A DNA stretch of 44,717 nt. It comes from a virus. The stretch spans positions 1 to 44,717 of the IMG/VR virus record IMGVR_UViG_3300000553_000076. The stretch is one strand, 5' to 3'. The notes under the pieces were generated by a model. That model had not been told where the DNA came from and searched no databases. It worked only from the letters and a program-made list of their open reading frames with translations. The position numbers were made by a program, and so were the translations under genes. Shown here piece by piece: positions 1 through 44,717 of the stretch; positions within the stretch are counted from its first letter, which is position 1, and each line of letters starts with the position of its first letter.

Positions 1-73
1 GAAGCTTACTCTTGGTCTATTTGATAAGTTTACCTGGGACTACTTGCACACTGGTGGCAAATTGATGGTTGCA
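1..73. repeat. Left copy of 73-bp terminal direct repeat (contig overlap)
   Basis: These 73 bases are identical to the last 73 bases of the window. The repeat lies inside a coding sequence and the frame stays open and in phase across the junction. The simplest explanation is a circular or circularly permuted genome linearised by the assembler, not a genuine short terminal redundancy. Confidence 0.95.
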
Positions 74-952
74 GAGGGTTACTTAGAGAAAGCTCGTATC
101 CAAGCTGCTAAAGAAGGCAAACCATTTGATGAGACTAAAGCTCGTAAAGAGATCTCTAACTTTGTCAATGACTCCTTTGGTGGTTTGAATTGGTTTGAAG
201 CTGCTACGTCTGCTCGTACTGAAATGGGTAAACGTATTGCTATGGCTGCATACAACCCTGCTGGTCGTAGAGCATTGCAACTAGCATTGTTTGCTCCCGA
301 CTGGACTATCTCTACTCTTCGTGCCTTTACTGCTGCTTTGCCTAAAGACCTTAACCCAACTAAGTGGCAACCTGTAGAAGGCATTAAAGGCATGATGGCT
401 CCTACAACCAAAGCAGACTACGCTAGGTTGTATCAGTTTAAGACTGCTTTGACTTACTTCACCTTGTTGAATGCTATCAACATGATGACAGCTAACAGAC
501 CTATCTGGGAAAACAAAGATGCAACTCGCATTGAGTGGCCTGATGGTACGTCTATGCAAGCTATGAAGCACGCTATGGAACCGTACCACTGGATTGCTGA
601 TCCAGATAAAACTTTGTCTAACAAGTTGGGGTTTATACCAAAAGCTGCTATTGTTGGTATTGGTGGTTTGGAGTACGCATCTCCTGATGCCCCTAAACTA
701 GTTGACCGCAGTGCTATTGGTAGACTAGAAGCTGTAGGTAAAATGGCTGTGCCTTTCCAAGTATCAGCAGCTAGTACTGCTCCTGAAGGAGAAGGTGCTA
801 AGAGAGCGTTACTGGGAACATTAGGCTTCCCCATCTATGGTGGCACTGCCGAACAACGTAAACAACAAAGAGCCGAACGTGAGAAACAACTTAAAGAAGC
901 TGCTAAACGTTACAAAGAGAAGGCTAAGGAAAAAGGTTGGGATCAACAATGA
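2..952 (+). CDS. C-terminal part of the 1,243-aa ejection/large polyvalent protein
   Basis: This is the end of the gene that starts at 41865 and runs off the right edge of the window. Joining base 44717 to base 74 keeps the frame and gives 1,243 residues in total. This part is helix-rich and contains an NDSFGGLNW segment followed about 50 residues later by LFAPDWTISTLR. I recall that pairing from the C-terminal domain of large phage polyvalent proteins (LPD38 type), a name I have not checked. The tail is strongly basic and charged (KQQRAEREKQLKEAAKRYKEK). The stop overlaps the next start as ATGA (949-952), so the ATP-grasp gene is probably translationally coupled. Its probable role is a virion protein ejected with the DNA, as T7 gp16 and P22 gp16 are. 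Placement in the gene is certain; function is inferred. Confidence 0.85.
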   Translation, partial: KLTLGLFDKFTWDYLHTGGKLMVAEGYLEKARIQAAKEGKPFDETKARKEISNFVNDSFGGLNWFEAATSARTEMGKRIAMAAYNPAGRRALQLALFAPDWTISTLRAFTAALPKDLNPTKWQPVEGIKGMMAPTTKADYARLYQFKTALTYFTLLNAINMMTANRPIWENKDATRIEWPDGTSMQAMKHAMEPYHWIADPDKTLSNKLGFIPKAAIVGIGGLEYASPDAPKLVDRSAIGRLEAVGKMAVPFQVSAASTAPEGEGAKRALLGTLGFPIYGGTAEQRKQQRAEREKQLKEAAKRYKEKAKEKGWDQQ

Positions 953-2280
953 AACTTCTAATCATTGACCAGTTTGACTGTGGCTTCTCTATGGACTTGG
1001 CTATCAAGTCTGCTGCTTATGGTCATGAAGTACGTGTGTACATGCGTAACAACTTTGATGGTAGCCGTTGTGAGAACGGTGATGGTATGGACTGTTTCAA
1101 GAAGGTAGCTGATTGGGAATCCAGTATGAACTGGGCTGACCTTATCTTTGTTACTGATAACAGTCGTTACATCCAGAAGCTTGAGAGCTATCGTCGTAAG
1201 GGTTATCCCATCTATGGCTGCAATGTAGAGGGTGCTCGTTGGGAACAAGATCGGGAGTACGGAGCTGCTGTTTTTGAGAGAGCTGGTATCCCAATTATTC
1301 CTACCATGAAGTTTTCTAAATACGATGAGGCTATTTCTCACGTTCTTAGTAACAAAGACAAACGCTTTGTGTCTAAGCCTATTGGTGACGGAGACAAGGC
1401 TCTTAGCTACTGCTCTAAAGACTGGCGAGACATGGTGTTCATGTTGAACAAGTGGAAGAAGAGCAACGCCTATGACGGTGACTTTGTTCTCCAAGAGTTC
1501 CACGCTGGATCTGAGATGGCTGTTGGTGGTTGGTTTGGTTTGGGTGGCTTCTCTAAACACTTCCTTGAGAACTGGGAGTTTAAAAAGCTAATGTCTGGTG
1601 ACTACGGTCCTGCTACTGGTGAGCAAGGTACTGTTATGCGTTACACCCAGAAGTCTTTGTTGGCTGACAAGGTTCTTAAACCCCTTGAAGACTTTCTTCA
1701 CGGCATTGGTTACTCTGGCTACATTGATGTCAACTGTATCATTGATAATAAGGGTAATCCCTGGCCTCTAGAGTTTACTACTCGTCCTGGTTGGCCTCTG
1801 TTCCAGATCCAACAAGCTCTTCACATTGGTGATCCTGTGCAGTGGATGCTTGACTCTCTTGATGGTAGAGATACTCTTAAGGTTAAAGAAGACATTGCTT
1901 GCGGTATTGTTGTATCTCAACCTGACTATCCCTATAGCAACGTTAAGAAGAAGGAGAACACTGGGTATCCTATCTTTGATTTGACTATGGAAGATGCTAC
2001 TAAGAACATCCACCTGTCAGAAGTTAAAATGGGTTTTAGTCCTGGTAAAGACGGTAAAAACACCGAGCCTTGCTTGGTAACTGCTGGTTCTTATGTGTTG
2101 ACTGTCTCTGGTGTCGGCAAGACTGTTGATGATGCTAAGTGCAAAGCATACGATACGTTCAAGAAGAAGATCCACATGATCAACTCTCCTATGGTACGAG
2201 ATGACATTGGTGAGAAACTTGAGAAGATGTTGCCTGAACTGCAAAAGAACGGCTATTGCAAAGACGTTAAGTACAAGTAA
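949..2280 (+). CDS. ATP-grasp enzyme, PurD-like (phosphoribosylamine-glycine ligase-like)
   Basis: A 443-aa protein starting at the ATG inside the ATGA overlap with the ejection-protein gene; an upstream in-frame TTG at 937 is less likely. The N-terminus (MKLLIIDQFDCGFSMDLAIKS) resembles the Rossmann-like start of PurD. The middle has ATP-grasp features: FVSKPIGDGDKA as an ATP-binding lysine/glycine loop, VLQEFHAGSEMAVGG as the hinge and second strand, and GYIDVNCIIDNKGNPWPLEFTTRPGWP as the metal-binding C-terminal segment. PurD joins glycine to phosphoribosylamine using ATP. This copy sits in the late virion operon between ejection protein and tail fibre, far from other metabolic genes, so its substrate may be a small molecule or a peptide. 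The ATP-grasp fold is well supported; the exact reaction is not. Confidence 0.8.
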   Translation: MKLLIIDQFDCGFSMDLAIKSAAYGHEVRVYMRNNFDGSRCENGDGMDCFKKVADWESSMNWADLIFVTDNSRYIQKLESYRRKGYPIYGCNVEGARWEQDREYGAAVFERAGIPIIPTMKFSKYDEAISHVLSNKDKRFVSKPIGDGDKALSYCSKDWRDMVFMLNKWKKSNAYDGDFVLQEFHAGSEMAVGGWFGLGGFSKHFLENWEFKKLMSGDYGPATGEQGTVMRYTQKSLLADKVLKPLEDFLHGIGYSGYIDVNCIIDNKGNPWPLEFTTRPGWPLFQIQQALHIGDPVQWMLDSLDGRDTLKVKEDIACGIVVSQPDYPYSNVKKKENTGYPIFDLTMEDATKNIHLSEVKMGFSPGKDGKNTEPCLVTAGSYVLTVSGVGKTVDDAKCKAYDTFKKKIHMINSPMVRDDIGEKLEKMLPELQKNGYCKDVKYK

Positions 2281-2282
2281 TC

Positions 2283-4247
2283 ATGGCTAACCCTAACACC
2301 CCCATACCACAGTCTCCCATTGGGGAGAATTTCCAGTGGAGAGATTGGTTCCAAAGACTTAGTAACCGAGTCTATGGATCGTTGTCTTCTCAGAACTCTA
2401 ACGGAGTGGACATTACTGGTGGGACTATTGACAACACAGCTATTGGATCTAAGACCCCCTCTACGGGGTCTTTTACTAGCTTAAAGCTAGGTGCTCCCCT
2501 TGATGTTGAGTACGGTGGTACTAATGGGTTTGCTATACCTAGAGCTGGTGCTGTAGCTTATGGTAATGGTGGTGCTTACGCTTTCACAAGTGTCGGTACT
2601 TCTGGACAAGTACTGACATCTAGAGGTAGTGCTGCTCCTGTTTGGTCTGCTGCTGCCACTGGTACTGTCACTAGTGTTGGTCTGTCACTGCCATCTATCT
2701 TTAGTGTTAGTGGCTCTCCTGTTACTAGTAGCGGTACTCTTACTGGTACTTTTAACACCCAGGCTGCTGCTTTGGTGTTTGCTGGCCCTGCAACTGGTAG
2801 TGCTGCTACTCCTACATTTAGAGCTTTAGTTGCTTCTGATTTACCTTCTTTACCTTACGGTACTGGTACGGTTACATCTGTTAGTGGTACTGGTACTGTC
2901 AATGGTATTACGTTGACTGGTACAGTTACAACTACTGGGTCATTAACATTAGGGGGAACCCTAAGTGGCATATCAAACAGTCAGCTTACGTACTCTAGTA
3001 TTACGGTCAATGGTACTAGCATTGCTCTGGGTGCTAGTGGATCGATTACTGCCGCGAATCCCTACGCCCTTACTATTGGTACTGGACTTTCTGGTTCCTC
3101 TTATATCGGCTCATCTGCAGTAACAATTGCTCTAGCCAATACAACTGTCAGTGCTGGTAGCTATACCTATGGTTCGTTTACTGTTGATGCTCAAGGTCGA
3201 TTGACTGCAGCATCTAGTGGTACAGCTCCTGTTACTTCTGTTGCAGCTACAGCTCCTATTGCTAGTAGTGGTGGTACAACTCCAACCATTTCTATATCCC
3301 AAGCTACAACCAGTACCAATGGTTATCTAAGTAGCACGGATTGGAATACGTTTAACAACAAACAGCCAGCGGGTACATACGTAACCTCGGTGTCTGGTAC
3401 TGCCCCTGTTGTATCGTCAGGCGGCACAACACCTGCTATCAGTATGGCTGCAGCTAATGGCAGCACTAATGGTTACTTGACCTCAACTGATTGGACAACC
3501 TTTAACAATAAGCAGCCCGCAGGTACGTATGTTACGTCTGTATCTGTAGCTTCTAGTAATGGGTTTGCTGGTACTTCTAGTGGTGGAGCTACTCCATCGT
3601 TAACGTTGTCCACAAGTATTACTGGCTTGTTGTATGGCAATGGTACAGCTTTAGCTGCTGCAACTATTAGTAGTCCATTAGCCTACTCTGCTGGTACATT
3701 AAGTATTGGTCAGGCTACAACATCTACTAATGGCTATTTAAGCAGTACTGATTGGAACACTTTTAATAATAAGCAACCTGCTGGTTCTTATTTGACTGCT
3801 GTTACTGCTGATGCTCCTCTGTCTGGATCTGGGACATCTGGTAGCCACTTGGTTATTTCCCAAGCTACTACTAGCACTAACGGGTATTTGTCTTCTACAG
3901 ACTGGAATACATTTAATAACAAACAAGCTGTATCCACACCTGTTACCATCTCTGCTAGTACGTACAGTGTTGGTACAACAGACCTATGGCTTATCAACAA
4001 CTATGCGGGTACGTGTACTCTTACACTTCCTGCAGCATCAAGTTATTCAGGAAGAGTTTTAAATGTTCAAAACTATCAAGCTTACACTGTTGTGTCTGCT
4101 TCTAGTAACGTTGTTTCTATTAGCGGTGGTAGCGCAGGTACGGCTATCCTTAACGCTATAGCCGGTGATAGATGTACACTTGTATCTAACGGCACTAATT
4201 GGTTGATTACTGATTACACACCTAACAACATTCTTCTGTTGAATTAA
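2283..4247 (+). CDS. Tail fibre protein with internal repeats
   Basis: A 654-aa protein very rich in Gly, Ser and Thr. The N-terminal roughly 90 residues (QWRDWFQRLSNRVYGSL, then ITGGTIDNTAIGSKTPSTGSFTSL) look like a virion-attachment domain seen in podoviral and cyanophage fibres. Residues from about 80 to 550 are a long run of TGTVTSV/SGTAPV-type beta repeats. They include four copies of a 16-residue unit close to TNGYLSSTDWNTFNNK, each followed in three cases by QPAGTYVTSV-like text. The last ~90 residues (LTLPAASSYSGRVLNVQNY, then GDRCTLVSNGTNWLI) look like a small C-terminal beta domain. It should be a trimeric receptor-contacting or spacer fibre. It starts 3 bp after the ATP-grasp gene without a clear Shine-Dalgarno sequence. 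Confidence 0.8.
   Translation: MANPNTPIPQSPIGENFQWRDWFQRLSNRVYGSLSSQNSNGVDITGGTIDNTAIGSKTPSTGSFTSLKLGAPLDVEYGGTNGFAIPRAGAVAYGNGGAYAFTSVGTSGQVLTSRGSAAPVWSAAATGTVTSVGLSLPSIFSVSGSPVTSSGTLTGTFNTQAAALVFAGPATGSAATPTFRALVASDLPSLPYGTGTVTSVSGTGTVNGITLTGTVTTTGSLTLGGTLSGISNSQLTYSSITVNGTSIALGASGSITAANPYALTIGTGLSGSSYIGSSAVTIALANTTVSAGSYTYGSFTVDAQGRLTAASSGTAPVTSVAATAPIASSGGTTPTISISQATTSTNGYLSSTDWNTFNNKQPAGTYVTSVSGTAPVVSSGGTTPAISMAAANGSTNGYLTSTDWTTFNNKQPAGTYVTSVSVASSNGFAGTSSGGATPSLTLSTSITGLLYGNGTALAAATISSPLAYSAGTLSIGQATTSTNGYLSSTDWNTFNNKQPAGSYLTAVTADAPLSGSGTSGSHLVISQATTSTNGYLSSTDWNTFNNKQAVSTPVTISASTYSVGTTDLWLINNYAGTCTLTLPAASSYSGRVLNVQNYQAYTVVSASSNVVSISGGSAGTAILNAIAGDRCTLVSNGTNWLITDYTPNNILLLN
3299..3926 (+). 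repeat. Four copies of a TNGYLSSTDWNTFNNK-encoding unit
   Basis: Units lie at about 3299-3366, 3453-3515, 3713-3776 and 3861-3926 within the tail fibre gene. The protein unit is almost invariant (one copy reads STNGYLTSTDWTTFNNK) while codons differ widely between copies. That indicates old duplication under protein-level constraint and not recent slippage. Confidence 0.85.
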
Positions 4248-4248
4248 T

Positions 4249-4521
4249 ATGCAAATCTCTGATGAAGCCCTGCAGTTTGTTAAAGACACTCTGGGGTTTA
4301 GAGCTAGACCCTACAAGAACACCAAGAGTCAGCTTTGCATAGGTTATAACCACGTTATAGCCCCTGGAGATGGGGTTGCTGATAACGACATCATCAACGC
4401 CCATAAAGCAACAAGCCTCCTGTATGAAGACATACAGAAGGCTCTTGTTGGTGTAGATGTTCCTAAGAACATCACACAGGATGAGTTTGATACCTTAGTA
4501 CTCAGTGAGTTGCTTTGGTAG
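4249..4521 (+). CDS. Degenerate, truncated T4-lysozyme-like protein
   Basis: A 90-aa ORF starting 1 bp after the tail fibre stop. FVKDTLGFRARPYKNTKSQL, CIGYNH and later ITQDEFDTLV align by eye with the phage lysozyme pattern (FIKxxEGxRLxAYxDxxGxxTIGYGH and LTQxQFDALV). The three active-site positions appear replaced: Glu by Leu, Asp by Asn, Thr by Cys. The protein stops just after the TQDEFD helix, so the C-terminal half of the fold is missing. It may be a decaying endolysin or a lysozyme-fold virion domain without catalysis; the working endolysin is the GH19 gene at 35734. Its last 20 bases overlap the convergent gene on the other strand. Confidence 0.6.
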   Translation: MQISDEALQFVKDTLGFRARPYKNTKSQLCIGYNHVIAPGDGVADNDIINAHKATSLLYEDIQKALVGVDVPKNITQDEFDTLVLSELLW

Positions 4522-4684
4522 CTACTTCTTGTTGCCAAGCTCGGTGAACCGACTTAAGAAGTTGTTCTAGATCTTGGATCTTTTCGTAAGCTTCAATAGC
4601 AAACTGTTCTAAATTCTCCCTTTGCCAAAGGGTAAAGTCTGTATGTTGAAAACTCTTTTGTGGCATAGAGTCAGCGATATTCAT
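4502..4684 (-). CDS. Small hypothetical protein, last gene of the leftward arm
   Basis: A 60-aa ORF with a good ribosome site (AAGGACTGAA directly before ATG). The central part (LEQFAIEAYEKIQDLEQLLKSV) is predicted helical and could form a coiled coil; there is no recognisable domain. It converges tail-to-tail with the lysozyme-like ORF and the two overlap by 20 bp. No terminator hairpin fits between the arms. Confidence 0.6.
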   Translation of the reverse strand: MNIADSMPQKSFQHTDFTLWQRENLEQFAIEAYEKIQDLEQLLKSVHRAWQQEVATKATH

Positions 4685-4718
4685 TTCAGTCCTTAAAGTG
4701 TTGGTTAATAAAAGTTAA

Positions 4719-4979
4719 CTATCTCTTCCTAGCTCGTGTTTCATTTGCATCCACTCTGGAGGGCATAGGCGCATCTGGTGGGGGTGTTACTATAGCCCAT
4801 AGACGTATCCAGCGGTTGTTAATACGTGTCCAACTAATAATATAAGTATCAGGCATACGATTTATTGTTGTTGCTACTGACTTAGGTTTGAGGTCTAAGT
4901 CTCCAGCAATAGTCTTGACTGACATACCCCCCGTAAATTCTTGGAGGTAAGCTCGTAGCCTCTTAGTGATAGCTGGCAT
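4719..4979 (-). CDS. Small HTH DNA-binding protein
   Basis: An 86-aa basic protein. Residues 1-45 (MPAITKRLRAYLQEFTGGMS, then VKTIAGDLDLKPKSVATTINRM) look like a winged-helix or MarR-like helix-turn-helix. TRINNRWIRLW that follows would fit the wing. Its overall plan is similar to the 110-aa HTH protein at 13014-13346, so the phage may carry two related regulators. The start codon overlaps the stop of the upstream gene (TAATG), so translation is coupled. No operator can be assigned. Confidence 0.6.
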   Translation of the reverse strand: MPAITKRLRAYLQEFTGGMSVKTIAGDLDLKPKSVATTINRMPDTYIISWTRINNRWIRLWAIVTPPPDAPMPSRVDANETRARKR

Positions 4980-5401
4980 TATGTGTTCTTTTCCTTGAGT
5001 TTGGCTTCGATGTCTTTGGCAAAGTCATCCATCCATGCGCCATAAACAATTCGCCATTCAGCAGATAGTAGTTTTAAATCTTCCTCTGTAAGCCCAACCC
5101 ATGTGCGCTGTGGTGACAACATTTTTTGAACATCCCCACACATTACTTTGATTGCGTTGTAGCCTTCAGGATCATTGTTGTCTGCAAGATCATAAGCCTC
5201 TTGCATAATCCTGATTCTGATGGGTTCAAAGTCTTTGTTGCTTATCCACCCCACAGGCTCCTGCACAGGTGCTGCAAGGGCTTGCTTAATGGCGGTGATT
5301 GCTTCATCGCATATACGCAAGCCTTTGCGCTCTGCTTCTGCATACATTTGCATAGCTTCCAGCGCCTCAAGCGCCATGCGTAGGACTTCGTTTTTAGTCA
5401 T
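4979..5401 (-). CDS. Hypothetical phage accessory protein
   Basis: A 140-aa protein starting MTKNEVLRMALEALEAM, with ITAIKQALAAPVQEPVGWI in the middle. I recall this arrangement (helical N-terminus, then an EAITAIKQAL..QEPVGW linker) from many small accessory proteins of phages infecting Burkholderiales and Pseudomonas; their function is unknown. The Shine-Dalgarno sequence is strong (AAGGAGAACAC before ATG). The start overlaps the stop of the 53-aa gene upstream as ATGA. Confidence 0.65.
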   Translation of the reverse strand: MTKNEVLRMALEALEAMQMYAEAERKGLRICDEAITAIKQALAAPVQEPVGWISNKDFEPIRIRIMQEAYDLADNNDPEGYNAIKVMCGDVQKMLSPQRTWVGLTEEDLKLLSAEWRIVYGAWMDDFAKDIEAKLKEKNT

Positions 5402-5559
5402 GTGTTCTCCTTACGTTGTACGTGAGAAGCTAGCAGCCACTTGTCACCAAGGAACTTGACAGACCTAACCCACTGACGTTGGTTGTGCCTATTGGTTTGG
5501 GTTGATACATAGGAAGTGTTAAACAATTCTCTTACGTGTTTAAGCATTCGTGTGTTCAT
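5398..5559 (-). CDS. 53-aa basic protein
   Basis: This ORF reads MNTRMLKHVRELFNTSYVST and ends in LLASHVQRKENT. Its stop forms an ATGA junction with the 140-aa gene downstream. Its start lies inside the last 20 bases of the 61-aa gene upstream. It fills the only gap in an otherwise gap-free chain of overlapping genes, which is the main evidence that it is real. It is basic, soluble and rich in Arg, Asn and Gln. No family recognised. Confidence 0.55.
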   Translation of the reverse strand: MNTRMLKHVRELFNTSYVSTQTNRHNQRQWVRSVKFLGDKWLLASHVQRKENT

Positions 5560-5725
5560 TTTTATCTACTCTCTCATAGAAAAATACAATGTCTAGGTTG
5601 TAATCTTTAGCAGTTGTTTGCAGAACCTTTTGGATCTGTTTCTCCTGCTCTTCTTTAGCCCACTTCTTTTGCATAGCATTGATGAGCTTGTTGTTTTTGG
5701 TTGCTGCTTCTGCTGAGATCTTCAT
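5540..5725 (-). CDS. Small charged hypothetical protein
   Basis: A 61-aa protein (MKISAEAATKNNKLINAMQK, then KVLQTTAKDYNLDIVFFYERV). The N-terminal two thirds is predicted helical, with alternating Lys and Glu. It starts in an ATGA overlap with the membrane protein upstream and ends inside the 53-aa gene. No family recognised. Confidence 0.55.
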   Translation of the reverse strand: MKISAEAATKNNKLINAMQKKWAKEEQEKQIQKVLQTTAKDYNLDIVFFYERVDKNEHTNA

Positions 5726-5910
5726 ACAGGTTTAATCGTTATGGTGTGGTCGTCTTCAACTGTTTTAAGTTGACCTCTATGGATACCCAACAACATGATT
5801 GCTGTTGTGTTCCTGTAAGCTATGTATTTAGTACTTAGAGTGAAGTACAAATATACAAACACTGCTAGTGCTACTAATAACACTACTTCTAGCAAAGTAA
5901 ATTCAATCAT
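5722..5910 (-). CDS. Small single-pass membrane protein
   Basis: A 62-aa protein, MIEFTLLEVVLLVALAVFVYLYF at its N-terminus, giving one clear transmembrane segment (residues 5-25). A hydrophilic tail ends in a run of charged residues (KTVEDDHTITIKPV). The longer frame reaches 5937, but the ATG at 5910 has GAGG five bases upstream and forms an ATGA overlap with the endonuclease stop, so I chose it. Function unknown. Confidence 0.6.
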   Translation of the reverse strand: MIEFTLLEVVLLVALAVFVYLYFTLSTKYIAYRNTTAIMLLGIHRGQLKTVEDDHTITIKPV

Positions 5911-6308
5911 ATATACCTCTGAATAAATTCCATCCAATGCTCGGTGTTAGAGAACACACAAGCATCAAGACCATTCTTAGCTGCCCAATCTAAATAAGAT
6001 GTCTTACTCTTCTTAGATAGCCCTTGGTTACGCTGCAACACGTAGAGAATAGTTACCTCTGGGTGCTGCTGCTTTAACAGCACAGCTTTCTTCCTGTCAG
6101 CTCCTGTCCATAGACCTTTGGTTTCTATGTAGACGTTATTAGTAACAGTAAAATCTGGTGTGTATGTGTGGTTACTTGCCGGTATTACGTACTTGATCTT
6201 GTCTTGTTCGTAGGCAAGGCTCCATCCCTTTGCTTCGCAAGCGGTTTGGAAACGTTGTTCTAAACCACTGCGGTACGCTGAAGGGTTATGTTTTTTTGGT
6301 CTTGGCAT
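5907..6308 (-). CDS. Endonuclease I (Holliday-junction resolvase), T7 gp3-like
   Basis: A 133-aa protein close to the 149 aa of T7 endonuclease I. The catalytic pattern of that family is visible: Glu17 in YRSGLEQRF, Asp52 in TYTPDF, and Glu62 and Lys64 in VYIETKG, followed by ADRKK. In T7 the enzyme resolves branched replication intermediates before packaging and helps degrade host DNA. It lies in a run of overlapping genes downstream of the exonuclease, so it should be expressed with the replication genes. The start overlaps the end of the 69-aa gene by 23 bp. Confidence 0.88.
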   Translation of the reverse strand: MPRPKKHNPSAYRSGLEQRFQTACEAKGWSLAYEQDKIKYVIPASNHTYTPDFTVTNNVYIETKGLWTGADRKKAVLLKQQHPEVTILYVLQRNQGLSKKSKTSYLDWAAKNGLDACVFSNTEHWMEFIQRYI

Positions 6309-6495
6309 TACGCTCTTCTCTTACTTCCATGAACACTTCTGCCCAAGCAAAGCATACGCTAACAACTTCGTGAGAGGTTGTATCTCGTCGTGCTATTGCT
6401 TTACGGGTTGATTCTGCATTAGCTAGCTCTGAAAGCATAGCTACAGCAACATACTCTTTCATGGTCATGTGCTGCATGTTGATGTCTGTTGTCAT
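6286..6495 (-). CDS. Small hypothetical protein
   Basis: A 69-aa protein (MTTDINMQHMTMKEYVAVAM at the start, KTKKT at the end) that looks entirely helical. The start is an ATGA junction with the gene upstream. No family recognised. Support comes from its place in the overlapping gene chain. Confidence 0.55.
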   Translation of the reverse strand: MTTDINMQHMTMKEYVAVAMLSELANAESTRKAIARRDTTSHEVVSVCFAWAEVFMEVREERNAKTKKT

Positions 6496-6845
6496 TTCAG
6501 TTCCTCCGGCAGTTCAACTTCATCTCCCAGCTTGCTTGCGACATAGCAGCGCATCGCGGCAATTAGGGGTGTCGGGCCAAACTCAGTTAATCGAGCAGCC
6601 CAATCACAGCCAACCCAACGAGGCTGACAGGTGTCATAACACAAAGTGATCTTTTCCCGCTCAATGATTGGCCCACCTTGCGCCCAGTAAAGGGAGGGCT
6701 CATACATTACAATTGTTGGCTTCATGTTCTGCCCCAGAATCACAAAGTTTCGAGCACCCGTGAACGGGGCCAACACCAAAGCCACCCCCTCACACTTCGC
6801 CACCGCCCAATCGAGGGCAGCGCCTGTTAATTCACTTGTTTTCAT
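6492..6845 (-). CDS. DUF2591-like phage protein
   Basis: A 117-aa protein starting MKTSELTGAALDWAVAKCEG, a beginning I recognise from a common phage family annotated as DUF2591. The second half (WVGCDWAARLTEFGPTPLIA, then MRCYVASKLGDEVELP) also fits that family. The open frame extends 27 codons further upstream, but the ATG at 6845 matches the family start and forms an ATGA overlap with the exonuclease stop. GC content is visibly higher than its neighbours, which suggests recent gain. Function unknown. Confidence 0.75.
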   Translation of the reverse strand: MKTSELTGAALDWAVAKCEGVALVLAPFTGARNFVILGQNMKPTIVMYEPSLYWAQGGPIIEREKITLCYDTCQPRWVGCDWAARLTEFGPTPLIAAMRCYVASKLGDEVELPEELK

Positions 6846-7570
6846 CCTCGTAACTCCTCTTGTGTTGCCTCCTCGCTTTGGGGCGAGTCGGTTGTTGGTG
6901 CTGCTCTTAGGTGTGGTGGTTCCCAACTGTCGTTGGGCTTCTGCCAGATGTAGAGTAGCTTCATATTGAGGTGAAAGCGTTCGTCATCGTTATAGAGTTC
7001 ACGGCACTTGTTGTACCACTCTTCCTCAGTGCGAAGCTCTGCTAAAGCTTGCTCTGCTTTTACTGGGCCAATGCCAGCTACCCCGATGATGTTATCGCTC
7101 CTGTCACCTACGAGACTCTGTATATACAAAAACTTTAGTCCTTTCTCAGGGACAACAACACTGTGCAACTTCTTAACAAAGTTGTAGTGACGTCCTGGGA
7201 TCTGGAGTAAGTCTTTGTCTATGCTGCAGATGACTGTTGAGAGATTGATCTTATCCTGCTGGATACCCATCTCATCGTCTGCTTCATAGCCGTTGCAAAT
7301 AAATGCTTTGTGTTGTGTTACTAGGAACTCTCGTACTGCTTCCCAGTGCTTAGGTCTGCTGTCTGGTCTGTTAGCCTTGTAGCTAGGAGCAATCTCTCTA
7401 CGAAAATTACCACTACCTGTAAGGTAAACGTTGTAAGAATCAGCTTTAGTGTCTGCAAGAATGTCTTGCATCATTTGGTCAGCTCTTGATTGAGCTATCC
7501 AAGCTTCATCTTCTTCAGCAGAGGCAGCAGCTCGGTACACTACGATGTCACCATCGACTAATGCTCTCAT
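6842..7570 (-). CDS. 5'-3' exonuclease (flap-endonuclease family), T7 gp6-like
   Basis: A 242-aa protein. Metal-binding acidic clusters of the FEN family are visible: LVDGD at residues 4-8, GYEADDEMG, and CSIDKDLLQIPG. They are followed by the helix-hairpin-helix segment VGDRSDNIIGVAGIGPVKAE. In T7 gp6 this enzyme removes RNA primers and degrades host DNA. The frame stays open upstream to a TTG at 7636, but that stretch overlaps a parS-like site and a structured element. Family alignment favours the ATG at 7570 (MRALVDGD). The ribosome site there is weak. It is separated from the SSB gene by a 169-bp non-coding gap, the longest inside the replication block. Confidence 0.88.
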   Translation of the reverse strand: MRALVDGDIVVYRAAASAEEDEAWIAQSRADQMMQDILADTKADSYNVYLTGSGNFRREIAPSYKANRPDSRPKHWEAVREFLVTQHKAFICNGYEADDEMGIQQDKINLSTVICSIDKDLLQIPGRHYNFVKKLHSVVVPEKGLKFLYIQSLVGDRSDNIIGVAGIGPVKAEQALAELRTEEEWYNKCRELYNDDERFHLNMKLLYIWQKPNDSWEPPHLRAAPTTDSPQSEEATQEELRG

Positions 7571-7588
7571 AACTATCTTTCTATCTTG

Positions 7589-7604
7589 TGTTTCACGTGG
7601 AACA
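7589..7604. promoter_or_regulatory. parS-like site (chromosomal ParB-binding consensus)
   Basis: The + strand reads TGTTTCACGTGGAACA; its complement reads TGTTCCACGTGAAACA. That is an exact match to the bacterial parS consensus TGTTNCACGTGAAACA, which ParB binds near chromosome origins. It lies in the gap between SSB and exonuclease genes. I saw no other extended copy; CACGTG at about 10573 and 13220 lacks the flanks. No ParA or ParB gene is present, so host ParB would be the partner. A phage repressor operator with the same core cannot be excluded. Confidence 0.6.
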
Positions 7605-7611
7605 AAAAAGA

Positions 7612-7705
7612 GTAGAAGCCTCGATTTGGTCTTCAACTAGACAGGGCAGAAAGCCAGAAAATTCCCTGTGTCGACATCCTCGAATGCTGGCTTAACAGCT
7701 TCTAC
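7612..7705 (-). ncRNA. Putative structured RNA element with pseudoknot
   Basis: Three perfect inverted repeats interlock. An 8-bp helix (7612-7619 with 7698-7705, GTAGAAGC/GCTTCTAC) closes the element. Inside, a 6-bp helix (7641-7646 with 7664-7669, ACAGGG/CCCTGT) and a 7-bp helix (7651-7657 with 7687-7693, AAGCCAG/CTGGCTT) cross each other, as in an H-type pseudoknot. On the leftward transcript the element ends in a T-rich stretch (7604-7611) and precedes the exonuclease gene. It matches no riboswitch I know. Structure is by eye; strand and function are inferred. Confidence 0.5.
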
Positions 7706-7734
7706 AAAAACCTACATACGGGCAACTGCGTAGG
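7706..7734 (-). terminator. Weak candidate intrinsic terminator after the SSB gene
   Basis: On the leftward transcript CCTAC (7730-7734) can pair with GTAGG (7711-7715), followed at once by five T residues (7706-7710). It begins six bases after the SSB stop. The stem is only 5 bp with a 14-base loop, so read-through into the exonuclease gene is likely. Confidence 0.4.
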
Positions 7735-7739
7735 GATAC

Positions 7740-8288
7740 TTAGAACAAGGTTGAAATGTCCGATTCAACTTCGTTTGCGACTTCGTTAGTAGCAGATTCT
7801 AGGTCAAGATCACCTGCAGTGTAAGCCTCAAACTTACGAGCAAATTGAATAACCAGATCCAGAGTAGATAATTCTAATTCAAAAGGCTTACCACCTCGTG
7901 CTGCAATGTAAATATCGGTAGCACGAGCCAATGCGTTCTGACGAACAATAGCACGATCACCATGCAACGGAGGGATAGGAAACACTTTCTCTTTGTAACC
8001 ACCACCACTAAAAGTCTTGCCTACTACGGGAGTAGGAGTTGATGCTGGACTTGCTGCAGCAGGTGCTGTTGTTCCTTTGGAAAGAACAATAACCTTCTTA
8101 GTCTCAACACCATAAGTACCAGTGACACCATCAAACTCAACTTGATTGCCAACCGAAACACCAGGATCCTTGAAACCACATTTGACCCAAGTGCCATTAA
8201 CCTTCATAGAGAAGGTAGGTTTCAAACCAAACTTAGTGTTTACGTCTTTTGTAGAAACGGATTCTACGATACCTGTCATCATTGTCAT
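7740..8288 (-). CDS. Candidate ssDNA-binding protein
   Basis: A 182-aa protein starting MTMMTGIVESVSTKDVNTKF, with a beta-rich N-terminal half (TFSMKVNGTWVKCGF, then VGNQVEFDGVTG) compatible with an OB fold. A Pro/Ala/Thr linker follows near residues 78-94. The extreme C-terminus is acidic and ends in Phe (NEVANEVESDISTLF), as in bacterial SSB and T7 gp2.5, where this tail recruits replication partners. It starts 1 bp after the polymerase stop; the frame extends further upstream inside the polymerase gene but that start is unlikely. The SSB role is inferred from tail and context. Confidence 0.7.
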   Translation of the reverse strand: MTMMTGIVESVSTKDVNTKFGLKPTFSMKVNGTWVKCGFKDPGVSVGNQVEFDGVTGTYGVETKKVIVLSKGTTAPAAASPASTPTPVVGKTFSGGGYKEKVFPIPPLHGDRAIVRQNALARATDIYIAARGGKPFELELSTLDLVIQFARKFEAYTAGDLDLESATNEVANEVESDISTLF

Positions 8289-8289
8289 A

Positions 8290-10236
8290 TTAGATTTCTT
8301 CAATATTAAACCAATTAACACCAACAGATGCTCCTGCATTGAGCTTCAGAGCAAGTGGTGTGCCAAACGTATCCAAGAAATACTCATGAGTCCTACTCAA
8401 CATGTTCTTAATAACCTCTAGAAATCCATTTAAGAAATCTTCGTGTACGTCAAACATGATTGAGTCGTGAATGGTGTTAACCATTTTGACTTTATCGTGA
8501 TCCTTGAGTACCTTGAAGATATTGCCCAACATCATTGGAACAATATCACCAGTAGCTAAACCTTGAATTGGATAATTCTTTAGTTCAGTTGGACTGAAGT
8601 TGTACGATCTGCTCGACCAACTACTGTCACTGTGATACTCCTGAAAGTAGAATCGCCTACCTGTTTCAGTTACGTGCGTATAGCTTCGTACCTTATCAAG
8701 TAAACCGTCTTCTCCTTTGGAGTATTGAGCATGTTTCTCAACATGCGCCGCAAATGATGTGTGCCATACAGCTACGCTAGGGTAGCGACCATAGAACACA
8801 TCAATAAACTTCTTAGCCTCGTCTAGGCTGCATCCAGCTTGTTTGCTGATAGCTTTAGCACCAGCACCGTAGATCAATTGGAACGTACGAGACTTGAAAG
8901 GCTTACGCTCTTCCTTGGTTGGATACCTACCAAACATATCTTTGTACAACTCAGAGTGAATGTCAGCACCACCTGAGATGTCTTTGATAAGTTGTTTGTC
9001 ATTGGTAACGTGAGCAAGAGCTACAACCTCTAGTTGATTGAAGTCAACCTCAACAATACGACCACCTGGAAAGCGAGATGTAAAAATCTGCTTGATAGGG
9101 TTGTTGCTGATGTTTTGTAGATTAGGGCTTGTTGATGACAAGCGACCTGTAACAGTCGATGTGTGATTTAACTTGCCGTGTATGTATGATGCACCGTCGT
9201 GCTTAACGATGATGTGCTTGCTAAGACCTTGTACATACGTTGAGAGCTGCTTAGACAACTCACGATATTTCAACAGCTTGTTGATGATTGTCTTAGCTTT
9301 AAGATCAAGCGTATGGTTCAACATGTCGTTAAGGACTTCATCGTCAACAGACACTTGGCCTGTCTTAGCTGATACTTTGTCGGGATCAGGAGTGTACTTG
9401 ATAAACGGCAGCAACGTAACTGCTTTCTCTACCAATTTAAATTTAGGCTTACCATTCTTGTAGAAGCCTACTTCCTCTTTGACCTTGACTTTCTTAGTAC
9501 CACCGAAGAAGAACTGTGACCACTGTTTAGGACTATTGATATCTTCAAGATGTCCACGAGCTAGCTCTTCCAAGTCAAGCTTGACTTGTACGTACTCGTT
9601 GACAACCTCAACTGTGTACTTATCAAGTGCTTCTTTGTCAATGTGTAAGCCGTTGAACATCATCTCTGTTGTAGCGTGTAAGGCTAGCATTTGAGACTGA
9701 ATAAGTTTTAGTTGATTCTGTGCTACAGCTTGCTTGTATTGCTTCTCAGCAATGATGCGAGTGTTGTATACGTCCTGTTCAAGATAAGGAATCAACTCCT
9801 CTTTGGGAATCTTGTCAGAACCTAAACCAGCTTCAAAGTATTTCTTGATGCGATCATCTTTAACTTCTAGTCCATACTTAACTGACAACTCATCTAAGCT
9901 AGAGAACTTAGTGCGTTGACCTGTAAGGATGTACTCAGCTAGTTGTGTATCCCAGATCATGTGGTTCTGTAGAACCTCTTTGGCATGTGTACCTATCTTA
10001 AACAGATACATTAAGTCAAAGCTTAGATTGTGACCACATAGGATTGCATCTCTGGGGAAGGTATATAGCTCACGCTCAAATACTTCTTCCTCGTATGTTG
10101 TTGCACTGAAGTCATCTGCGTCTATGCCATAAGCTACTACGTAGTTATCTGGATGACTAGGATGCGCTGATCCGATTTCTTCATTACCGTTGAGTGTTGT
10201 CTCAACATCTATAGCTACAAATGTAGGATTGGTCAT
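8290..10236 (-). CDS. Family A DNA polymerase with 3'-5' exonuclease
   Basis: A 648-aa protein. The proofreading domain shows Exo I (Asp10 and Glu12 in AIDVETT), Exo II (Asn70 and Asp74 in GHNLSFDLMYL) and Exo III (Tyr151 and Asp155 in YLEQD). The polymerase domain shows motif A (Asp398 in EVDFNQLEV), motif B (KPFKSRTFQLIYGAG) and motif C (NTIHDSIMFDV). At the position equivalent to E. coli Pol I residue 762 this enzyme has Phe452. Motif C is HDS instead of the usual HDE; the catalytic Asp591 is kept. It is slightly shorter than T7 gp5 (704 aa). It is the replicative polymerase, placed between helicase and SSB genes. Confidence 0.95.
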   Translation of the reverse strand: MTNPTFVAIDVETTLNGNEEIGSAHPSHPDNYVVAYGIDADDFSATTYEEEVFERELYTFPRDAILCGHNLSFDLMYLFKIGTHAKEVLQNHMIWDTQLAEYILTGQRTKFSSLDELSVKYGLEVKDDRIKKYFEAGLGSDKIPKEELIPYLEQDVYNTRIIAEKQYKQAVAQNQLKLIQSQMLALHATTEMMFNGLHIDKEALDKYTVEVVNEYVQVKLDLEELARGHLEDINSPKQWSQFFFGGTKKVKVKEEVGFYKNGKPKFKLVEKAVTLLPFIKYTPDPDKVSAKTGQVSVDDEVLNDMLNHTLDLKAKTIINKLLKYRELSKQLSTYVQGLSKHIIVKHDGASYIHGKLNHTSTVTGRLSSTSPNLQNISNNPIKQIFTSRFPGGRIVEVDFNQLEVVALAHVTNDKQLIKDISGGADIHSELYKDMFGRYPTKEERKPFKSRTFQLIYGAGAKAISKQAGCSLDEAKKFIDVFYGRYPSVAVWHTSFAAHVEKHAQYSKGEDGLLDKVRSYTHVTETGRRFYFQEYHSDSSWSSRSYNFSPTELKNYPIQGLATGDIVPMMLGNIFKVLKDHDKVKMVNTIHDSIMFDVHEDFLNGFLEVIKNMLSRTHEYFLDTFGTPLALKLNAGASVGVNWFNIEEI

Positions 10237-10265
10237 GGTTTTCCAATCGCCTTTCTTTAGTTAAT

Positions 10266-11531
10266 TTACTCATACCTAGCACGGATAGGATCAATAGTCA
10301 CAAGGTATTGACCGTGACGTTCTGACTCCATCTGTTTAGCACCACCACCAGGAAGTTTGTTCTTAGGAACATTGATAGTACGGATCATCTCTTCCTCTGG
10401 ACTCTTAGGTTCCTTGTACTTACCTAACGTGATAACAACGTCAGCTTCACCAGGCTTGTCAGTCTTGGAACCACGAAGAGCATCAAGACCAATAAACGGA
10501 GGATCTTTGAGATCTACAGCAGTAGCACTTAGCTGTGATGCAGCAATAACTGGACCATAGCTACGAGCTAGCTCACGTGCCCACTTGTAGATCTTACCTA
10601 GACGTATGTCTTCTCTGTCGTCAGACTTACTAAAGCCATCAACCTTGTCAAGCTGATCGAATACGATCAAACCTGGATTGACTTCTTTAAAGAGAGTCTC
10701 AAGGTCTTTGAGATTGTTGGTGTCTTTAGTAACACGGATCTTATCTTTGTTACCACCCATAAGAGTTGTGTAAGCATCCATAGCTGCCTTAGAGTCAGCA
10801 ATGATGTCTTTAGACTCTTTACCGAGAGCAGCTTGAACGATACGGAAGAACACAACAGAAGATTCTTCTTCGTTGTTAACCCACACCACAGGACGATCCT
10901 TGGGAAGTTGTTGAGCCAGATAGCTCACCTCACTGGCTAAGAAAGTTGTCTTGCCCACCTCGACACGAGCAGCAACAATGACAAAGTTGCCAGTGCGGAG
11001 AGGACCAAGAGAACGATTAAGTACGTCCAAGCGCCATTCGTAGCCGGAAGATGATATGCGATCCGCAATAGTAGATAGATCAGCACTAACAAACAGCTCA
11101 TCTTTTTCAATGTATCTCTCCACATCTTTAAGAGCATTGGTTGCTAGGATATGAACGTGTTCAAGATCACTAGAACCTTCTTTGACTTTCTCACATTCCT
11201 CCATGATCTTTGCTAGGTAATCCAACTCGATAAGAGTCTTGATTACTTCTTCGTGAGCATGGTGTGGTTCAAAGTCTTTTGCTTTGGTCAAAGTCATACG
11301 CAGCTTAACGATTGCATCGTCAGTCAAACGCTTGCTTTGATCCGCTATTAAGTATGCAGAGAACGAGTCCCAGTTAACCTTGCTGATGCTTGGAAACGTC
11401 TTGTAGTAACGATCCATACCATCAAGGATAACTGTTGTTTCCTTAGTGACTACATGAGGCTTTACGTACCTCCTGTACTTACTAAAGTTTTCTCTGCTCT
11501 CAGCACAGAGATAAAGAACTGAGTAGTCCAT
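10266..11531 (-). CDS. DnaB/RecA-type replicative helicase
   Basis: A 421-aa protein starting MDYSVLYLCAES; this ATG has AAAGGA five bases upstream, so I reject a longer frame that runs to 11657 inside the primase gene. Walker A is VAARVEVGKTTF (Gly193-Lys194-Thr195). Walker B is GLIVFDQLDKV. VIAASQLS follows, the usual RecA/DnaB motif. The N-terminal 150 residues are helical, as in DnaB-like proteins. It should unwind DNA at the fork. In T7 primase and helicase are one protein (gp4); here they are separate genes overlapping by 32 bp. Confidence 0.9.
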   Translation of the reverse strand: MDYSVLYLCAESRENFSKYRRYVKPHVVTKETTVILDGMDRYYKTFPSISKVNWDSFSAYLIADQSKRLTDDAIVKLRMTLTKAKDFEPHHAHEEVIKTLIELDYLAKIMEECEKVKEGSSDLEHVHILATNALKDVERYIEKDELFVSADLSTIADRISSSGYEWRLDVLNRSLGPLRTGNFVIVAARVEVGKTTFLASEVSYLAQQLPKDRPVVWVNNEEESSVVFFRIVQAALGKESKDIIADSKAAMDAYTTLMGGNKDKIRVTKDTNNLKDLETLFKEVNPGLIVFDQLDKVDGFSKSDDREDIRLGKIYKWARELARSYGPVIAASQLSATAVDLKDPPFIGLDALRGSKTDKPGEADVVITLGKYKEPKSPEEEMIRTINVPKNKLPGGGAKQMESERHGQYLVTIDPIRARYE

Positions 11532-12297
11532 TGAGTTCCTTTGGTTTATATTGTTTTGGTTCTTTACTGTTCTCGTAGTTGAAGATTTCAACATCACGAT
11601 CCAGATAGTGTGAAAGTGTCTCCTGCACTTTCCGTGCCCCCTTTCTCCCTGCTTCATCAGGGTCTAGCCATATAAAAATCTTCTTGAAACCTAGTTCACT
11701 GATTTGGATCAGAGTCTTGTCAGTGATCGTTGTTCTTAGTAACGCTAGCGAAGTAGCATCCAGGTCATTGTGAATACGGTACGCACTGAGATAGTCCTCG
11801 GTGATGTACAGAGTCTTACCTTCACCTTTAAACCAAGCAGAGTCTGCTGTTGTGCTTGTGATCTTTGTCAGATACTTAGGTTCCTTCTTCAGATTCCTGA
11901 TCTGATAGCCTATAGGATTCCAGTGTGGGTCATACAGAGTTAGAGCAACTTGATCTAGGTGGCCTAGTACACCTCTGAAGTAGACATCTGCTGGATCGCA
12001 ATAGTGCTTGTGCAGCCACACCTTACCTTCGGGACTTAGTGGTCCAAATGTAGCTTTGAAGCTGCTGTGATTGGTCGTCGTGTCTTTGTGGAGCCACTCC
12101 GACAACCTGGAGCTAGTGTCTGATGCGAAGCCCTTGTCGTTGCAGTGGTGGCAGTATGCAAGCAGACCTTTTTCTGTACGCTTGATGTACAACCTACGCT
12201 TCTTGTCCTCACCTGCTTCGCAGCCTGTGTGGTTAACGTGTACCTGCTGCCCAATGTTACTAGGAGCATTAGCTAGGATTAGCTGTTTGCTAATCAC
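11500..12297 (-). CDS. DNA primase with Toprim domain, T7 gp4 N-terminal-like
   Basis: A 265-aa protein. The N-terminal zinc-binding region has Cys26, Cys49 and Cys52 (NHTGCEAGE and LLAYCHHCND), with a fourth ligand probably His. The Toprim domain shows Glu167 in LYITEDYLSAYRI and Asp212/Asp214 in FIWLDPDEAGRKGARK. It should make RNA primers for lagging-strand synthesis. The start is in an ATGA overlap with the 83-aa gene and the end overlaps the helicase start, so production of the two is likely balanced by coupling. It corresponds to the front half of T7 gp4. Confidence 0.9.
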   Translation of the reverse strand: MISKQLILANAPSNIGQQVHVNHTGCEAGEDKKRRLYIKRTEKGLLAYCHHCNDKGFASDTSSRLSEWLHKDTTTNHSSFKATFGPLSPEGKVWLHKHYCDPADVYFRGVLGHLDQVALTLYDPHWNPIGYQIRNLKKEPKYLTKITSTTADSAWFKGEGKTLYITEDYLSAYRIHNDLDATSLALLRTTITDKTLIQISELGFKKIFIWLDPDEAGRKGARKVQETLSHYLDRDVEIFNYENSKEPKQYKPKELNGLLSSLSLC

Positions 12298-12545
12298 TCT
12301 TCACCTCTTGCTCGGATTGCTTCTGCGTTTGATTTGAGAATCATTTGTGCAACGCCATCTGACCGACACGCATCAGCGTTTAATTCAACAAGCTTTGCGC
12401 ACTCATTACGCTCGGCTTCTGCTACCAGTTTGGCAAAAACTTTCAGCTCAAACTCGCATAACGTTGGCGCATAAATTGAATTAGTCACAGAACCAATTTC
12501 AAATCCAGCTTGTCTAGCCATCTCAATGATTTGTTCGTCATTCAT
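12294..12545 (-). CDS. Small hypothetical protein, tandem paralogue 1
   Basis: An 83-aa helical protein, MNDEQIIEMARQAGFEIGSV at the start and AEAIRARGEE at the end, with FAKLVAEAERNECAKL in the middle. The gene just upstream (12542-12790) shares the plan MTDEQI.., FAKLVAQHEREACADI.., IRARGEA. The two look like an old tandem duplication joined by ATGA. Such proteins are common in phages of Burkholderiales in my recollection; function unknown. Confidence 0.65.
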   Translation of the reverse strand: MNDEQIIEMARQAGFEIGSVTNSIYAPTLCEFELKVFAKLVAEAERNECAKLVELNADACRSDGVAQMILKSNAEAIRARGEE

Positions 12546-12790
12546 GCTTCACCTCTGGCTCTGATTTGATTTGCAATTCCAACTGCTGTGCCGTTTTGAG
12601 GTGGGTGAGAAGTCAAGCTTATGTGCATTGCATAGCGTTGCTTTTCAGCAATGTCAGCACATGCCTCACGCTCATGCTGTGCTACCAGTTTGGCAAACTT
12701 TACGGGGTCTAATTCGCCAGCAACATAGTCACCATTGTTTTCAATAACCAAGGCTTGGTCATATAATTTTGCAATTTGTTCGTCAGTCAT
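12542..12790 (-). CDS. Small hypothetical protein, tandem paralogue 2
   Basis: An 82-aa protein (MTDEQIAKLYDQALVIENNG, then KFAKLVAQHEREACADIAEK, ending IRARGEA). It is paralogous to the next gene down. It is linked by ATGA overlaps to genes on both sides, so it belongs to a translationally coupled run from 13346 to 11500. No function known. Confidence 0.65.
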   Translation of the reverse strand: MTDEQIAKLYDQALVIENNGDYVAGELDPVKFAKLVAQHEREACADIAEKQRYAMHISLTSHPPQNGTAVGIANQIRARGEA

Positions 12791-13017
12791 GCTTCCCCCT
12801 CTACTGGTTCATATGTCATTTCAAAAATATCTGGCTTGCAGGAATAATGCTCACCCTTCACGCCGGTAATGATCCAGTCGCCAGGGGTGACTGTATGCAC
12901 ACCCTCAAGCGTGTAGATGGCTCCGTATCCGCGTTCTCTATGACGCACAGCAGGGTGGTCGCCGTCTTTAAACCACTGCGTGGCCTCAATGACCACGGGT
13001 TTCTTTCTGAATTTCAT
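12787..13017 (-). CDS. PGDYG-family phage protein
   Basis: A 76-aa protein starting MKFRKKPVVIEATQWFKDGD and containing TPGDWIITGVKGEHYSCKPD. I recognise this as the small phage family named after its PGDY/PGDW motif. Members are beta-rich and of unknown function. It is linked by ATGA overlaps to both neighbours. Confidence 0.8.
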   Translation of the reverse strand: MKFRKKPVVIEATQWFKDGDHPAVRHRERGYGAIYTLEGVHTVTPGDWIITGVKGEHYSCKPDIFEMTYEPVEGEA

Positions 13018-13346
13018 GCTTCACTCCTTAGCCAGTTAGTTAGTTTGGTAGTTGTATTGATCATCTTGCGAGCACGGTAGTTCTTGGCTATTTGTGCTTT
13101 AGTCATTGCTGCTCTCTTTGCATCTGGTTTGTTACCAATCATGAAGATAGGCATAGCGTCTCGACCCAGTGTGTCCTTCTCCCAGTCTGCAATGTAAACA
13201 GCTCTAACCTTGTGCAGCTCACGTGTGTATTGATACACCGTTTGTTTATGCAATCCTGTATCCCTTGCTAACTCATCAGCAGTTCTAGTGCCTTCCATTA
13301 GCATCTTGATAAGATGTGCATAACTCATAGCGTTAACTTTTACCAA
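13014..13346 (-). CDS. Helix-turn-helix regulator
   Basis: A 110-aa basic protein. Residues 8-50 hold a clear HTH (HLIKMLMEGTRTADELARDT, then GLHKQTVYQYTRELHKV). A segment YIADWEKDTLGRDAMPIFMIG follows that would be the wing and core of a winged-helix fold. The C-terminus is rich in Lys and Arg. The proposed start is TTG at 13346, which has GGGAG at seven-base spacing; the first ATG at 13328 lacks a ribosome site. It is the first gene after an intrinsic terminator and heads the run leading to primase and helicase, so it could control them. Confidence 0.7.
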   Translation of the reverse strand: MVKVNAMSYAHLIKMLMEGTRTADELARDTGLHKQTVYQYTRELHKVRAVYIADWEKDTLGRDAMPIFMIGNKPDAKRAAMTKAQIAKNYRARKMINTTTKLTNWLRSEA

Positions 13347-13361
13347 CGTCTATCTCCCAAT

Positions 13362-13396
13362 AAAACTCAAAATAGAAAGCTCTCTCGTAGGAGAGC
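13362..13396 (-). terminator. Intrinsic terminator after the AAA+ ATPase gene
   Basis: On the leftward transcript GCTCTC (13391-13396) pairs with GAGAGC (13379-13384), loop CTACGA, followed by TTTCTATTTTGAG. It lies in the 66-bp gap between the ATPase stop and the HTH start, so it separates the ATPase/VWA unit from the replication unit, perhaps partially. Confidence 0.7.
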
Positions 13397-13412
13397 CTTG
13401 TGGTTTTGACTT

Positions 13413-14552
13413 TTAGTCTTCTCTAGAACCAAACACTTTGTTGAACAACTCGTCAGCAACCTTACGTTGTGTCTCATTTAGTTTGTTGAGATACACAACC
13501 TTGTAAGCTTTCTTGAGTGTGTAACCAGCAGCCATCTTTCGGCAGATACTGAACAACGAACGAGGAGACACCGTAAGATTAAACTGTCCAGCTTGATAAC
13601 CTTGACGAATCAAGTTAGCTAGCTTAACAAGTTCTTTGGTAGTCCTAGGAGCAATTGATGCACTCCACTTGTTGTTGATCATTTGTTCCTCAACCAATGG
13701 GTTGAGATAGTTGATGTATACCGCAGTACCAAAGCGATCCAATGTAGCAGAGTTTTGAACGTTAGTACCAGCATGTGAACCAGTGTCATCGCCTTGACCT
13801 TGTGTATTACCAATAGCGACTAGCCTGAAATGCTCGTGAGGGACAATTTGTTTGTCTTTGGTACTACCAGGCATCTCTTTGAGAAAGAGCTTGCCGTTGT
13901 CCTCTAAAAGCCACTGTAGACCCATTGAGATCTCAGGAGGTGTTACATCCCACTCGTCCCAAGCGAATACTGCACCGTACTTAACAGCTTCGGTAACAGC
14001 ACCGTCAACCCAGATTGTTGAACCATCCTTAGCCGTTAGTTGACCAAAGATCATTGAAGAATCCATATCGCCAGTGCAATTAACTCGAACGAAAGGACGA
14101 TTAGTAAGAGCACAAAGCTGTTGAATAAGACTTGATTTACCGGCCCCTGTAGGGCCATAGCAAAGAACTTTCTCATTTAATTCCCACGCTAAAAGAATGT
14201 TAGAGGCTGCTTCCTCTTCGATGACATAGCCTTTATCGACTTCTGGAATGAAAGGAACTAAGCGTTCATCCCACTCATAGTCGTGAAAGCAAGTGACACC
14301 AAAGTCATCTTCATCCCTAACGTAGACACCTGTAAGCTCTGAGAAAAACTTTTGATTGCTTTTGAGCTTCGGATGAGCTACCACTGCTGGTTCTTTCATT
14401 TTGGATTTCCTACTCTCTACCATTTCGTCAATCAAAGCACCAACTTCATCAGCTAGGCTTGGTTCACTACTTGGTGCAGTAGGACGTTTACGTCTTTCTA
14501 ACTCTCGTTTGAGAGCCTCCTTGACTAGATCGTCTACCTTTGGACTAGACAT
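13413..14552 (-). CDS. MoxR/CobS-type AAA+ ATPase
   Basis: A 379-aa protein. Walker A is CYGPTGAGKSS (Gly133 to Ser140). Walker B is AVFAWDEWDVTPPE (Asp199, Glu200). Sensor 1 lies in LVAIGNTQG, and LDRFGTAVYI supplies a likely arginine finger. About 60 charged N-terminal residues precede the ATPase core. This layout fits CobS and MoxR ATPases, which act as rings with a VWA-domain partner to insert metals or remodel proteins. The partner gene lies directly upstream and overlaps it by 8 bp. No cobalamin genes are present, so cobalt chelation is unlikely. The phage role is unknown. Confidence 0.88.
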   Translation of the reverse strand: MSSPKVDDLVKEALKRELERRKRPTAPSSEPSLADEVGALIDEMVESRKSKMKEPAVVAHPKLKSNQKFFSELTGVYVRDEDDFGVTCFHDYEWDERLVPFIPEVDKGYVIEEEAASNILLAWELNEKVLCYGPTGAGKSSLIQQLCALTNRPFVRVNCTGDMDSSMIFGQLTAKDGSTIWVDGAVTEAVKYGAVFAWDEWDVTPPEISMGLQWLLEDNGKLFLKEMPGSTKDKQIVPHEHFRLVAIGNTQGQGDDTGSHAGTNVQNSATLDRFGTAVYINYLNPLVEEQMINNKWSASIAPRTTKELVKLANLIRQGYQAGQFNLTVSPRSLFSICRKMAAGYTLKKAYKVVYLNKLNETQRKVADELFNKVFGSRED

Positions 14553-16335
14553 GTATTACCTTCCTCTCTATTAAAGAAATCAACTTACTTGGAATCTCTG
14601 ATGGATCTCTTACGACATCATGAGCTTTGTAGTAATGGCTAACTGAGTCACTGCAAAGACCTAAGCCGTAGATGTCCACTTTCTTAGAACGTTCTATCTC
14701 TTGAATAGCTTGTAGCGTAAAGCCTTCGATACCGTTAGAGCTTTTAGAAGCTGCTGGACTACCGTCAGACATTACGATCAAGATCTTTTTTTTCTCCTTA
14801 CGTTTAATAAGCCTGTCGTATGACCACAAGATGTTCTCACCGTCAGGATTACCATTCATAAAGCGACTGCTCTTAGAAAATGATTCAATCAACGCATCAT
14901 TACTGACACGATGATCAGAGAATGATTTGTAGATGAACATCAATGGAGATATGTTGTAACCATCTGTGTCAGTGAAGCCCAAGATCTCAACTGGAATGTT
15001 AAGAGTCGAAGAGACTTCATTGAGTAACAACGTAGATGCCAAAGCGTAATAAGCTTTGTCACCATTCATTGAGCCAGACATGTCAACCAGAACTGTGATA
15101 GCAGCATCCAGAGTCTTGTTCTCAATTTTGTTCTTAAAGATTCGTTCATTGAAGCCAGGAGCATTGAAGCAGATACGAGACAACCTAGATTGATCTAGCT
15201 TGCCTTTCTTCGTACCATACTGTGTCTGTACCCTAGCTCGTATCTGAATGAGCTTACGAACTTGTTGAGCAAAGTTCTCTTGACTGACTAGCTTGTCACC
15301 AACTCGTACTTCATACTGTTCTTTGAAGTATTCGGTGTGTATGCTAGTAAGCCTCATCTGTTCTGGACCAGTGTTTTTAGGATAGTCAACAACTATAAAC
15401 TTGCTATAGTCGGTCATATCCCAGTCCATGTTGTCCACATTGACTGGTTCAACAATGTTGATGCCGATCTTACCCATCTCTTCGCCTTCTTCAGGCACTG
15501 TCAATGAGTACTTATCGAGATCTTCCTTGCTTAACTTAACGTCAAAGATCCTGTAATCATCTTCTTTTAGCTTTTCCCCACTACCTTTGTCTTCCGACGC
15601 AGATTCAGGACCAGTTTCTATAGAAGTAGATTCTTCACTTTCACCGTCTTTGCCCTTAGCTTTACCAGAAGACTTTTGAAATTCTTCCTTTAGCTCTTCT
15701 TTGCACTCTTCACCTAGCTCTTTGAGGATGTCAACAGCCAGTTGATAGGTGCTTTCGGTACCTAACCTCTTGTCGAGGATTTGATGACAAGCAATAAGAC
15801 GACTACTATTGTTATTAAGAACATCTGTTATCTCTTTGTTAGGAGTGAACTTGCTAGCTGCCATCTCCAGTAATGGAAAATGATGAGCAAGCAGCTTTGT
15901 CTCCCAACAAATGAGAGCTGTGGATAACTTACCAATGAGTGTGTCTTGCTTCTTTGCAGCAGTAAGAACACGAGTTACGATTGGTGAGCTAGTTTCATCC
16001 CAATTGTCTCTGAAACCTTTGTACTCGTTAGCCTCAATGGTGTTAATCCTTGAGTCTTCCAAGAAGTTCCAAACAAACATCAAGATGCTTTTAGGATCTA
16101 TCTTCTTCTCCTTGAGAACATCAAAGCAACTAAAACGATCATGAGCTACCTCGTGATCAACAGATGCCATGAGTTCTTTTAGGTCACTAAGACTTGTCTC
16201 TGTAGTGATTTTGGGAAGATAGATTGTCTTACCATCATGTCGAGGTTGATTGACATTTTCAAATACGACAGAGATGCCAGCTCTACCAGCACTAGCTCTG
16301 ACGTATTTCATAACCTCAATGCTTTGGGTTAGCAT
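14545..16335 (-). CDS. CobT-like protein: zincin HExxH motif plus VWA domain
   Basis: A 596-aa protein. Near the N-terminus an HEVAH motif (residues 61-65, in MASVDHEVAHDRF) fits a zinc metallopeptidase-like fold. Residues about 205-265 form an acidic, low-complexity linker (KGKDGESEESTSIETGPESA), as in CobT. The C-terminal third is a VWA domain with the MIDAS motif TVLVDMSGSM (Asp418, Ser420, Ser422) and later LIVMSDGSPAA. VWA proteins of this type are substrate adaptors for a MoxR/CobS ring; the ATPase is encoded immediately downstream. The combination resembles bacterial proteins annotated as a putative metallopeptidase plus VWA (DUF2201 type, from memory). Whether it cleaves anything is unknown. 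Confidence 0.85.
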   Translation of the reverse strand: MLTQSIEVMKYVRASAGRAGISVVFENVNQPRHDGKTIYLPKITTETSLSDLKELMASVDHEVAHDRFSCFDVLKEKKIDPKSILMFVWNFLEDSRINTIEANEYKGFRDNWDETSSPIVTRVLTAAKKQDTLIGKLSTALICWETKLLAHHFPLLEMAASKFTPNKEITDVLNNNSSRLIACHQILDKRLGTESTYQLAVDILKELGEECKEELKEEFQKSSGKAKGKDGESEESTSIETGPESASEDKGSGEKLKEDDYRIFDVKLSKEDLDKYSLTVPEEGEEMGKIGINIVEPVNVDNMDWDMTDYSKFIVVDYPKNTGPEQMRLTSIHTEYFKEQYEVRVGDKLVSQENFAQQVRKLIQIRARVQTQYGTKKGKLDQSRLSRICFNAPGFNERIFKNKIENKTLDAAITVLVDMSGSMNGDKAYYALASTLLLNEVSSTLNIPVEILGFTDTDGYNISPLMFIYKSFSDHRVSNDALIESFSKSSRFMNGNPDGENILWSYDRLIKRKEKKKILIVMSDGSPAASKSSNGIEGFTLQAIQEIERSKKVDIYGLGLCSDSVSHYYKAHDVVRDPSEIPSKLISLIERKVIHV

Positions 16336-16340
16336 GGTTC

Positions 16341-16787
16341 TTACTTACCGTACAGGAAGTCTTTAACCAATGTGTAGACACGAGTACCATCAATATCATC
16401 AGGAACTTTGATCAACAGATCAATGACCTTTTGAGCGTATTTCTCATCAGTCATTGGTTCTTTCTTGTCGATCTTCATTTCTTTGATCTTGCTTTGCAGG
16501 TAGGTCTTACCGCAATACTTACCGTTGTCATCAATGAGTCCGATACCAAGCTTCATAGCACCTTGAATCACAGCTTTAGCTGATCTCCAAGAGCCAGGCA
16601 TAGCACCGATGTCAAACTCTTTCTTGATGATTTTCTCAGTCTCTTTAACTTCTTTCTCGAAGGTCTCTGGTGTGCTATGTGAATAAGCAACACTGATCAT
16701 TTTCTCGAAAGTGCTAGTAGCTGAAGTCTCTGAGACCAAAGCTTCAGTAGCAGCAGAATAGAGAGTTGAAACGTCTGTTTCTTCCAT
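16341..16787 (-). CDS. Companion protein of the AAA+/VWA pair
   Basis: A 148-aa protein starting MEETDVSTLYSAATEALVSE; the ATG has a strong AGGAG five bases upstream, which decides it over a longer frame. It is helical and Lys-rich, with KLGIGLIDDNGKYCGKTYLQ in the middle. The stop is 5 bp before the VWA gene, so the three genes form one unit. I recognise no domain. By position it could be a substrate or regulator of the ATPase machine. Confidence 0.65.
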   Translation of the reverse strand: MEETDVSTLYSAATEALVSETSATSTFEKMISVAYSHSTPETFEKEVKETEKIIKKEFDIGAMPGSWRSAKAVIQGAMKLGIGLIDDNGKYCGKTYLQSKIKEMKIDKKEPMTDEKYAQKVIDLLIKVPDDIDGTRVYTLVKDFLYGK

Positions 16788-16861
16788 ACTATCTCCTAAC
16801 TTAAACAGGCAAAATTGCCTCCACATCCCACTGTTGCCAATGGGATCTGAAAGAACTTTGC

Positions 16862-17056
16862 TTAGAAAGGAAGATCAAGATCCGCATCGGGATACTTGAG
16901 TAGATACGCTTTGTTCATTTCTTCTAACTCTTGTTCTGTTGGTGGCGGTGCTACTGGAGCATCAGCCATTAGCTCTTCAATGTAGGGGTCTGAGATGTTA
17001 ACCATAATTTCGTAGTCATCATAGACATCGCTAACTAATTGTTTCCACTTTCCCAT
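16862..17056 (-). CDS. Small acidic hypothetical protein
   Basis: A 64-aa protein, MGKWKQLVSDVYDDYEIMVN at the start, then a proline stretch (APVAPPPTEQELEEM) and an acidic end (PDADLDLPF). The ribosome site is good (AGGAG six bases before ATG). Short inverted repeats lie downstream in 16800-16850 (AGGCAA/TTGCCT and ATCCCA/TGGGAT), but no convincing T tract follows. No family recognised. Confidence 0.6.
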   Translation of the reverse strand: MGKWKQLVSDVYDDYEIMVNISDPYIEELMADAPVAPPPTEQELEEMNKAYLLKYPDADLDLPF

Positions 17057-17072
17057 AGCTTTCTCCTATTGT

Positions 17073-17507
17073 TTACCAAGATGATGAGTAAAAGAACTCT
17101 GTTCTATCGTTTTGCTTTAGTGCTATTTCTAAAGCATCCATAGTTAAATCGATGTCTCCCCAGTAGAAGTCATCGTAATTAGTATCACCAAAAAAGAAAC
17201 CACTTGTAGTTGGAAGTAATACTGGAGCTGTCTCTGGAGCTGATTTAACAGCTTTACACAGTTCTAATAGTTTCTCTAGATGTCTACGATCTACAAAATA
17301 CTCAGCACAATTATCAACACCGTTCTGAACATTATCTACAAACCATTTATGGATAGCATTGGCTTTACGCCAATACATAGCTTCCATCTCTAATAGTTGT
17401 ACTCGATACGGAAGATCTAACTTCTTAATTGATTCATTAAGTTCATTATCTTGTTCATCCCAATCACGAACAAAACGTTTTGCTGTGAGATACATATCTA
17501 AACCCAT
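17073..17507 (-). CDS. Conserved phage hypothetical protein (MGLDMYL family)
   Basis: A 144-aa protein starting MGLDMYLTAKRFVRDW. YWRKANAIHKWFVDNVQNGV and SGFFFGDTNYDDFYW in the middle, and the end FFYSSSW, are features I recognise from a widespread phage family of unknown function. AGGAG lies seven bases before the ATG. It is expressed early in the leftward arm by position. Confidence 0.7.
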   Translation of the reverse strand: MGLDMYLTAKRFVRDWDEQDNELNESIKKLDLPYRVQLLEMEAMYWRKANAIHKWFVDNVQNGVDNCAEYFVDRRHLEKLLELCKAVKSAPETAPVLLPTTSGFFFGDTNYDDFYWGDIDLTMDALEIALKQNDRTEFFYSSSW

Positions 17508-17517
17508 AACTAACTCC

Positions 17518-17555
17518 TATAAAAATAAAGAAGAGGGCGCAGCCGCACGCCGCCC
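17518..17555 (-). terminator. GC-rich intrinsic terminator or attenuator
   Basis: On the leftward transcript GGGCG (17551-17555) can pair with CGCCC (17535-17539), followed by TCTTCTTTATTTTT. The first arm also overlaps an alternative stem (17554-17558 with 17565-17569), so the two hairpins exclude each other as in an attenuator. It lies between the 95-aa and 144-aa genes. Confidence 0.5.
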
Positions 17556-17655
17556 CGCAAAGCGGCGGGTGCTAGCCCGACTGAAGAATTGAAGCGAACG
17601 ACTTGCGAGGCCAATGCCAGCGTTGCTGGCGGTGGACTTGCGGGAGTGAGCGTCA
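17535..17655. other. GC-rich gene-free island with hairpins
   Basis: This 120-bp stretch is clearly richer in G and C than the surrounding AT-rich genes and has no supported ORF. It holds a perfect hairpin GCCAGC-GTT-GCTGGC and the competing stems noted for the terminator. It may be a structured leader or an inserted element. Confidence 0.45.
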
Positions 17656-17943
17656 TTAGTAGATCTCTGGTTTCCAATCCCATTTGTCAGGGACATGGAT
17701 AGTACTAATGAATCTGTTACTAGGAACATAGTCGTCATCGAAGTCATCTATGAATTGTTTCCATTCATCTCTATTGAGGACGTTGTATCCATTAGAGCGT
17801 AGATAATGCAAGATAGGTTGTTCTCTAGTTAACTCTAGAGGTAATATCCTGCATCCATATTTCCATTCAAGCTCTGAGATGCCATTATCAGCAGTTCTGA
17901 CAACAGCATCTCCGTTGAGATATACAGCGTGATAATCAGGCAT
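17656..17943 (-). CDS. Hypothetical protein
   Basis: A 95-aa protein (MPDYHAVYLNGDAVVRTADN, then DEWKQFIDDFDDDYVPSNRF, ending DKWDWKPEIY), acidic and rich in Trp and Tyr. It overlaps the 32-aa gene upstream by 8 bp, which may supply ribosomes, since its own Shine-Dalgarno sequence is poor. No family recognised. Confidence 0.6.
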   Translation of the reverse strand: MPDYHAVYLNGDAVVRTADNGISELEWKYGCRILPLELTREQPILHYLRSNGYNVLNRDEWKQFIDDFDDDYVPSNRFISTIHVPDKWDWKPEIY

Positions 17944-18034
17944 GAATATCGTTAATCATTAATAGTGCTGCAGGACCAGCAATAATTAACACAACAATAA
18001 TAGCTGTGAATAAGTCATGTAAAAATTTAAGCAT
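17936..18034 (-). CDS. 32-aa membrane peptide
   Basis: The peptide begins MLKFLHDLFTAIIVVLIIAG and ends LLMINDIHA. It is almost entirely one transmembrane helix with a short charged start. AGGA lies six bases before the ATG, and the stop overlaps the start of the 95-aa gene. That gives three independent signs that it is translated. Early phage peptides of this kind often act on host membrane proteins; that is only a possibility here. Confidence 0.55.
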   Translation of the reverse strand: MLKFLHDLFTAIIVVLIIAGPAALLMINDIHA

Positions 18035-18044
18035 ACATATTCCT

Positions 18045-18076
18045 AATAAATAAAAATGGGGAACTAAGTCCCCATT
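18045..18076 (-). terminator. Intrinsic terminator after the first leftward gene
   Basis: On the leftward transcript AATGGGGA (18069-18076) pairs with TCCCCATT (18055-18062), loop CTTAGT, followed by TTTATTTATT. It has an 8-bp stem and a good T tract. It sits 7 bp after the 77-aa gene, making that gene a separate short transcript or a partly attenuated leader of the arm. Confidence 0.8.
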
Positions 18077-18082
18077 GGAAGG

Positions 18083-18316
18083 TTAGAGAGTAGCAGTACC
18101 AACAGCACGTTGTGCAGCCTCTGCTTTCATAGTTGCACGAATGATCTTGATAGCATTGAGCGCATCGGTAAGTTCATCGGTATGAGGATTACCGTACTTC
18201 TCCATAGACCACAGAGCGTTGGAGAGCAACTGCTGTGCCAAGAAGATCTGAAGACCGGCAGGTTTACGTTCAGTCATGATGTTGAACTGATTGAAGTCGA
18301 AGTTGTTTTGAGACAT
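18083..18316 (-). CDS. Hypothetical early protein
   Basis: A 77-aa protein (MSQNNFDFNQFNIMTERKPA, then GLQIFLAQQLLSNALWSMEK), helical, first gene of the leftward arm. AAAGGAAC precedes the ATG. The gene start, including the ribosome site, is partly duplicated in inverted orientation at 18543-18575. It is followed by a strong terminator. No family recognised. Confidence 0.65.
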   Translation of the reverse strand: MSQNNFDFNQFNIMTERKPAGLQIFLAQQLLSNALWSMEKYGNPHTDELTDALNAIKIIRATMKAEAAQRAVGTATL

Positions 18317-18560
18317 TTGAAAGTTCCTTTAAGTTAAGTTGATTAAGCGGAGGGGTTTTCATCCCCCTCGCAACGGCGGGGGGTGAAAATCACTACGCCA
18401 ACTTAACCAAGCGGAGGCCCTGAACACACAACAGAACGAACAGGTCGCACGGCACATGACAGGTTCCGCTTGCGGGTTCTGGCGTGGGACGGGCTAGTAG
18501 CAGGCGATAGCCCCACAACAGAACGGGGGCCGTAGCGCAGTCTAAAGGAACTAAATGTCT
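18314..18560. repeat. Inverted repeat of a gene start flanking a GC-rich segment
   Basis: The left arm (about 18314-18331) is the ribosome site and first codons of the 77-aa gene. The right arm (18543-18560) is its inverted copy: TAAAGGAACT, then AAATGTCT, with three bases missing between them. The 211 bp enclosed are GC-rich and carry a direct repeat CACAACAGAACG (about 18427 and 18514). No gene is supported inside. Confidence 0.6.
18356..18389. other. Strong 12-bp hairpin in the early leader
   Basis: TTTTCATCCCCC (18356-18367) pairs with GGGGGGTGAAAA (18378-18389), with one G-T wobble and a 10-base loop. It lies 40-73 bp upstream of the 77-aa gene. No T tract follows on either strand, so it is more likely a leader or stability hairpin than a terminator. 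Confidence 0.55.
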
Positions 18561-18584
18561 TGGAATAAGTTTGACGCAGTTTAA
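18555..18584 (+). pseudogene. Nine-codon mini-ORF, possible remnant of a paralogue of the 77-aa gene
   Basis: It reads MSWNKFDAV then TAA, against MSQNNFD at the start of the 77-aa gene, with the same ribosome site (AAAGGAACT). It is therefore an inverted copy of that gene start on the opposite strand, broken after nine codons. It could also serve as a leader peptide. Confidence 0.4.
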
Positions 18585-18803
18585 CAACGTGAAGCGTAAG
18601 TAACCAACGGTAGGAAGATTGGTACAGCCGTAAATGAGATAAGTGTGTGGTGAGCTATGGAGGTATCAACCTACCTCAAACGGAGCAGTCTAGGGCTGTT
18701 TAAAGAGCTTCTAGAGGGGATAAGATAGATGATCAGTAATCTATCTATGTGGGGGGATAAGTTATTGATATGTATAGTGGTGCTATATACCACCAAACAT
18801 AAC

Positions 18804-18823
18804 TGTGGATAACCTGTGGATAA
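18804..18823 (-). promoter_or_regulatory. Tandem DnaA boxes
   Basis: TGTGGATAA occurs at 18804-18812 and again at 18815-18823; the complement is the consensus DnaA box TTATCCACA. The start-to-start distance is 11 bp, close to one helical turn, so two DnaA molecules would bind on the same face. Host DnaA is the expected ligand, since the phage encodes none. Confidence 0.7.
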
Positions 18824-18888
18824 CTATATAGAGTTAGCTGTACTGAGGTAAGTATTACAGCTAGGGATACTAGTGTTTAGTTATAGTT

Positions 18889-18900
18889 GTTACTAGTAAC
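18889..18900. promoter_or_regulatory. Palindrome GTTACTAGTAAC, copy 1 of 5
   Basis: This perfect 12-bp palindrome lies in the putative origin. Exact copies recur at 20228-20239, 24355-24366, 27293-27304 and 28380-28391, all in the rightward arm, in coding and non-coding DNA and in different frames. A binding site for a dimeric protein is plausible but untested. Confidence 0.45.
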
Positions 18901-19074
18901 CTAGTATCCTGAGGTGGGGGGAGGGGGAAAGTACTCGTTGTTGTTTTTAGATTTATAGCAATCCGTAACGCTGCCATAGTTTTTAAAACAAAGGGGGGAT
19001 GCTAAGGTCTATGTTGGTGCTCGTCCTTACAGGACTCGCAAGTGTGTGTGTCTGTGATAGACAGAACGATAGTG

Positions 19075-19102
19075 GAAAAAAGAAAAGGTCCTTACGGACC
19101 TT
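19075..19102 (-). terminator. Intrinsic terminator, leftward
   Basis: AAGGTCC-GTAA-GGACCTT forms a perfect 7-bp stem with a four-base loop on the leftward strand (19085-19102), followed by TTCTTTTTTCC. It lies about 90 bp downstream of a strong leftward promoter and no ORF lies between. Confidence 0.8.
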
Positions 19103-19185
19103 ACATACTTGTGTACTGCGTACACCTACTACTATAGATATACCTGAACAAGAAAAATAGAAAAACGGTAAAAAGAAAAAAGAAT
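19075..19185 (-). ncRNA. Candidate ~105-nt small RNA or attenuated leader
   Basis: The segment between the consensus promoter and the terminator would give a transcript with a U-rich 5' part, a hairpin GTGTAC-GCA-GTACAC (19111-19125) and the terminator hairpin. It has no start codon with a ribosome site and no ORF. It could be a free small RNA, or an early leader in which termination is relieved to feed the leftward arm. The start site is estimated from the -10 box. Confidence 0.55.
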
Positions 19186-19191
19186 ACAGTA

Positions 19192-19222
19192 ATTATATCC
19201 AAGAGCTACCAATTCTTGTCAA
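19192..19222 (-). promoter_or_regulatory. Leftward sigma70 promoter with consensus hexamers
   Basis: On the leftward strand TTGACA (19217-19222) and TATAAT (19192-19197) are both perfect consensus, separated by 19 bp, two more than optimal. It is the best promoter match I found. Transcription would start near 19185 and run toward the early genes. Confidence 0.7.
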
Positions 19223-19299
19223 GCCCCTTGGTTGTCGTATTTGTGACACTTGCAAAGATATTTTAGTGTGGTACATTTCAGTCCCATTGGGAGGATCGT

Positions 19300-19569
19300 A
19301 TGGCTACAGGTAAGAGCGGAAGCGGAAAGAAGAGTCCAGCTTGGCAACGTAAAGAAGGTAAGTCCCCTTCAGGTGGACTCAATGCTAAAGGCAGAGCTTC
19401 TGCCAAGAAAGAAGGTCATAACCTTAAACCACCTCAACCTGAAGGTGGTAGTCGTAAAGATTCCTTCTGTGCTCGTATGACTGGTATGAAGAAGAAGTTG
19501 ACTGGTACAGCTAAGGCTAAAGATCCAGATTCTCGTATCAATAAAGCTCTTAAGAAGTGGAAGTGTTAA
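19300..19569 (+). CDS. Small basic phage protein (DUF6321-like)
   Basis: An 89-aa protein starting MATGKSGSGKKSPAWQRKEG and containing GGLNAKGRASAKKEG, very rich in Lys and Gly. I recall this pattern from a small phage family placed next to terminase genes (DUF6321, name from memory); its function is unknown. GGGAGG precedes the ATG. It is the first gene of the rightward arm and its stop abuts the GTG start of the terminase small subunit. A positive charge this high suggests DNA or RNA binding. Confidence 0.7.
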   Translation: MATGKSGSGKKSPAWQRKEGKSPSGGLNAKGRASAKKEGHNLKPPQPEGGSRKDSFCARMTGMKKKLTGTAKAKDPDSRINKALKKWKC

Positions 19570-20088
19570 GTGAGGCGTAAGACATCTAGAGATAGCCGGT
19601 ATAAGAAGTCTGTCTGGACACAGAACCAGAAGCTTCAAGCTGTCAGTACGTACTTGATGTTAGGCAGTATGACCGAGACTGCTTTGGTTACTGGTGTACC
19701 TCTTCCTACTCTTAAGCTCTGGAAGCAACAAGAATGGTTTAAAGAGTATTGTCTCCAGCTACAAGCTGAAGATGTACAGCAGATGGACTCCAACCTCAAA
19801 AGGGTTGTAGACAAAGCTCTTAAGACTGTTGAAGACCGTTTAGATCTAGGTGATGCTCAGTTTGATCAGAAGACTGGAGAGATTGTCAGGGTTCCTGTTA
19901 AGGCTCACGTAGCCTTGAAGATTACAACTGACCTCATGTCTAAGCAAGAGAAGATCCGTGAAGCTCCTTTAAAGGAAGAACTAGAGAAGACCATTGATGA
20001 TCGTCTTCTTAAACTCTCAGAGGAGTTTGCTAGGTTTGCTTCTCAAAAGCCTATAGACGTTGTAGCTAAAGAAATAACAAATGGCTAA
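19570..20088 (+). CDS. Terminase small subunit-like protein
   Basis: A 172-aa protein starting at GTG directly after the preceding stop. Residues 17-60 form a helix-turn-helix (QNQKLQAVSTYLMLGSMTET, then ALVTGVPLPTLKLWKQQEWF) of the kind used by small terminases to bind the packaging site. A long helical region follows with KAHVALKITTDLMSKQEK, typical of the oligomerisation part. It overlaps the large terminase by 8 bp. Confidence 0.8.
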   Translation: MRRKTSRDSRYKKSVWTQNQKLQAVSTYLMLGSMTETALVTGVPLPTLKLWKQQEWFKEYCLQLQAEDVQQMDSNLKRVVDKALKTVEDRLDLGDAQFDQKTGEIVRVPVKAHVALKITTDLMSKQEKIREAPLKEELEKTIDDRLLKLSEEFARFASQKPIDVVAKEITNG

Positions 20089-21637
20089 ACTGGGTTCTAC
20101 AATAGAACAGCCTCCTGTAAGTAAATTAAACCCAGAAGTAATGGAAGGGTTTGTTAACTCTATCCTTCGTAAGAACTTTGATAAACCTGCAGCTACTCCT
20201 CAGTTCCATAAAGAGATTTGGGAACTTGTTACTAGTAACAATAAACAAGTAGCCATAGCTGCTCCTCGTTATCACGCTAAGAGTACAGCGGTTACTCACT
20301 CGTATACCTTAGCTTCAGTTCTCTTTAGAGAGTCTAGGTACGTTTTAATTGTCAGTGACACTGTATCCCAAGCTATACAGTTCCTTGGGGACATTAAGAA
20401 AGAGATCCTAGACAATGATGATCTAAGGTCTTTGTTTGGTATCAAAGAAGGTCCATTCCCCAAAGATACTGAAGATGACTTGATTGTTGAAATGACAGAC
20501 GGGTATACGTTCCGTATACAAGCTAAAGGTTCTGAGCAAAAGCTACGGGGTCTTAAGTGGGCTAACTTACGTCCTGATCTAATCATCGGTGACGATATGG
20601 AAAATGACGAGATCGTTATGAACAAAGAACGACGTATGAAGTTCAAACGTTGGTTCTATGGTGCTCTCATTCCTTGTATCTCATCTTCTGGCAAGATTCG
20701 TATTGTTGGGACTATCCTTCATTTGGATTCTCTCCTAGAGAACTTAATGCCAGCTTCTCAGTTAGTAGCCCATAGGGGCTATAAGAGTCTTATCCGTGAA
20801 GACTTAAAAGAATACTCTGAGAACAAACTACCTTGGAAGTCCGTTAAGTATCGTGCCCATACTGACGACTTTAAAACCCTGCTCTGGCCTGAAATGAAGT
20901 CGGCTACTGAGTTCAGAATGCTTAAAGAAGATTATGTGCGTCAAGGTTTAGCTGACGTATATTCCCAAGAAATGTTAAACATTCCTTTGGATATAACCGA
21001 TACCTTCTTTAAGAAGTCTGACTTCACACCAATGAAAACAGAAGACAAGAAGAAGAAACTTGTCTATTACGCTACCTGTGACTTGGCTGTATCTCAATCT
21101 CAAAAGGCTGACTATTCAGCTTTTGTTGTTGGTGGTATGGATGACGAAGGTAAGTTGTATTGTGTACACGTTGTTAAACAACGTATGGACGCATTAGAAA
21201 TTGTGGATACAATCCTGATGCTTCAAAAGATTTATAAGCCCGTACTCTTTGGACTCGAACAGGGTACTATTCAGAAGGCCATAGGCCCGTATCTCAATGA
21301 GGAGATGCTTAAGCGTGGTGAGTTCATTAACACAGTGTTGTTAAAACCAAGCGGCGATAAACTCACCCGTGCTAGAAGTATCCAAGCCCGTATGAGAAGT
21401 GGAGCCTGTCGATTTGATAAAGAAGCTGAATGGTATCAGGACTTTGAAGATGAGCTGCTCAGGTTTCCTAGAGATAAGCACGATGACCAGGTTGACGCTT
21501 GGGCATACCTGGGATTGATGCTCGATAAGATGTGGGAAGCTCCGACTGAGAAGGAACTCGAAGAAGAAGAGTACGAGGCTTATATTCGTGAAAGTAATGA
21601 CATCGACTCAGGTCGTTCTGCAATCTGTGGGTACTAA
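20081..21637 (+). CDS. Terminase large subunit
   Basis: A 518-aa packaging motor. The ATPase domain has a Walker A variant AAPRYHAKST (Lys67, Ser68) and Walker B PDLIIGDDME (Asp171, Asp172). The nuclease domain has acidic residues in ATCDLAVSQS (Asp344), FGLEQG (Glu393) and RDKHDDQVDAWAY (Asp468, Asp469, Asp472), as in RNase H-like terminase nucleases. It should cut and pump DNA through the portal encoded next. GTTACTAGTAAC (20228-20239) lies inside, coding Val-Thr-Ser-Asn. Confidence 0.95.
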   Translation: MAKLGSTIEQPPVSKLNPEVMEGFVNSILRKNFDKPAATPQFHKEIWELVTSNNKQVAIAAPRYHAKSTAVTHSYTLASVLFRESRYVLIVSDTVSQAIQFLGDIKKEILDNDDLRSLFGIKEGPFPKDTEDDLIVEMTDGYTFRIQAKGSEQKLRGLKWANLRPDLIIGDDMENDEIVMNKERRMKFKRWFYGALIPCISSSGKIRIVGTILHLDSLLENLMPASQLVAHRGYKSLIREDLKEYSENKLPWKSVKYRAHTDDFKTLLWPEMKSATEFRMLKEDYVRQGLADVYSQEMLNIPLDITDTFFKKSDFTPMKTEDKKKKLVYYATCDLAVSQSQKADYSAFVVGGMDDEGKLYCVHVVKQRMDALEIVDTILMLQKIYKPVLFGLEQGTIQKAIGPYLNEEMLKRGEFINTVLLKPSGDKLTRARSIQARMRSGACRFDKEAEWYQDFEDELLRFPRDKHDDQVDAWAYLGLMLDKMWEAPTEKELEEEEYEAYIRESNDIDSGRSAICGY

Positions 21638-21639
21638 AT

Positions 21640-23724
21640 ATGAATTTAAAAGAAAAGTTTAATATTAAAGATCTTATGTATGAGTCCAACATTGCTGAGA
21701 AGCTCTGTGCTGAGGACTTGTCTACGATTGGTATGTGGGTCGTAAAAGACTTTGATACAGACCTTAACTCACGCATGACTTGGGAAAAGCGTACTGAGAC
21801 TTCCCTTAAGCTTGCCCTACAAGTTGCAGAGACTAAAAACTTTCCTTGGGCTAATGCTTCCAACGTTAAGTTTCCTCTCATTACTATTGCTGCACTCCAA
21901 TACCATGCTCGCAGTTATCCTGTACTCATTGATAGTGATTTGCCTGTTAAGTGCCGTGTTGTCGGTGACGATAAAGATGGTCTTCGAGCGTTACGTGCTA
22001 CCCGTGTTGAACAACACATGAGCTACCAGCTTCTAGAAGAAGATGAAGACTGGGAATCTGAGATGGATAAGGTTCTTATTACGCAGCCTATTGTTGGCTG
22101 TGCTTTTAAGAAGACCTACTATGATCCCATCAAGAAGCACAACATATCCGAGAACGTCCTAGCTAAAGACTTAGTAGTCAACTATTGGACAAAGAGCTTA
22201 GAGACTGCTTCTCGGGTAACCCATATCCTTCAGATGAATAAGAACGAGATCTACGAACGTGTAGCTCGTGGACTCTGGATTGATGTATCTGAAGGCCAAC
22301 GCCAACAAGACTCTTACTTGTCTTTGGGTTCTGGTTTACAAGCTGCTCAAGATAAAGCTCAAGGCTTGATGCCTCCTCAGTCTAATGACTCAAGCACTCC
22401 TGTTGAGATCTTAGAACAACATTGCCACATTGACTTAGATGATGACGGATATGCCGAACCCTATATTGTTTATGTCCGTAGAGACAATAAAAAAGTTGCT
22501 CGTATTGTTGCTCGATACACTGAGAAAGATGTTGAACGCAATAAACAGGGAACTATTCTTAGTATCAAAGCAGAGCAGTACTTTACTAAGTATCCTTTCA
22601 TTCCATCTCCCGATGGTGGTTTCTATGATTTAGGCTTTGGTGTGTTGTTAGGCCCATTGAATGAGTCTATTAATACCTTGATCAACCAGTTAATTGATAC
22701 TGGTACTATGCAGAACACTGCTGGTGGTTTCCTTAGCCGTGGTATTAAGCTGCGTGGTGGTAACTACAACTTTAATCCTCTTGAGTGGAAACACGTTGAT
22801 ACCACTGGAGATGACTTGCGTAAAGGTATCGTACCTCTTCCTGTACGTGAACCTTCTCAAGTTCTGTTTACCCTGTTAAGCTTGTTAATTAACTATGGCG
22901 AACGCATTAGCGGTGCTGTAGATATTCTTCAAGGTCAAAACCCTGGTCAGAATACTCCTGCTGAGACTACCCGTACTATGGCAGAACAAGGTATGAAGAT
23001 CTTTAACGGTATCTTTAAACGTACTCACCGTTCTTTAAAACAAGAGTTCCGTAAGCTGTATCGTTTAAACCAAATCTTTATTAACGAAAATACTCCTTAC
23101 GTGTCTGACGCTAAGAGCAACGGTATTATTTTGGCTAGCGACTATGAAGGCCCAGTAACTGACGTTATGCCTTCTGCTGATCCAAGCATTACTTCTGATG
23201 CTCAACGTCTAGCCCAAGCCAACGCTATTGCTATGCGTGTGGGTAATACCCCTGGTTTGTATAACCGTTACGAAGCTGAAGTCACTTACTTGAAAGCTTT
23301 GAAGGTTCCTAACATTGACAAGATTCTTCCAGATCCTAAAGGACCTAACGCTGTACCTCCACCAGTTAATCCGAAGGTACAGATTGAGCAAATGAAGTTG
23401 CAAGCCAAACAAGCTTCTGACCAGTTAGATATGAAAATGGCCCTTCTTAAGCTTATGTCTGAGGCTGAACTTAATCAAGCCCAGATTCAGAAGCTACAAG
23501 CCGAAGCAGAAGCAATCAAGATTGGTATTGCTACTGAAGGTGAGAAGATGCGTATTCAAGAGATCAATATGCAGATCGCTTTGCAGCGTGAGCGTAGAGA
23601 GGGTGTGTTAGGAGCTATTAAGACTATGAACGATGTTTATGCTCGTATGGCTGCTGATGCAGGTCAGGGAGGAGCTGAGGATATGGCACAATCGCCAATG
23701 CCTCAGATGGCACAACCAATGTAA
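21640..23724 (+). CDS. Portal protein, P22-like
   Basis: A 694-aa protein, close to the 725 aa of P22 gp1. The N-terminal region (MTWEKRTETSLKLALQVAET, then FPWANASNVKFPLITIAALQ) and SPDGGFYDLGFGVLLGPLNE in the middle are typical of podoviral portals. The last 130 residues are a long helix rich in Gln, Lys and Glu, which would form a barrel, ending in a flexible Met/Gln/Pro tail (MAQSPMPQMAQPM). Twelve copies should form the DNA gate at one capsid vertex. It starts 2 bp after the terminase stop. Confidence 0.92.
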   Translation: MNLKEKFNIKDLMYESNIAEKLCAEDLSTIGMWVVKDFDTDLNSRMTWEKRTETSLKLALQVAETKNFPWANASNVKFPLITIAALQYHARSYPVLIDSDLPVKCRVVGDDKDGLRALRATRVEQHMSYQLLEEDEDWESEMDKVLITQPIVGCAFKKTYYDPIKKHNISENVLAKDLVVNYWTKSLETASRVTHILQMNKNEIYERVARGLWIDVSEGQRQQDSYLSLGSGLQAAQDKAQGLMPPQSNDSSTPVEILEQHCHIDLDDDGYAEPYIVYVRRDNKKVARIVARYTEKDVERNKQGTILSIKAEQYFTKYPFIPSPDGGFYDLGFGVLLGPLNESINTLINQLIDTGTMQNTAGGFLSRGIKLRGGNYNFNPLEWKHVDTTGDDLRKGIVPLPVREPSQVLFTLLSLLINYGERISGAVDILQGQNPGQNTPAETTRTMAEQGMKIFNGIFKRTHRSLKQEFRKLYRLNQIFINENTPYVSDAKSNGIILASDYEGPVTDVMPSADPSITSDAQRLAQANAIAMRVGNTPGLYNRYEAEVTYLKALKVPNIDKILPDPKGPNAVPPPVNPKVQIEQMKLQAKQASDQLDMKMALLKLMSEAELNQAQIQKLQAEAEAIKIGIATEGEKMRIQEINMQIALQRERREGVLGAIKTMNDVYARMAADAGQGGAEDMAQSPMPQMAQPM

Positions 23725-23738
23725 GTAAGGAGTAAAAA

Positions 23739-23966
23739 TTGGAAGTTGTAACTAAAGAAAACTTTGAAGAATGGAAATTCCATCCAGTCACTTCTAGGTT
23801 AATGAGATTACTAAGTGAAGATAGAGAAGCAATGAAAGAGGGTTTAGTTAACCACTCTTACGAAGATGAGGCAGAAGTTAAAGGTCGGTGTCGAGCAATC
23901 GCCATTATCCTTAACCTAGAGTATGAAGATCTGTTTGAAGCAAAGGTAGCCACAAATGAGCAATGA
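23739..23966 (+). CDS. Small acidic protein between portal and GroES-like genes
   Basis: A 75-aa protein starting at TTG: the sequence AAGGAG lies exactly six bases upstream, a perfect ribosome site with no nearby ATG. MEVVTKENFEEWKFHPVTSR and EDEAEVKGRCRAIAIILNLE suggest a helical protein. I recall similar small genes after podoviral portals; function unknown. It overlaps the next gene by 11 bp. Confidence 0.7.
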   Translation: MEVVTKENFEEWKFHPVTSRLMRLLSEDREAMKEGLVNHSYEDEAEVKGRCRAIAIILNLEYEDLFEAKVATNEQ

Positions 23967-24303
23967 GTCTGGAATTAACCCTGTTGGGTGGCGAGTTCTT
24001 GTTAAACCACAAGAAGTCAAAAAGGTTTCTGCTGGTGGGATTATCCTAACTACAGAGACAACTGAAGCCCGAGAACAAATGGGTAACACTACAGGCATCG
24101 TTGTAGCCATTGGTGATCAATGCTATTCAGATGAACCTACACCCTGGTGCAAGGTTGGAGATAAGATTATTTTTGCTAAGTATGCGGGTTTGCTTTACCT
24201 TGGTAAAGATGGCAAACAGTATCGAATGATTAACGATAAAGACGTTACAGGAACTTTGGATTCTGACGTTGATTTAGTTGATCCGTATTTGGCTAAAGCA
24301 TAA
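23956..24303 (+). CDS. GroES-like co-chaperonin
   Basis: A 115-aa protein. WRVLVKPQEVKKVSAGGIIL matches the start of GroES (RVLVKR...SAGGIVL). TTGIVVAIGDQCY and WCKVGDKIIFAKYAG match the conserved later strands. The stretch between SAGGIIL and the G-D-K-I segment is the mobile loop region (TTETTEAREQMGN). It has extra residues compared with the 97 aa of E. coli GroES. Like T4 gp31 it could cap host GroEL to fold the capsid protein, and it lies just before scaffold and capsid genes. Confidence 0.85.
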   Translation: MSNESGINPVGWRVLVKPQEVKKVSAGGIILTTETTEAREQMGNTTGIVVAIGDQCYSDEPTPWCKVGDKIIFAKYAGLLYLGKDGKQYRMINDKDVTGTLDSDVDLVDPYLAKA

Positions 24304-24336
24304 TTGTTGACGAATAAATAAACACAGGAGTAAGAT

Positions 24337-25173
24337 ATGAGTGATGAAGCAAATGTTACTAGTAACGAAGTAGCACCTGAGATTCGCCAAGAAGCTGAAT
24401 CACAAGGTTGGGTTCCTAAAGAACGCTTCCGTGGTAATGAAGCTGATTGGGTAGATGCAGATGTCTTTGTAAAGCGTGGTCGTGAGATCCTCCCTATTCT
24501 GCGTAAGAATAACGAGAACCTTATTAAAGACCTGAACGCTACCAAAGAACAATTACGGGAGTTTAAAGAAGCTGCTGAGGAATTTAAAAAGTTCCAACGT
24601 GATGCTTATGAACGTAAGGCCCAGGAATACGAGAATCGTATTAAAGAGATAAAAGAATCCCGTGCCCAAGCTATTAGCGATGGTGACGGACAGAAAGTAA
24701 ATGCTTTAGATGACGCTTTGGATGCTGCCAAAGAAGAGTTTAAAGAAGCAAAGCAAGCCGCTAAAGATGCTGAGAAAGCACCTACTACGCCAGAGACTCC
24801 TACCCAAGTTACAGACCCAGGTCTGCAAAACTGGTTAGATAAGAACACTTGGTTTGGTCAGGATCGCCGTATGACCAGCATTGCTAATGGCATTGGAGAA
24901 AGCTTAAGACTAGAGTTCCCTAACCTTAAGGGAGAGCCTTTTCTTGAAAAGTTAGACGAAGCATTGGCAGAAGAGTTTCCCCAACGATTTGGTAAGAAAC
25001 AAACTCCAGCTAGTCGGGTTGAATCAGGTTCAGGTCGTCAGACTCGGGGTGCTGCAGGTAGTGCCCAAAGCTATGACAATCTACCTGCTGAAGCTAAGGC
25101 TGCATGTGATCGGTTTGTAAAACAAAAGCTTATGACCCGTGAACAGTACCTCGCTGATTACGACTGGAATTGA
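24337..25173 (+). CDS. Scaffolding protein
   Basis: A 278-aa highly charged protein. Residues 60-150 are a long coiled coil (KDLNATKEQLREFKEAAEEF to KQAAKDAEKA), and a Thr/Pro linker follows. A C-terminal domain (LQNWLDKNTWFGQDRRMTSI) matches phage scaffold and protease-less head-assembly proteins. It should guide capsid assembly and leave before packaging. GGAG precedes the ATG. GTTACTAGTAAC lies at codons 7-10. Confidence 0.8.
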   Translation: MSDEANVTSNEVAPEIRQEAESQGWVPKERFRGNEADWVDADVFVKRGREILPILRKNNENLIKDLNATKEQLREFKEAAEEFKKFQRDAYERKAQEYENRIKEIKESRAQAISDGDGQKVNALDDALDAAKEEFKEAKQAAKDAEKAPTTPETPTQVTDPGLQNWLDKNTWFGQDRRMTSIANGIGESLRLEFPNLKGEPFLEKLDEALAEEFPQRFGKKQTPASRVESGSGRQTRGAAGSAQSYDNLPAEAKAACDRFVKQKLMTREQYLADYDWN

Positions 25174-25196
25174 TTTTATATTTAAAGGAGAATATG

Positions 25197-25709
25197 ATGC
25201 CCCGTGCTTTGACTTATGAAGAAAAAGTTGAACGGCAAAATGCCCGTTTGAGCCAACAACAAGATAGTTCAGCTAAACCCACTCCCGCTAGTGATGGTGC
25301 GACTCGTAAACGCCGTAACGTATTTAACGGAACTGAAGTTAAATTAAGTGTTAGAGAACATATCCCTGGATACCACCTCCACATCTTTACTGATACTGGT
25401 GGTCGTATTCATGAGGCTATGGAAAGTGGCTATGAGTTTGTTACCCCAACTGAAGTAGGTGGTGTAAGTGAGAATGTGGTTAGTCGTAACGGCGACCTCG
25501 GAGATAGGATTCGATACTTGGTAAATCCTCGTGCAGAGGGTTCTGAGCAATACGGTTATCTTATGAAGATCCGGCAAGAATGGTATGAGGAAGATCAAGC
25601 CGAACTTCAAGCTAAGAATAATATGATTGACGCTAGTATTCGTTCTGGGAAGATTACTGGAAACACTGAAGGTTTCTATGTACCCCAAGGTGGTATTAAA
25701 GTTTCTTAA
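25197..25709 (+). CDS. Head-assembly or virion structural protein
   Basis: A 170-aa protein starting MPRALTYEEKVERQNARLSQ. AAAGGAG lies six bases before the second of two adjacent ATG codons (25194 and 25197), so I chose 25197. A longer frame to 25170 is unlikely. RRNVFNGTEVKLSVREHIPG, then YHLHIFTDTGGRIHEAMESG, suggests a small beta domain. The same gene slot between scaffold and capsid is found in related podoviruses. Exact role unknown. Confidence 0.65.
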   Translation: MPRALTYEEKVERQNARLSQQQDSSAKPTPASDGATRKRRNVFNGTEVKLSVREHIPGYHLHIFTDTGGRIHEAMESGYEFVTPTEVGGVSENVVSRNGDLGDRIRYLVNPRAEGSEQYGYLMKIRQEWYEEDQAELQAKNNMIDASIRSGKITGNTEGFYVPQGGIKVS

Positions 25710-25727
25710 TTTTTAAAGGAGTCTTAA

Positions 25728-26345
25728 ATGGCTAACGTTTCTCGCCCTCGTGGTCTGTCGCCAGTAGGTACTATTACCGGCGCAGCCTTTAACGAGCAAG
25801 GCCAATTGTTTGCTGTGGCTAACGACGCTACTAACACCTACGCCATTGGCGATGTGGTTACGTACGCTGGTGGCTCAGATTCAAATGGTATTGCTTACGT
25901 CACTAAAATGACCGCTGACACCTCTTTGCCTCTGGGTGTTATTGTTGGTATTCGTCCTGCTGACCCTGGTGTTAGCTTGCAAGGTTTGGATATTGACCTT
26001 GGCAAAATCTATTTGCCACAATCGGCTGGTCTGCGTTACATCTACGTTGTTACTGATCCCCATGTTGTGTTTGAAGCTCAGGCTGATACATACGCATTGG
26101 CTGACGTGTTCAAGAACGTTGGTGGTAACTGGACTGCTGCTGACAGCTTGTCTCAATCGTCACCCCAATCTAGCTTGACCATCAAAGCTTCTACTGTTAC
26201 CGCTTTGGGTTCTAGTGGTTCTTTGGGTCTGCCTTTCACAGTTATTGGTTTGGCTCAACGCCAAGACAATGCTGCTGGTGCTTATGCTAAGGTGAACGTT
26301 GTTTTGAACAAGTCGTTCTTCAAGCAAGCCCAAGGTACTGCCTAA
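25728..26345 (+). CDS. Probable head decoration or minor capsid protein
   Basis: A 205-aa beta-rich protein (MANVSRPRGLSPVGTITGAA at the start). It has few charges, many Gly, Ala, Val and Thr, and segments such as YAIGDVVTYAGGSDSNGIAY. Position directly before the major capsid gene and composition fit a decoration protein. AAAGGAG precedes the ATG. No sequence family is certain. Confidence 0.65.
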   Translation: MANVSRPRGLSPVGTITGAAFNEQGQLFAVANDATNTYAIGDVVTYAGGSDSNGIAYVTKMTADTSLPLGVIVGIRPADPGVSLQGLDIDLGKIYLPQSAGLRYIYVVTDPHVVFEAQADTYALADVFKNVGGNWTAADSLSQSSPQSSLTIKASTVTALGSSGSLGLPFTVIGLAQRQDNAAGAYAKVNVVLNKSFFKQAQGTA

Positions 26346-26369
26346 TCTAATTAACTAAGGAGAAATAAC

Positions 26370-27290
26370 ATGGCTGGTGTAATTACTACGGGTTCGCACC
26401 CAAAAGCTCTTTGGCCTGGTGTCAAAGCTTGGTGGGGTCAAACCTATAATGAGCATCCTGAAGAGTATGTCAACTTGTTTGACAAAGACACTTCTACTCA
26501 AAACTACGAAGAAGACGTTCAACTGACTGGCTTTGGTCTGGTTCCCGTTAAGGAACAAGGCGCTGGCGTTCAGTACGATTCGGAAATCCAAGGCTTCATT
26601 ACTCGTTATACACACGTTGCTTACGCAATGGGTTATATCGTGACCAAGGAAGAAATGGACGACAACTTGTACGAACAAGTGTCCAAGAAACGTGCTGCAG
26701 CTTTGGCTATGTCTTTCCGTCAAACGAAAGAAAACGTTGCTGCTAACGTTTACAACCGTGCTTTCAATAGTACTTATACTGGTGGTGACGGTGTTGCTTT
26801 GTGCTCCACTGCTCACCCCAATACCACTGGCGGTACTTTTGCTAACAAGCCTACCGTTGACGTTGACTTGTCTGAAGCAGCTTTGGAAGATGCAGTGATT
26901 GCTATCATGGGTCTGCAAAACGACCGTGGTCTGTTGGTTGCTATTCAACCCAAAGACTTGCACATCGCTCGTCAAGAAGTGTTCAATGCTCAACGCATTC
27001 TGCACTCTAGCTACCAAACTGGTAATGCCAACAATGACATCAACGTCATCAAGTCTGGCAACTACCTCCCAGGTGGCTTCAAAGTGAACCACTACTTCAC
27101 CTCGCCTCACGCTTGGTTTATCCGTAACACCATTCCTGGTGGCACTGGTATGAAGTACTACGAACGTCACGCCATCATGTTTGATCAAGACAATGACTTC
27201 GACACCCTGAACGTTAAAGCTAAGGGTTACGAACGTTACAGCTTCGGCTGGTCTGATCCTCGTGCTGTGTGGGGTTCTAATGGCCCTTGA
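26370..27290 (+). CDS. Major capsid protein
   Basis: A 306-aa protein, probably HK97-fold. YNEHPEEYVNLFDKDTSTQN, then GVQYDSEIQGFITRYTHVAY, are like capsid proteins of P22/Mu-like podoviruses and siphoviruses. It is preceded by AAGGAG and followed by a strong terminator, as expected for the most abundant late product. Codon use is the most biased of the genome (Lys AAG, Asn AAC, Gln CAA), which also marks high expression. No protease gene lies near, so it is probably not cleaved. Confidence 0.9.
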   Translation: MAGVITTGSHPKALWPGVKAWWGQTYNEHPEEYVNLFDKDTSTQNYEEDVQLTGFGLVPVKEQGAGVQYDSEIQGFITRYTHVAYAMGYIVTKEEMDDNLYEQVSKKRAAALAMSFRQTKENVAANVYNRAFNSTYTGGDGVALCSTAHPNTTGGTFANKPTVDVDLSEAALEDAVIAIMGLQNDRGLLVAIQPKDLHIARQEVFNAQRILHSSYQTGNANNDINVIKSGNYLPGGFKVNHYFTSPHAWFIRNTIPGGTGMKYYERHAIMFDQDNDFDTLNVKAKGYERYSFGWSDPRAVWGSNGP

Positions 27291-27306
27291 TTGTTACTAG
27301 TAACAA
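27291..27306. promoter_or_regulatory. 16-bp palindrome TTGTTACTAGTAACAA after the capsid gene
   Basis: This is the longest copy of the recurrent GTTACTAGTAAC palindrome together with that at 20226-20241. Here it is non-coding, right between the capsid stop (27290) and the terminator hairpin. Confidence 0.5.
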
Positions 27307-27309
27307 CTA

Positions 27310-27336
27310 CCCCCCTTAATTGGGGGGTTTCTTTTA
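27310..27336 (+). terminator. Intrinsic terminator after the major capsid gene
   Basis: CCCCCC (27310-27315) pairs with GGGGGG (27322-27327), with TTAATT between, followed by TTTCTTTTATTT. It has high stem strength and a good T tract. Confidence 0.9.
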
Positions 27337-27354
27337 TTTAATTGGAGATTTATC

Positions 27355-27489
27355 ATGGGTTACGAAAAGCGCAAAGAAATGGGCCAAAAGCCTGAACCTA
27401 AAGTTAAAGCTGAAGGTGAACAAAAGAAAAAAATGACTGCAGCCAAAAAGATGACTGCAAAAAAGACTATGACTAAAAAGAAAATGTAA
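27355..27489 (+). CDS. 44-aa lysine-rich protein
   Basis: The protein begins MGYEKRKEMGQKPEPKVKAE and ends in Lys/Met/Thr repeats (KKMTAAKKMTAKKTMTKKKM). GGAG lies seven bases before the ATG. It is flanked by two intrinsic terminators, so it may have its own promoter or live on read-through. Its composition (16 Lys in 44) suggests binding to DNA or to the negatively charged capsid lumen. Short Lys-rich genes after the capsid gene occur in some phages; function unknown. Confidence 0.65.
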   Translation: MGYEKRKEMGQKPEPKVKAEGEQKKKMTAAKKMTAKKTMTKKKM

Positions 27490-27510
27490 GTAGAATCTAG
27501 TCTTCCAATG

Positions 27511-27535
27511 ACGCCCTTAATTGGGCGTTGTTTTA
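27511..27535 (+). terminator. Second intrinsic terminator
   Basis: ACGCCC (27511-27516) pairs with GGGCGT (27523-27528), with the same TTAATT between as in the terminator upstream, followed by TGTTTTATA. Confidence 0.8.
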
Positions 27536-27557
27536 TACAACGTCAAAGGAACTTATC

Positions 27558-28283
27558 ATGTCTAATCCTACCCGCCTCTATGCAGGTCTTTCTACTGCAT
27601 ACGTTAACGAGCCTCTGTACTCGTTTCCTTTCCCTGATCCTTTTCACACTGGTAGCACCCAAGTTTTGGGCAGTTCTACCTATGTGAATGACTTCAATAC
27701 CTTAATTGGTACTGACTACACTGTCACTGGTACTAGCTCTACTTTTGCTTTGACTGCTGGTGTTGGTGGCTTGGCTGTCCTAACTCCTGGTGGTACTACT
27801 ACAGCTAGTTCTGCTTATAAGAATGGTCAATTCTTTCAGTTTGTAAAAGGCAATCGTGCTTGGTTTACTACTCGTATTCAAGCTTCTGCTGTTGCTGGTA
27901 GCGTGTCTTTCTACGTTGGTTTGCAAGCTGGTTCATCTACTAACGATGGATTGTGGTTTGCTAAAGCTGCTTCTTCTACTTCCATCAATTTGGTGTCTAC
28001 TGTTAACGGTACTTCCACTACTTTGGTAACTGGTGTTGCTACTGCTGCTGCTAATACTTTTGTTGAAGTTGCTTTTTACTACGATGGCACTGACATGATT
28101 GTGTTTTCTGGTAGCTCTACTTCTGGCACTGGTCCTGTTGCTCGTATCTCTGCACCTACTATTGGTTCTTCTGGTACTACTCTGACCAATGCTTTGATTG
28201 CTCCAGTGTTCCAAATTACTCCTACAGCTACTGACACTTTGACTACTGACTTTGTGTTGGCTTGCCAAGAAGTTCTGCGTTAA
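27558..28283 (+). CDS. Probable virion structural protein
   Basis: A 241-aa protein starting MSNPTRLYAGLSTAYVNEPL; the ATG at 27558 has AAAGGA seven bases upstream, so the longer frame is rejected. It is rich in Ser, Thr, Gly and Ala. FVKGNRAWFTTRIQASAVAG, then FVEVAFYYDGTDMIVFSGSS, suggests a jelly-roll of concanavalin type. It may be a capsid surface decoration. No firm family. Confidence 0.6.
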   Translation: MSNPTRLYAGLSTAYVNEPLYSFPFPDPFHTGSTQVLGSSTYVNDFNTLIGTDYTVTGTSSTFALTAGVGGLAVLTPGGTTTASSAYKNGQFFQFVKGNRAWFTTRIQASAVAGSVSFYVGLQAGSSTNDGLWFAKAASSTSINLVSTVNGTSTTLVTGVATAAANTFVEVAFYYDGTDMIVFSGSSTSGTGPVARISAPTIGSSGTTLTNALIAPVFQITPTATDTLTTDFVLACQEVLR

Positions 28284-28299
28284 TCAAAAGTAAACAATA

Positions 28300-28677
28300 A
28301 TGCACAAACAAATAGTACATAAAGAAACTGGTGACACTATCACGGTGTCTATTGCTGCCGATGGTGGTAAGAACATTGTGTTACTAGTAACAGGTACTAT
28401 TGAGCATGAGGATGATTCTGTATTCGATGCTATAGACATCAGTCGGTTATCTGGTAATCCATCTAACATTCGTCTGGACTCAACTGTATTTATGGTTGAG
28501 TCTGGATTGAAGGTTATGCTCTCTTATCGCAATCAACCTTACGTTCTTCCTTTGGAAGGTCGTAGCAAGATTGATCTAGGTTGGGTAGGTGGGCTTATTG
28601 GTCACGAGATTGATATGGTATTCAAAGGTACAGGATCATTCTTCATTGTGCTAGACATCAGCAAAATGGGAGTATGA
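28300..28677 (+). CDS. Hypothetical protein in the virion block
   Basis: A 125-aa beta-rich protein (MHKQIVHKETGDTITVSIAA, then GLKVMLSYRNQPYVLPLEGR). It carries the fifth GTTACTAGTAAC palindrome at 28380-28391, read in a different frame from the other coding copies. Likely a structural component by position. No family recognised. Confidence 0.55.
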   Translation: MHKQIVHKETGDTITVSIAADGGKNIVLLVTGTIEHEDDSVFDAIDISRLSGNPSNIRLDSTVFMVESGLKVMLSYRNQPYVLPLEGRSKIDLGWVGGLIGHEIDMVFKGTGSFFIVLDISKMGV

Positions 28678-28678
28678 A

Positions 28679-29041
28679 ATGTCTGACGTAAAAATTAAGA
28701 GTGGCGAACAACCACGTTACTTTGCTTTTAGTGGTGTTAACTCTACTACCGCTACTGGTGCTTCTTCGCCTATCTACAAAGAAAGTCCTTGGAGTACCTT
28801 CCAAGCTATTGTGACTGGTACTGGTACTGTTGGTGCTACTGTTGTAATGCAAGGCTCTAACGAGGATGCTACCTACAACGGTACTAACTCTAACTGGGTA
28901 ACTATCAATACCTTCACGTTGAGTGGTACAACTACCACTACTGATGGATACACATCTGTTAGTACTTGGCGTTATGTTCGTGCTAACGTTACTGCTATCT
29001 CGGGTACTAGTGCTACTGTCCAAGTGATTATGGGCGTTTAA
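28679..29041 (+). CDS. Small virion protein, beta-rich
   Basis: A 120-aa protein (MSDVKIKSGEQPRYFAFSGV, then STWRYVRANVTAISGTSATV). The last part resembles the beta strands of small tail or capsid accessory proteins. GGGAG precedes the ATG at six-base spacing, within the stop region of the gene upstream. Function inferred only from position. Confidence 0.55.
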   Translation: MSDVKIKSGEQPRYFAFSGVNSTTATGASSPIYKESPWSTFQAIVTGTGTVGATVVMQGSNEDATYNGTNSNWVTINTFTLSGTTTTTDGYTSVSTWRYVRANVTAISGTSATVQVIMGV

Positions 29042-29053
29042 TAAGGGGTTGGT

Positions 29054-30745
29054 ATGTCCTCAACGACTTTTACAAGTGGGACAGTAATTGCCTCCACTTG
29101 GCTTAACGACGTCAATAACGCTGTCTACAACACAGTACCTTCTCAAAGTAGTGCTGCTGGTATTTCCTATGCACCTAGTGGCACAGGCGCAGTAACCACT
29201 ACGGTTCAAGCTAAGTTGCAGCAAACTGTTAGCGTTAAGGACTTTGGTGCTGTTGGCGATGGTTCTACTGATGACACAGCGGCTATTCAAGCTGCTTTAA
29301 ATAGTGGTGCTGCTACTATTGTTTTCCCCCCAACATCCAACTATTATAACATTACGTCAGGTTTGTTGGTTAAATCAAATACGACAATTTTTGGATATGG
29401 CGCAACTTTAAAAACCACATCATCATCTGTTTTTAATATGCTTTGGGCGGAAGGTACAACTTCTGCATACATAAGTAATGTAAACATTTTTGGCTTGACA
29501 GTTATTGGCAACGGGGCATCAACTAACGTCAACGGAAATGGCATTGGTGGAACTTATTGCAATAATTTAACTGTGCGTGATTGCAATGTTCAAAATGTTT
29601 GGGGTCAAGGCATATTTTTAGGCGGTGGCGGTATTAACTGCTGTTTTGAAAATAACACTATTTCTGGTGTGTATGGTGATGGCATCCACATTGGAGATCA
29701 AACCAGCGGTCAGATTCTTCAATACGTTTATTTGAACAATAATTATATTTATGGTTCTTACGATGATGGCATTGGAATTACCAATGGCGCACACAATGTT
29801 TGGGTAACAAACAACACCATTGATGGAACTACTGGTGGTGCTGGTATTGATTTGTCTGGCCCTTACAATGTTGTTTGTCAGGGTAACTATGTTCGTAACT
29901 ATGGGCAAATTGGTATTCGTGTTGAATACTTTGGTCAAGATGCTTACGACATTCAAATTTTAAACAACACCATTGATAGCCCTCCAGCTAACCAAGCTGC
30001 TATCAATTTGTATGGGCCTAATAATACTTCTGTTGCTACTCACCAAAATAACCCAATTACTATCATTGGTAACACGGTTCAAGGAATTTTGGCTAGTGGC
30101 ACAGAAGGTTTGTTTATTACTGGTGCAAACAATGTTAGAGTTCAGCAAAACTTGTTTAGCGGTGTAACAACTGGTATTACATTGTCAGGTTTGAATCCAA
30201 CATCATCAGTTGGCCCTGTTCAAAATTGCGACATTAACGACAATACTTTTATTGGATTGGCTACGGCAATCGGATTGTCAAGTGGAAATAACTATTTCAA
30301 AACCTTTAATAATCGTTTTGAATCTGTTACAAATTACATTACAACACCTTACACAACGTATGCGCAGCAACCTACTTTGTGGGAAGCTGACTATCAATTT
30401 GAAAGTGTTTTCTTTAAAGCCGTTTCATTTACGACAACATCGACAACACTAGCTGAAATTGACGCATCTATCAGATTCCAAGGCTACGCTGGTCAAAGGG
30501 TGCAACTTTTTATTTATGCTACTGACACTTCCGGCGCTGGAACTGGAAATTCAACATACACGCTTTACGATACAACCAACAGTCTGACTCTGTTAACTGC
30601 TACTGTAAACAATGGCGCAAGCTACGCATGGGTGTCAACTGGGCAAACAATTCTGTCTCAAAGCGGATTGTTAACTGTTCAATTTGGTAGAACTGCATCT
30701 GGTGGTTCAACAACCATTAAGAGTGCTTATTTGTTAATTGGTTAA
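29054..30745 (+). CDS. Tailspike with pectate-lyase-type beta helix
   Basis: A 563-aa protein. Residues 1-60 (FTSGTVIASTWLNDVNNAVY) form a short attachment domain. SVKDFGAVGDGSTDDTAAIQ (about residues 60-80) is the classic entry to a right-handed beta helix in phage tailspikes, followed by NN-containing rungs up to residue 430 (ITNGAHNVWVTNNTIDGT and similar). A C-terminal beta domain closes the protein. It should bind or degrade a host surface polysaccharide. From about base 29330 the codon use and AT content change, as if the body was exchanged onto a resident attachment domain. Confidence 0.85.
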   Translation: MSSTTFTSGTVIASTWLNDVNNAVYNTVPSQSSAAGISYAPSGTGAVTTTVQAKLQQTVSVKDFGAVGDGSTDDTAAIQAALNSGAATIVFPPTSNYYNITSGLLVKSNTTIFGYGATLKTTSSSVFNMLWAEGTTSAYISNVNIFGLTVIGNGASTNVNGNGIGGTYCNNLTVRDCNVQNVWGQGIFLGGGGINCCFENNTISGVYGDGIHIGDQTSGQILQYVYLNNNYIYGSYDDGIGITNGAHNVWVTNNTIDGTTGGAGIDLSGPYNVVCQGNYVRNYGQIGIRVEYFGQDAYDIQILNNTIDSPPANQAAINLYGPNNTSVATHQNNPITIIGNTVQGILASGTEGLFITGANNVRVQQNLFSGVTTGITLSGLNPTSSVGPVQNCDINDNTFIGLATAIGLSSGNNYFKTFNNRFESVTNYITTPYTTYAQQPTLWEADYQFESVFFKAVSFTTTSTTLAEIDASIRFQGYAGQRVQLFIYATDTSGAGTGNSTYTLYDTTNSLTLLTATVNNGASYAWVSTGQTILSQSGLLTVQFGRTASGGSTTIKSAYLLIG

Positions 30746-30748
30746 TCA

Positions 30749-31696
30749 ATGGCAAATACAAAAATATCAGGATTAAGCTCGGCATCTACCCCATTGTCGG
30801 GTAGTGAGATTGTGCCTTTAAACCAGAGTGGAACAACCGACAGCGTATCTGTTGCCAACTTAACTGCTGGTCGTGCTGTTAGTGGTTTGTCGTTTTCGGC
30901 GGCAACAATTGGCGCACCTTCAAGCACAAATTTAAGCATCCAAGCCAACGGCACAACTTATATAACTGTGCTTGGTGCTGGCACAAATAATGGATTTGTT
31001 GGAATTGCCACAAGTAGCCCTGTTGCTTTGTTAGATGTCAACAACACAAGCGGTGGCACATCTGGTGGCATTCGTATTTATGCGACAGACCAAGCCTACG
31101 CACGATTAAACATTCAAAATGCCAATGGTCAAGCATGGCATCTGGTTGCTGGCAATCCTGGTGCAAGCAATACTGGTTTTGCTATTTATGACGCAACTAA
31201 TTCAGCGACTCGGGCATATTTTGACGCCAGCGGAAACATAACGTTTAATTCTGGAAATCTAGTTCAAGGCACATCAGGTAAAGGCATCAACTTCACAGCC
31301 AACACTCCCGCATCGGGGATGACAAGCCAGAATTTGAATTGGTATGAAGAAGGTACTTGGACAGCAACAGATCAAAGCGGTGCTAGCTTAACTTTTACTG
31401 CTAACCGAACAGCGACTTACATTCGCATTGGCAGTCAAGTGACCGCTTGGTTTGATATTACTTATCCAGCTAACGCCAGCGGCGCTGCCGCAGTAATATC
31501 TTTGCCAATTAAAAACGGCCCAACACATGATGCTTCTGTATGTTGGGGATATATTACCTACGCTACTGCAATAACAGGCGATATTGCGCGTAACCAGTCT
31601 TATTTTTACCCTAGCACTCTTGGTGGCGCAAACGTAACCAATGCAGCTCTTTCTGGTGTTCGGATGATTGGCACAGCCATATACACAACGATTTAA
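30749..31696 (+). CDS. Tail fibre or spike accessory protein
   Basis: A 315-aa protein starting MANTKISGLSSASTPLSGSE, a beginning common in phage fibre proteins (KISxLxxxxxLxGxExVP). The middle carries GTNNGFVGIATSSPVALLDV, typical of fibre stem repeats. The end (YEEGTWTATDQSGASLTFTA) resembles the C-terminal domain of receptor-binding fibres. It begins 3 bp after the first tailspike. Codon use matches the exchanged part of that gene. Confidence 0.75.
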   Translation: MANTKISGLSSASTPLSGSEIVPLNQSGTTDSVSVANLTAGRAVSGLSFSAATIGAPSSTNLSIQANGTTYITVLGAGTNNGFVGIATSSPVALLDVNNTSGGTSGGIRIYATDQAYARLNIQNANGQAWHLVAGNPGASNTGFAIYDATNSATRAYFDASGNITFNSGNLVQGTSGKGINFTANTPASGMTSQNLNWYEEGTWTATDQSGASLTFTANRTATYIRIGSQVTAWFDITYPANASGAAAVISLPIKNGPTHDASVCWGYITYATAITGDIARNQSYFYPSTLGGANVTNAALSGVRMIGTAIYTTI

Positions 31697-31705
31697 GGAA
31701 AACAA

Positions 31706-33070
31706 ATGTCTTTGACCAAAGCAAGCTATTCAATGATTACTGGCGCATCACAGAATGTGCTGGACTATGGTGCTGACCCAACTGGAGCAACTGATAGCAC
31801 AGCGGCTATTGCTGCGGCTATTGCTGTTGGTGGCTGCATTTGGTTTCCTAAAGGCGTTTATAAATGCAACATTACTTTAAGCGGCGCAGAAGGAATTTAT
31901 TTGCTTGGTGAATCAGAAGGTCAATATGGCACTTCTGGCGCACGATTAATACCTGCCAATACGTCATTGCCAGTTGTTAATATGACAACTGATTGCATTA
32001 GTTGCATACTTGAAAATTTTATTATTGATTCAAAACTTGATAGCTCTTATTCAAACACAGGGATTGGTGTGCAGTTATATGCAAGAAGTCCCCATTTCGT
32101 TTGGAGATGTGCTGTTCGCCACATTTTTATTCGTGGTTTCCAAGATGGGTTGGTAATTGATTGTGATATAAATGCAAGTGAAGTATTTGATTGCGATTTT
32201 CAAGACATAGAATGTGTTGGTATTTCACGTTATTCTTTTAAAACCCGAGGCGTTTATAACCGTTTTGGTAAATTATTTGCTACGCAATGCGGTATTTCTG
32301 GCGGTAGTCAACCTACTTCTGATTATGCAATATATCACGATGGTTCTAATTGTTTCTTTGATAGTGTTGTCAGTGATGGTCGTCATTATTGGGCCGGTAC
32401 AGGTGACTTTGTAGGTGTTGCAGTAATTGAGGCAATTTATGGCGCTGGCGTTGGTTCTGGCTATCCAGCAATGGAATTAACTGGAACTGGATACAATACT
32501 TGGGCAAAAGTTCGTATAAATGGCGTGCCAGCGTCTAAGTATTCAATTGGTGTGCGACTTGCTGGAACTGGTCAAACAATAGGTGATATTGTTGTTGAAG
32601 GTGCAAACTATCCAACAACACCTGTATTGTTTGCCAATGGGTCAACAGGTATTCTTGGAAACGCTACTCAACCAAGTTCAGCAACTAAAGCGGCTCAACC
32701 TGCTGGCTGGAGCTTTACTGGTAGCGTTAGTGACATTATTTCTGGCGCTGGCCCTGCACCTTTCCCATATCTTTTTAAAGATGCTTGGGACGGCACAAGT
32801 TTTATTGTTCCTAATGGCGTTTGGAACTTAGTTCTTAATCCCAATGCTTCTCCATTAGCATCTGGTAATTTAACAATGCCTCAGACTAATCCTCCTTTGG
32901 ATGGTCAAGTGTTGCGTATTTCAACAACCAAAACTATTACGTCTATGACGTTTACAACAACTGGTAGCTATTCTTTCTGGAGCGGTGCAACTATTACGCA
33001 ATCTTTTTCGGCTGGTGCAGCAGTAGGATTTATTTTCCGAGCAGCCGATAACAAATGGTATCCAAACTAA
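31706..33070 (+). CDS. Second tailspike with pectate-lyase-type beta helix
   Basis: A 454-aa protein. NVLDYGADPTGATDSTAAIA (residues 16-35) is the beta-helix entry motif, and the helix rungs follow (ENFIIDSKLDSSYSNTG). The last 90 residues (GVWNLVLNPNASPLASGNLT) form a separate domain. It lacks a long attachment domain, so it may assemble on another fibre. AAGGAA precedes the ATG. Two tailspikes suggest binding of more than one surface glycan. Confidence 0.8.
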   Translation: MSLTKASYSMITGASQNVLDYGADPTGATDSTAAIAAAIAVGGCIWFPKGVYKCNITLSGAEGIYLLGESEGQYGTSGARLIPANTSLPVVNMTTDCISCILENFIIDSKLDSSYSNTGIGVQLYARSPHFVWRCAVRHIFIRGFQDGLVIDCDINASEVFDCDFQDIECVGISRYSFKTRGVYNRFGKLFATQCGISGGSQPTSDYAIYHDGSNCFFDSVVSDGRHYWAGTGDFVGVAVIEAIYGAGVGSGYPAMELTGTGYNTWAKVRINGVPASKYSIGVRLAGTGQTIGDIVVEGANYPTTPVLFANGSTGILGNATQPSSATKAAQPAGWSFTGSVSDIISGAGPAPFPYLFKDAWDGTSFIVPNGVWNLVLNPNASPLASGNLTMPQTNPPLDGQVLRISTTKTITSMTFTTTGSYSFWSGATITQSFSAGAAVGFIFRAADNKWYPN

Positions 33071-33072
33071 TC

Positions 33073-33456
33073 ATGGCTATCACTTATAAATGGTCAATCC
33101 CTAAAATGACGGTGAACAACGCCGCTGACGGTGTTGTAATCTACGCCGATTGGCTATGTGTCGGTACGGATGACGTAAACAATTTGACCGCTGCGGCTGC
33201 TGGTACGGCTAAGTTGGGTGAGCCAGCAAACCCGTTTACACCTTATGCAGACTTGCAACCTGAGCAAGTTTTAGCTTGGTGCTTTGAGCCTGTAACTTAC
33301 ACTTTGGTTGATGATATTCGTAACACAACCACTACAATTACGACTAATCTGCAACCAGACACAGAAGCCCAAGTAGCGGGTCAATTAGCTCGTCAACTGG
33401 CTGCTATTGCTGCTAACCCACCTCTGCCTTGGATTAAACAGGAAACAACATCATGA
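33073..33456 (+). CDS. Phage protein next to fibre genes
   Basis: A 127-aa protein starting MAITYKWSIPKMTVNNAADG; the frame extends 6 codons upstream but the ATG at 33073 is the better start. VVIYADWLCVGTDDVNNLTA and the Ala-rich end (QVAGQLARQLAAIAANPPLP) are familiar from small phage genes placed beside tail fibres. Function unknown; chaperone or virion component are both possible. Confidence 0.6.
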   Translation: MAITYKWSIPKMTVNNAADGVVIYADWLCVGTDDVNNLTAAAAGTAKLGEPANPFTPYADLQPEQVLAWCFEPVTYTLVDDIRNTTTTITTNLQPDTEAQVAGQLARQLAAIAANPPLPWIKQETTS

Positions 33457-33740
33457 GCAATCCTTTAAACGTTACATACGTTGACCTTGTTGGACCAACA
33501 ATATCTGCTGCTTGGTTAAATGCAGTTAGTGCTGCTGCATTAGCTGTAGAGGGAACTACTCCCACAAACATTACATCTACGTCTGGTCAAACAGTGTTTA
33601 CTGTTCCTAGTAGCGCAGTAGGTATTGTTTACATAAACGGTATCTACCAAATACCTGGAGTTAGTTTTAGCCGTACTAACAGTACTACCATTACTTTTAG
33701 TGCTGGTGTTCCTCTTAACGCTATCGTTACTGTGTTGTGA
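33453..33740 (+). CDS. Small fibre-like protein
   Basis: A 95-aa protein. PTISAAWLNAVSAAALAVEG resembles the attachment segment TVIASTWLNDVNNAVYNTV of the first tailspike, and the rest (GQTVFTVPSSAVGIVYINGI) is a small beta domain found at fibre tips. It looks like a shortened fibre holding an attachment and an end domain. It overlaps the previous gene by 4 bp. Confidence 0.6.
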   Translation: MSNPLNVTYVDLVGPTISAAWLNAVSAAALAVEGTTPTNITSTSGQTVFTVPSSAVGIVYINGIYQIPGVSFSRTNSTTITFSAGVPLNAIVTVL

Positions 33741-33747
33741 GGTTGAC

Positions 33748-33981
33748 ATGGAAAACACTACAACCGTTAGCCACGAACAGATCTACGAACGACTTATTAA
33801 AGTTGAAGCTAAAGTAGATGCTATTGAGAAGAACACTAAAGAACTTATTGAAGCATTTTCTGCTCTTAAAGGTGCTTTAAAAGTTCTAGATTGGATTGCT
33901 TCTTTAGCTAAACCCATTGGCATCATTACTGTGGTTGTAGGCAGCATTGCTGTAGCTTGGCATTCCTTAACAGGAAAGTAA
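33748..33981 (+). CDS. XhlA-like holin-associated membrane protein
   Basis: A 77-aa protein starting MENTTTVSHEQIYERLIKVE; GAGG lies five bases before the ATG, so the longer frame is rejected. A short coiled coil (VEAKVDAIEKNTKELIEAFS) is followed by one C-terminal transmembrane helix (IGIITVVVGSIAVAW). That is the plan of haemolysin XhlA-type phage proteins, which act with holin and endolysin. It opens the lysis cassette. Confidence 0.7.
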   Translation: MENTTTVSHEQIYERLIKVEAKVDAIEKNTKELIEAFSALKGALKVLDWIASLAKPIGIITVVVGSIAVAWHSLTGK

Positions 33982-34006
33982 GTTAAATTAATTTAGAGGA
34001 ATCAAA

Positions 34007-34516
34007 ATGATTGATCCCATAACAGCCCTAGCAGCGATACAGTCTGCCGTTAAGCTTGTCAAGAAGATGAGTCAGACGGTAGATGACGTTAATTCGCTTG
34101 GGCCTGTATTGGGCAAATATTTTGATGCTAAGAACAACGGTGTTCAAGTAATTAAAGAAGCTAAAGATTCGGGCAATGCCTCTAACATGAGCATTGCTAT
34201 TCAAATTGAAATGGCTTTAGAACAAGCTAAACAGTTTGAGTCTGAGCTTCAAATGTTATTCATGCAAGCTGGCAAAGTAGATGTTTGGAACAAGATTAAG
34301 TCTCGTGCTGGTGAGATGGACAAAGCTGACAAGTATGCTGAACAAGCAGCTAAAGACCGAGCTAAGAAACAAAAAGAAGAACAAGAAGAGTTTTTTATTA
34401 TTGGTCTTGTACTTGTGTTAGTTCTTGTGCTTGGCTATGTAGGCTATTTGTTTATTGAAGAAAGTGTTGACTATGCTAAAAAGAATAGCCATCCTACTCA
34501 TCATACTAAGCATTGA
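34007..34516 (+). CDS. Membrane protein with coiled coil in the lysis region
   Basis: A 169-aa protein. MIDPITALAAIQSAVKLVKK at the start is familiar from phages with similar lysis regions (cyanophages, pelagiphages). Helical charged segments follow, then one transmembrane helix (FFIIGLVLVLVLVLGYVGYL, residues 128-150) and a His-rich end (HPTHHTKH). AGAGGA precedes the ATG. A holin-related or tail-assembly role are both possible. Confidence 0.6.
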   Translation: MIDPITALAAIQSAVKLVKKMSQTVDDVNSLGPVLGKYFDAKNNGVQVIKEAKDSGNASNMSIAIQIEMALEQAKQFESELQMLFMQAGKVDVWNKIKSRAGEMDKADKYAEQAAKDRAKKQKEEQEEFFIIGLVLVLVLVLGYVGYLFIEESVDYAKKNSHPTHHTKH

Positions 34517-34694
34517 TGGTTGTTCTGATAGGTATCGGTATACCTGTCAAGACTTTGATCATTTCCAAGATCCCGAGTGTCAGCGTCCTAAATGTTTGTT
34601 TACACAGACATGTCCTGACTATTTAGTTGCACCAGTACTGGAGAAACAAGTTGAATCTGTTCAGCAACCACCCAGAACACAAACTAACCGCTGA
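34473..34694 (+). CDS. Small lipoprotein of the lysis region
   Basis: A 73-aa protein starting MLKRIAILLIILSIDGCSDR, a lipoprotein signal with the modified Cys17. The mature part YTCQDFDHFQDPECQRPKCL, then TCPDYL, has four further Cys. I recall this pattern from small phage proteins beside the MIDP-type gene. It overlaps the gene upstream by 44 bp in another frame. It would be anchored on the periplasmic side of a membrane. Function unknown. Confidence 0.6.
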   Translation: MLKRIAILLIILSIDGCSDRYRYTCQDFDHFQDPECQRPKCLFTQTCPDYLVAPVLEKQVESVQQPPRTQTNR

Positions 34695-35169
34695 AGAAAT
34701 AGAAGTCCGTATTTGGGCTATTGTGGTGCTTTGCATCACTGGTATTCTGTTCTTTATTGTTATCTGTCTCTTGTATTCTGTTACGTTTGTGGTGCAGCCA
34801 ATCAAGGCTATGGCTCCTATAGACCAGGCTTACACCAAGATGCTTAACGACATTGTGTTGTTGTTGGTTGGTGGTATTGGAGGCATTGTTGGTAAACGAG
34901 TTGCTGGTGGTGTAGCTGGTACGTTAGCTGGTGTTAAACAAGCTACTAACCCAACACCACAACTATGTGTAGCTCAACCAATGAGCTACTACCCACAACC
35001 TAATCAACCAGTTAACAATACGTTTGGAGCTATGCCTACGTTTGTTAACCCAGAGTTTGATGAGTCGTGGAGAGCACCTCCACCTCCTACAACATCTTCA
35101 GATCATCTACATCCTGAACGAGAAGAGATAGCGGCTGAAAGAGCTGCTGCATCAAAGGAAACAGAATGA
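34651..35169 (+). CDS. Two-helix membrane protein of the lysis region
   Basis: A 172-aa protein starting at TTG (34651), which has GGAG at seven-base spacing; a TTG at 34627 lacks one. Two transmembrane segments are visible (IWAIVVLCITGILFFIVICL and DIVLLLVGGIGGIVGK). The tail is Pro/Gln-rich and then charged. NHPEHKLTAEEIEVRIWAI is a start I recall from several phage holin-like proteins. It may be the holin. It overlaps the lipoprotein gene by 44 bp. Confidence 0.6.
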   Translation: MNLFSNHPEHKLTAEEIEVRIWAIVVLCITGILFFIVICLLYSVTFVVQPIKAMAPIDQAYTKMLNDIVLLLVGGIGGIVGKRVAGGVAGTLAGVKQATNPTPQLCVAQPMSYYPQPNQPVNNTFGAMPTFVNPEFDESWRAPPPPTTSSDHLHPEREEIAAERAAASKETE

Positions 35170-35747
35170 CTTGGTTCTTTACTTTCTTCAGTGATTTGTT
35201 TTACATCTTAGCTCTAGTTGCATTGGTTGGTGGTGTAGCTTTATACGGTGTTAGCTATTTAGCTAAACTGTTACCTGTTATTGCTACCTATGCTTTGCTT
35301 ATGCAAATAGGTGGAGTTGTATTAGCTTTAAGTGGAGGCTACTACGTTGCAGACCATAGAGGTTATGAACGTCGTGTAGCTGAAGATAAAGCAGAGATTG
35401 ATAGGTTAAATGCTGAAGCTAGAGCTAAAGAAGCAGAACTAGCCCAAACATTAAAAGATAAAACTGCAGCACTTAGAAAGGCTAACAATGCTATTCAAGC
35501 CAAAAAGACTGATATTGTTAAGCGCATTGACTCTGGCGAGTTGCGCTTCCCCTCCACCTGTGGTGTACAAACCAGTACAGATGCCGGAACTGCCGGAGGA
35601 GATACAAAAGATGGAACCGAATCTGAACGACAGGCTCTTAAAGATATTGTCTCTATCGCAGCAGAAGGCGACACAGCCATTACCAAGCTCAACGCCTGTA
35701 TCGACACCTACAACGCAGTAAAGGATAAGGTCAATGTTAAACAGTGA
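35166..35747 (+). CDS. i-spanin (Rz-like), with two N-terminal membrane segments
   Basis: A 193-aa protein. Two hydrophobic segments (residues 7-30 and 35-60) anchor it in the inner membrane. A coiled coil follows (YERRVAEDKAEIDRLNAEAR, then KEAELAQTLKDKTAALRKAN), as in Rz. The gene contains the o-spanin in another frame and overlaps the endolysin gene by 14 bp. With its partner it should fuse inner and outer membranes in the last step of lysis. Lambda Rz has one segment only, so the first hairpin is unusual. Confidence 0.8.
   Translation: MTWFFTFFSDLFYILALVALVGGVALYGVSYLAKLLPVIATYALLMQIGGVVLALSGGYYVADHRGYERRVAEDKAEIDRLNAEARAKEAELAQTLKDKTAALRKANNAIQAKKTDIVKRIDSGELRFPSTCGVQTSTDAGTAGGDTKDGTESERQALKDIVSIAAEGDTAITKLNACIDTYNAVKDKVNVKQ
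35488..35721 (+). CDS. o-spanin (Rz1-like) nested in the i-spanin gene
   Basis: A 77-aa lipoprotein in a different frame, wholly inside the i-spanin gene. The signal MLFKPKRLILLSALTLASC ends in a lipobox with Cys19, followed by the proline-rich stretch ASPPPVVYKPVQMPELPEE typical of Rz1. AAAGG lies six bases before the ATG. Nested Rz/Rz1 pairs are known from lambda and many other phages of Gram-negative hosts. Confidence 0.85.
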   Translation: MLFKPKRLILLSALTLASCASPPPVVYKPVQMPELPEEIQKMEPNLNDRLLKILSLSQQKATQPLPSSTPVSTPTTQ

Positions 35748-36333
35748 TCAACTCCAAAAGTTAGGGATTAGTCCCGCATGGGTTGATGGTTTAAACAAAA
35801 CCTTTGACCGCTTTAACATTTCTACACCTCACCAACAAGCTATGTTTATTGGTCAGTGTGGGCATGAGTGTGCTAACTTTAAAATCTTAGAAGAGAACTT
35901 AAACTACAAAGCAGCTACCTTAATGAAGCTGTGGCCTAAACGTTTTCCTACTTTAGAGATTGCTAACCAGTATGCCGGAAACCCAAAAAAGATTGCCAAC
36001 ATGGTTTACGCAAACCGAATGGGAAACCGTGAAGAAGCTTCTGGAGACGGGTTTCGTTTTCGAGGAAGGGGTTGCGTTCAGCTTACCGGCCACGCAAATT
36101 ATTATCACGCCGGACAAGCCCTTGGATTCGATTTTGTCATGCACCCAGAACTAATAGCTACACCTGAATACGCTGCTTTGACTGCTGGATGGTTTTGGGA
36201 CACTCACAAATTAAATGCACCTGCTGATGCTTGGGACTTTGTGAAGTGTACAAAAATTATTAATGGTGGGACAATTGGACTTGATGAACGCCGTAAACAT
36301 GCGGAGCAAGCTCTTGTTGTTTTAAACGGATAA
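35734..36333 (+). CDS. Endolysin, glycoside hydrolase family 19
   Basis: A 199-aa enzyme. MFIGQCGHECANFKILEENL contains the catalytic Glu45 in the HE context of GH19, and the second acidic residue lies in LEENLNY. FRFRGRGCVQLTGHANYY and MVYANRMGNREEASGDG are hallmarks of GH19 phage endolysins. It cuts the glycan strand of peptidoglycan. There is no signal peptide, so release depends on the holin. It overlaps the i-spanin gene by 14 bp. Confidence 0.92.
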   Translation: MLNSDQLQKLGISPAWVDGLNKTFDRFNISTPHQQAMFIGQCGHECANFKILEENLNYKAATLMKLWPKRFPTLEIANQYAGNPKKIANMVYANRMGNREEASGDGFRFRGRGCVQLTGHANYYHAGQALGFDFVMHPELIATPEYAALTAGWFWDTHKLNAPADAWDFVKCTKIINGGTIGLDERRKHAEQALVVLNG

Positions 36334-36364
36334 TAGCTGTACACTCTGTTATTAGGAACATTTT

Positions 36365-36775
36365 ATGTCTTACAGATCTAGATGGGACAATGGTTCCTGG
36401 CTAGTTATATGTGACCAGTGCGGTCGCAAATACAAAGAAAGTGAGTTACGGTTACGTTGGGACGGACTTATGGTCTGCCAAGGTGACTGGGAACCTCGTC
36501 AACCTCAAGACTACGTACACGGTGTTGCTGATATTCAGACACCACCATTCGTTAGATCAGAGCAGCAAGATCAATTTATTTTTGTATGTGACCTCATTGG
36601 TATCAATGGGGTTGCAGACTATGGCGTAGCTGATTGTGCTGCTGCTAACAAAGATAACGGATACCGTCCTGTGTGTACCCTAGAGGGTTCATACGCTATA
36701 CCTAGCTCAGGTATTCCTGGCTGTATGGTTCCTAGTAAGATAGCTCCAGGCTTAAACAGCTTCCTTATTGGATAA
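36365..36775 (+). CDS. Zinc-ribbon-type phage structural protein
   Basis: A 136-aa protein. Residues 16-38 hold CDQCGRKYKESELRLRWDGL followed by MVC, a possible zinc knuckle with a CxxC pair and a later Cys. The text DWEPRQPQDYVHGVADIQTP is one I recall from tail-region genes of several phages. The second half is a small Gly/Ala-rich domain. AGGAAC precedes the ATG, in TGTTATTAGGAACA, a relative of the recurrent palindrome. Confidence 0.65.
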   Translation: MSYRSRWDNGSWLVICDQCGRKYKESELRLRWDGLMVCQGDWEPRQPQDYVHGVADIQTPPFVRSEQQDQFIFVCDLIGINGVADYGVADCAAANKDNGYRPVCTLEGSYAIPSSGIPGCMVPSKIAPGLNSFLIG

Positions 36776-36780
36776 ACAAC

Positions 36781-37557
36781 ATGAGTTCTACCTACAGTAT
36801 TAGCAGCAGTCAAATCATATCCCTAGCATTAGGTCGGTTAGGTGTTCTTGAAATTGGAGATACTCCTGATTCAAACACCTACGCTAATGCTTTGATGGCT
36901 CTTAACTTGCTCATTAAACAAGCAAGTATTGATGGTCTTAAGCTGTGGAAGATCTCTGAGTTGATTATACCGACTACAGCTAATCAAACTACATACACAC
37001 TGGGTGGATCTTCTTCTACGTTGATGTATGACTCATTGAATCCTACGGTGGCTATTACTGACAAACCTTTGAAGATCATTCAAGGGTTCTACCGTAACAT
37101 CCAAGTGTCTCCTCCTATTGATACGCCTGTATTACTTGTATCTAAACAAGAGTACAACGTATTGGGATCTAAGTTCTCTACTGGTACTGCTAACACTTTG
37201 TTCTACGATCCACGTAGCACATACGGTGTGTTGTATGTGTACTTGACTCCTGACCTTAACTCGCAGACTAACATTCAGTTGCACGTAATTGCTCAGATGC
37301 CTATCAATGACGTTACCTTAAACACTGGTACGTCTACTGATACTCCTGACTTTCCTATTGAGTGGCAGAACTATTTGGTCTGGGGACTAGCTGATGAGCT
37401 GTCTATGCAGTACGGTGTTCCTATGAACTATCGTCAAGAAATTATGCAACGTGCTGCTATGTACAAAGAGAAGCTGTCTGATTGGGACGTTGAAGCTTCT
37501 AGTACTTTCTTTATGCCTGAATTTAGGTCTACCAACACTAACTCTTACGGACGGTAA
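36781..37557 (+). CDS. Tail adaptor, P22 gp4 / tubular A-like
   Basis: A 258-aa protein starting MSSTYSISSSQIISLALGRL. LMALNLLIKQASIDGLKLWK is the helical core of gp4/gp11-type adaptors, and DFPIEWQNYLVWGLADELSM with QRAAMYKEKLSDWDVEASST ends it. It should form a ring below the portal and keep DNA in the head. It lies next to the hub gene. Confidence 0.85.
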   Translation: MSSTYSISSSQIISLALGRLGVLEIGDTPDSNTYANALMALNLLIKQASIDGLKLWKISELIIPTTANQTTYTLGGSSSTLMYDSLNPTVAITDKPLKIIQGFYRNIQVSPPIDTPVLLVSKQEYNVLGSKFSTGTANTLFYDPRSTYGVLYVYLTPDLNSQTNIQLHVIAQMPINDVTLNTGTSTDTPDFPIEWQNYLVWGLADELSMQYGVPMNYRQEIMQRAAMYKEKLSDWDVEASSTFFMPEFRSTNTNSYGR

Positions 37558-37559
37558 GC

Positions 37560-39455
37560 ATGACTACCGAACGTATTGCTCTTACCCAACCTATTGAAAG
37601 TCGTAGCGGGTCTTTTGCTACTGACTCGTACTGTGCTAACGTTTTCTTTGATAGCAGCGGTGGTAAGCGTGATTGGATTAAACGTCCTGGGTTGCAATAC
37701 GTTACTCAAGTAACACCCGTAACTCCACCCGCTTACACCCAAGCACAAGGGTTAACCCCATACAACGGTAACTTGGTTGGTGTTATTAATAACACGGTGT
37801 ATCAGATTAATCCTAGTACTCCGTCTGTGAGTACCATTGGTACTACGTCTGCATCTACTAGTCAGAGCTACTTTGTAAGGACATTCCTTGACTCTTACTT
37901 ATTTATCCAAAACAAAGTCAACGGTTATCTACTTACTCAAGGCGGCTCTTTTAGTGCTATTGGTAATACCTACCTTGTCAATATTAGCATTGACAATCCT
38001 GGGCTTAATTACAGCAGTGGTATTACCCTTAGCCTTTCTGCTAGTGGCGCTGCTGCTACCGCCACTGTTACTAACGGGCTTATTAGTACTGTAACCCTGA
38101 CTAACCCTGGTAGCGGTCTTAGCTCTGCTGGTACTTGTACAGTTAACCTTCCTGCTACTCAAACACCTACTGCTACAGGCTCTAATGGGTTCTATGAGAT
38201 CGTTGTATCCAGTGCTACGGGTGTATATACAGGTATGTACGTTACAGGTACTGGTGTGGCTCCTAACGCTTACATTACTAGCATCAACGGTACAACCCTT
38301 ACGTTGAACATTGCTAATGTTGCTGACGTATCTGGTACGGTTACTATTCAAGACTTAGGTAACGGAGCTGTGTTAACTCCAGCTCTTAACTCGTTCCCTA
38401 GTGGTCCGTTTGTATCTGGTGCTGTGTTCCTAGACAACTATGTGTTTATAGGTACAACTAATAACCGCATCTACAACTGCAACCTTGGTGATCCTAAATC
38501 TTGGAACGCTCTTAGCTTCTTAAGCTTTGAACAGACTACAGATACCCTTGTTGGTATTGCTAAACATTTGAACTACCTCATAGCCTTTGGTGCTACTAGT
38601 ACGCAATTCTTCTACGATGCTGGTAACTATCCTGGTTCTCCTCTTGCACTAGCTGCCAGCTACACCAATGAAATTGGCTGTGCTAATGGGGACAGCATTG
38701 TTGCTACTAGTAACACGGTACTGTGGGTTGGTACTACTCGTACGTACGGCAAGTCTGTGTACATTATGGATGGTGTATCTCCTGTTAAGGTGTCTACTAG
38801 CCACATTGATCGTCACTTAGAAGCTGATGACTTAGTTAACGTACGTGCCTATTGCTACAAGACTAGTGGTCATACGTTTTACGTCTTAACTCTTATTAAT
38901 TCAAACAAGACTCTTGTGTACGACATTGATGAAAAAATGTGGTACACATGGACTCAATGGGCTATGGCATCTAACGATCAACCTAACCCAGGTACGTACT
39001 ATGAGATGTACTTCCGTCCTACGTTCTATGCTGAGTTGAATAACATTCCCTACTGCTTAGATGACGACAGGGCTATCCTGTACCAGTTGAACACTGAAGT
39101 TTACCAAGATAACGGACAACCTATCTACTGTAGGTCTGTTACTAATATCATGGACAACGGTACTACTAAACGTAAGTTCTATGGTCGTTTAGAAATAGTT
39201 GGTGATAAGGTAGCTGGTACTATGTACATTAGTCATTCAGGTAATGACTACGTTAGTTACTCTGTACCTCGACCTGTTAATCTAAATGCAACTCGTTCTC
39301 AAGTGTATTTAAGTGGTGCTGATCGCCGTAGGTCTTGGCAGTTCTTGTGTACAGATAATGTGCCTCTTCGCTTAGATGTTGCTGAGATTGACTTCCGCAT
39401 AGGTGAGATGGATCAAGAGCAAGGTGTTGGTGGTAATCCCCAATATAAAAGGTAA
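37560..39455 (+). CDS. Tail hub / DNA-stabilisation protein, P22 gp10 / tubular B-like
   Basis: A 631-aa protein. SRSGSFATDSYCANVFFDSS, then KRDWIKRPGLQYVTQ, is the usual start of gp10-like hubs. FVSGAVFLDNYVFIGTTNNR and VLWVGTTRTYGKSVYIMDG are propeller strands. Residues about 140-265 are a Gly/Ser/Thr-rich insert (ISIDNPGLNYSSGITLSLSA, then TATVTNGLISTVTLTNPGSG) of the type found in surface-exposed phage domains. It should close the tail and carry the spikes. Confidence 0.85.
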   Translation: MTTERIALTQPIESRSGSFATDSYCANVFFDSSGGKRDWIKRPGLQYVTQVTPVTPPAYTQAQGLTPYNGNLVGVINNTVYQINPSTPSVSTIGTTSASTSQSYFVRTFLDSYLFIQNKVNGYLLTQGGSFSAIGNTYLVNISIDNPGLNYSSGITLSLSASGAAATATVTNGLISTVTLTNPGSGLSSAGTCTVNLPATQTPTATGSNGFYEIVVSSATGVYTGMYVTGTGVAPNAYITSINGTTLTLNIANVADVSGTVTIQDLGNGAVLTPALNSFPSGPFVSGAVFLDNYVFIGTTNNRIYNCNLGDPKSWNALSFLSFEQTTDTLVGIAKHLNYLIAFGATSTQFFYDAGNYPGSPLALAASYTNEIGCANGDSIVATSNTVLWVGTTRTYGKSVYIMDGVSPVKVSTSHIDRHLEADDLVNVRAYCYKTSGHTFYVLTLINSNKTLVYDIDEKMWYTWTQWAMASNDQPNPGTYYEMYFRPTFYAELNNIPYCLDDDRAILYQLNTEVYQDNGQPIYCRSVTNIMDNGTTKRKFYGRLEIVGDKVAGTMYISHSGNDYVSYSVPRPVNLNATRSQVYLSGADRRRSWQFLCTDNVPLRLDVAEIDFRIGEMDQEQGVGGNPQYKR

Positions 39456-39458
39456 GAC

Positions 39459-39974
39459 ATGAGTACAGATGTAACCGTTGATAGCAGCAATAACTCTCTA
39501 GCTAAAGTTCAGTTTAGAGAGAACATCTTGAATGTCCAAGAGGGCATGTTAAAGATGGCTGCTGAAGGTCTGATGAAAGACACCTTACCTGACTGTAAAT
39601 TAACTCACCACTACGCCCCTATTGATGAGAAGTACGGTTGTGGCACTTATGCCCGACAAATGTTTATTCCCAAAGGTACGCTAATCATAGGTAAAATACA
39701 TAGGCATCAGCATTTAAACTTTATCATGCAAGGTAAAGTCGCTGTGTCAACAGAGTTTGGGCCAAAGTATTTTGAAGCTCCCTGCATCTTTGTTTCTGAG
39801 GTAGGTCTTAAGCGTGCTGTTATTGCAGAAGAAGATACTATCTGGGTAACAGTTCACCTCACAAAACACTTGGGTGAAGAGAATCTAGACAAGATGGAAG
39901 AAGAAGTTATTGCTCCTTCTTACGAAGAACTAGGTTTAATTGCCTCAACTAAAGAACTTCTCACGGAGAACTAA
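39459..39974 (+). CDS. Cupin-domain protein in the tail operon
   Basis: A 171-aa protein with a cupin core: MFIPKGTLIIGKIHRHQHLN, then FIMQGKVAVST, containing the HxH (HRHQH) metal-ligand pair and the glycine turn. It has no extra catalytic domain. Small cupin genes occur in tail operons of some podoviruses; a virion or assembly role is assumed. The end of the gene overlaps nothing, but the next ATG follows at once with GGAG inside its own last codons. Confidence 0.7.
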   Translation: MSTDVTVDSSNNSLAKVQFRENILNVQEGMLKMAAEGLMKDTLPDCKLTHHYAPIDEKYGCGTYARQMFIPKGTLIIGKIHRHQHLNFIMQGKVAVSTEFGPKYFEAPCIFVSEVGLKRAVIAEEDTIWVTVHLTKHLGEENLDKMEEEVIAPSYEELGLIASTKELLTEN

Positions 39975-39975
39975 A

Positions 39976-40656
39976 ATGACTTTTGGAATTACTGCAGGTG
40001 GTTTAGCTGCTGGCTTAGGTATAGCTGGTGGTATTAACTCCCTTACTGGTGGCGCTATTACTAATGCCTTGGGGTTTGGTGGCTCTGGGCCTGGCTCTGC
40101 TACTGCTCAAGCTAATCCAATGGCTCCATACCAAGCTCAATTGGCTCAGATGTATGCTGGTTATTTGCAGCCTGGACAGAGTGCAAACATTCAACAGATG
40201 CCTGGGTACACCCAATTCCAAACAGGTGTTGTTGATCCTGCTATGGCTGCTAACAAAGCCAGTGCTGCTACCTCTGGTATGTTGTACTCTGGTAATGAAG
40301 AAGCTGCCCTACAGAAGCTTGGTCAACAAAGCTACTCTGGCTTTATGACTAACTACTTAAGTCAACTGTCTGGTGGTGCTGGTGCTGGATTTAATCCTGC
40401 TGCTGCAGCTCAACTTGGTATGCAACAACAACAAGCTGGTTGGCAAGCTCTTGGTCAAGGTATTGGTGCTGCGGGTACTGCTGGTTTGTTTGGTACTAAT
40501 AACATGTACACCAATCCTACTGGAGCACAAGTGTTAGGTATGCAAGCAGCTAATGCTGGTAACGCTTCTATGGTAGGCGGTGGTATGTCGTCTATGGCTG
40601 GTGGAAGTAGCGCACCTACTGCTGGTATGGATTTCAGTGGCTACACTGGTGGATAA
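39976..40656 (+). CDS. Internal virion / ejection protein, small
   Basis: A 226-aa protein starting MTFGITAGGLAAGLGIAGGI; GGAG lies seven bases before the ATG, so the longer frame to 39940 is rejected. The N-terminus is a hydrophobic Gly/Ala helix and the rest is rich in Gln, Gly, Ala and Met. That is the character of T7 gp14 and P22 gp7, the first proteins ejected into the host envelope. Confidence 0.7.
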   Translation: MTFGITAGGLAAGLGIAGGINSLTGGAITNALGFGGSGPGSATAQANPMAPYQAQLAQMYAGYLQPGQSANIQQMPGYTQFQTGVVDPAMAANKASAATSGMLYSGNEEAALQKLGQQSYSGFMTNYLSQLSGGAGAGFNPAAAAQLGMQQQQAGWQALGQGIGAAGTAGLFGTNNMYTNPTGAQVLGMQAANAGNASMVGGGMSSMAGGSSAPTAGMDFSGYTGG

Positions 40657-40665
40657 GGAAATAAT

Positions 40666-41865
40666 ATGCCACTCTTAATGTCCGATGTAGCTGCTGGTAG
40701 TCAAGCTGCTTTACAGCTTCAACAGAACATGGCTGCAATGCCTAATGTTCAGCAAGAGCAGCAGCTCAAGCTACAACAAAAACAAGCCAATGTTGAACGC
40801 AGTAAACTTGCTAACTTAATAACCGACTCTGGTTTTAAAGCATCTCAGGACTCTAAAGCTGCTTTACAAAAGCTTGCTAGTAGCCCTGAGTATCAAACTG
40901 CTGACGATGTTAAACGTCTGCAGATGATGGCTGCTAGACAGTTTGAATCTGGTGATGTTGAAAATGGTGCTAAGACTCTACAGTCTTCTGAGCTGTATGC
41001 CTCTCGTAAGATTGCTGATAGCCAAAAACAACTAGATCAAAATGCCCAACAAATAGGTAATGCTTATGGTGTTATTTCTGCTGTACCTGATGATCAAGTA
41101 GATTCTTTTGTAGCAAAGCTTCCTGAAGCTAATCGTAAAGCATTGGTAGACCAAGTAGGCCAAGAAAACTGGGACAAGATGTCTGGTGCTGAGAAAAAAG
41201 AAGCTACTAAGAATTTAATGCTTAATGCTAAAGGCCAATTAGCTACTCAGCTCAAATCTATTGAAGTTGATAAAGCAAAACTTCATGCAGAATCTAACGA
41301 GCGTATTGCTCGTATCCGTGCTGATGCTCTTATTGAAGCCAGAATGATTAGTCATAGTGGTGGCTCTGATAAAGAAGAGCGTTTGGGTTGGAGTTCTTAC
41401 GAACGTGCTGACCAAGCTATTGATAGGTCTTCTGAAAAACCTTTGGCTGCTCTTGAGAAGAAAGTTCAAGAGGCAGAAGCTGCTCGCACTAAAAGCATTC
41501 CTTGGTACTCTAGAGAACCTAGCGATGCTGCTAACACTGCATACATCAAAGCTGTTAAAGAAAAGAATGAGTTTGAACAAAAGCTTGTTAAGAGGAAGCT
41601 AGACCTTGCTGTCAGTGCTCCCGAGTTCCCTGGAAAGAAAACAATTGTTGAAGAGTTGCAACGTCAACTAGCTTCCTATGTTCCTCCAGAAGACGACAAG
41701 CCTAAAGCTGCTCCTAGCAGAGGTAAGATTGAAACTCCTGCTGCAGCTAAAGGTGATGTTACTAGTAGCAAACCTAGTGCTCCAAAGTTTGAGGAAGGTA
41801 AAGTTTACACCGATGCTAATGGCAATAAAGCAAAGTATGTAAATGGTAAATGGGAGCCACAATAA
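40666..41865 (+). CDS. Internal virion / ejection protein, middle
   Basis: A 399-aa helical protein (AALQLQQNMAAMPNVQQEQQ, then KLQQKQANVERSKLANLITD), with long coiled coils to residue 340 and a Pro/Lys/Ala linker near the end (DDKPKAAPSRGKIETPAAAK). A short C-terminal motif (KVYTDANGNKAKYVNGKWEP) looks like a small beta hairpin. It is the second in the trio of ejection proteins, like P22 gp20 or T7 gp15. Its stop overlaps the next start (TAATG). Confidence 0.7.
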   Translation: MPLLMSDVAAGSQAALQLQQNMAAMPNVQQEQQLKLQQKQANVERSKLANLITDSGFKASQDSKAALQKLASSPEYQTADDVKRLQMMAARQFESGDVENGAKTLQSSELYASRKIADSQKQLDQNAQQIGNAYGVISAVPDDQVDSFVAKLPEANRKALVDQVGQENWDKMSGAEKKEATKNLMLNAKGQLATQLKSIEVDKAKLHAESNERIARIRADALIEARMISHSGGSDKEERLGWSSYERADQAIDRSSEKPLAALEKKVQEAEAARTKSIPWYSREPSDAANTAYIKAVKEKNEFEQKLVKRKLDLAVSAPEFPGKKTIVEELQRQLASYVPPEDDKPKAAPSRGKIETPAAAKGDVTSSKPSAPKFEEGKVYTDANGNKAKYVNGKWEPQ

Positions 41866-44717
41866 TGGCTTTTGATCCTAGTACCGCTACGTTAGCAGAA
41901 GATAAACCTGCTGCTAAAAGCTTTGATCCATCTACAGCTACTCTTGCTGAACCACCTAAAAGAATAGGTGCTACTACCCCAGAACAACCTGGGTCTATTC
42001 ACAACATTATTCGTACCTCTATTGAGTCTGTACCCAGTGCTGCTGCGGGTATTACAGGCTTTGGTACTGGTGCAACCTTAGCTGCTCCCGTTGCTGCTAC
42101 TGTAGCCCCGTTAACAGGCCCATTTGCACCCATTACTGCTGGTGCTATTGAGTTAGCCGGTGGTCTTGGTGGTGCATTTGTTTACTCTGGTGCTGCTCAA
42201 AAAGTAACAAATATGTTACATGAAGCATTTGCTCCAGAGGATTACAAACAACGTCAAGCTGAGAAGGCACAGTACCCTTACGGAACATTTGCTGCTGAGA
42301 CTCTTACTAACCTTGCAGGTATGTCTCCTAAGACCATACCTGAAGTTGCAGGTAAGGTGTTGACTAAACCTCTGGTGCAACGTGCAGCAGGTGCAGGCTT
42401 ACAAGCAGGTATTGAAGCTGGATCAGAGTTTGTAGAGACTGGTAAGGTTGACCCAATTAAGGTAGGTGCTAGTGCTGCTGCTGGTGCAGCTATGCCTGGG
42501 TTTAATCGTGCTGGTAAAAGCTTGTTTGAAGCAGGTGAGAAGACTGCTCAAGCTGTATTGCCTAAACCAAAAGCTGCAACTGCCCCTTCAATGCCTCCTG
42601 AACCTCCTCCTGGTGCTACAGAGGGAGAGAAGGCTGTCTTCTTGCAGAAAGTTAAGGAGATTCAAAAGGAACGTGAGTCTAAGTCTCCTCTGGTTCAAAC
42701 TGCTATTAAGAACAAAGAGACTGGTGAGATTGAACCTCTTGGTCCTAAGCACAGTGAGAAGCGTAAAGCAGAAACTAAAGACACCCATGATCAAGGGTTC
42801 CTTACAGAAGATGGTCGCTTCTTAGATCGTAAAGAAGCTGTTGATCAAGCTAAGAGTACTGGTCAGATCCCTGAAGATCACAAGCTTCAAATACCTGAAG
42901 ATGGTCTGCATAGTGGTGATTTGCGTAGTGCTGGTGATGACCGCTTTAAGCTGGCTGATGTTCCTGCTTCTATCGAAGGTATCCCTGTTACCACTGGCTT
43001 AGATAAGATTCGTGCTGACGGATCTAGAGTTGGTGCTACTACTCGTCGTGATGCTGAAGGCAATCCCCTCCGTATTGATCTCAACATAGATCATTTGTAC
43101 CAACAGTTTGAAGACAAACCTTGGACTCAACCAAAGGTAGAAGGTGTAGAACCTTTACCAGAAGATGCGTTTAAGACTCCCCAAGAGTGGATTGACTTTG
43201 TTATTCAACACGAAGCAGAACACGTTAAGACTCCTCGTGTAGAAGGTCAAGAAAAGGGTGCTTACGAAGATCAAACCAACAAAGCTGCTCTTAAAACATT
43301 AGCAGAGAAAAAAGCTAGCTCATCTGGTGAGCTACCCCCTGAGCCTCCCAAAGAAGCTCCCGTAGATCGCACTAAAACTTCTCCTCGTGATGTTGCTACT
43401 GAGCAAGAGATGTATGACATTGCTGCAGACATCTACGCCAAACATGGTGAAGTAGATGCTGTTAAGTTCTTTGAAGGATTTAAAGAGTATCAAAAGTCTT
43501 GGTTAGAACCTGTTAAGGAAACCGAGAAGTTTGTTGGTATGAATATCAACAACAAAATGGCTGATGCTCGTATCATTCACAACGAAGCTAAACGGATGGC
43601 TGAAGCTATTCCTGATGCTGCTCGTAGAGAAGCTATTGCAGAGGCTGTTGACAAGGGTGATCTCTCTGGTCTTAGCCCAGAAGAAGTTAAAATTGCTGAG
43701 AAGTACCAAGAGCTTGTTAAAGCAATTGGTGAAAAAGCTGTTGAGAAGGGTGTCGTTAAGGGTCTGCTTGAAGACTACGTAACCCACATCATTGATTGGG
43801 CTGGTGCTCCTAAAGGTGCTCGTGAAGAGTTTATCCAAGCGTTACTAGGAACACCTAGTGAAGCTGGTGCTATGCGTGGCATGACCACCGAGTCTAAGTT
43901 TGGTAAGCAACGTGTCTTTAAAACCTTTGCTGACTTAGAAGCCTTCATCAACGAAACTAACTCTCGTATTGCTGCTAAGGGTGACAGTCAGTGGCGCTTA
44001 CAGATTAAAACCAAAGACATTGCAGAGATCTACAAAGAATACGCAAGCTCAATGCAAAAAGCAATTGAGAACAAAACCCTTGTGGATAACTTAAAACAAG
44101 TTCGTAATGTCAATGGTGAGTCTCTGATCCGTGAGGTGACTAAAGAACAGGCTAAACCGGAAGGTTGGGAAATGATGGAGAGTCCTCAGTTTGCTGGCTA
44201 TGCCGTGCATCCTGACCTGGTTGCTCCATTGAAGTTTGTGTTTGACTCTGGTCCTGGTGACTTGATGAAAGCATTGGGGACTATTTCTCAAGCTGCTAAA
44301 CGTATTAACGTTATTGGATCGTTCTTCCACGCTAAGTCTCTGTTAGAAGTTATCTCTAGTACAGGCATTCCTATTTGGACTCCTGCTAAAGAGTTAGCTC
44401 TTAGTGCTGGTGATAAGTTACTAGGAACAAAGAACGCTGCTATCACTAAAGCTCTTGATCAATTCCGTAACGGTGGTCTGGGTGACAGTATTGACAAATG
44501 GATTCGAGAAGGTGGTCTTCAGTTAGAGATGCCTGAAGATGTATCTCAAGGTCTACTTGCTGCAGGCGGTAAGTTTGCTGATCAAATGATTGCTAAGTTT
44601 GGTCCCCGTACTCGTATCCTTGAGAAATCTTTGAGTGCTACTGAGAAGCTTACTCTTGGTCTATTTGATAAGTTTACCTGGGACTACTTGCACACTGGTG
44701 GCAAATTGATGGTTGCA
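41865..44717 (+). CDS. N-terminal 951 residues of the 1,243-aa ejection / large polyvalent protein
   Basis: The gene starts at the ATG in TAATG and runs without a stop to the window edge, then continues in phase at base 74. Residues 1-250 contain glycine/alanine-rich hydrophobic stretches. At about 305-345 there is HDQGFLTEDGRFLDRKEAVD, a motif I recall from polyvalent phage proteins. A metallopeptidase-like motif HEAEH lies at residues 449-453 (FVIQHEAEHVK), followed by a possible third ligand in GAYEDQTNKAA. Long helical segments follow. By order and size it equals T7 gp16 or P22 gp16. The enzymatic N-terminal part could act on the cell wall or on host proteins after ejection. Confidence 0.85.
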   Translation, partial: MAFDPSTATLAEDKPAAKSFDPSTATLAEPPKRIGATTPEQPGSIHNIIRTSIESVPSAAAGITGFGTGATLAAPVAATVAPLTGPFAPITAGAIELAGGLGGAFVYSGAAQKVTNMLHEAFAPEDYKQRQAEKAQYPYGTFAAETLTNLAGMSPKTIPEVAGKVLTKPLVQRAAGAGLQAGIEAGSEFVETGKVDPIKVGASAAAGAAMPGFNRAGKSLFEAGEKTAQAVLPKPKAATAPSMPPEPPPGATEGEKAVFLQKVKEIQKERESKSPLVQTAIKNKETGEIEPLGPKHSEKRKAETKDTHDQGFLTEDGRFLDRKEAVDQAKSTGQIPEDHKLQIPEDGLHSGDLRSAGDDRFKLADVPASIEGIPVTTGLDKIRADGSRVGATTRRDAEGNPLRIDLNIDHLYQQFEDKPWTQPKVEGVEPLPEDAFKTPQEWIDFVIQHEAEHVKTPRVEGQEKGAYEDQTNKAALKTLAEKKASSSGELPPEPPKEAPVDRTKTSPRDVATEQEMYDIAADIYAKHGEVDAVKFFEGFKEYQKSWLEPVKETEKFVGMNINNKMADARIIHNEAKRMAEAIPDAARREAIAEAVDKGDLSGLSPEEVKIAEKYQELVKAIGEKAVEKGVVKGLLEDYVTHIIDWAGAPKGAREEFIQALLGTPSEAGAMRGMTTESKFGKQRVFKTFADLEAFINETNSRIAAKGDSQWRLQIKTKDIAEIYKEYASSMQKAIENKTLVDNLKQVRNVNGESLIREVTKEQAKPEGWEMMESPQFAGYAVHPDLVAPLKFVFDSGPGDLMKALGTISQAAKRINVIGSFFHAKSLLEVISSTGIPIWTPAKELALSAGDKLLGTKNAAITKALDQFRNGGLGDSIDKWIREGGLQLEMPEDVSQGLLAAGGKFADQMIAKFGPRTRILEKSLSATEKLTLGLFDKFTWDYLHTGGKLMVA
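44645..44717. repeat. Right copy of 73-bp terminal direct repeat
   Basis: Identical to bases 1-73. Removing one copy yields a circle of 44,644 bp with an uninterrupted gene across the junction. Confidence 0.95.

Follow-up and report, generated by a model that had tools for sequence, protein, structure and literature searches.

Genes resembling cobS and cobT are read in ecological work as vitamin B12 auxiliary metabolism when they occur in phages, where they are far from rare: cobS belongs to the core genes of T4-like cyanophages (PMC3037559) and CobS relatives are present in 617 sequenced phage records. Two papers from 2021 nevertheless read such pairs in opposite ways, i.e. as B12 synthesis and as a peptidase-chaperone. 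The first reports a wide distribution of CobST pairs among phages (Liu et al. 2021, PMC8651126), whereas the second describes, in group 2.2 jumbo phages, a MoxR AAA+ protein paired with a vWA protein that has a metallopeptidase at its N terminus, and proposes a role of this pair in virion assembly (Iyer et al. 2021, PMC7824862). The locus studied here, in which a third gene accompanies such a pair, raises the question of what this machine does for a phage.

A three-gene unit in the replication arm

The virus record IMGVR_UViG_3300000553_000076, which was analysed over its full 44,717 nucleotides (the window), codes for a terminase, portal, capsid, DNA polymerase and helicase. On its minus strand lie, in this order, a gene for an all-helical protein of 148 aa (p148; 16341-16787), the gene for a zincin-like/VWA partner of 596 aa that is a CobT relative (14545-16335) and the gene for a CobS-type AAA+ ATPase of the MoxR/CGN clade of 379 aa (13413-14552). 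The genes nearly touch or overlap, and the 5 nt between the p148 gene and the partner gene are those given in the first-pass annotation. That annotation also assigned the unit its own terminator, and an intrinsic-terminator-like hairpin is indeed found at its end (13376-13399, minus strand; folding z = -3.1), although the same inverted repeat scores on the plus strand too. Since the three genes are consecutive in all relatives that have enough upstream DNA, and since the metal-site and MIDAS residues described below are invariant in 57 relatives, the arrangement and the motifs are real and not due to chance.

The unit is located in the minus-strand replication arm, together with genes for a DNA primase (11500-12297), a DnaB-like helicase (10266-11657) and a DNA polymerase (8290-10236; nearest cultured relatives in VP41s3 and ICP2), all on the minus strand. 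Primase and helicase are kept in 50/50 and 42/42 loci with enough flanking DNA, and the polymerase in 38/38. In unrelated carriers the neighbours are likewise replication or recombination genes: cyanophages have gp46/47 and clamp genes, SSU5 and nickie have a DNA ligase and a DNA polymerase, and primase-DnaB is found near the pair of Gray and ssb-bet-exo near the IncC module.

Relationship to the cobaltochelatase

The two large proteins can be recognised as relatives of CobS and CobT, a point that the first-pass annotation had omitted. In the case of the ATPase, matches were obtained with Pfam AAA_5 (3e-18), phrog_249 (3.9e-68), TIGR01650 CobS (9.6e-35) and, in the PDB, with CobS (9ujv, 3.2e-33) and midasin (8e-39). 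Its Walker A motif GPTGAGKS (residues 133-140; 14133-14156, minus strand) and Walker B region FAWDEWD (residues 196-202; 13947-13967, minus strand) agree with the Walker A/B motifs noted before, and G133, G136, G138, K139, D199, E200, N249, R273 and R331 are invariant among 18 diverse homologues. By these Walker, sensor and arginine residues the protein can be classified as a CobS/MoxR-type AAA+ ATPase. The partner matches Pfam CobT_C (1.6e-23), phrog_17276 and phrog_1576, and its profile aligns over the full length with cobaltochelatase CobT (9uka, 1.1e-58). Its MIDAS motif DMSGS (residues 418-422; 15070-15084, minus strand), again at the position noted earlier, belongs to a VWA domain in which D418, S420, S422, D498 and D524 are invariant, as expected of a VWA/MIDAS co-chaperone.

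The aerobic cobaltochelatase CobN-CobS-CobT (PDB 9uka series) thus has a homologous AAA+ protein and a CobT that is homologous over nearly the whole length. Nevertheless, the window pair is very probably not a member of CobNST. The ATPase stays under the CobS equivalog cut-off (120.3 vs 558.6 bits) and the partner under that of CobT (89.2 vs 759.1 bits), the 18 chelatase-type rows of the CobS tree form a clade of their own (support 100/99) with the window clade outside, and CobN was found in 0 of 25 related (window-clade) phage records. Moreover, none of the 119 cellular CobT proteins examined has the metal site of the phage partner: the Rhizobiales sequences (80/80) have a DSMAL-type stretch in place of HExxH and D..EQ in place of N..D, the other cellular CobTs sampled lack the site as well (0/39 with it), and so does the solved CobT 9uka. 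The sole cellular exception, in genome G313, is encoded in a mobile-type operon and has no CobN match. These results support the earlier suggestion that the system is not a cobalamin enzyme. The absence of CobN by itself was not used as proof against B12 synthesis, because three cellular genomes with an ordinary CobT (G318, G360 and G080) also gave no CobN match.

The putative metal site and p148

The N-terminal part of the partner contains HEVAH at residues 61-65 (16141-16155, minus strand), as annotated before, and NFLED at residues 90-94 (16054-16068, minus strand), which lie in predicted helices spanning residues 49-68 (pLDDT about 82-86) and 84-104, respectively. In a whole-protein search, H61, E62, H65, N90, E93 and D94 were invariant in 57 relatives, as were the MIDAS residues. 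The invariance of H, E and H in the alignments A4 and A5 is partly circular because these were built from HExxH-bearing members. By contrast, the co-segregation of N and D with HExxH is not circular: both N90 and D94 are present in 17 of 17 HExxH-bearing proteins and never together in proteins without HExxH. Judged from the residues, the partner would thus qualify as a zincin-like metallopeptidase, with HExxH and a conserved downstream third ligand, for which D94 is the candidate; this residue also aligns with an Asp of DUF2201_N, in a weak profile alignment (probability 10%). DUF2201_N is named 'putative metallopeptidase domain' in Pfam. A structure search with the partner model (pLDDT 69, pTM 0.46) returned VWA folds only among the top 50 PDB matches, i.e. 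no zincin fold, with NorD and MDN1 MIDAS as the closest folds of the VWA domain; helices and hairpin are in a plausible order in the model. The N-terminal profile matched in the PDB only the degenerate CobT itself, plus AcrIIA26 at chance level.

HExxH...N-x3-D is intact in the window clade and in 17 of the 22 mobile-element partners examined, and its carriers encompass cyanophages, an archaeal virus and plasmids (ICP2, CRP-810, T5S1, SSU5, Rhizobium phages, S-PM2, P-SSM7, HVTV-1, Gordonia phage Gray, IncA/IncC and other plasmids). Searches of viral contigs with the single CobT of ICP2 or T5S1 found no relatives. The phage proteins known as 'CobST' (ICP2 gp41/gp42, the cyanophage peptidase-CobS pair, Druskaviridae) are members of the same two-gene family with HExxH-N-D and MIDAS retained, and gp41/gp42 lie upstream of primase and helicase as in the window; unlike in the window, p148 is missing from ICP2 and the other phages checked, and the published reading is B12 synthesis. 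The pair is therefore not new as a kind, and the initial view of it as a candidate for an undescribed system is not supported, given the widespread phage CobST (PMC8651126) and the MoxR-vWA-metallopeptidase pair described in 2021 (PMC7824862).

The third gene, p148, was directly upstream of the partner gene in 54 of 54 clade loci with enough DNA, so that the three genes do co-occur in other phages, the lack of which had been put forward as one of two refuting outcomes. Its proposed status as a constant neighbour stands within the clade and fails beyond it: p148 was not found in the neighbourhoods read in ICP2, CRP-810, SSU5, T5S1, nickie, plasmid and Pseudomonadota loci, nor by tblastn against cultured phages. 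Mere synteny was rejected as an explanation because the genes immediately flanking the unit are exchanged between loci while p148 is retained, and p148 is a genuine third component inside its clade. Being confined to one phage clade, it is not essential to the general mechanism. The AF2 model has seven helices (mean pLDDT 86.8), without credible matches in Pfam, PHROG or PDB and with only uncharacterised phage proteins as structure matches in BFVD.

Third genes also occur in other systems. The AAA+/DUF3150/HExxH-VWA module of IncA/IncC and other plasmids has a VWA partner with HExxH and N..D in a context of recombination genes, with an AAA+ gene nearby only in Rhodanobacter and G313; none was seen in the stretches of IncA/IncC and Halomonas that were read. 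For the third gene of this module, DUF3150, a relationship to p148 was rejected, as none could be detected with hhalign (probability 0.1%, E 0.67). The third component of the MoxR-vWA ternary conflict systems (Kaur 2020) is VMAP, iSTAND, FtsH or a beta-propeller, to none of which the 148-aa helical protein had a match in a Pfam search.

Possible mode of action

The observations favour a peptidase-chaperone over B12 synthesis. We consider it somewhat probable (roughly 0.58) that the three genes encode an AAA+-driven zinc-peptidase or remodelling machine of phage DNA replication rather than a cobaltochelatase. The CobS-type protein would form a ring, on which the partner may dock via its C-terminal VWA/MIDAS domain, by homology with NorQD, CbbQO, cobaltochelatase and midasin. 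The N-terminal domain of the partner would bind zinc through H61 and H65, with D94 as the probable third ligand and E62 as the presumed catalytic base, and this site would allow the cutting of a substrate that the ring has engaged or remodelled. The remodelling or cleavage of a protein proposed in the first-pass annotation is plausible on such a combination of AAA+ ATPase, HExxH-VWA protein and constant third gene. As to p148, a dedicated adaptor, regulator or substrate can be envisaged, of which we prefer the adaptor, and the likely targets would be DNA-bound proteins, either host proteins of the nucleoid, of replication or of defence, or the phage replisome.

An ATP-driven remodeller that does not cut, with the HExxH domain as a structural or peptide-binding relic, is the less likely alternative, although it has clear precedents. 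NorQD, CbbQO and midasin/Rea1 combine an AAA+ ring with a MIDAS-VWA partner and have the closest solved folds, as is also apparent from the midasin, NorD and MDN1 matches given above; they are not known to have a metallopeptidase-like domain. Biochemically known MoxR-VWA pairs remodel (PMC7159879), and four mobile-element homologues (nickie, ZY21, ANB28 and Acinetobacter p5634) have lost HExxH and kept the pair, from which it follows that remodelling without cleavage is viable. Against it, H, E, H, N and D are conserved together in bacteriophages, in an archaeal virus and on plasmids alike, which implies selection on the intact metal site, catalytic-base Glu included.

Processing of structural proteins in virion assembly or maturation, as proposed for the jumbo-phage pairs (PMC7824862), seems improbable. 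The architecture is the same according to the text of that paper (a motif-level match, compared by description only), and another MoxR-vWA pair, ATV p618/p892, has been connected with tail development. However, the phage genome of the window is 45 kb long and a constant third gene accompanies the pair, the structural genes lie on the plus strand and apart from the minus-strand replication arm that holds the unit, other carriers place the pair among replication or recombination genes, and the related plasmid systems have no virion. Least of all do we expect an auxiliary cobaltochelatase, in which phage CobST and host CobN raise B12 and feed a B12-dependent RNR (Liu et al. 2021, PMC8651126). This proposal agrees with the full-length homology to CobT, with the homology to CobS and with the current annotation in many phages; the low equivalog scores, a metal site that no examined chelatase CobT has and the lack of CobN in the 25 related phage records speak against it. 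Moreover, an RNR candidate was found in 1 of the 25 related phage records, no cobalamin riboswitch was among the gathering-threshold Rfam matches, and a relative with a B12-type RNR has no CobST.

The preferred reading, that of an AAA+-driven zinc-peptidase or remodelling machine, can tentatively be extended, at somewhat less than even odds, to viral 'CobST' as a whole: a wide group of zinc peptidases driven by AAA+ proteins and acting on DNA-associated proteins in replication or host takeover, of which the B12 cobaltochelatase would be a branch that has lost the peptidase site and to which phages of the window type would have added p148. Databases file the three-gene machine under vitamin B12 synthesis, and if the broader view is true, many viral 'B12 auxiliary metabolic genes' are misnamed. 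By the presence or absence of HExxH...N-x3-D, most mobile-element proteins can be told apart from true CobT, which makes the B12 claim directly testable, and p148 offers a small and specific handle for a substrate search.

Layout of the unit and conservation of its third gene

The window, a 44.7-kb virus record, carries structural genes (terminase, portal, capsid, tail) on the plus strand and a replication arm (endonuclease I, exonuclease, DNA polymerase, helicase, primase) on the minus strand; its polymerase is closest to those of Vibrio phages VP41s3 and ICP2, its terminase to those of an uncultured phage and an Alcaligenes phage. Inside the replication arm lie, in order of transcription on the minus strand, the genes for the 148-aa protein p148 (16787-16341), the CobT-like partner (16335-14545) and the CobS-like ATPase (14552-13413), followed by a hairpin (13399-13376, minus) whose tail is rich in T. 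The CobT and CobS genes overlap by 8 nt, and by 4 to 38 nt in relatives, where the p148/CobT junction ranges from an 11-nt overlap to a 5-nt gap; these overlaps and tiny gaps suggest translational coupling of the three genes. Elsewhere, a PurD-like ATP-grasp gene (937-2280, plus) is flanked by genes without assigned function (44-952 and 2283-4247).

The first-pass annotation had proposed checking whether the 148-aa gene is a constant neighbour. This holds for the 47 close and 7 more distant loci with sufficient upstream DNA (47/47 and 7/7), but not for all carriers, as other phages encode CobT without p148. Conversely, CobT directly followed p148 in all 122 p148 loci examined (66 distinct junction sequences), none having p148 without CobT. 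The immediate surroundings are not conserved, neither in the next genes upstream of p148 (0/44, 6/43 and 0/42 loci) nor in the four genes after CobS (0/65, 0/64, 0/63 and 0/59), and farther on primase (50/50), helicase (42/42) and polymerase (38/38) are kept. The protein is predicted to be all-helical (pLDDT 86.8), with a conserved core of MPxxWRSxK and NGxxxGK; Pfam, PHROG and PDB yielded no characterised homologue, and structure comparison against BFVD only uncharacterised phage proteins. We tentatively regard p148 as an adaptor, at slightly less than even odds.

Relation to cobaltochelatase and the putative metal site

The same annotation's identification of a MoxR/CobS ATPase with a candidate zincin-VWA partner was borne out by matches of the ATPase to AAA_5 (3e-18), PHROG 249 (3.9e-68) and the structures of CobS (3.2e-33) and midasin (8e-39), and of the partner to CobT_C (1.6e-23). 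Beyond that identification, the partner is by sequence similarity a CobT relative, its family profile matching cobaltochelatase CobT (9uka) over the full length (1.1e-58); both proteins score far under the NCBI cut-offs for true CobS and CobT. Pairs of this type are common in phages, since a CobS relative is present in 617 phage records. With a phage CobT as tblastn query, 1747 plasmid records were matched, phage-plasmids included.

Residues H61, E62 and H65 of the HExxH motif (HEVAH in the window), together with N90, E93 and D94, did not vary across 57 relatives from a whole-protein search, for which no gathering pattern contained HEVAH and one overlapped the N90 region in part. A broader panel of 22 proteins drew on phages, plasmids, an archaeal virus and a single mobile-type genomic operon; HExxH was present in 17 of them, all of which kept N90 and D94. 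The two alignments used for conservation (A4, A5) took in HExxH-bearing members, which makes their H-E-H invariance partly a matter of choice, whereas that of N and D is not. The ICP2 protein has lost E93 and kept D94, and the HExxH-less proteins never keep N and D together, which points to D94 as the candidate third metal ligand. A DUF2201_N alignment pairs H, E, H, N and D with the partner's residues, but the match is weak; a search with the whole-CobT structure model, of moderate quality, gave no zincin fold among the top 50 PDB matches. Natural variants without HExxH that keep MIDAS and CobS occur in Nickie, ZY21, Acinetobacter p5634 and ANB28.

The putative metal site sets the viral proteins apart from chelatase CobT. 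Rhizobiales CobT has DSMAL-like residues and D..EQ in 80/80 cases, and HExxH is absent from solved CobT (9uka) and from all 39 further CobT-type proteins in 398 sampled genomes belonging to the same phylum. The sole genomic exception, G313, encodes consecutively CobS, a DUF3150-like protein and a HESAH-VWA protein, and a search of this genome for CobN gave no match. In the unrooted CobS tree, several of whose rows are long-branched, the 18 chelatase-type sequences form a single supported clade (100/99), with the HExxH-bearing CRP-810 and T5S1 pairs as nearest supported neighbours; the window clade (5 rows, 100/99) falls apart from it. HExxH requires at least five changes on this tree. With no root fixed, the simplest reading would be an ancestral motif with several losses, including one in the chelatase ancestor.

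Proposed function and rival readings

In unrelated carriers the pair is accompanied by genes of replication or recombination: ICP2 has a primase there, nickie and SSU5 both DNA ligase and DNA polymerase, T5S1 a DNA polymerase, cyanophages gp46/47 and the sliding clamp, and Gordonia phage Gray a nearby primase-DnaB; in IncC the HExxH-VWA module is accompanied by ssb-bet-exo. DUF3150 adjoins the HExxH-VWA CobT relative in IncA/IncC and other plasmids and in G313, and several of these loci also have recombination genes (ssb, bet, exo) alongside. A relative of the window phage, ct2os315 (MW202796.1), lacks the unit and carries between primase and arm end (15863-17411) a gene for the antirestriction protein ArdC, itself a zincin of another type, together with one of the Gp88 family; that ArdC stands in place of the unit is, from this single comparison, suggestive only. 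Close to the end of its record lies a homologue of the window's PurD-like protein.

In NorQD, CbbQO, cobaltochelatase and midasin, an ATPase ring moves a MIDAS-VWA partner relative to a client, and by homology the phage ring would shift its partner likewise, whose candidate zinc site might then cleave the client. With an intact putative zinc site added to ring and MIDAS-VWA, ATP-coupled cleavage appears the most economical reading; we put predicted proteolysis at a probability of about 0.58, and the metal site itself is quite probably functional. The main rival is a remodeller without cleavage, consistent with the loss of the metal site in some homologues. Cobaltochelation is very improbable for the window pair: CobN was not found in 25 related phage records, one of which had a ribonucleotide reductase (RNR) match, and ct2os315, the one relative compared in this respect, has a B12-type RNR and no CobST. 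The preferred targets would be proteins on DNA during replication, possibly including host or defence proteins; we give a target in this phase an even chance.

Among cellular genomes, three (G318, G360 and G080, which may be incomplete) have ordinary HExxH-less CobST and no detectable CobN, a hint that even in cells CobST may have uses other than cobaltochelation. On Pandoraea plasmid pPO70-1 (locus L083, 4147-6984), chelatase-type cobS-cobT directly follow ureG in a urease cluster, perhaps for metal insertion with another purpose.

Liu et al. 2021 (PMC8651126) recorded that tailed viruses from eight orders carry cobST, proposed CobN hijacking, an idea repeated later (PMC12043954), and called the peptidase annotation in cyanophages a mistake; Iyer et al. 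2021 (PMC7824862) proposed virion assembly for a MoxR-vWA-metallopeptidase pair of jumbo phages, and Kaur et al. 2020 (PMC7159879) described other MoxR-vWA ternary systems. Earlier statements are possible, the literature covered being mostly open; new here are p148 as third subunit, the difference in motif from true CobT, the placement among replication genes and, within the window clade, the evidence against a B12 role.

Follow-up and report, generated by a model that had tools for sequence, protein, structure and literature searches.

The DNA analyzed here (the window) is a 44.7-kb virus record in which a leftward consensus promoter, sited within a divergent junction, appears to run into an intrinsic terminator before it reaches the early genes. 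This arrangement raises the question of what the promoter is for. The original prediction named two possibilities: a discrete RNA of about 105 nt made in quantity, or antitermination that controls the whole arm, as the put RNA does in phage HK022. The promoter–terminator pair is in itself ordinary, but the sequence between its two parts is not. The predicted transcript begins with a homopyrimidine mirror repeat (19184–19150), a feature that had been missed, and most of the argument below turns on it.

The promoter region comes from an uncultured tailed phage. To the left of the site, leftward genes encode replication proteins (DNA polymerase, a DnaB-like helicase, primase and exonuclease) together with CobT/CobS-like proteins, and to the right, rightward genes encode terminase, portal and capsid; the GC skew changes sign at the junction, at about 18300–18500. 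The nearest named phages by terminase, both below 60% identity, are MW202796 (Manatee Spring) and Alcaligenes phage vB_Af_QDWS535. No nucleotide relative of the 1-kb intergenic region was found among named phages, and a nucleotide search with the left 25 kb returned short polymerase matches to 10 records only. A tRNA search found none. Rfam 15 covariance models at the gathering score identified no family in the window or in nine other loci, most of them from the second phage group described below, and a permissive search gave RefA1 below threshold (E 0.053) on the opposite strand. Three large rightward ORFs at 44–4247 on the plus strand (302, 447 and 654 aa) have no PHROG match. With duplicates removed, terminase, p77 and small-terminase searches for relatives, p77 being the first early gene, left 84 distinct junction regions, of which 48 have a pyrimidine element, 16 are assessable but lack one and 20 are too short. 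The 48 elements were picked by pyrimidine richness around AC[CT][GC] and not by symmetry, so their 4-nt center is partly built in.

The promoter itself is as originally predicted. On the minus strand, a −35 hexamer TTGACA (19222–19217) and a −10 hexamer TATAAT (19197–19192) are separated by 19 bp, more than the ideal spacer length. This is the sole exact TTGACA-N15..20-TATAAT site in the window; shuffled sequences contain 0.07 on average, and a site is present in 7 of 100 shuffles. Sigma-70-like sites with 16–18-bp spacers number 17 in the 14-kb stretch scanned, compared with 24.3 in shuffles, and hexamer matches alone are therefore weak proof. The promoter is convincing because it is conserved in relatives. 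The −35 is exactly TTGACA, in the same place, in 43 of the 48, and the best −10 sits 5–9 nt before the 5′ pyrimidine arm (gaps of 5–10 nt searched). Four relatives (L182, L183, L190 and L234) have a poor −35 but a −10 of TATAAT or TACAAT, while L257 has neither hexamer. Given this compensation between −35 and −10 and the constant place of the site, we take the promoter as real, and an immediate-early leftward promoter is its best explanation. The predicted start adjoins the 5′ arm of the mirror (Table 1). In line with the prediction, no ORF of at least 50 aa is present there on that strand, and a coding origin of the mirror was rejected on this ground. An exact leftward TTGACA-N17-TATAAT is also present at about 13600 in Alcaligenes phage vB_Af_QDWS535 (L303), at the same divergent junction. 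By eye, no pyrimidine mirror was seen at that junction, and long AT-rich DNA follows the promoter instead.

Table 1. Features of the leftward leader and first early gene, in the predicted direction of transcription
Feature	Position	Strand	Basis or remark
Sigma-70-type promoter, TTGACA-N19-TATAAT	19192–19222	−	Exact match and conservation
Predicted transcription start (A), 7 nt past the −10 hexamer	19185	−	Inferred from spacing
5′ arm (S1) of mirror, TTCTTTTTTCTTTTT	19170–19184	−	
4-nt center, ACCG	19166–19169	−	All 48 relatives have ACYS, which the selection partly required
3′ arm (S2) of mirror, TTTTTCTATTTTTCTT	19150–19165	−	With A at 19158 bulged out, a 15-nt mirror of S1
GTTCAGGTA motif behind the mirror	19141–19149	−	Conservation; about GGTYCAGRTA in relatives
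Lineage-specific hairpin, GTGTAC-GCA-GTACAC	19111–19125	−	Read from the sequence; among relatives noticed, by eye, just in the close ones L167 and L171
T1, intrinsic terminator with T-rich tail	19078–19102	−	7-pair hairpin; in 11/48 relatives by rule
Hairpin GCGAG-TCCT..AGGA-CGAGC with tandem G/A flanks	19019–19039	−	By rule in 32/48 relatives, 8 different stems
C-run and TTTGTTTTAAAA block, conserved	18981–18998	−	By eye in relatives
Two tandem DnaA boxes, TTATCCACA	18804–18823	−	Exact matches
p77, first early gene, conserved small protein	18083–18316	−	
T2, terminator directly behind p77	18055–18076	−	

In typical relatives the mirror reads TTCTTTCTTTT-ACTG-TTTTCTTTCTT. A perfect mirror of at least 11 nt, and with it the homopyrimidine mirror form that characterizes H-DNA, is found in 41 of the 48 relatives. 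Of the seven imperfect cases, four (the window, L167, L171 and L294) carry an A inserted in the 3′ arm and two (L182 and L183) a C-to-G change in that arm; the seventh is L257. In the window the mirror spans 15 nt but is imperfect, being interrupted by the single inserted A (19158) that L167, L171 and L294 share. The core pattern is present exactly once in 12 of 14 near-full-length relatives, and the pattern read backwards is found in none; of the remaining two, L039 is without the element and L057 has an interrupted arm. The element is absent in 16 of the 64 distinct relatives whose region could be assessed, and is therefore not essential across the wider family.

Arm lengths vary among relatives, the inner T-run counting 4, 5 or 6 and the outer one 3 to 7, and each arm tracks the other. 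Among 11 distinct arm states, the inner T-run is equal in all 11 and both runs are equal in 9; permutations average 4.1 and 0.9, and not one of 100,000 did as well. On a small-terminase tree, the left, right and joint arm states require 15, 15 and 15 changes, respectively. A sign test on well-supported branches pointed in a single direction throughout, with 4/4, 2/2 and 3/3 plus 1 unchanged, but the sample is small (p 0.125 at best). Judged from these sequence comparisons, the mirror symmetry of the arms is kept by selection through paired changes.

A mirror with the same ACYS center and longer arms is found in at least 36 other phage contigs and in at least four places in two Bacteroidetes genomes. 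The arms of this second group are mostly 18–23 nt among the matches listed. The scan patterns were symmetric near the center, so only the outer extension is unbiased evidence; the 40 elements considered were required to have a TTGG..CAG motif upstream, and a slightly different earlier rule gave 34, in each case among the matches listed. These distinct elements, at least 40 in number, reduce to 12 arm pairs, 9 of them mirroring without a flaw over 18 nt, where permutations average 0.9 and reach 6 at most. A plain direct repeat was rejected, as the arms are 99.6% mirror-identical over 18 nt compared with 86.8% at best as direct repeats. A U-U paired RNA hairpin was rejected too: it would predict A-U and G-C replacements, whereas over 12 distinct arm pairs the facing bases are T/T (181), C/C (31), C/G (2), G/C (1) and G/G (1). 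The order of parts also differs between the groups. In the second group, a TATATATTTG-like promoter, which we take to be of the Bacteroidetes type, is followed by a stem with exchanged base pairs, by TTGGWWCAGRTA and then by the mirror, which lies tens of nucleotides into the leader and not at the transcript start. In the window's family the similar motif GGTTCAGGTA stands behind the mirror. Of the 40 listed elements, 30 have a same-strand ORF within about 260 nt behind them (one neighbor being a NinG-like gene), 5 have only an antisense ORF and 5 have none; those last 10 do not fit an operon leader.

Two uncultured Bacteroidetes genomes account for at least four of the 40 listed elements, with two in each. 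These copies, at L490 (2800–2920 and 8050–8215), L491 and L492, have non-phage neighbors such as hydrolases, and just upstream of one of them is a SAM-II-like match of 27 bits, below the cutoff of 44. In many listed second-group elements (L341, L393 and L435, for example) a third pyrimidine stretch upstream also mirrors the 5′ arm, often with G facing C; an ad hoc rule picked it out, and no weight is placed on it here.

What could such symmetry serve? We infer that a homopyrimidine mirror of this kind is explained neither by Watson–Crick pairing nor by copying of one arm to the other. Triplexes, by contrast, call for just such a mirror in a homopyrimidine strand, which is why a triplex is suspected. 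H-DNA is described as needing a mirror repeat while tolerating substitutions in the center (PMC4666352, PMC9171763), and in the triplex, as outlined in the same sources and in PMC13125764, one arm is paired in the usual way with the purine strand while the other runs alongside. Mirror repeats are normally represented in most prokaryotic phyla according to one survey (PMC4060949). On the evidence of its symmetry, the mirror most likely forms a triple helix. Flaws are commoner in the 3′ arm, in a small sample, and would suit that arm as the third strand. Some arms have G facing C, a combination outside the standard triplets of the parallel motif, and this counts against a triplex. In both groups, each collected with flanking motifs, it is the pyrimidine strand that is RNA-like and lies behind a promoter, and this leans towards a role in transcription. 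No long purine strand for an RNA-only triplex was seen in the leader. The triple helix could be H-DNA within the DNA, or could arise when the arms of the nascent RNA clamp the purine template strand.

The first of these forms might act without any contribution from the RNA, as a supercoiling-sensitive switch that shuts the promoter or helps to open a nearby origin. The sequence rule for H-DNA, as given in the literature cited above, is mirror symmetry with a short center; moreover, the element occurs in a single copy per genome, beside a divergent junction that has DnaA boxes and the GC-skew switch. The window contains four exact DnaA boxes where 0.49 are expected, a replication origin at the two tandem boxes of Table 1 is probable, inside the early leader, and the leader probably crosses that origin, since these two boxes and the skew switch both lie at the divergent junction. 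However, exact TTATCCACA is found downstream in only 18 of the 48 relatives. Also against a switch in the DNA are the RNA-like, promoter-downstream pyrimidine strand of both groups, as collected with flanking motifs, and the place of the second-group mirror away from the start. We therefore regard a switch of this type as doubtful, though worth keeping in view.

The layout farther downstream bears on what the leader does. Between the leader start and the origin block, the hairpin at 19019–19039 has many exchanged stem pairs in relatives (the rule used misses stems with 2-nt loops). At 18981–18998 a C-run precedes TTGTTTAAAA and a block resembling GCAGCGTTA, an arrangement that even distant relatives lacking the mirror retain; on the plus strand, this stretch and 18916–18931 are rich in G. 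By eye, apparently mobile CGCAG...CTGC hairpins are inserted at the C-run block in the leaders of L224, L234, L212 and L273. Beyond the origin, p77 has homologs of 71–84 aa in relatives. Its model, a confident one, consists of three helices (pLDDT 86.9); no Pfam or PHROG family matched, and a PDB fold search with the model found no match at E ≤ 0.001.

A terminator lies within 130 nt past the p77 stop in all 36 relatives that have p77, and in many the next gene starts a few tens of bases behind it. Sigma-70 promoter scores in the roughly 275 nt behind T2 are not above shuffles (mean best score 7.8 compared with 8.2 under a simple base shuffle; 1 of 34 at or above 10), and no leftward sigma-70-like site of at least 9/12 was found between p77 and the promoter at 19222–19192. 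With T2 in 36 of 36 and no promoter above shuffles behind it, the leftward arm therefore seems to need read-through, and its layout is that of early operons under antitermination. Both observations favor control of the arm by read-through or by antitermination, the latter as had been suggested earlier.

Given this layout and the place of the element at the start of the transcript, we tentatively propose, as a best guess held at somewhat less than even odds, that the leader works like put: an element at its 5′ end, in which we infer a triplex, would let RNA polymerase pass terminators into the replication genes. The proposal starts from what can be read in the DNA, namely the promoter, T1, T2, the conserved symmetry and a stretch behind T2 that has no sigma-70-like promoter. 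Transcription would start near 19185 with the pyrimidine mirror that selection keeps symmetric. The 5′ element, together with the motif and the hairpin behind it, would modify the elongating RNA polymerase as HK022 put does. The modified polymerase would read past T1, where this lineage has it, and past T2, which every relative with p77 has, and so enter the replication genes. Transcripts lacking the element would stop as a leader of about 107 nt or behind p77. Against this, T2 could simply leak, or promoters of a different type could serve the replication genes. It is a more speculative step, and on balance an improbable one, to extend the proposal to a class of leaders in which an ACYS-centered mirror with paired changes forms a triplex between nascent RNA and template DNA that reprograms polymerase to read through terminators, a class spanning the early leaders of phages with either promoter type, sigma-70 or Bacteroidetes, and reaching into two Bacteroidetes genomes.

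If the terminators are simply leaky, T1 and T2 would merely tune expression, and the tract would be an initial transcribed sequence read by polymerase or by a protein, with no triplex involved. Such read-through requires no special element. A strong −10 also accompanies T1, as if expression were being balanced: 10 relatives have both, 35 have neither, and 1 and 2 are mixed. That association vanishes once relatedness is respected, with about one independent pair for it and one against, and we dropped it as phylogenetically confounded. Leaky terminators explain neither the joint change in arm length nor the same mirror in unrelated phages, and we consider this account fairly unlikely.

T1 bears on the possibility that the product is a stand-alone RNA. 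Its hairpin, AAGGTCC-GTAA-GGACCTT (19102–19085, 7 pairs), is followed by a T-rich interrupted tail, TTCTTTTTTC; it confirms the predicted 7-bp hairpin with a T tract, and the further hairpin that had been noticed between promoter and terminator is likewise present, at 19125–19111. The scan of 14 kb found 19 terminator-like sites, where shuffled sequence gives 10.1 ± 2.9. The predicted RNA, from 19185 to 19079 (about 107 nt), folds at −23.3 kcal/mol with a z-score of −3.9, and its first 33 nt are unpaired in the fold. A consensus promoter, a perfect hairpin with a T tract and a stable fold would suit an abundant RNA that acts in trans, with leak-through serving p77, and other lineages have terminators of different stem sequence near the T1 position (11 of 48 relatives by rule). 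However, 37 of the 48 have no terminator there by the same rule, so the 3′ end is not conserved; the middle hairpin is lineage-specific; far relatives share only about the first 45 nt of the RNA, as read from their sequences; and no Rfam family was reached at threshold. The promoter thus reads into a terminator before the early genes in this lineage, but not as a general property of the family. T1, like the middle hairpin, is lineage-specific, and the predicted discrete RNA is not the conserved part of the locus. An abundant RNA of about 107 nt is possible in this phage; that it is the purpose of the locus is unlikely.

That low-complexity T/C tracts gave rise to the mirror by chance or mutation is very improbable. 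Other T-rich mirrors are indeed seen (an exact one in L017 among the loci gathered at that stage, and mirrors of 18 and 11 nt in genome loci L461 and L470, outside the family and possibly coding), but slippage would alter each arm alone, whereas all inner T-runs match here, and just six of the 25 listed genome matches to the inner pattern, 4 of them family members, reach a length of at least 11 nt.

The put-like leader, if correct, would represent a new type of early-gene control and give a leader motif to search for in uncultured phages, whose hosts would be of two kinds or more. The wider class of triplex leaders, if it exists, would provide natural comparative evidence for a selected triplex in prokaryotes. 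The case for triplex functions in cells has so far consisted of triplex-capable sequences rather than evolutionary proof. Paired change of two arms is for triplexes what covariation is for stems, and it makes the triplex question testable in a short, plasmid-sized piece of phage DNA. In the literature searched, we found no description of the element, nor of a mirror repeat held by paired changes across a phage family.

Among known systems, HK022 put is an RNA of about 70 nt with two stem-loops that acts through the β′ zinc-binding domain of RNA polymerase without a phage protein. Like put, the element described here lies directly downstream of an early promoter and ahead of terminators. It differs in being an all-pyrimidine mirror at the 5′ end, unpaired over the first 33 nt in the predicted fold. 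A put-like pair of stem-loops was not found in the leader, whose downstream hairpins are lineage-specific or farther away. The analogy originally drawn with put is thus one of position and logic only. In putL of HK022, encoded immediately behind PL, the first stem adopts an RNA triplex (PMC9378689). The arrangement here, in which a leader is followed by one small early gene (p77) and then by a terminator before further early genes, also resembles that of lambda. There, an early leader with nutL precedes a small early gene, a terminator and further early genes, and the hallmarks are boxA, boxB and an N-type protein. Unlike N, p77 has a three-helix model and no family match, and does not look like an arginine-rich N peptide. 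Bacterial ITxF/TMECO repeats (PMC4666352) are a conserved intrastrand triplex motif of prokaryotic intergenic DNA, dispersed over chromosomes and folding within one strand, for which the authors found no tie to phages; the mirror described here differs from them in being all-pyrimidine, single-copy and promoter-linked. With H-DNA mirror repeats it shares a mirror symmetry that is strict in most relatives, a short central interruption and a place next to a promoter, and it stands apart from typical repeats of that kind in its short T-rich arms of 11–15 nt, with a symmetry that appears to be held by paired changes across a phage family.
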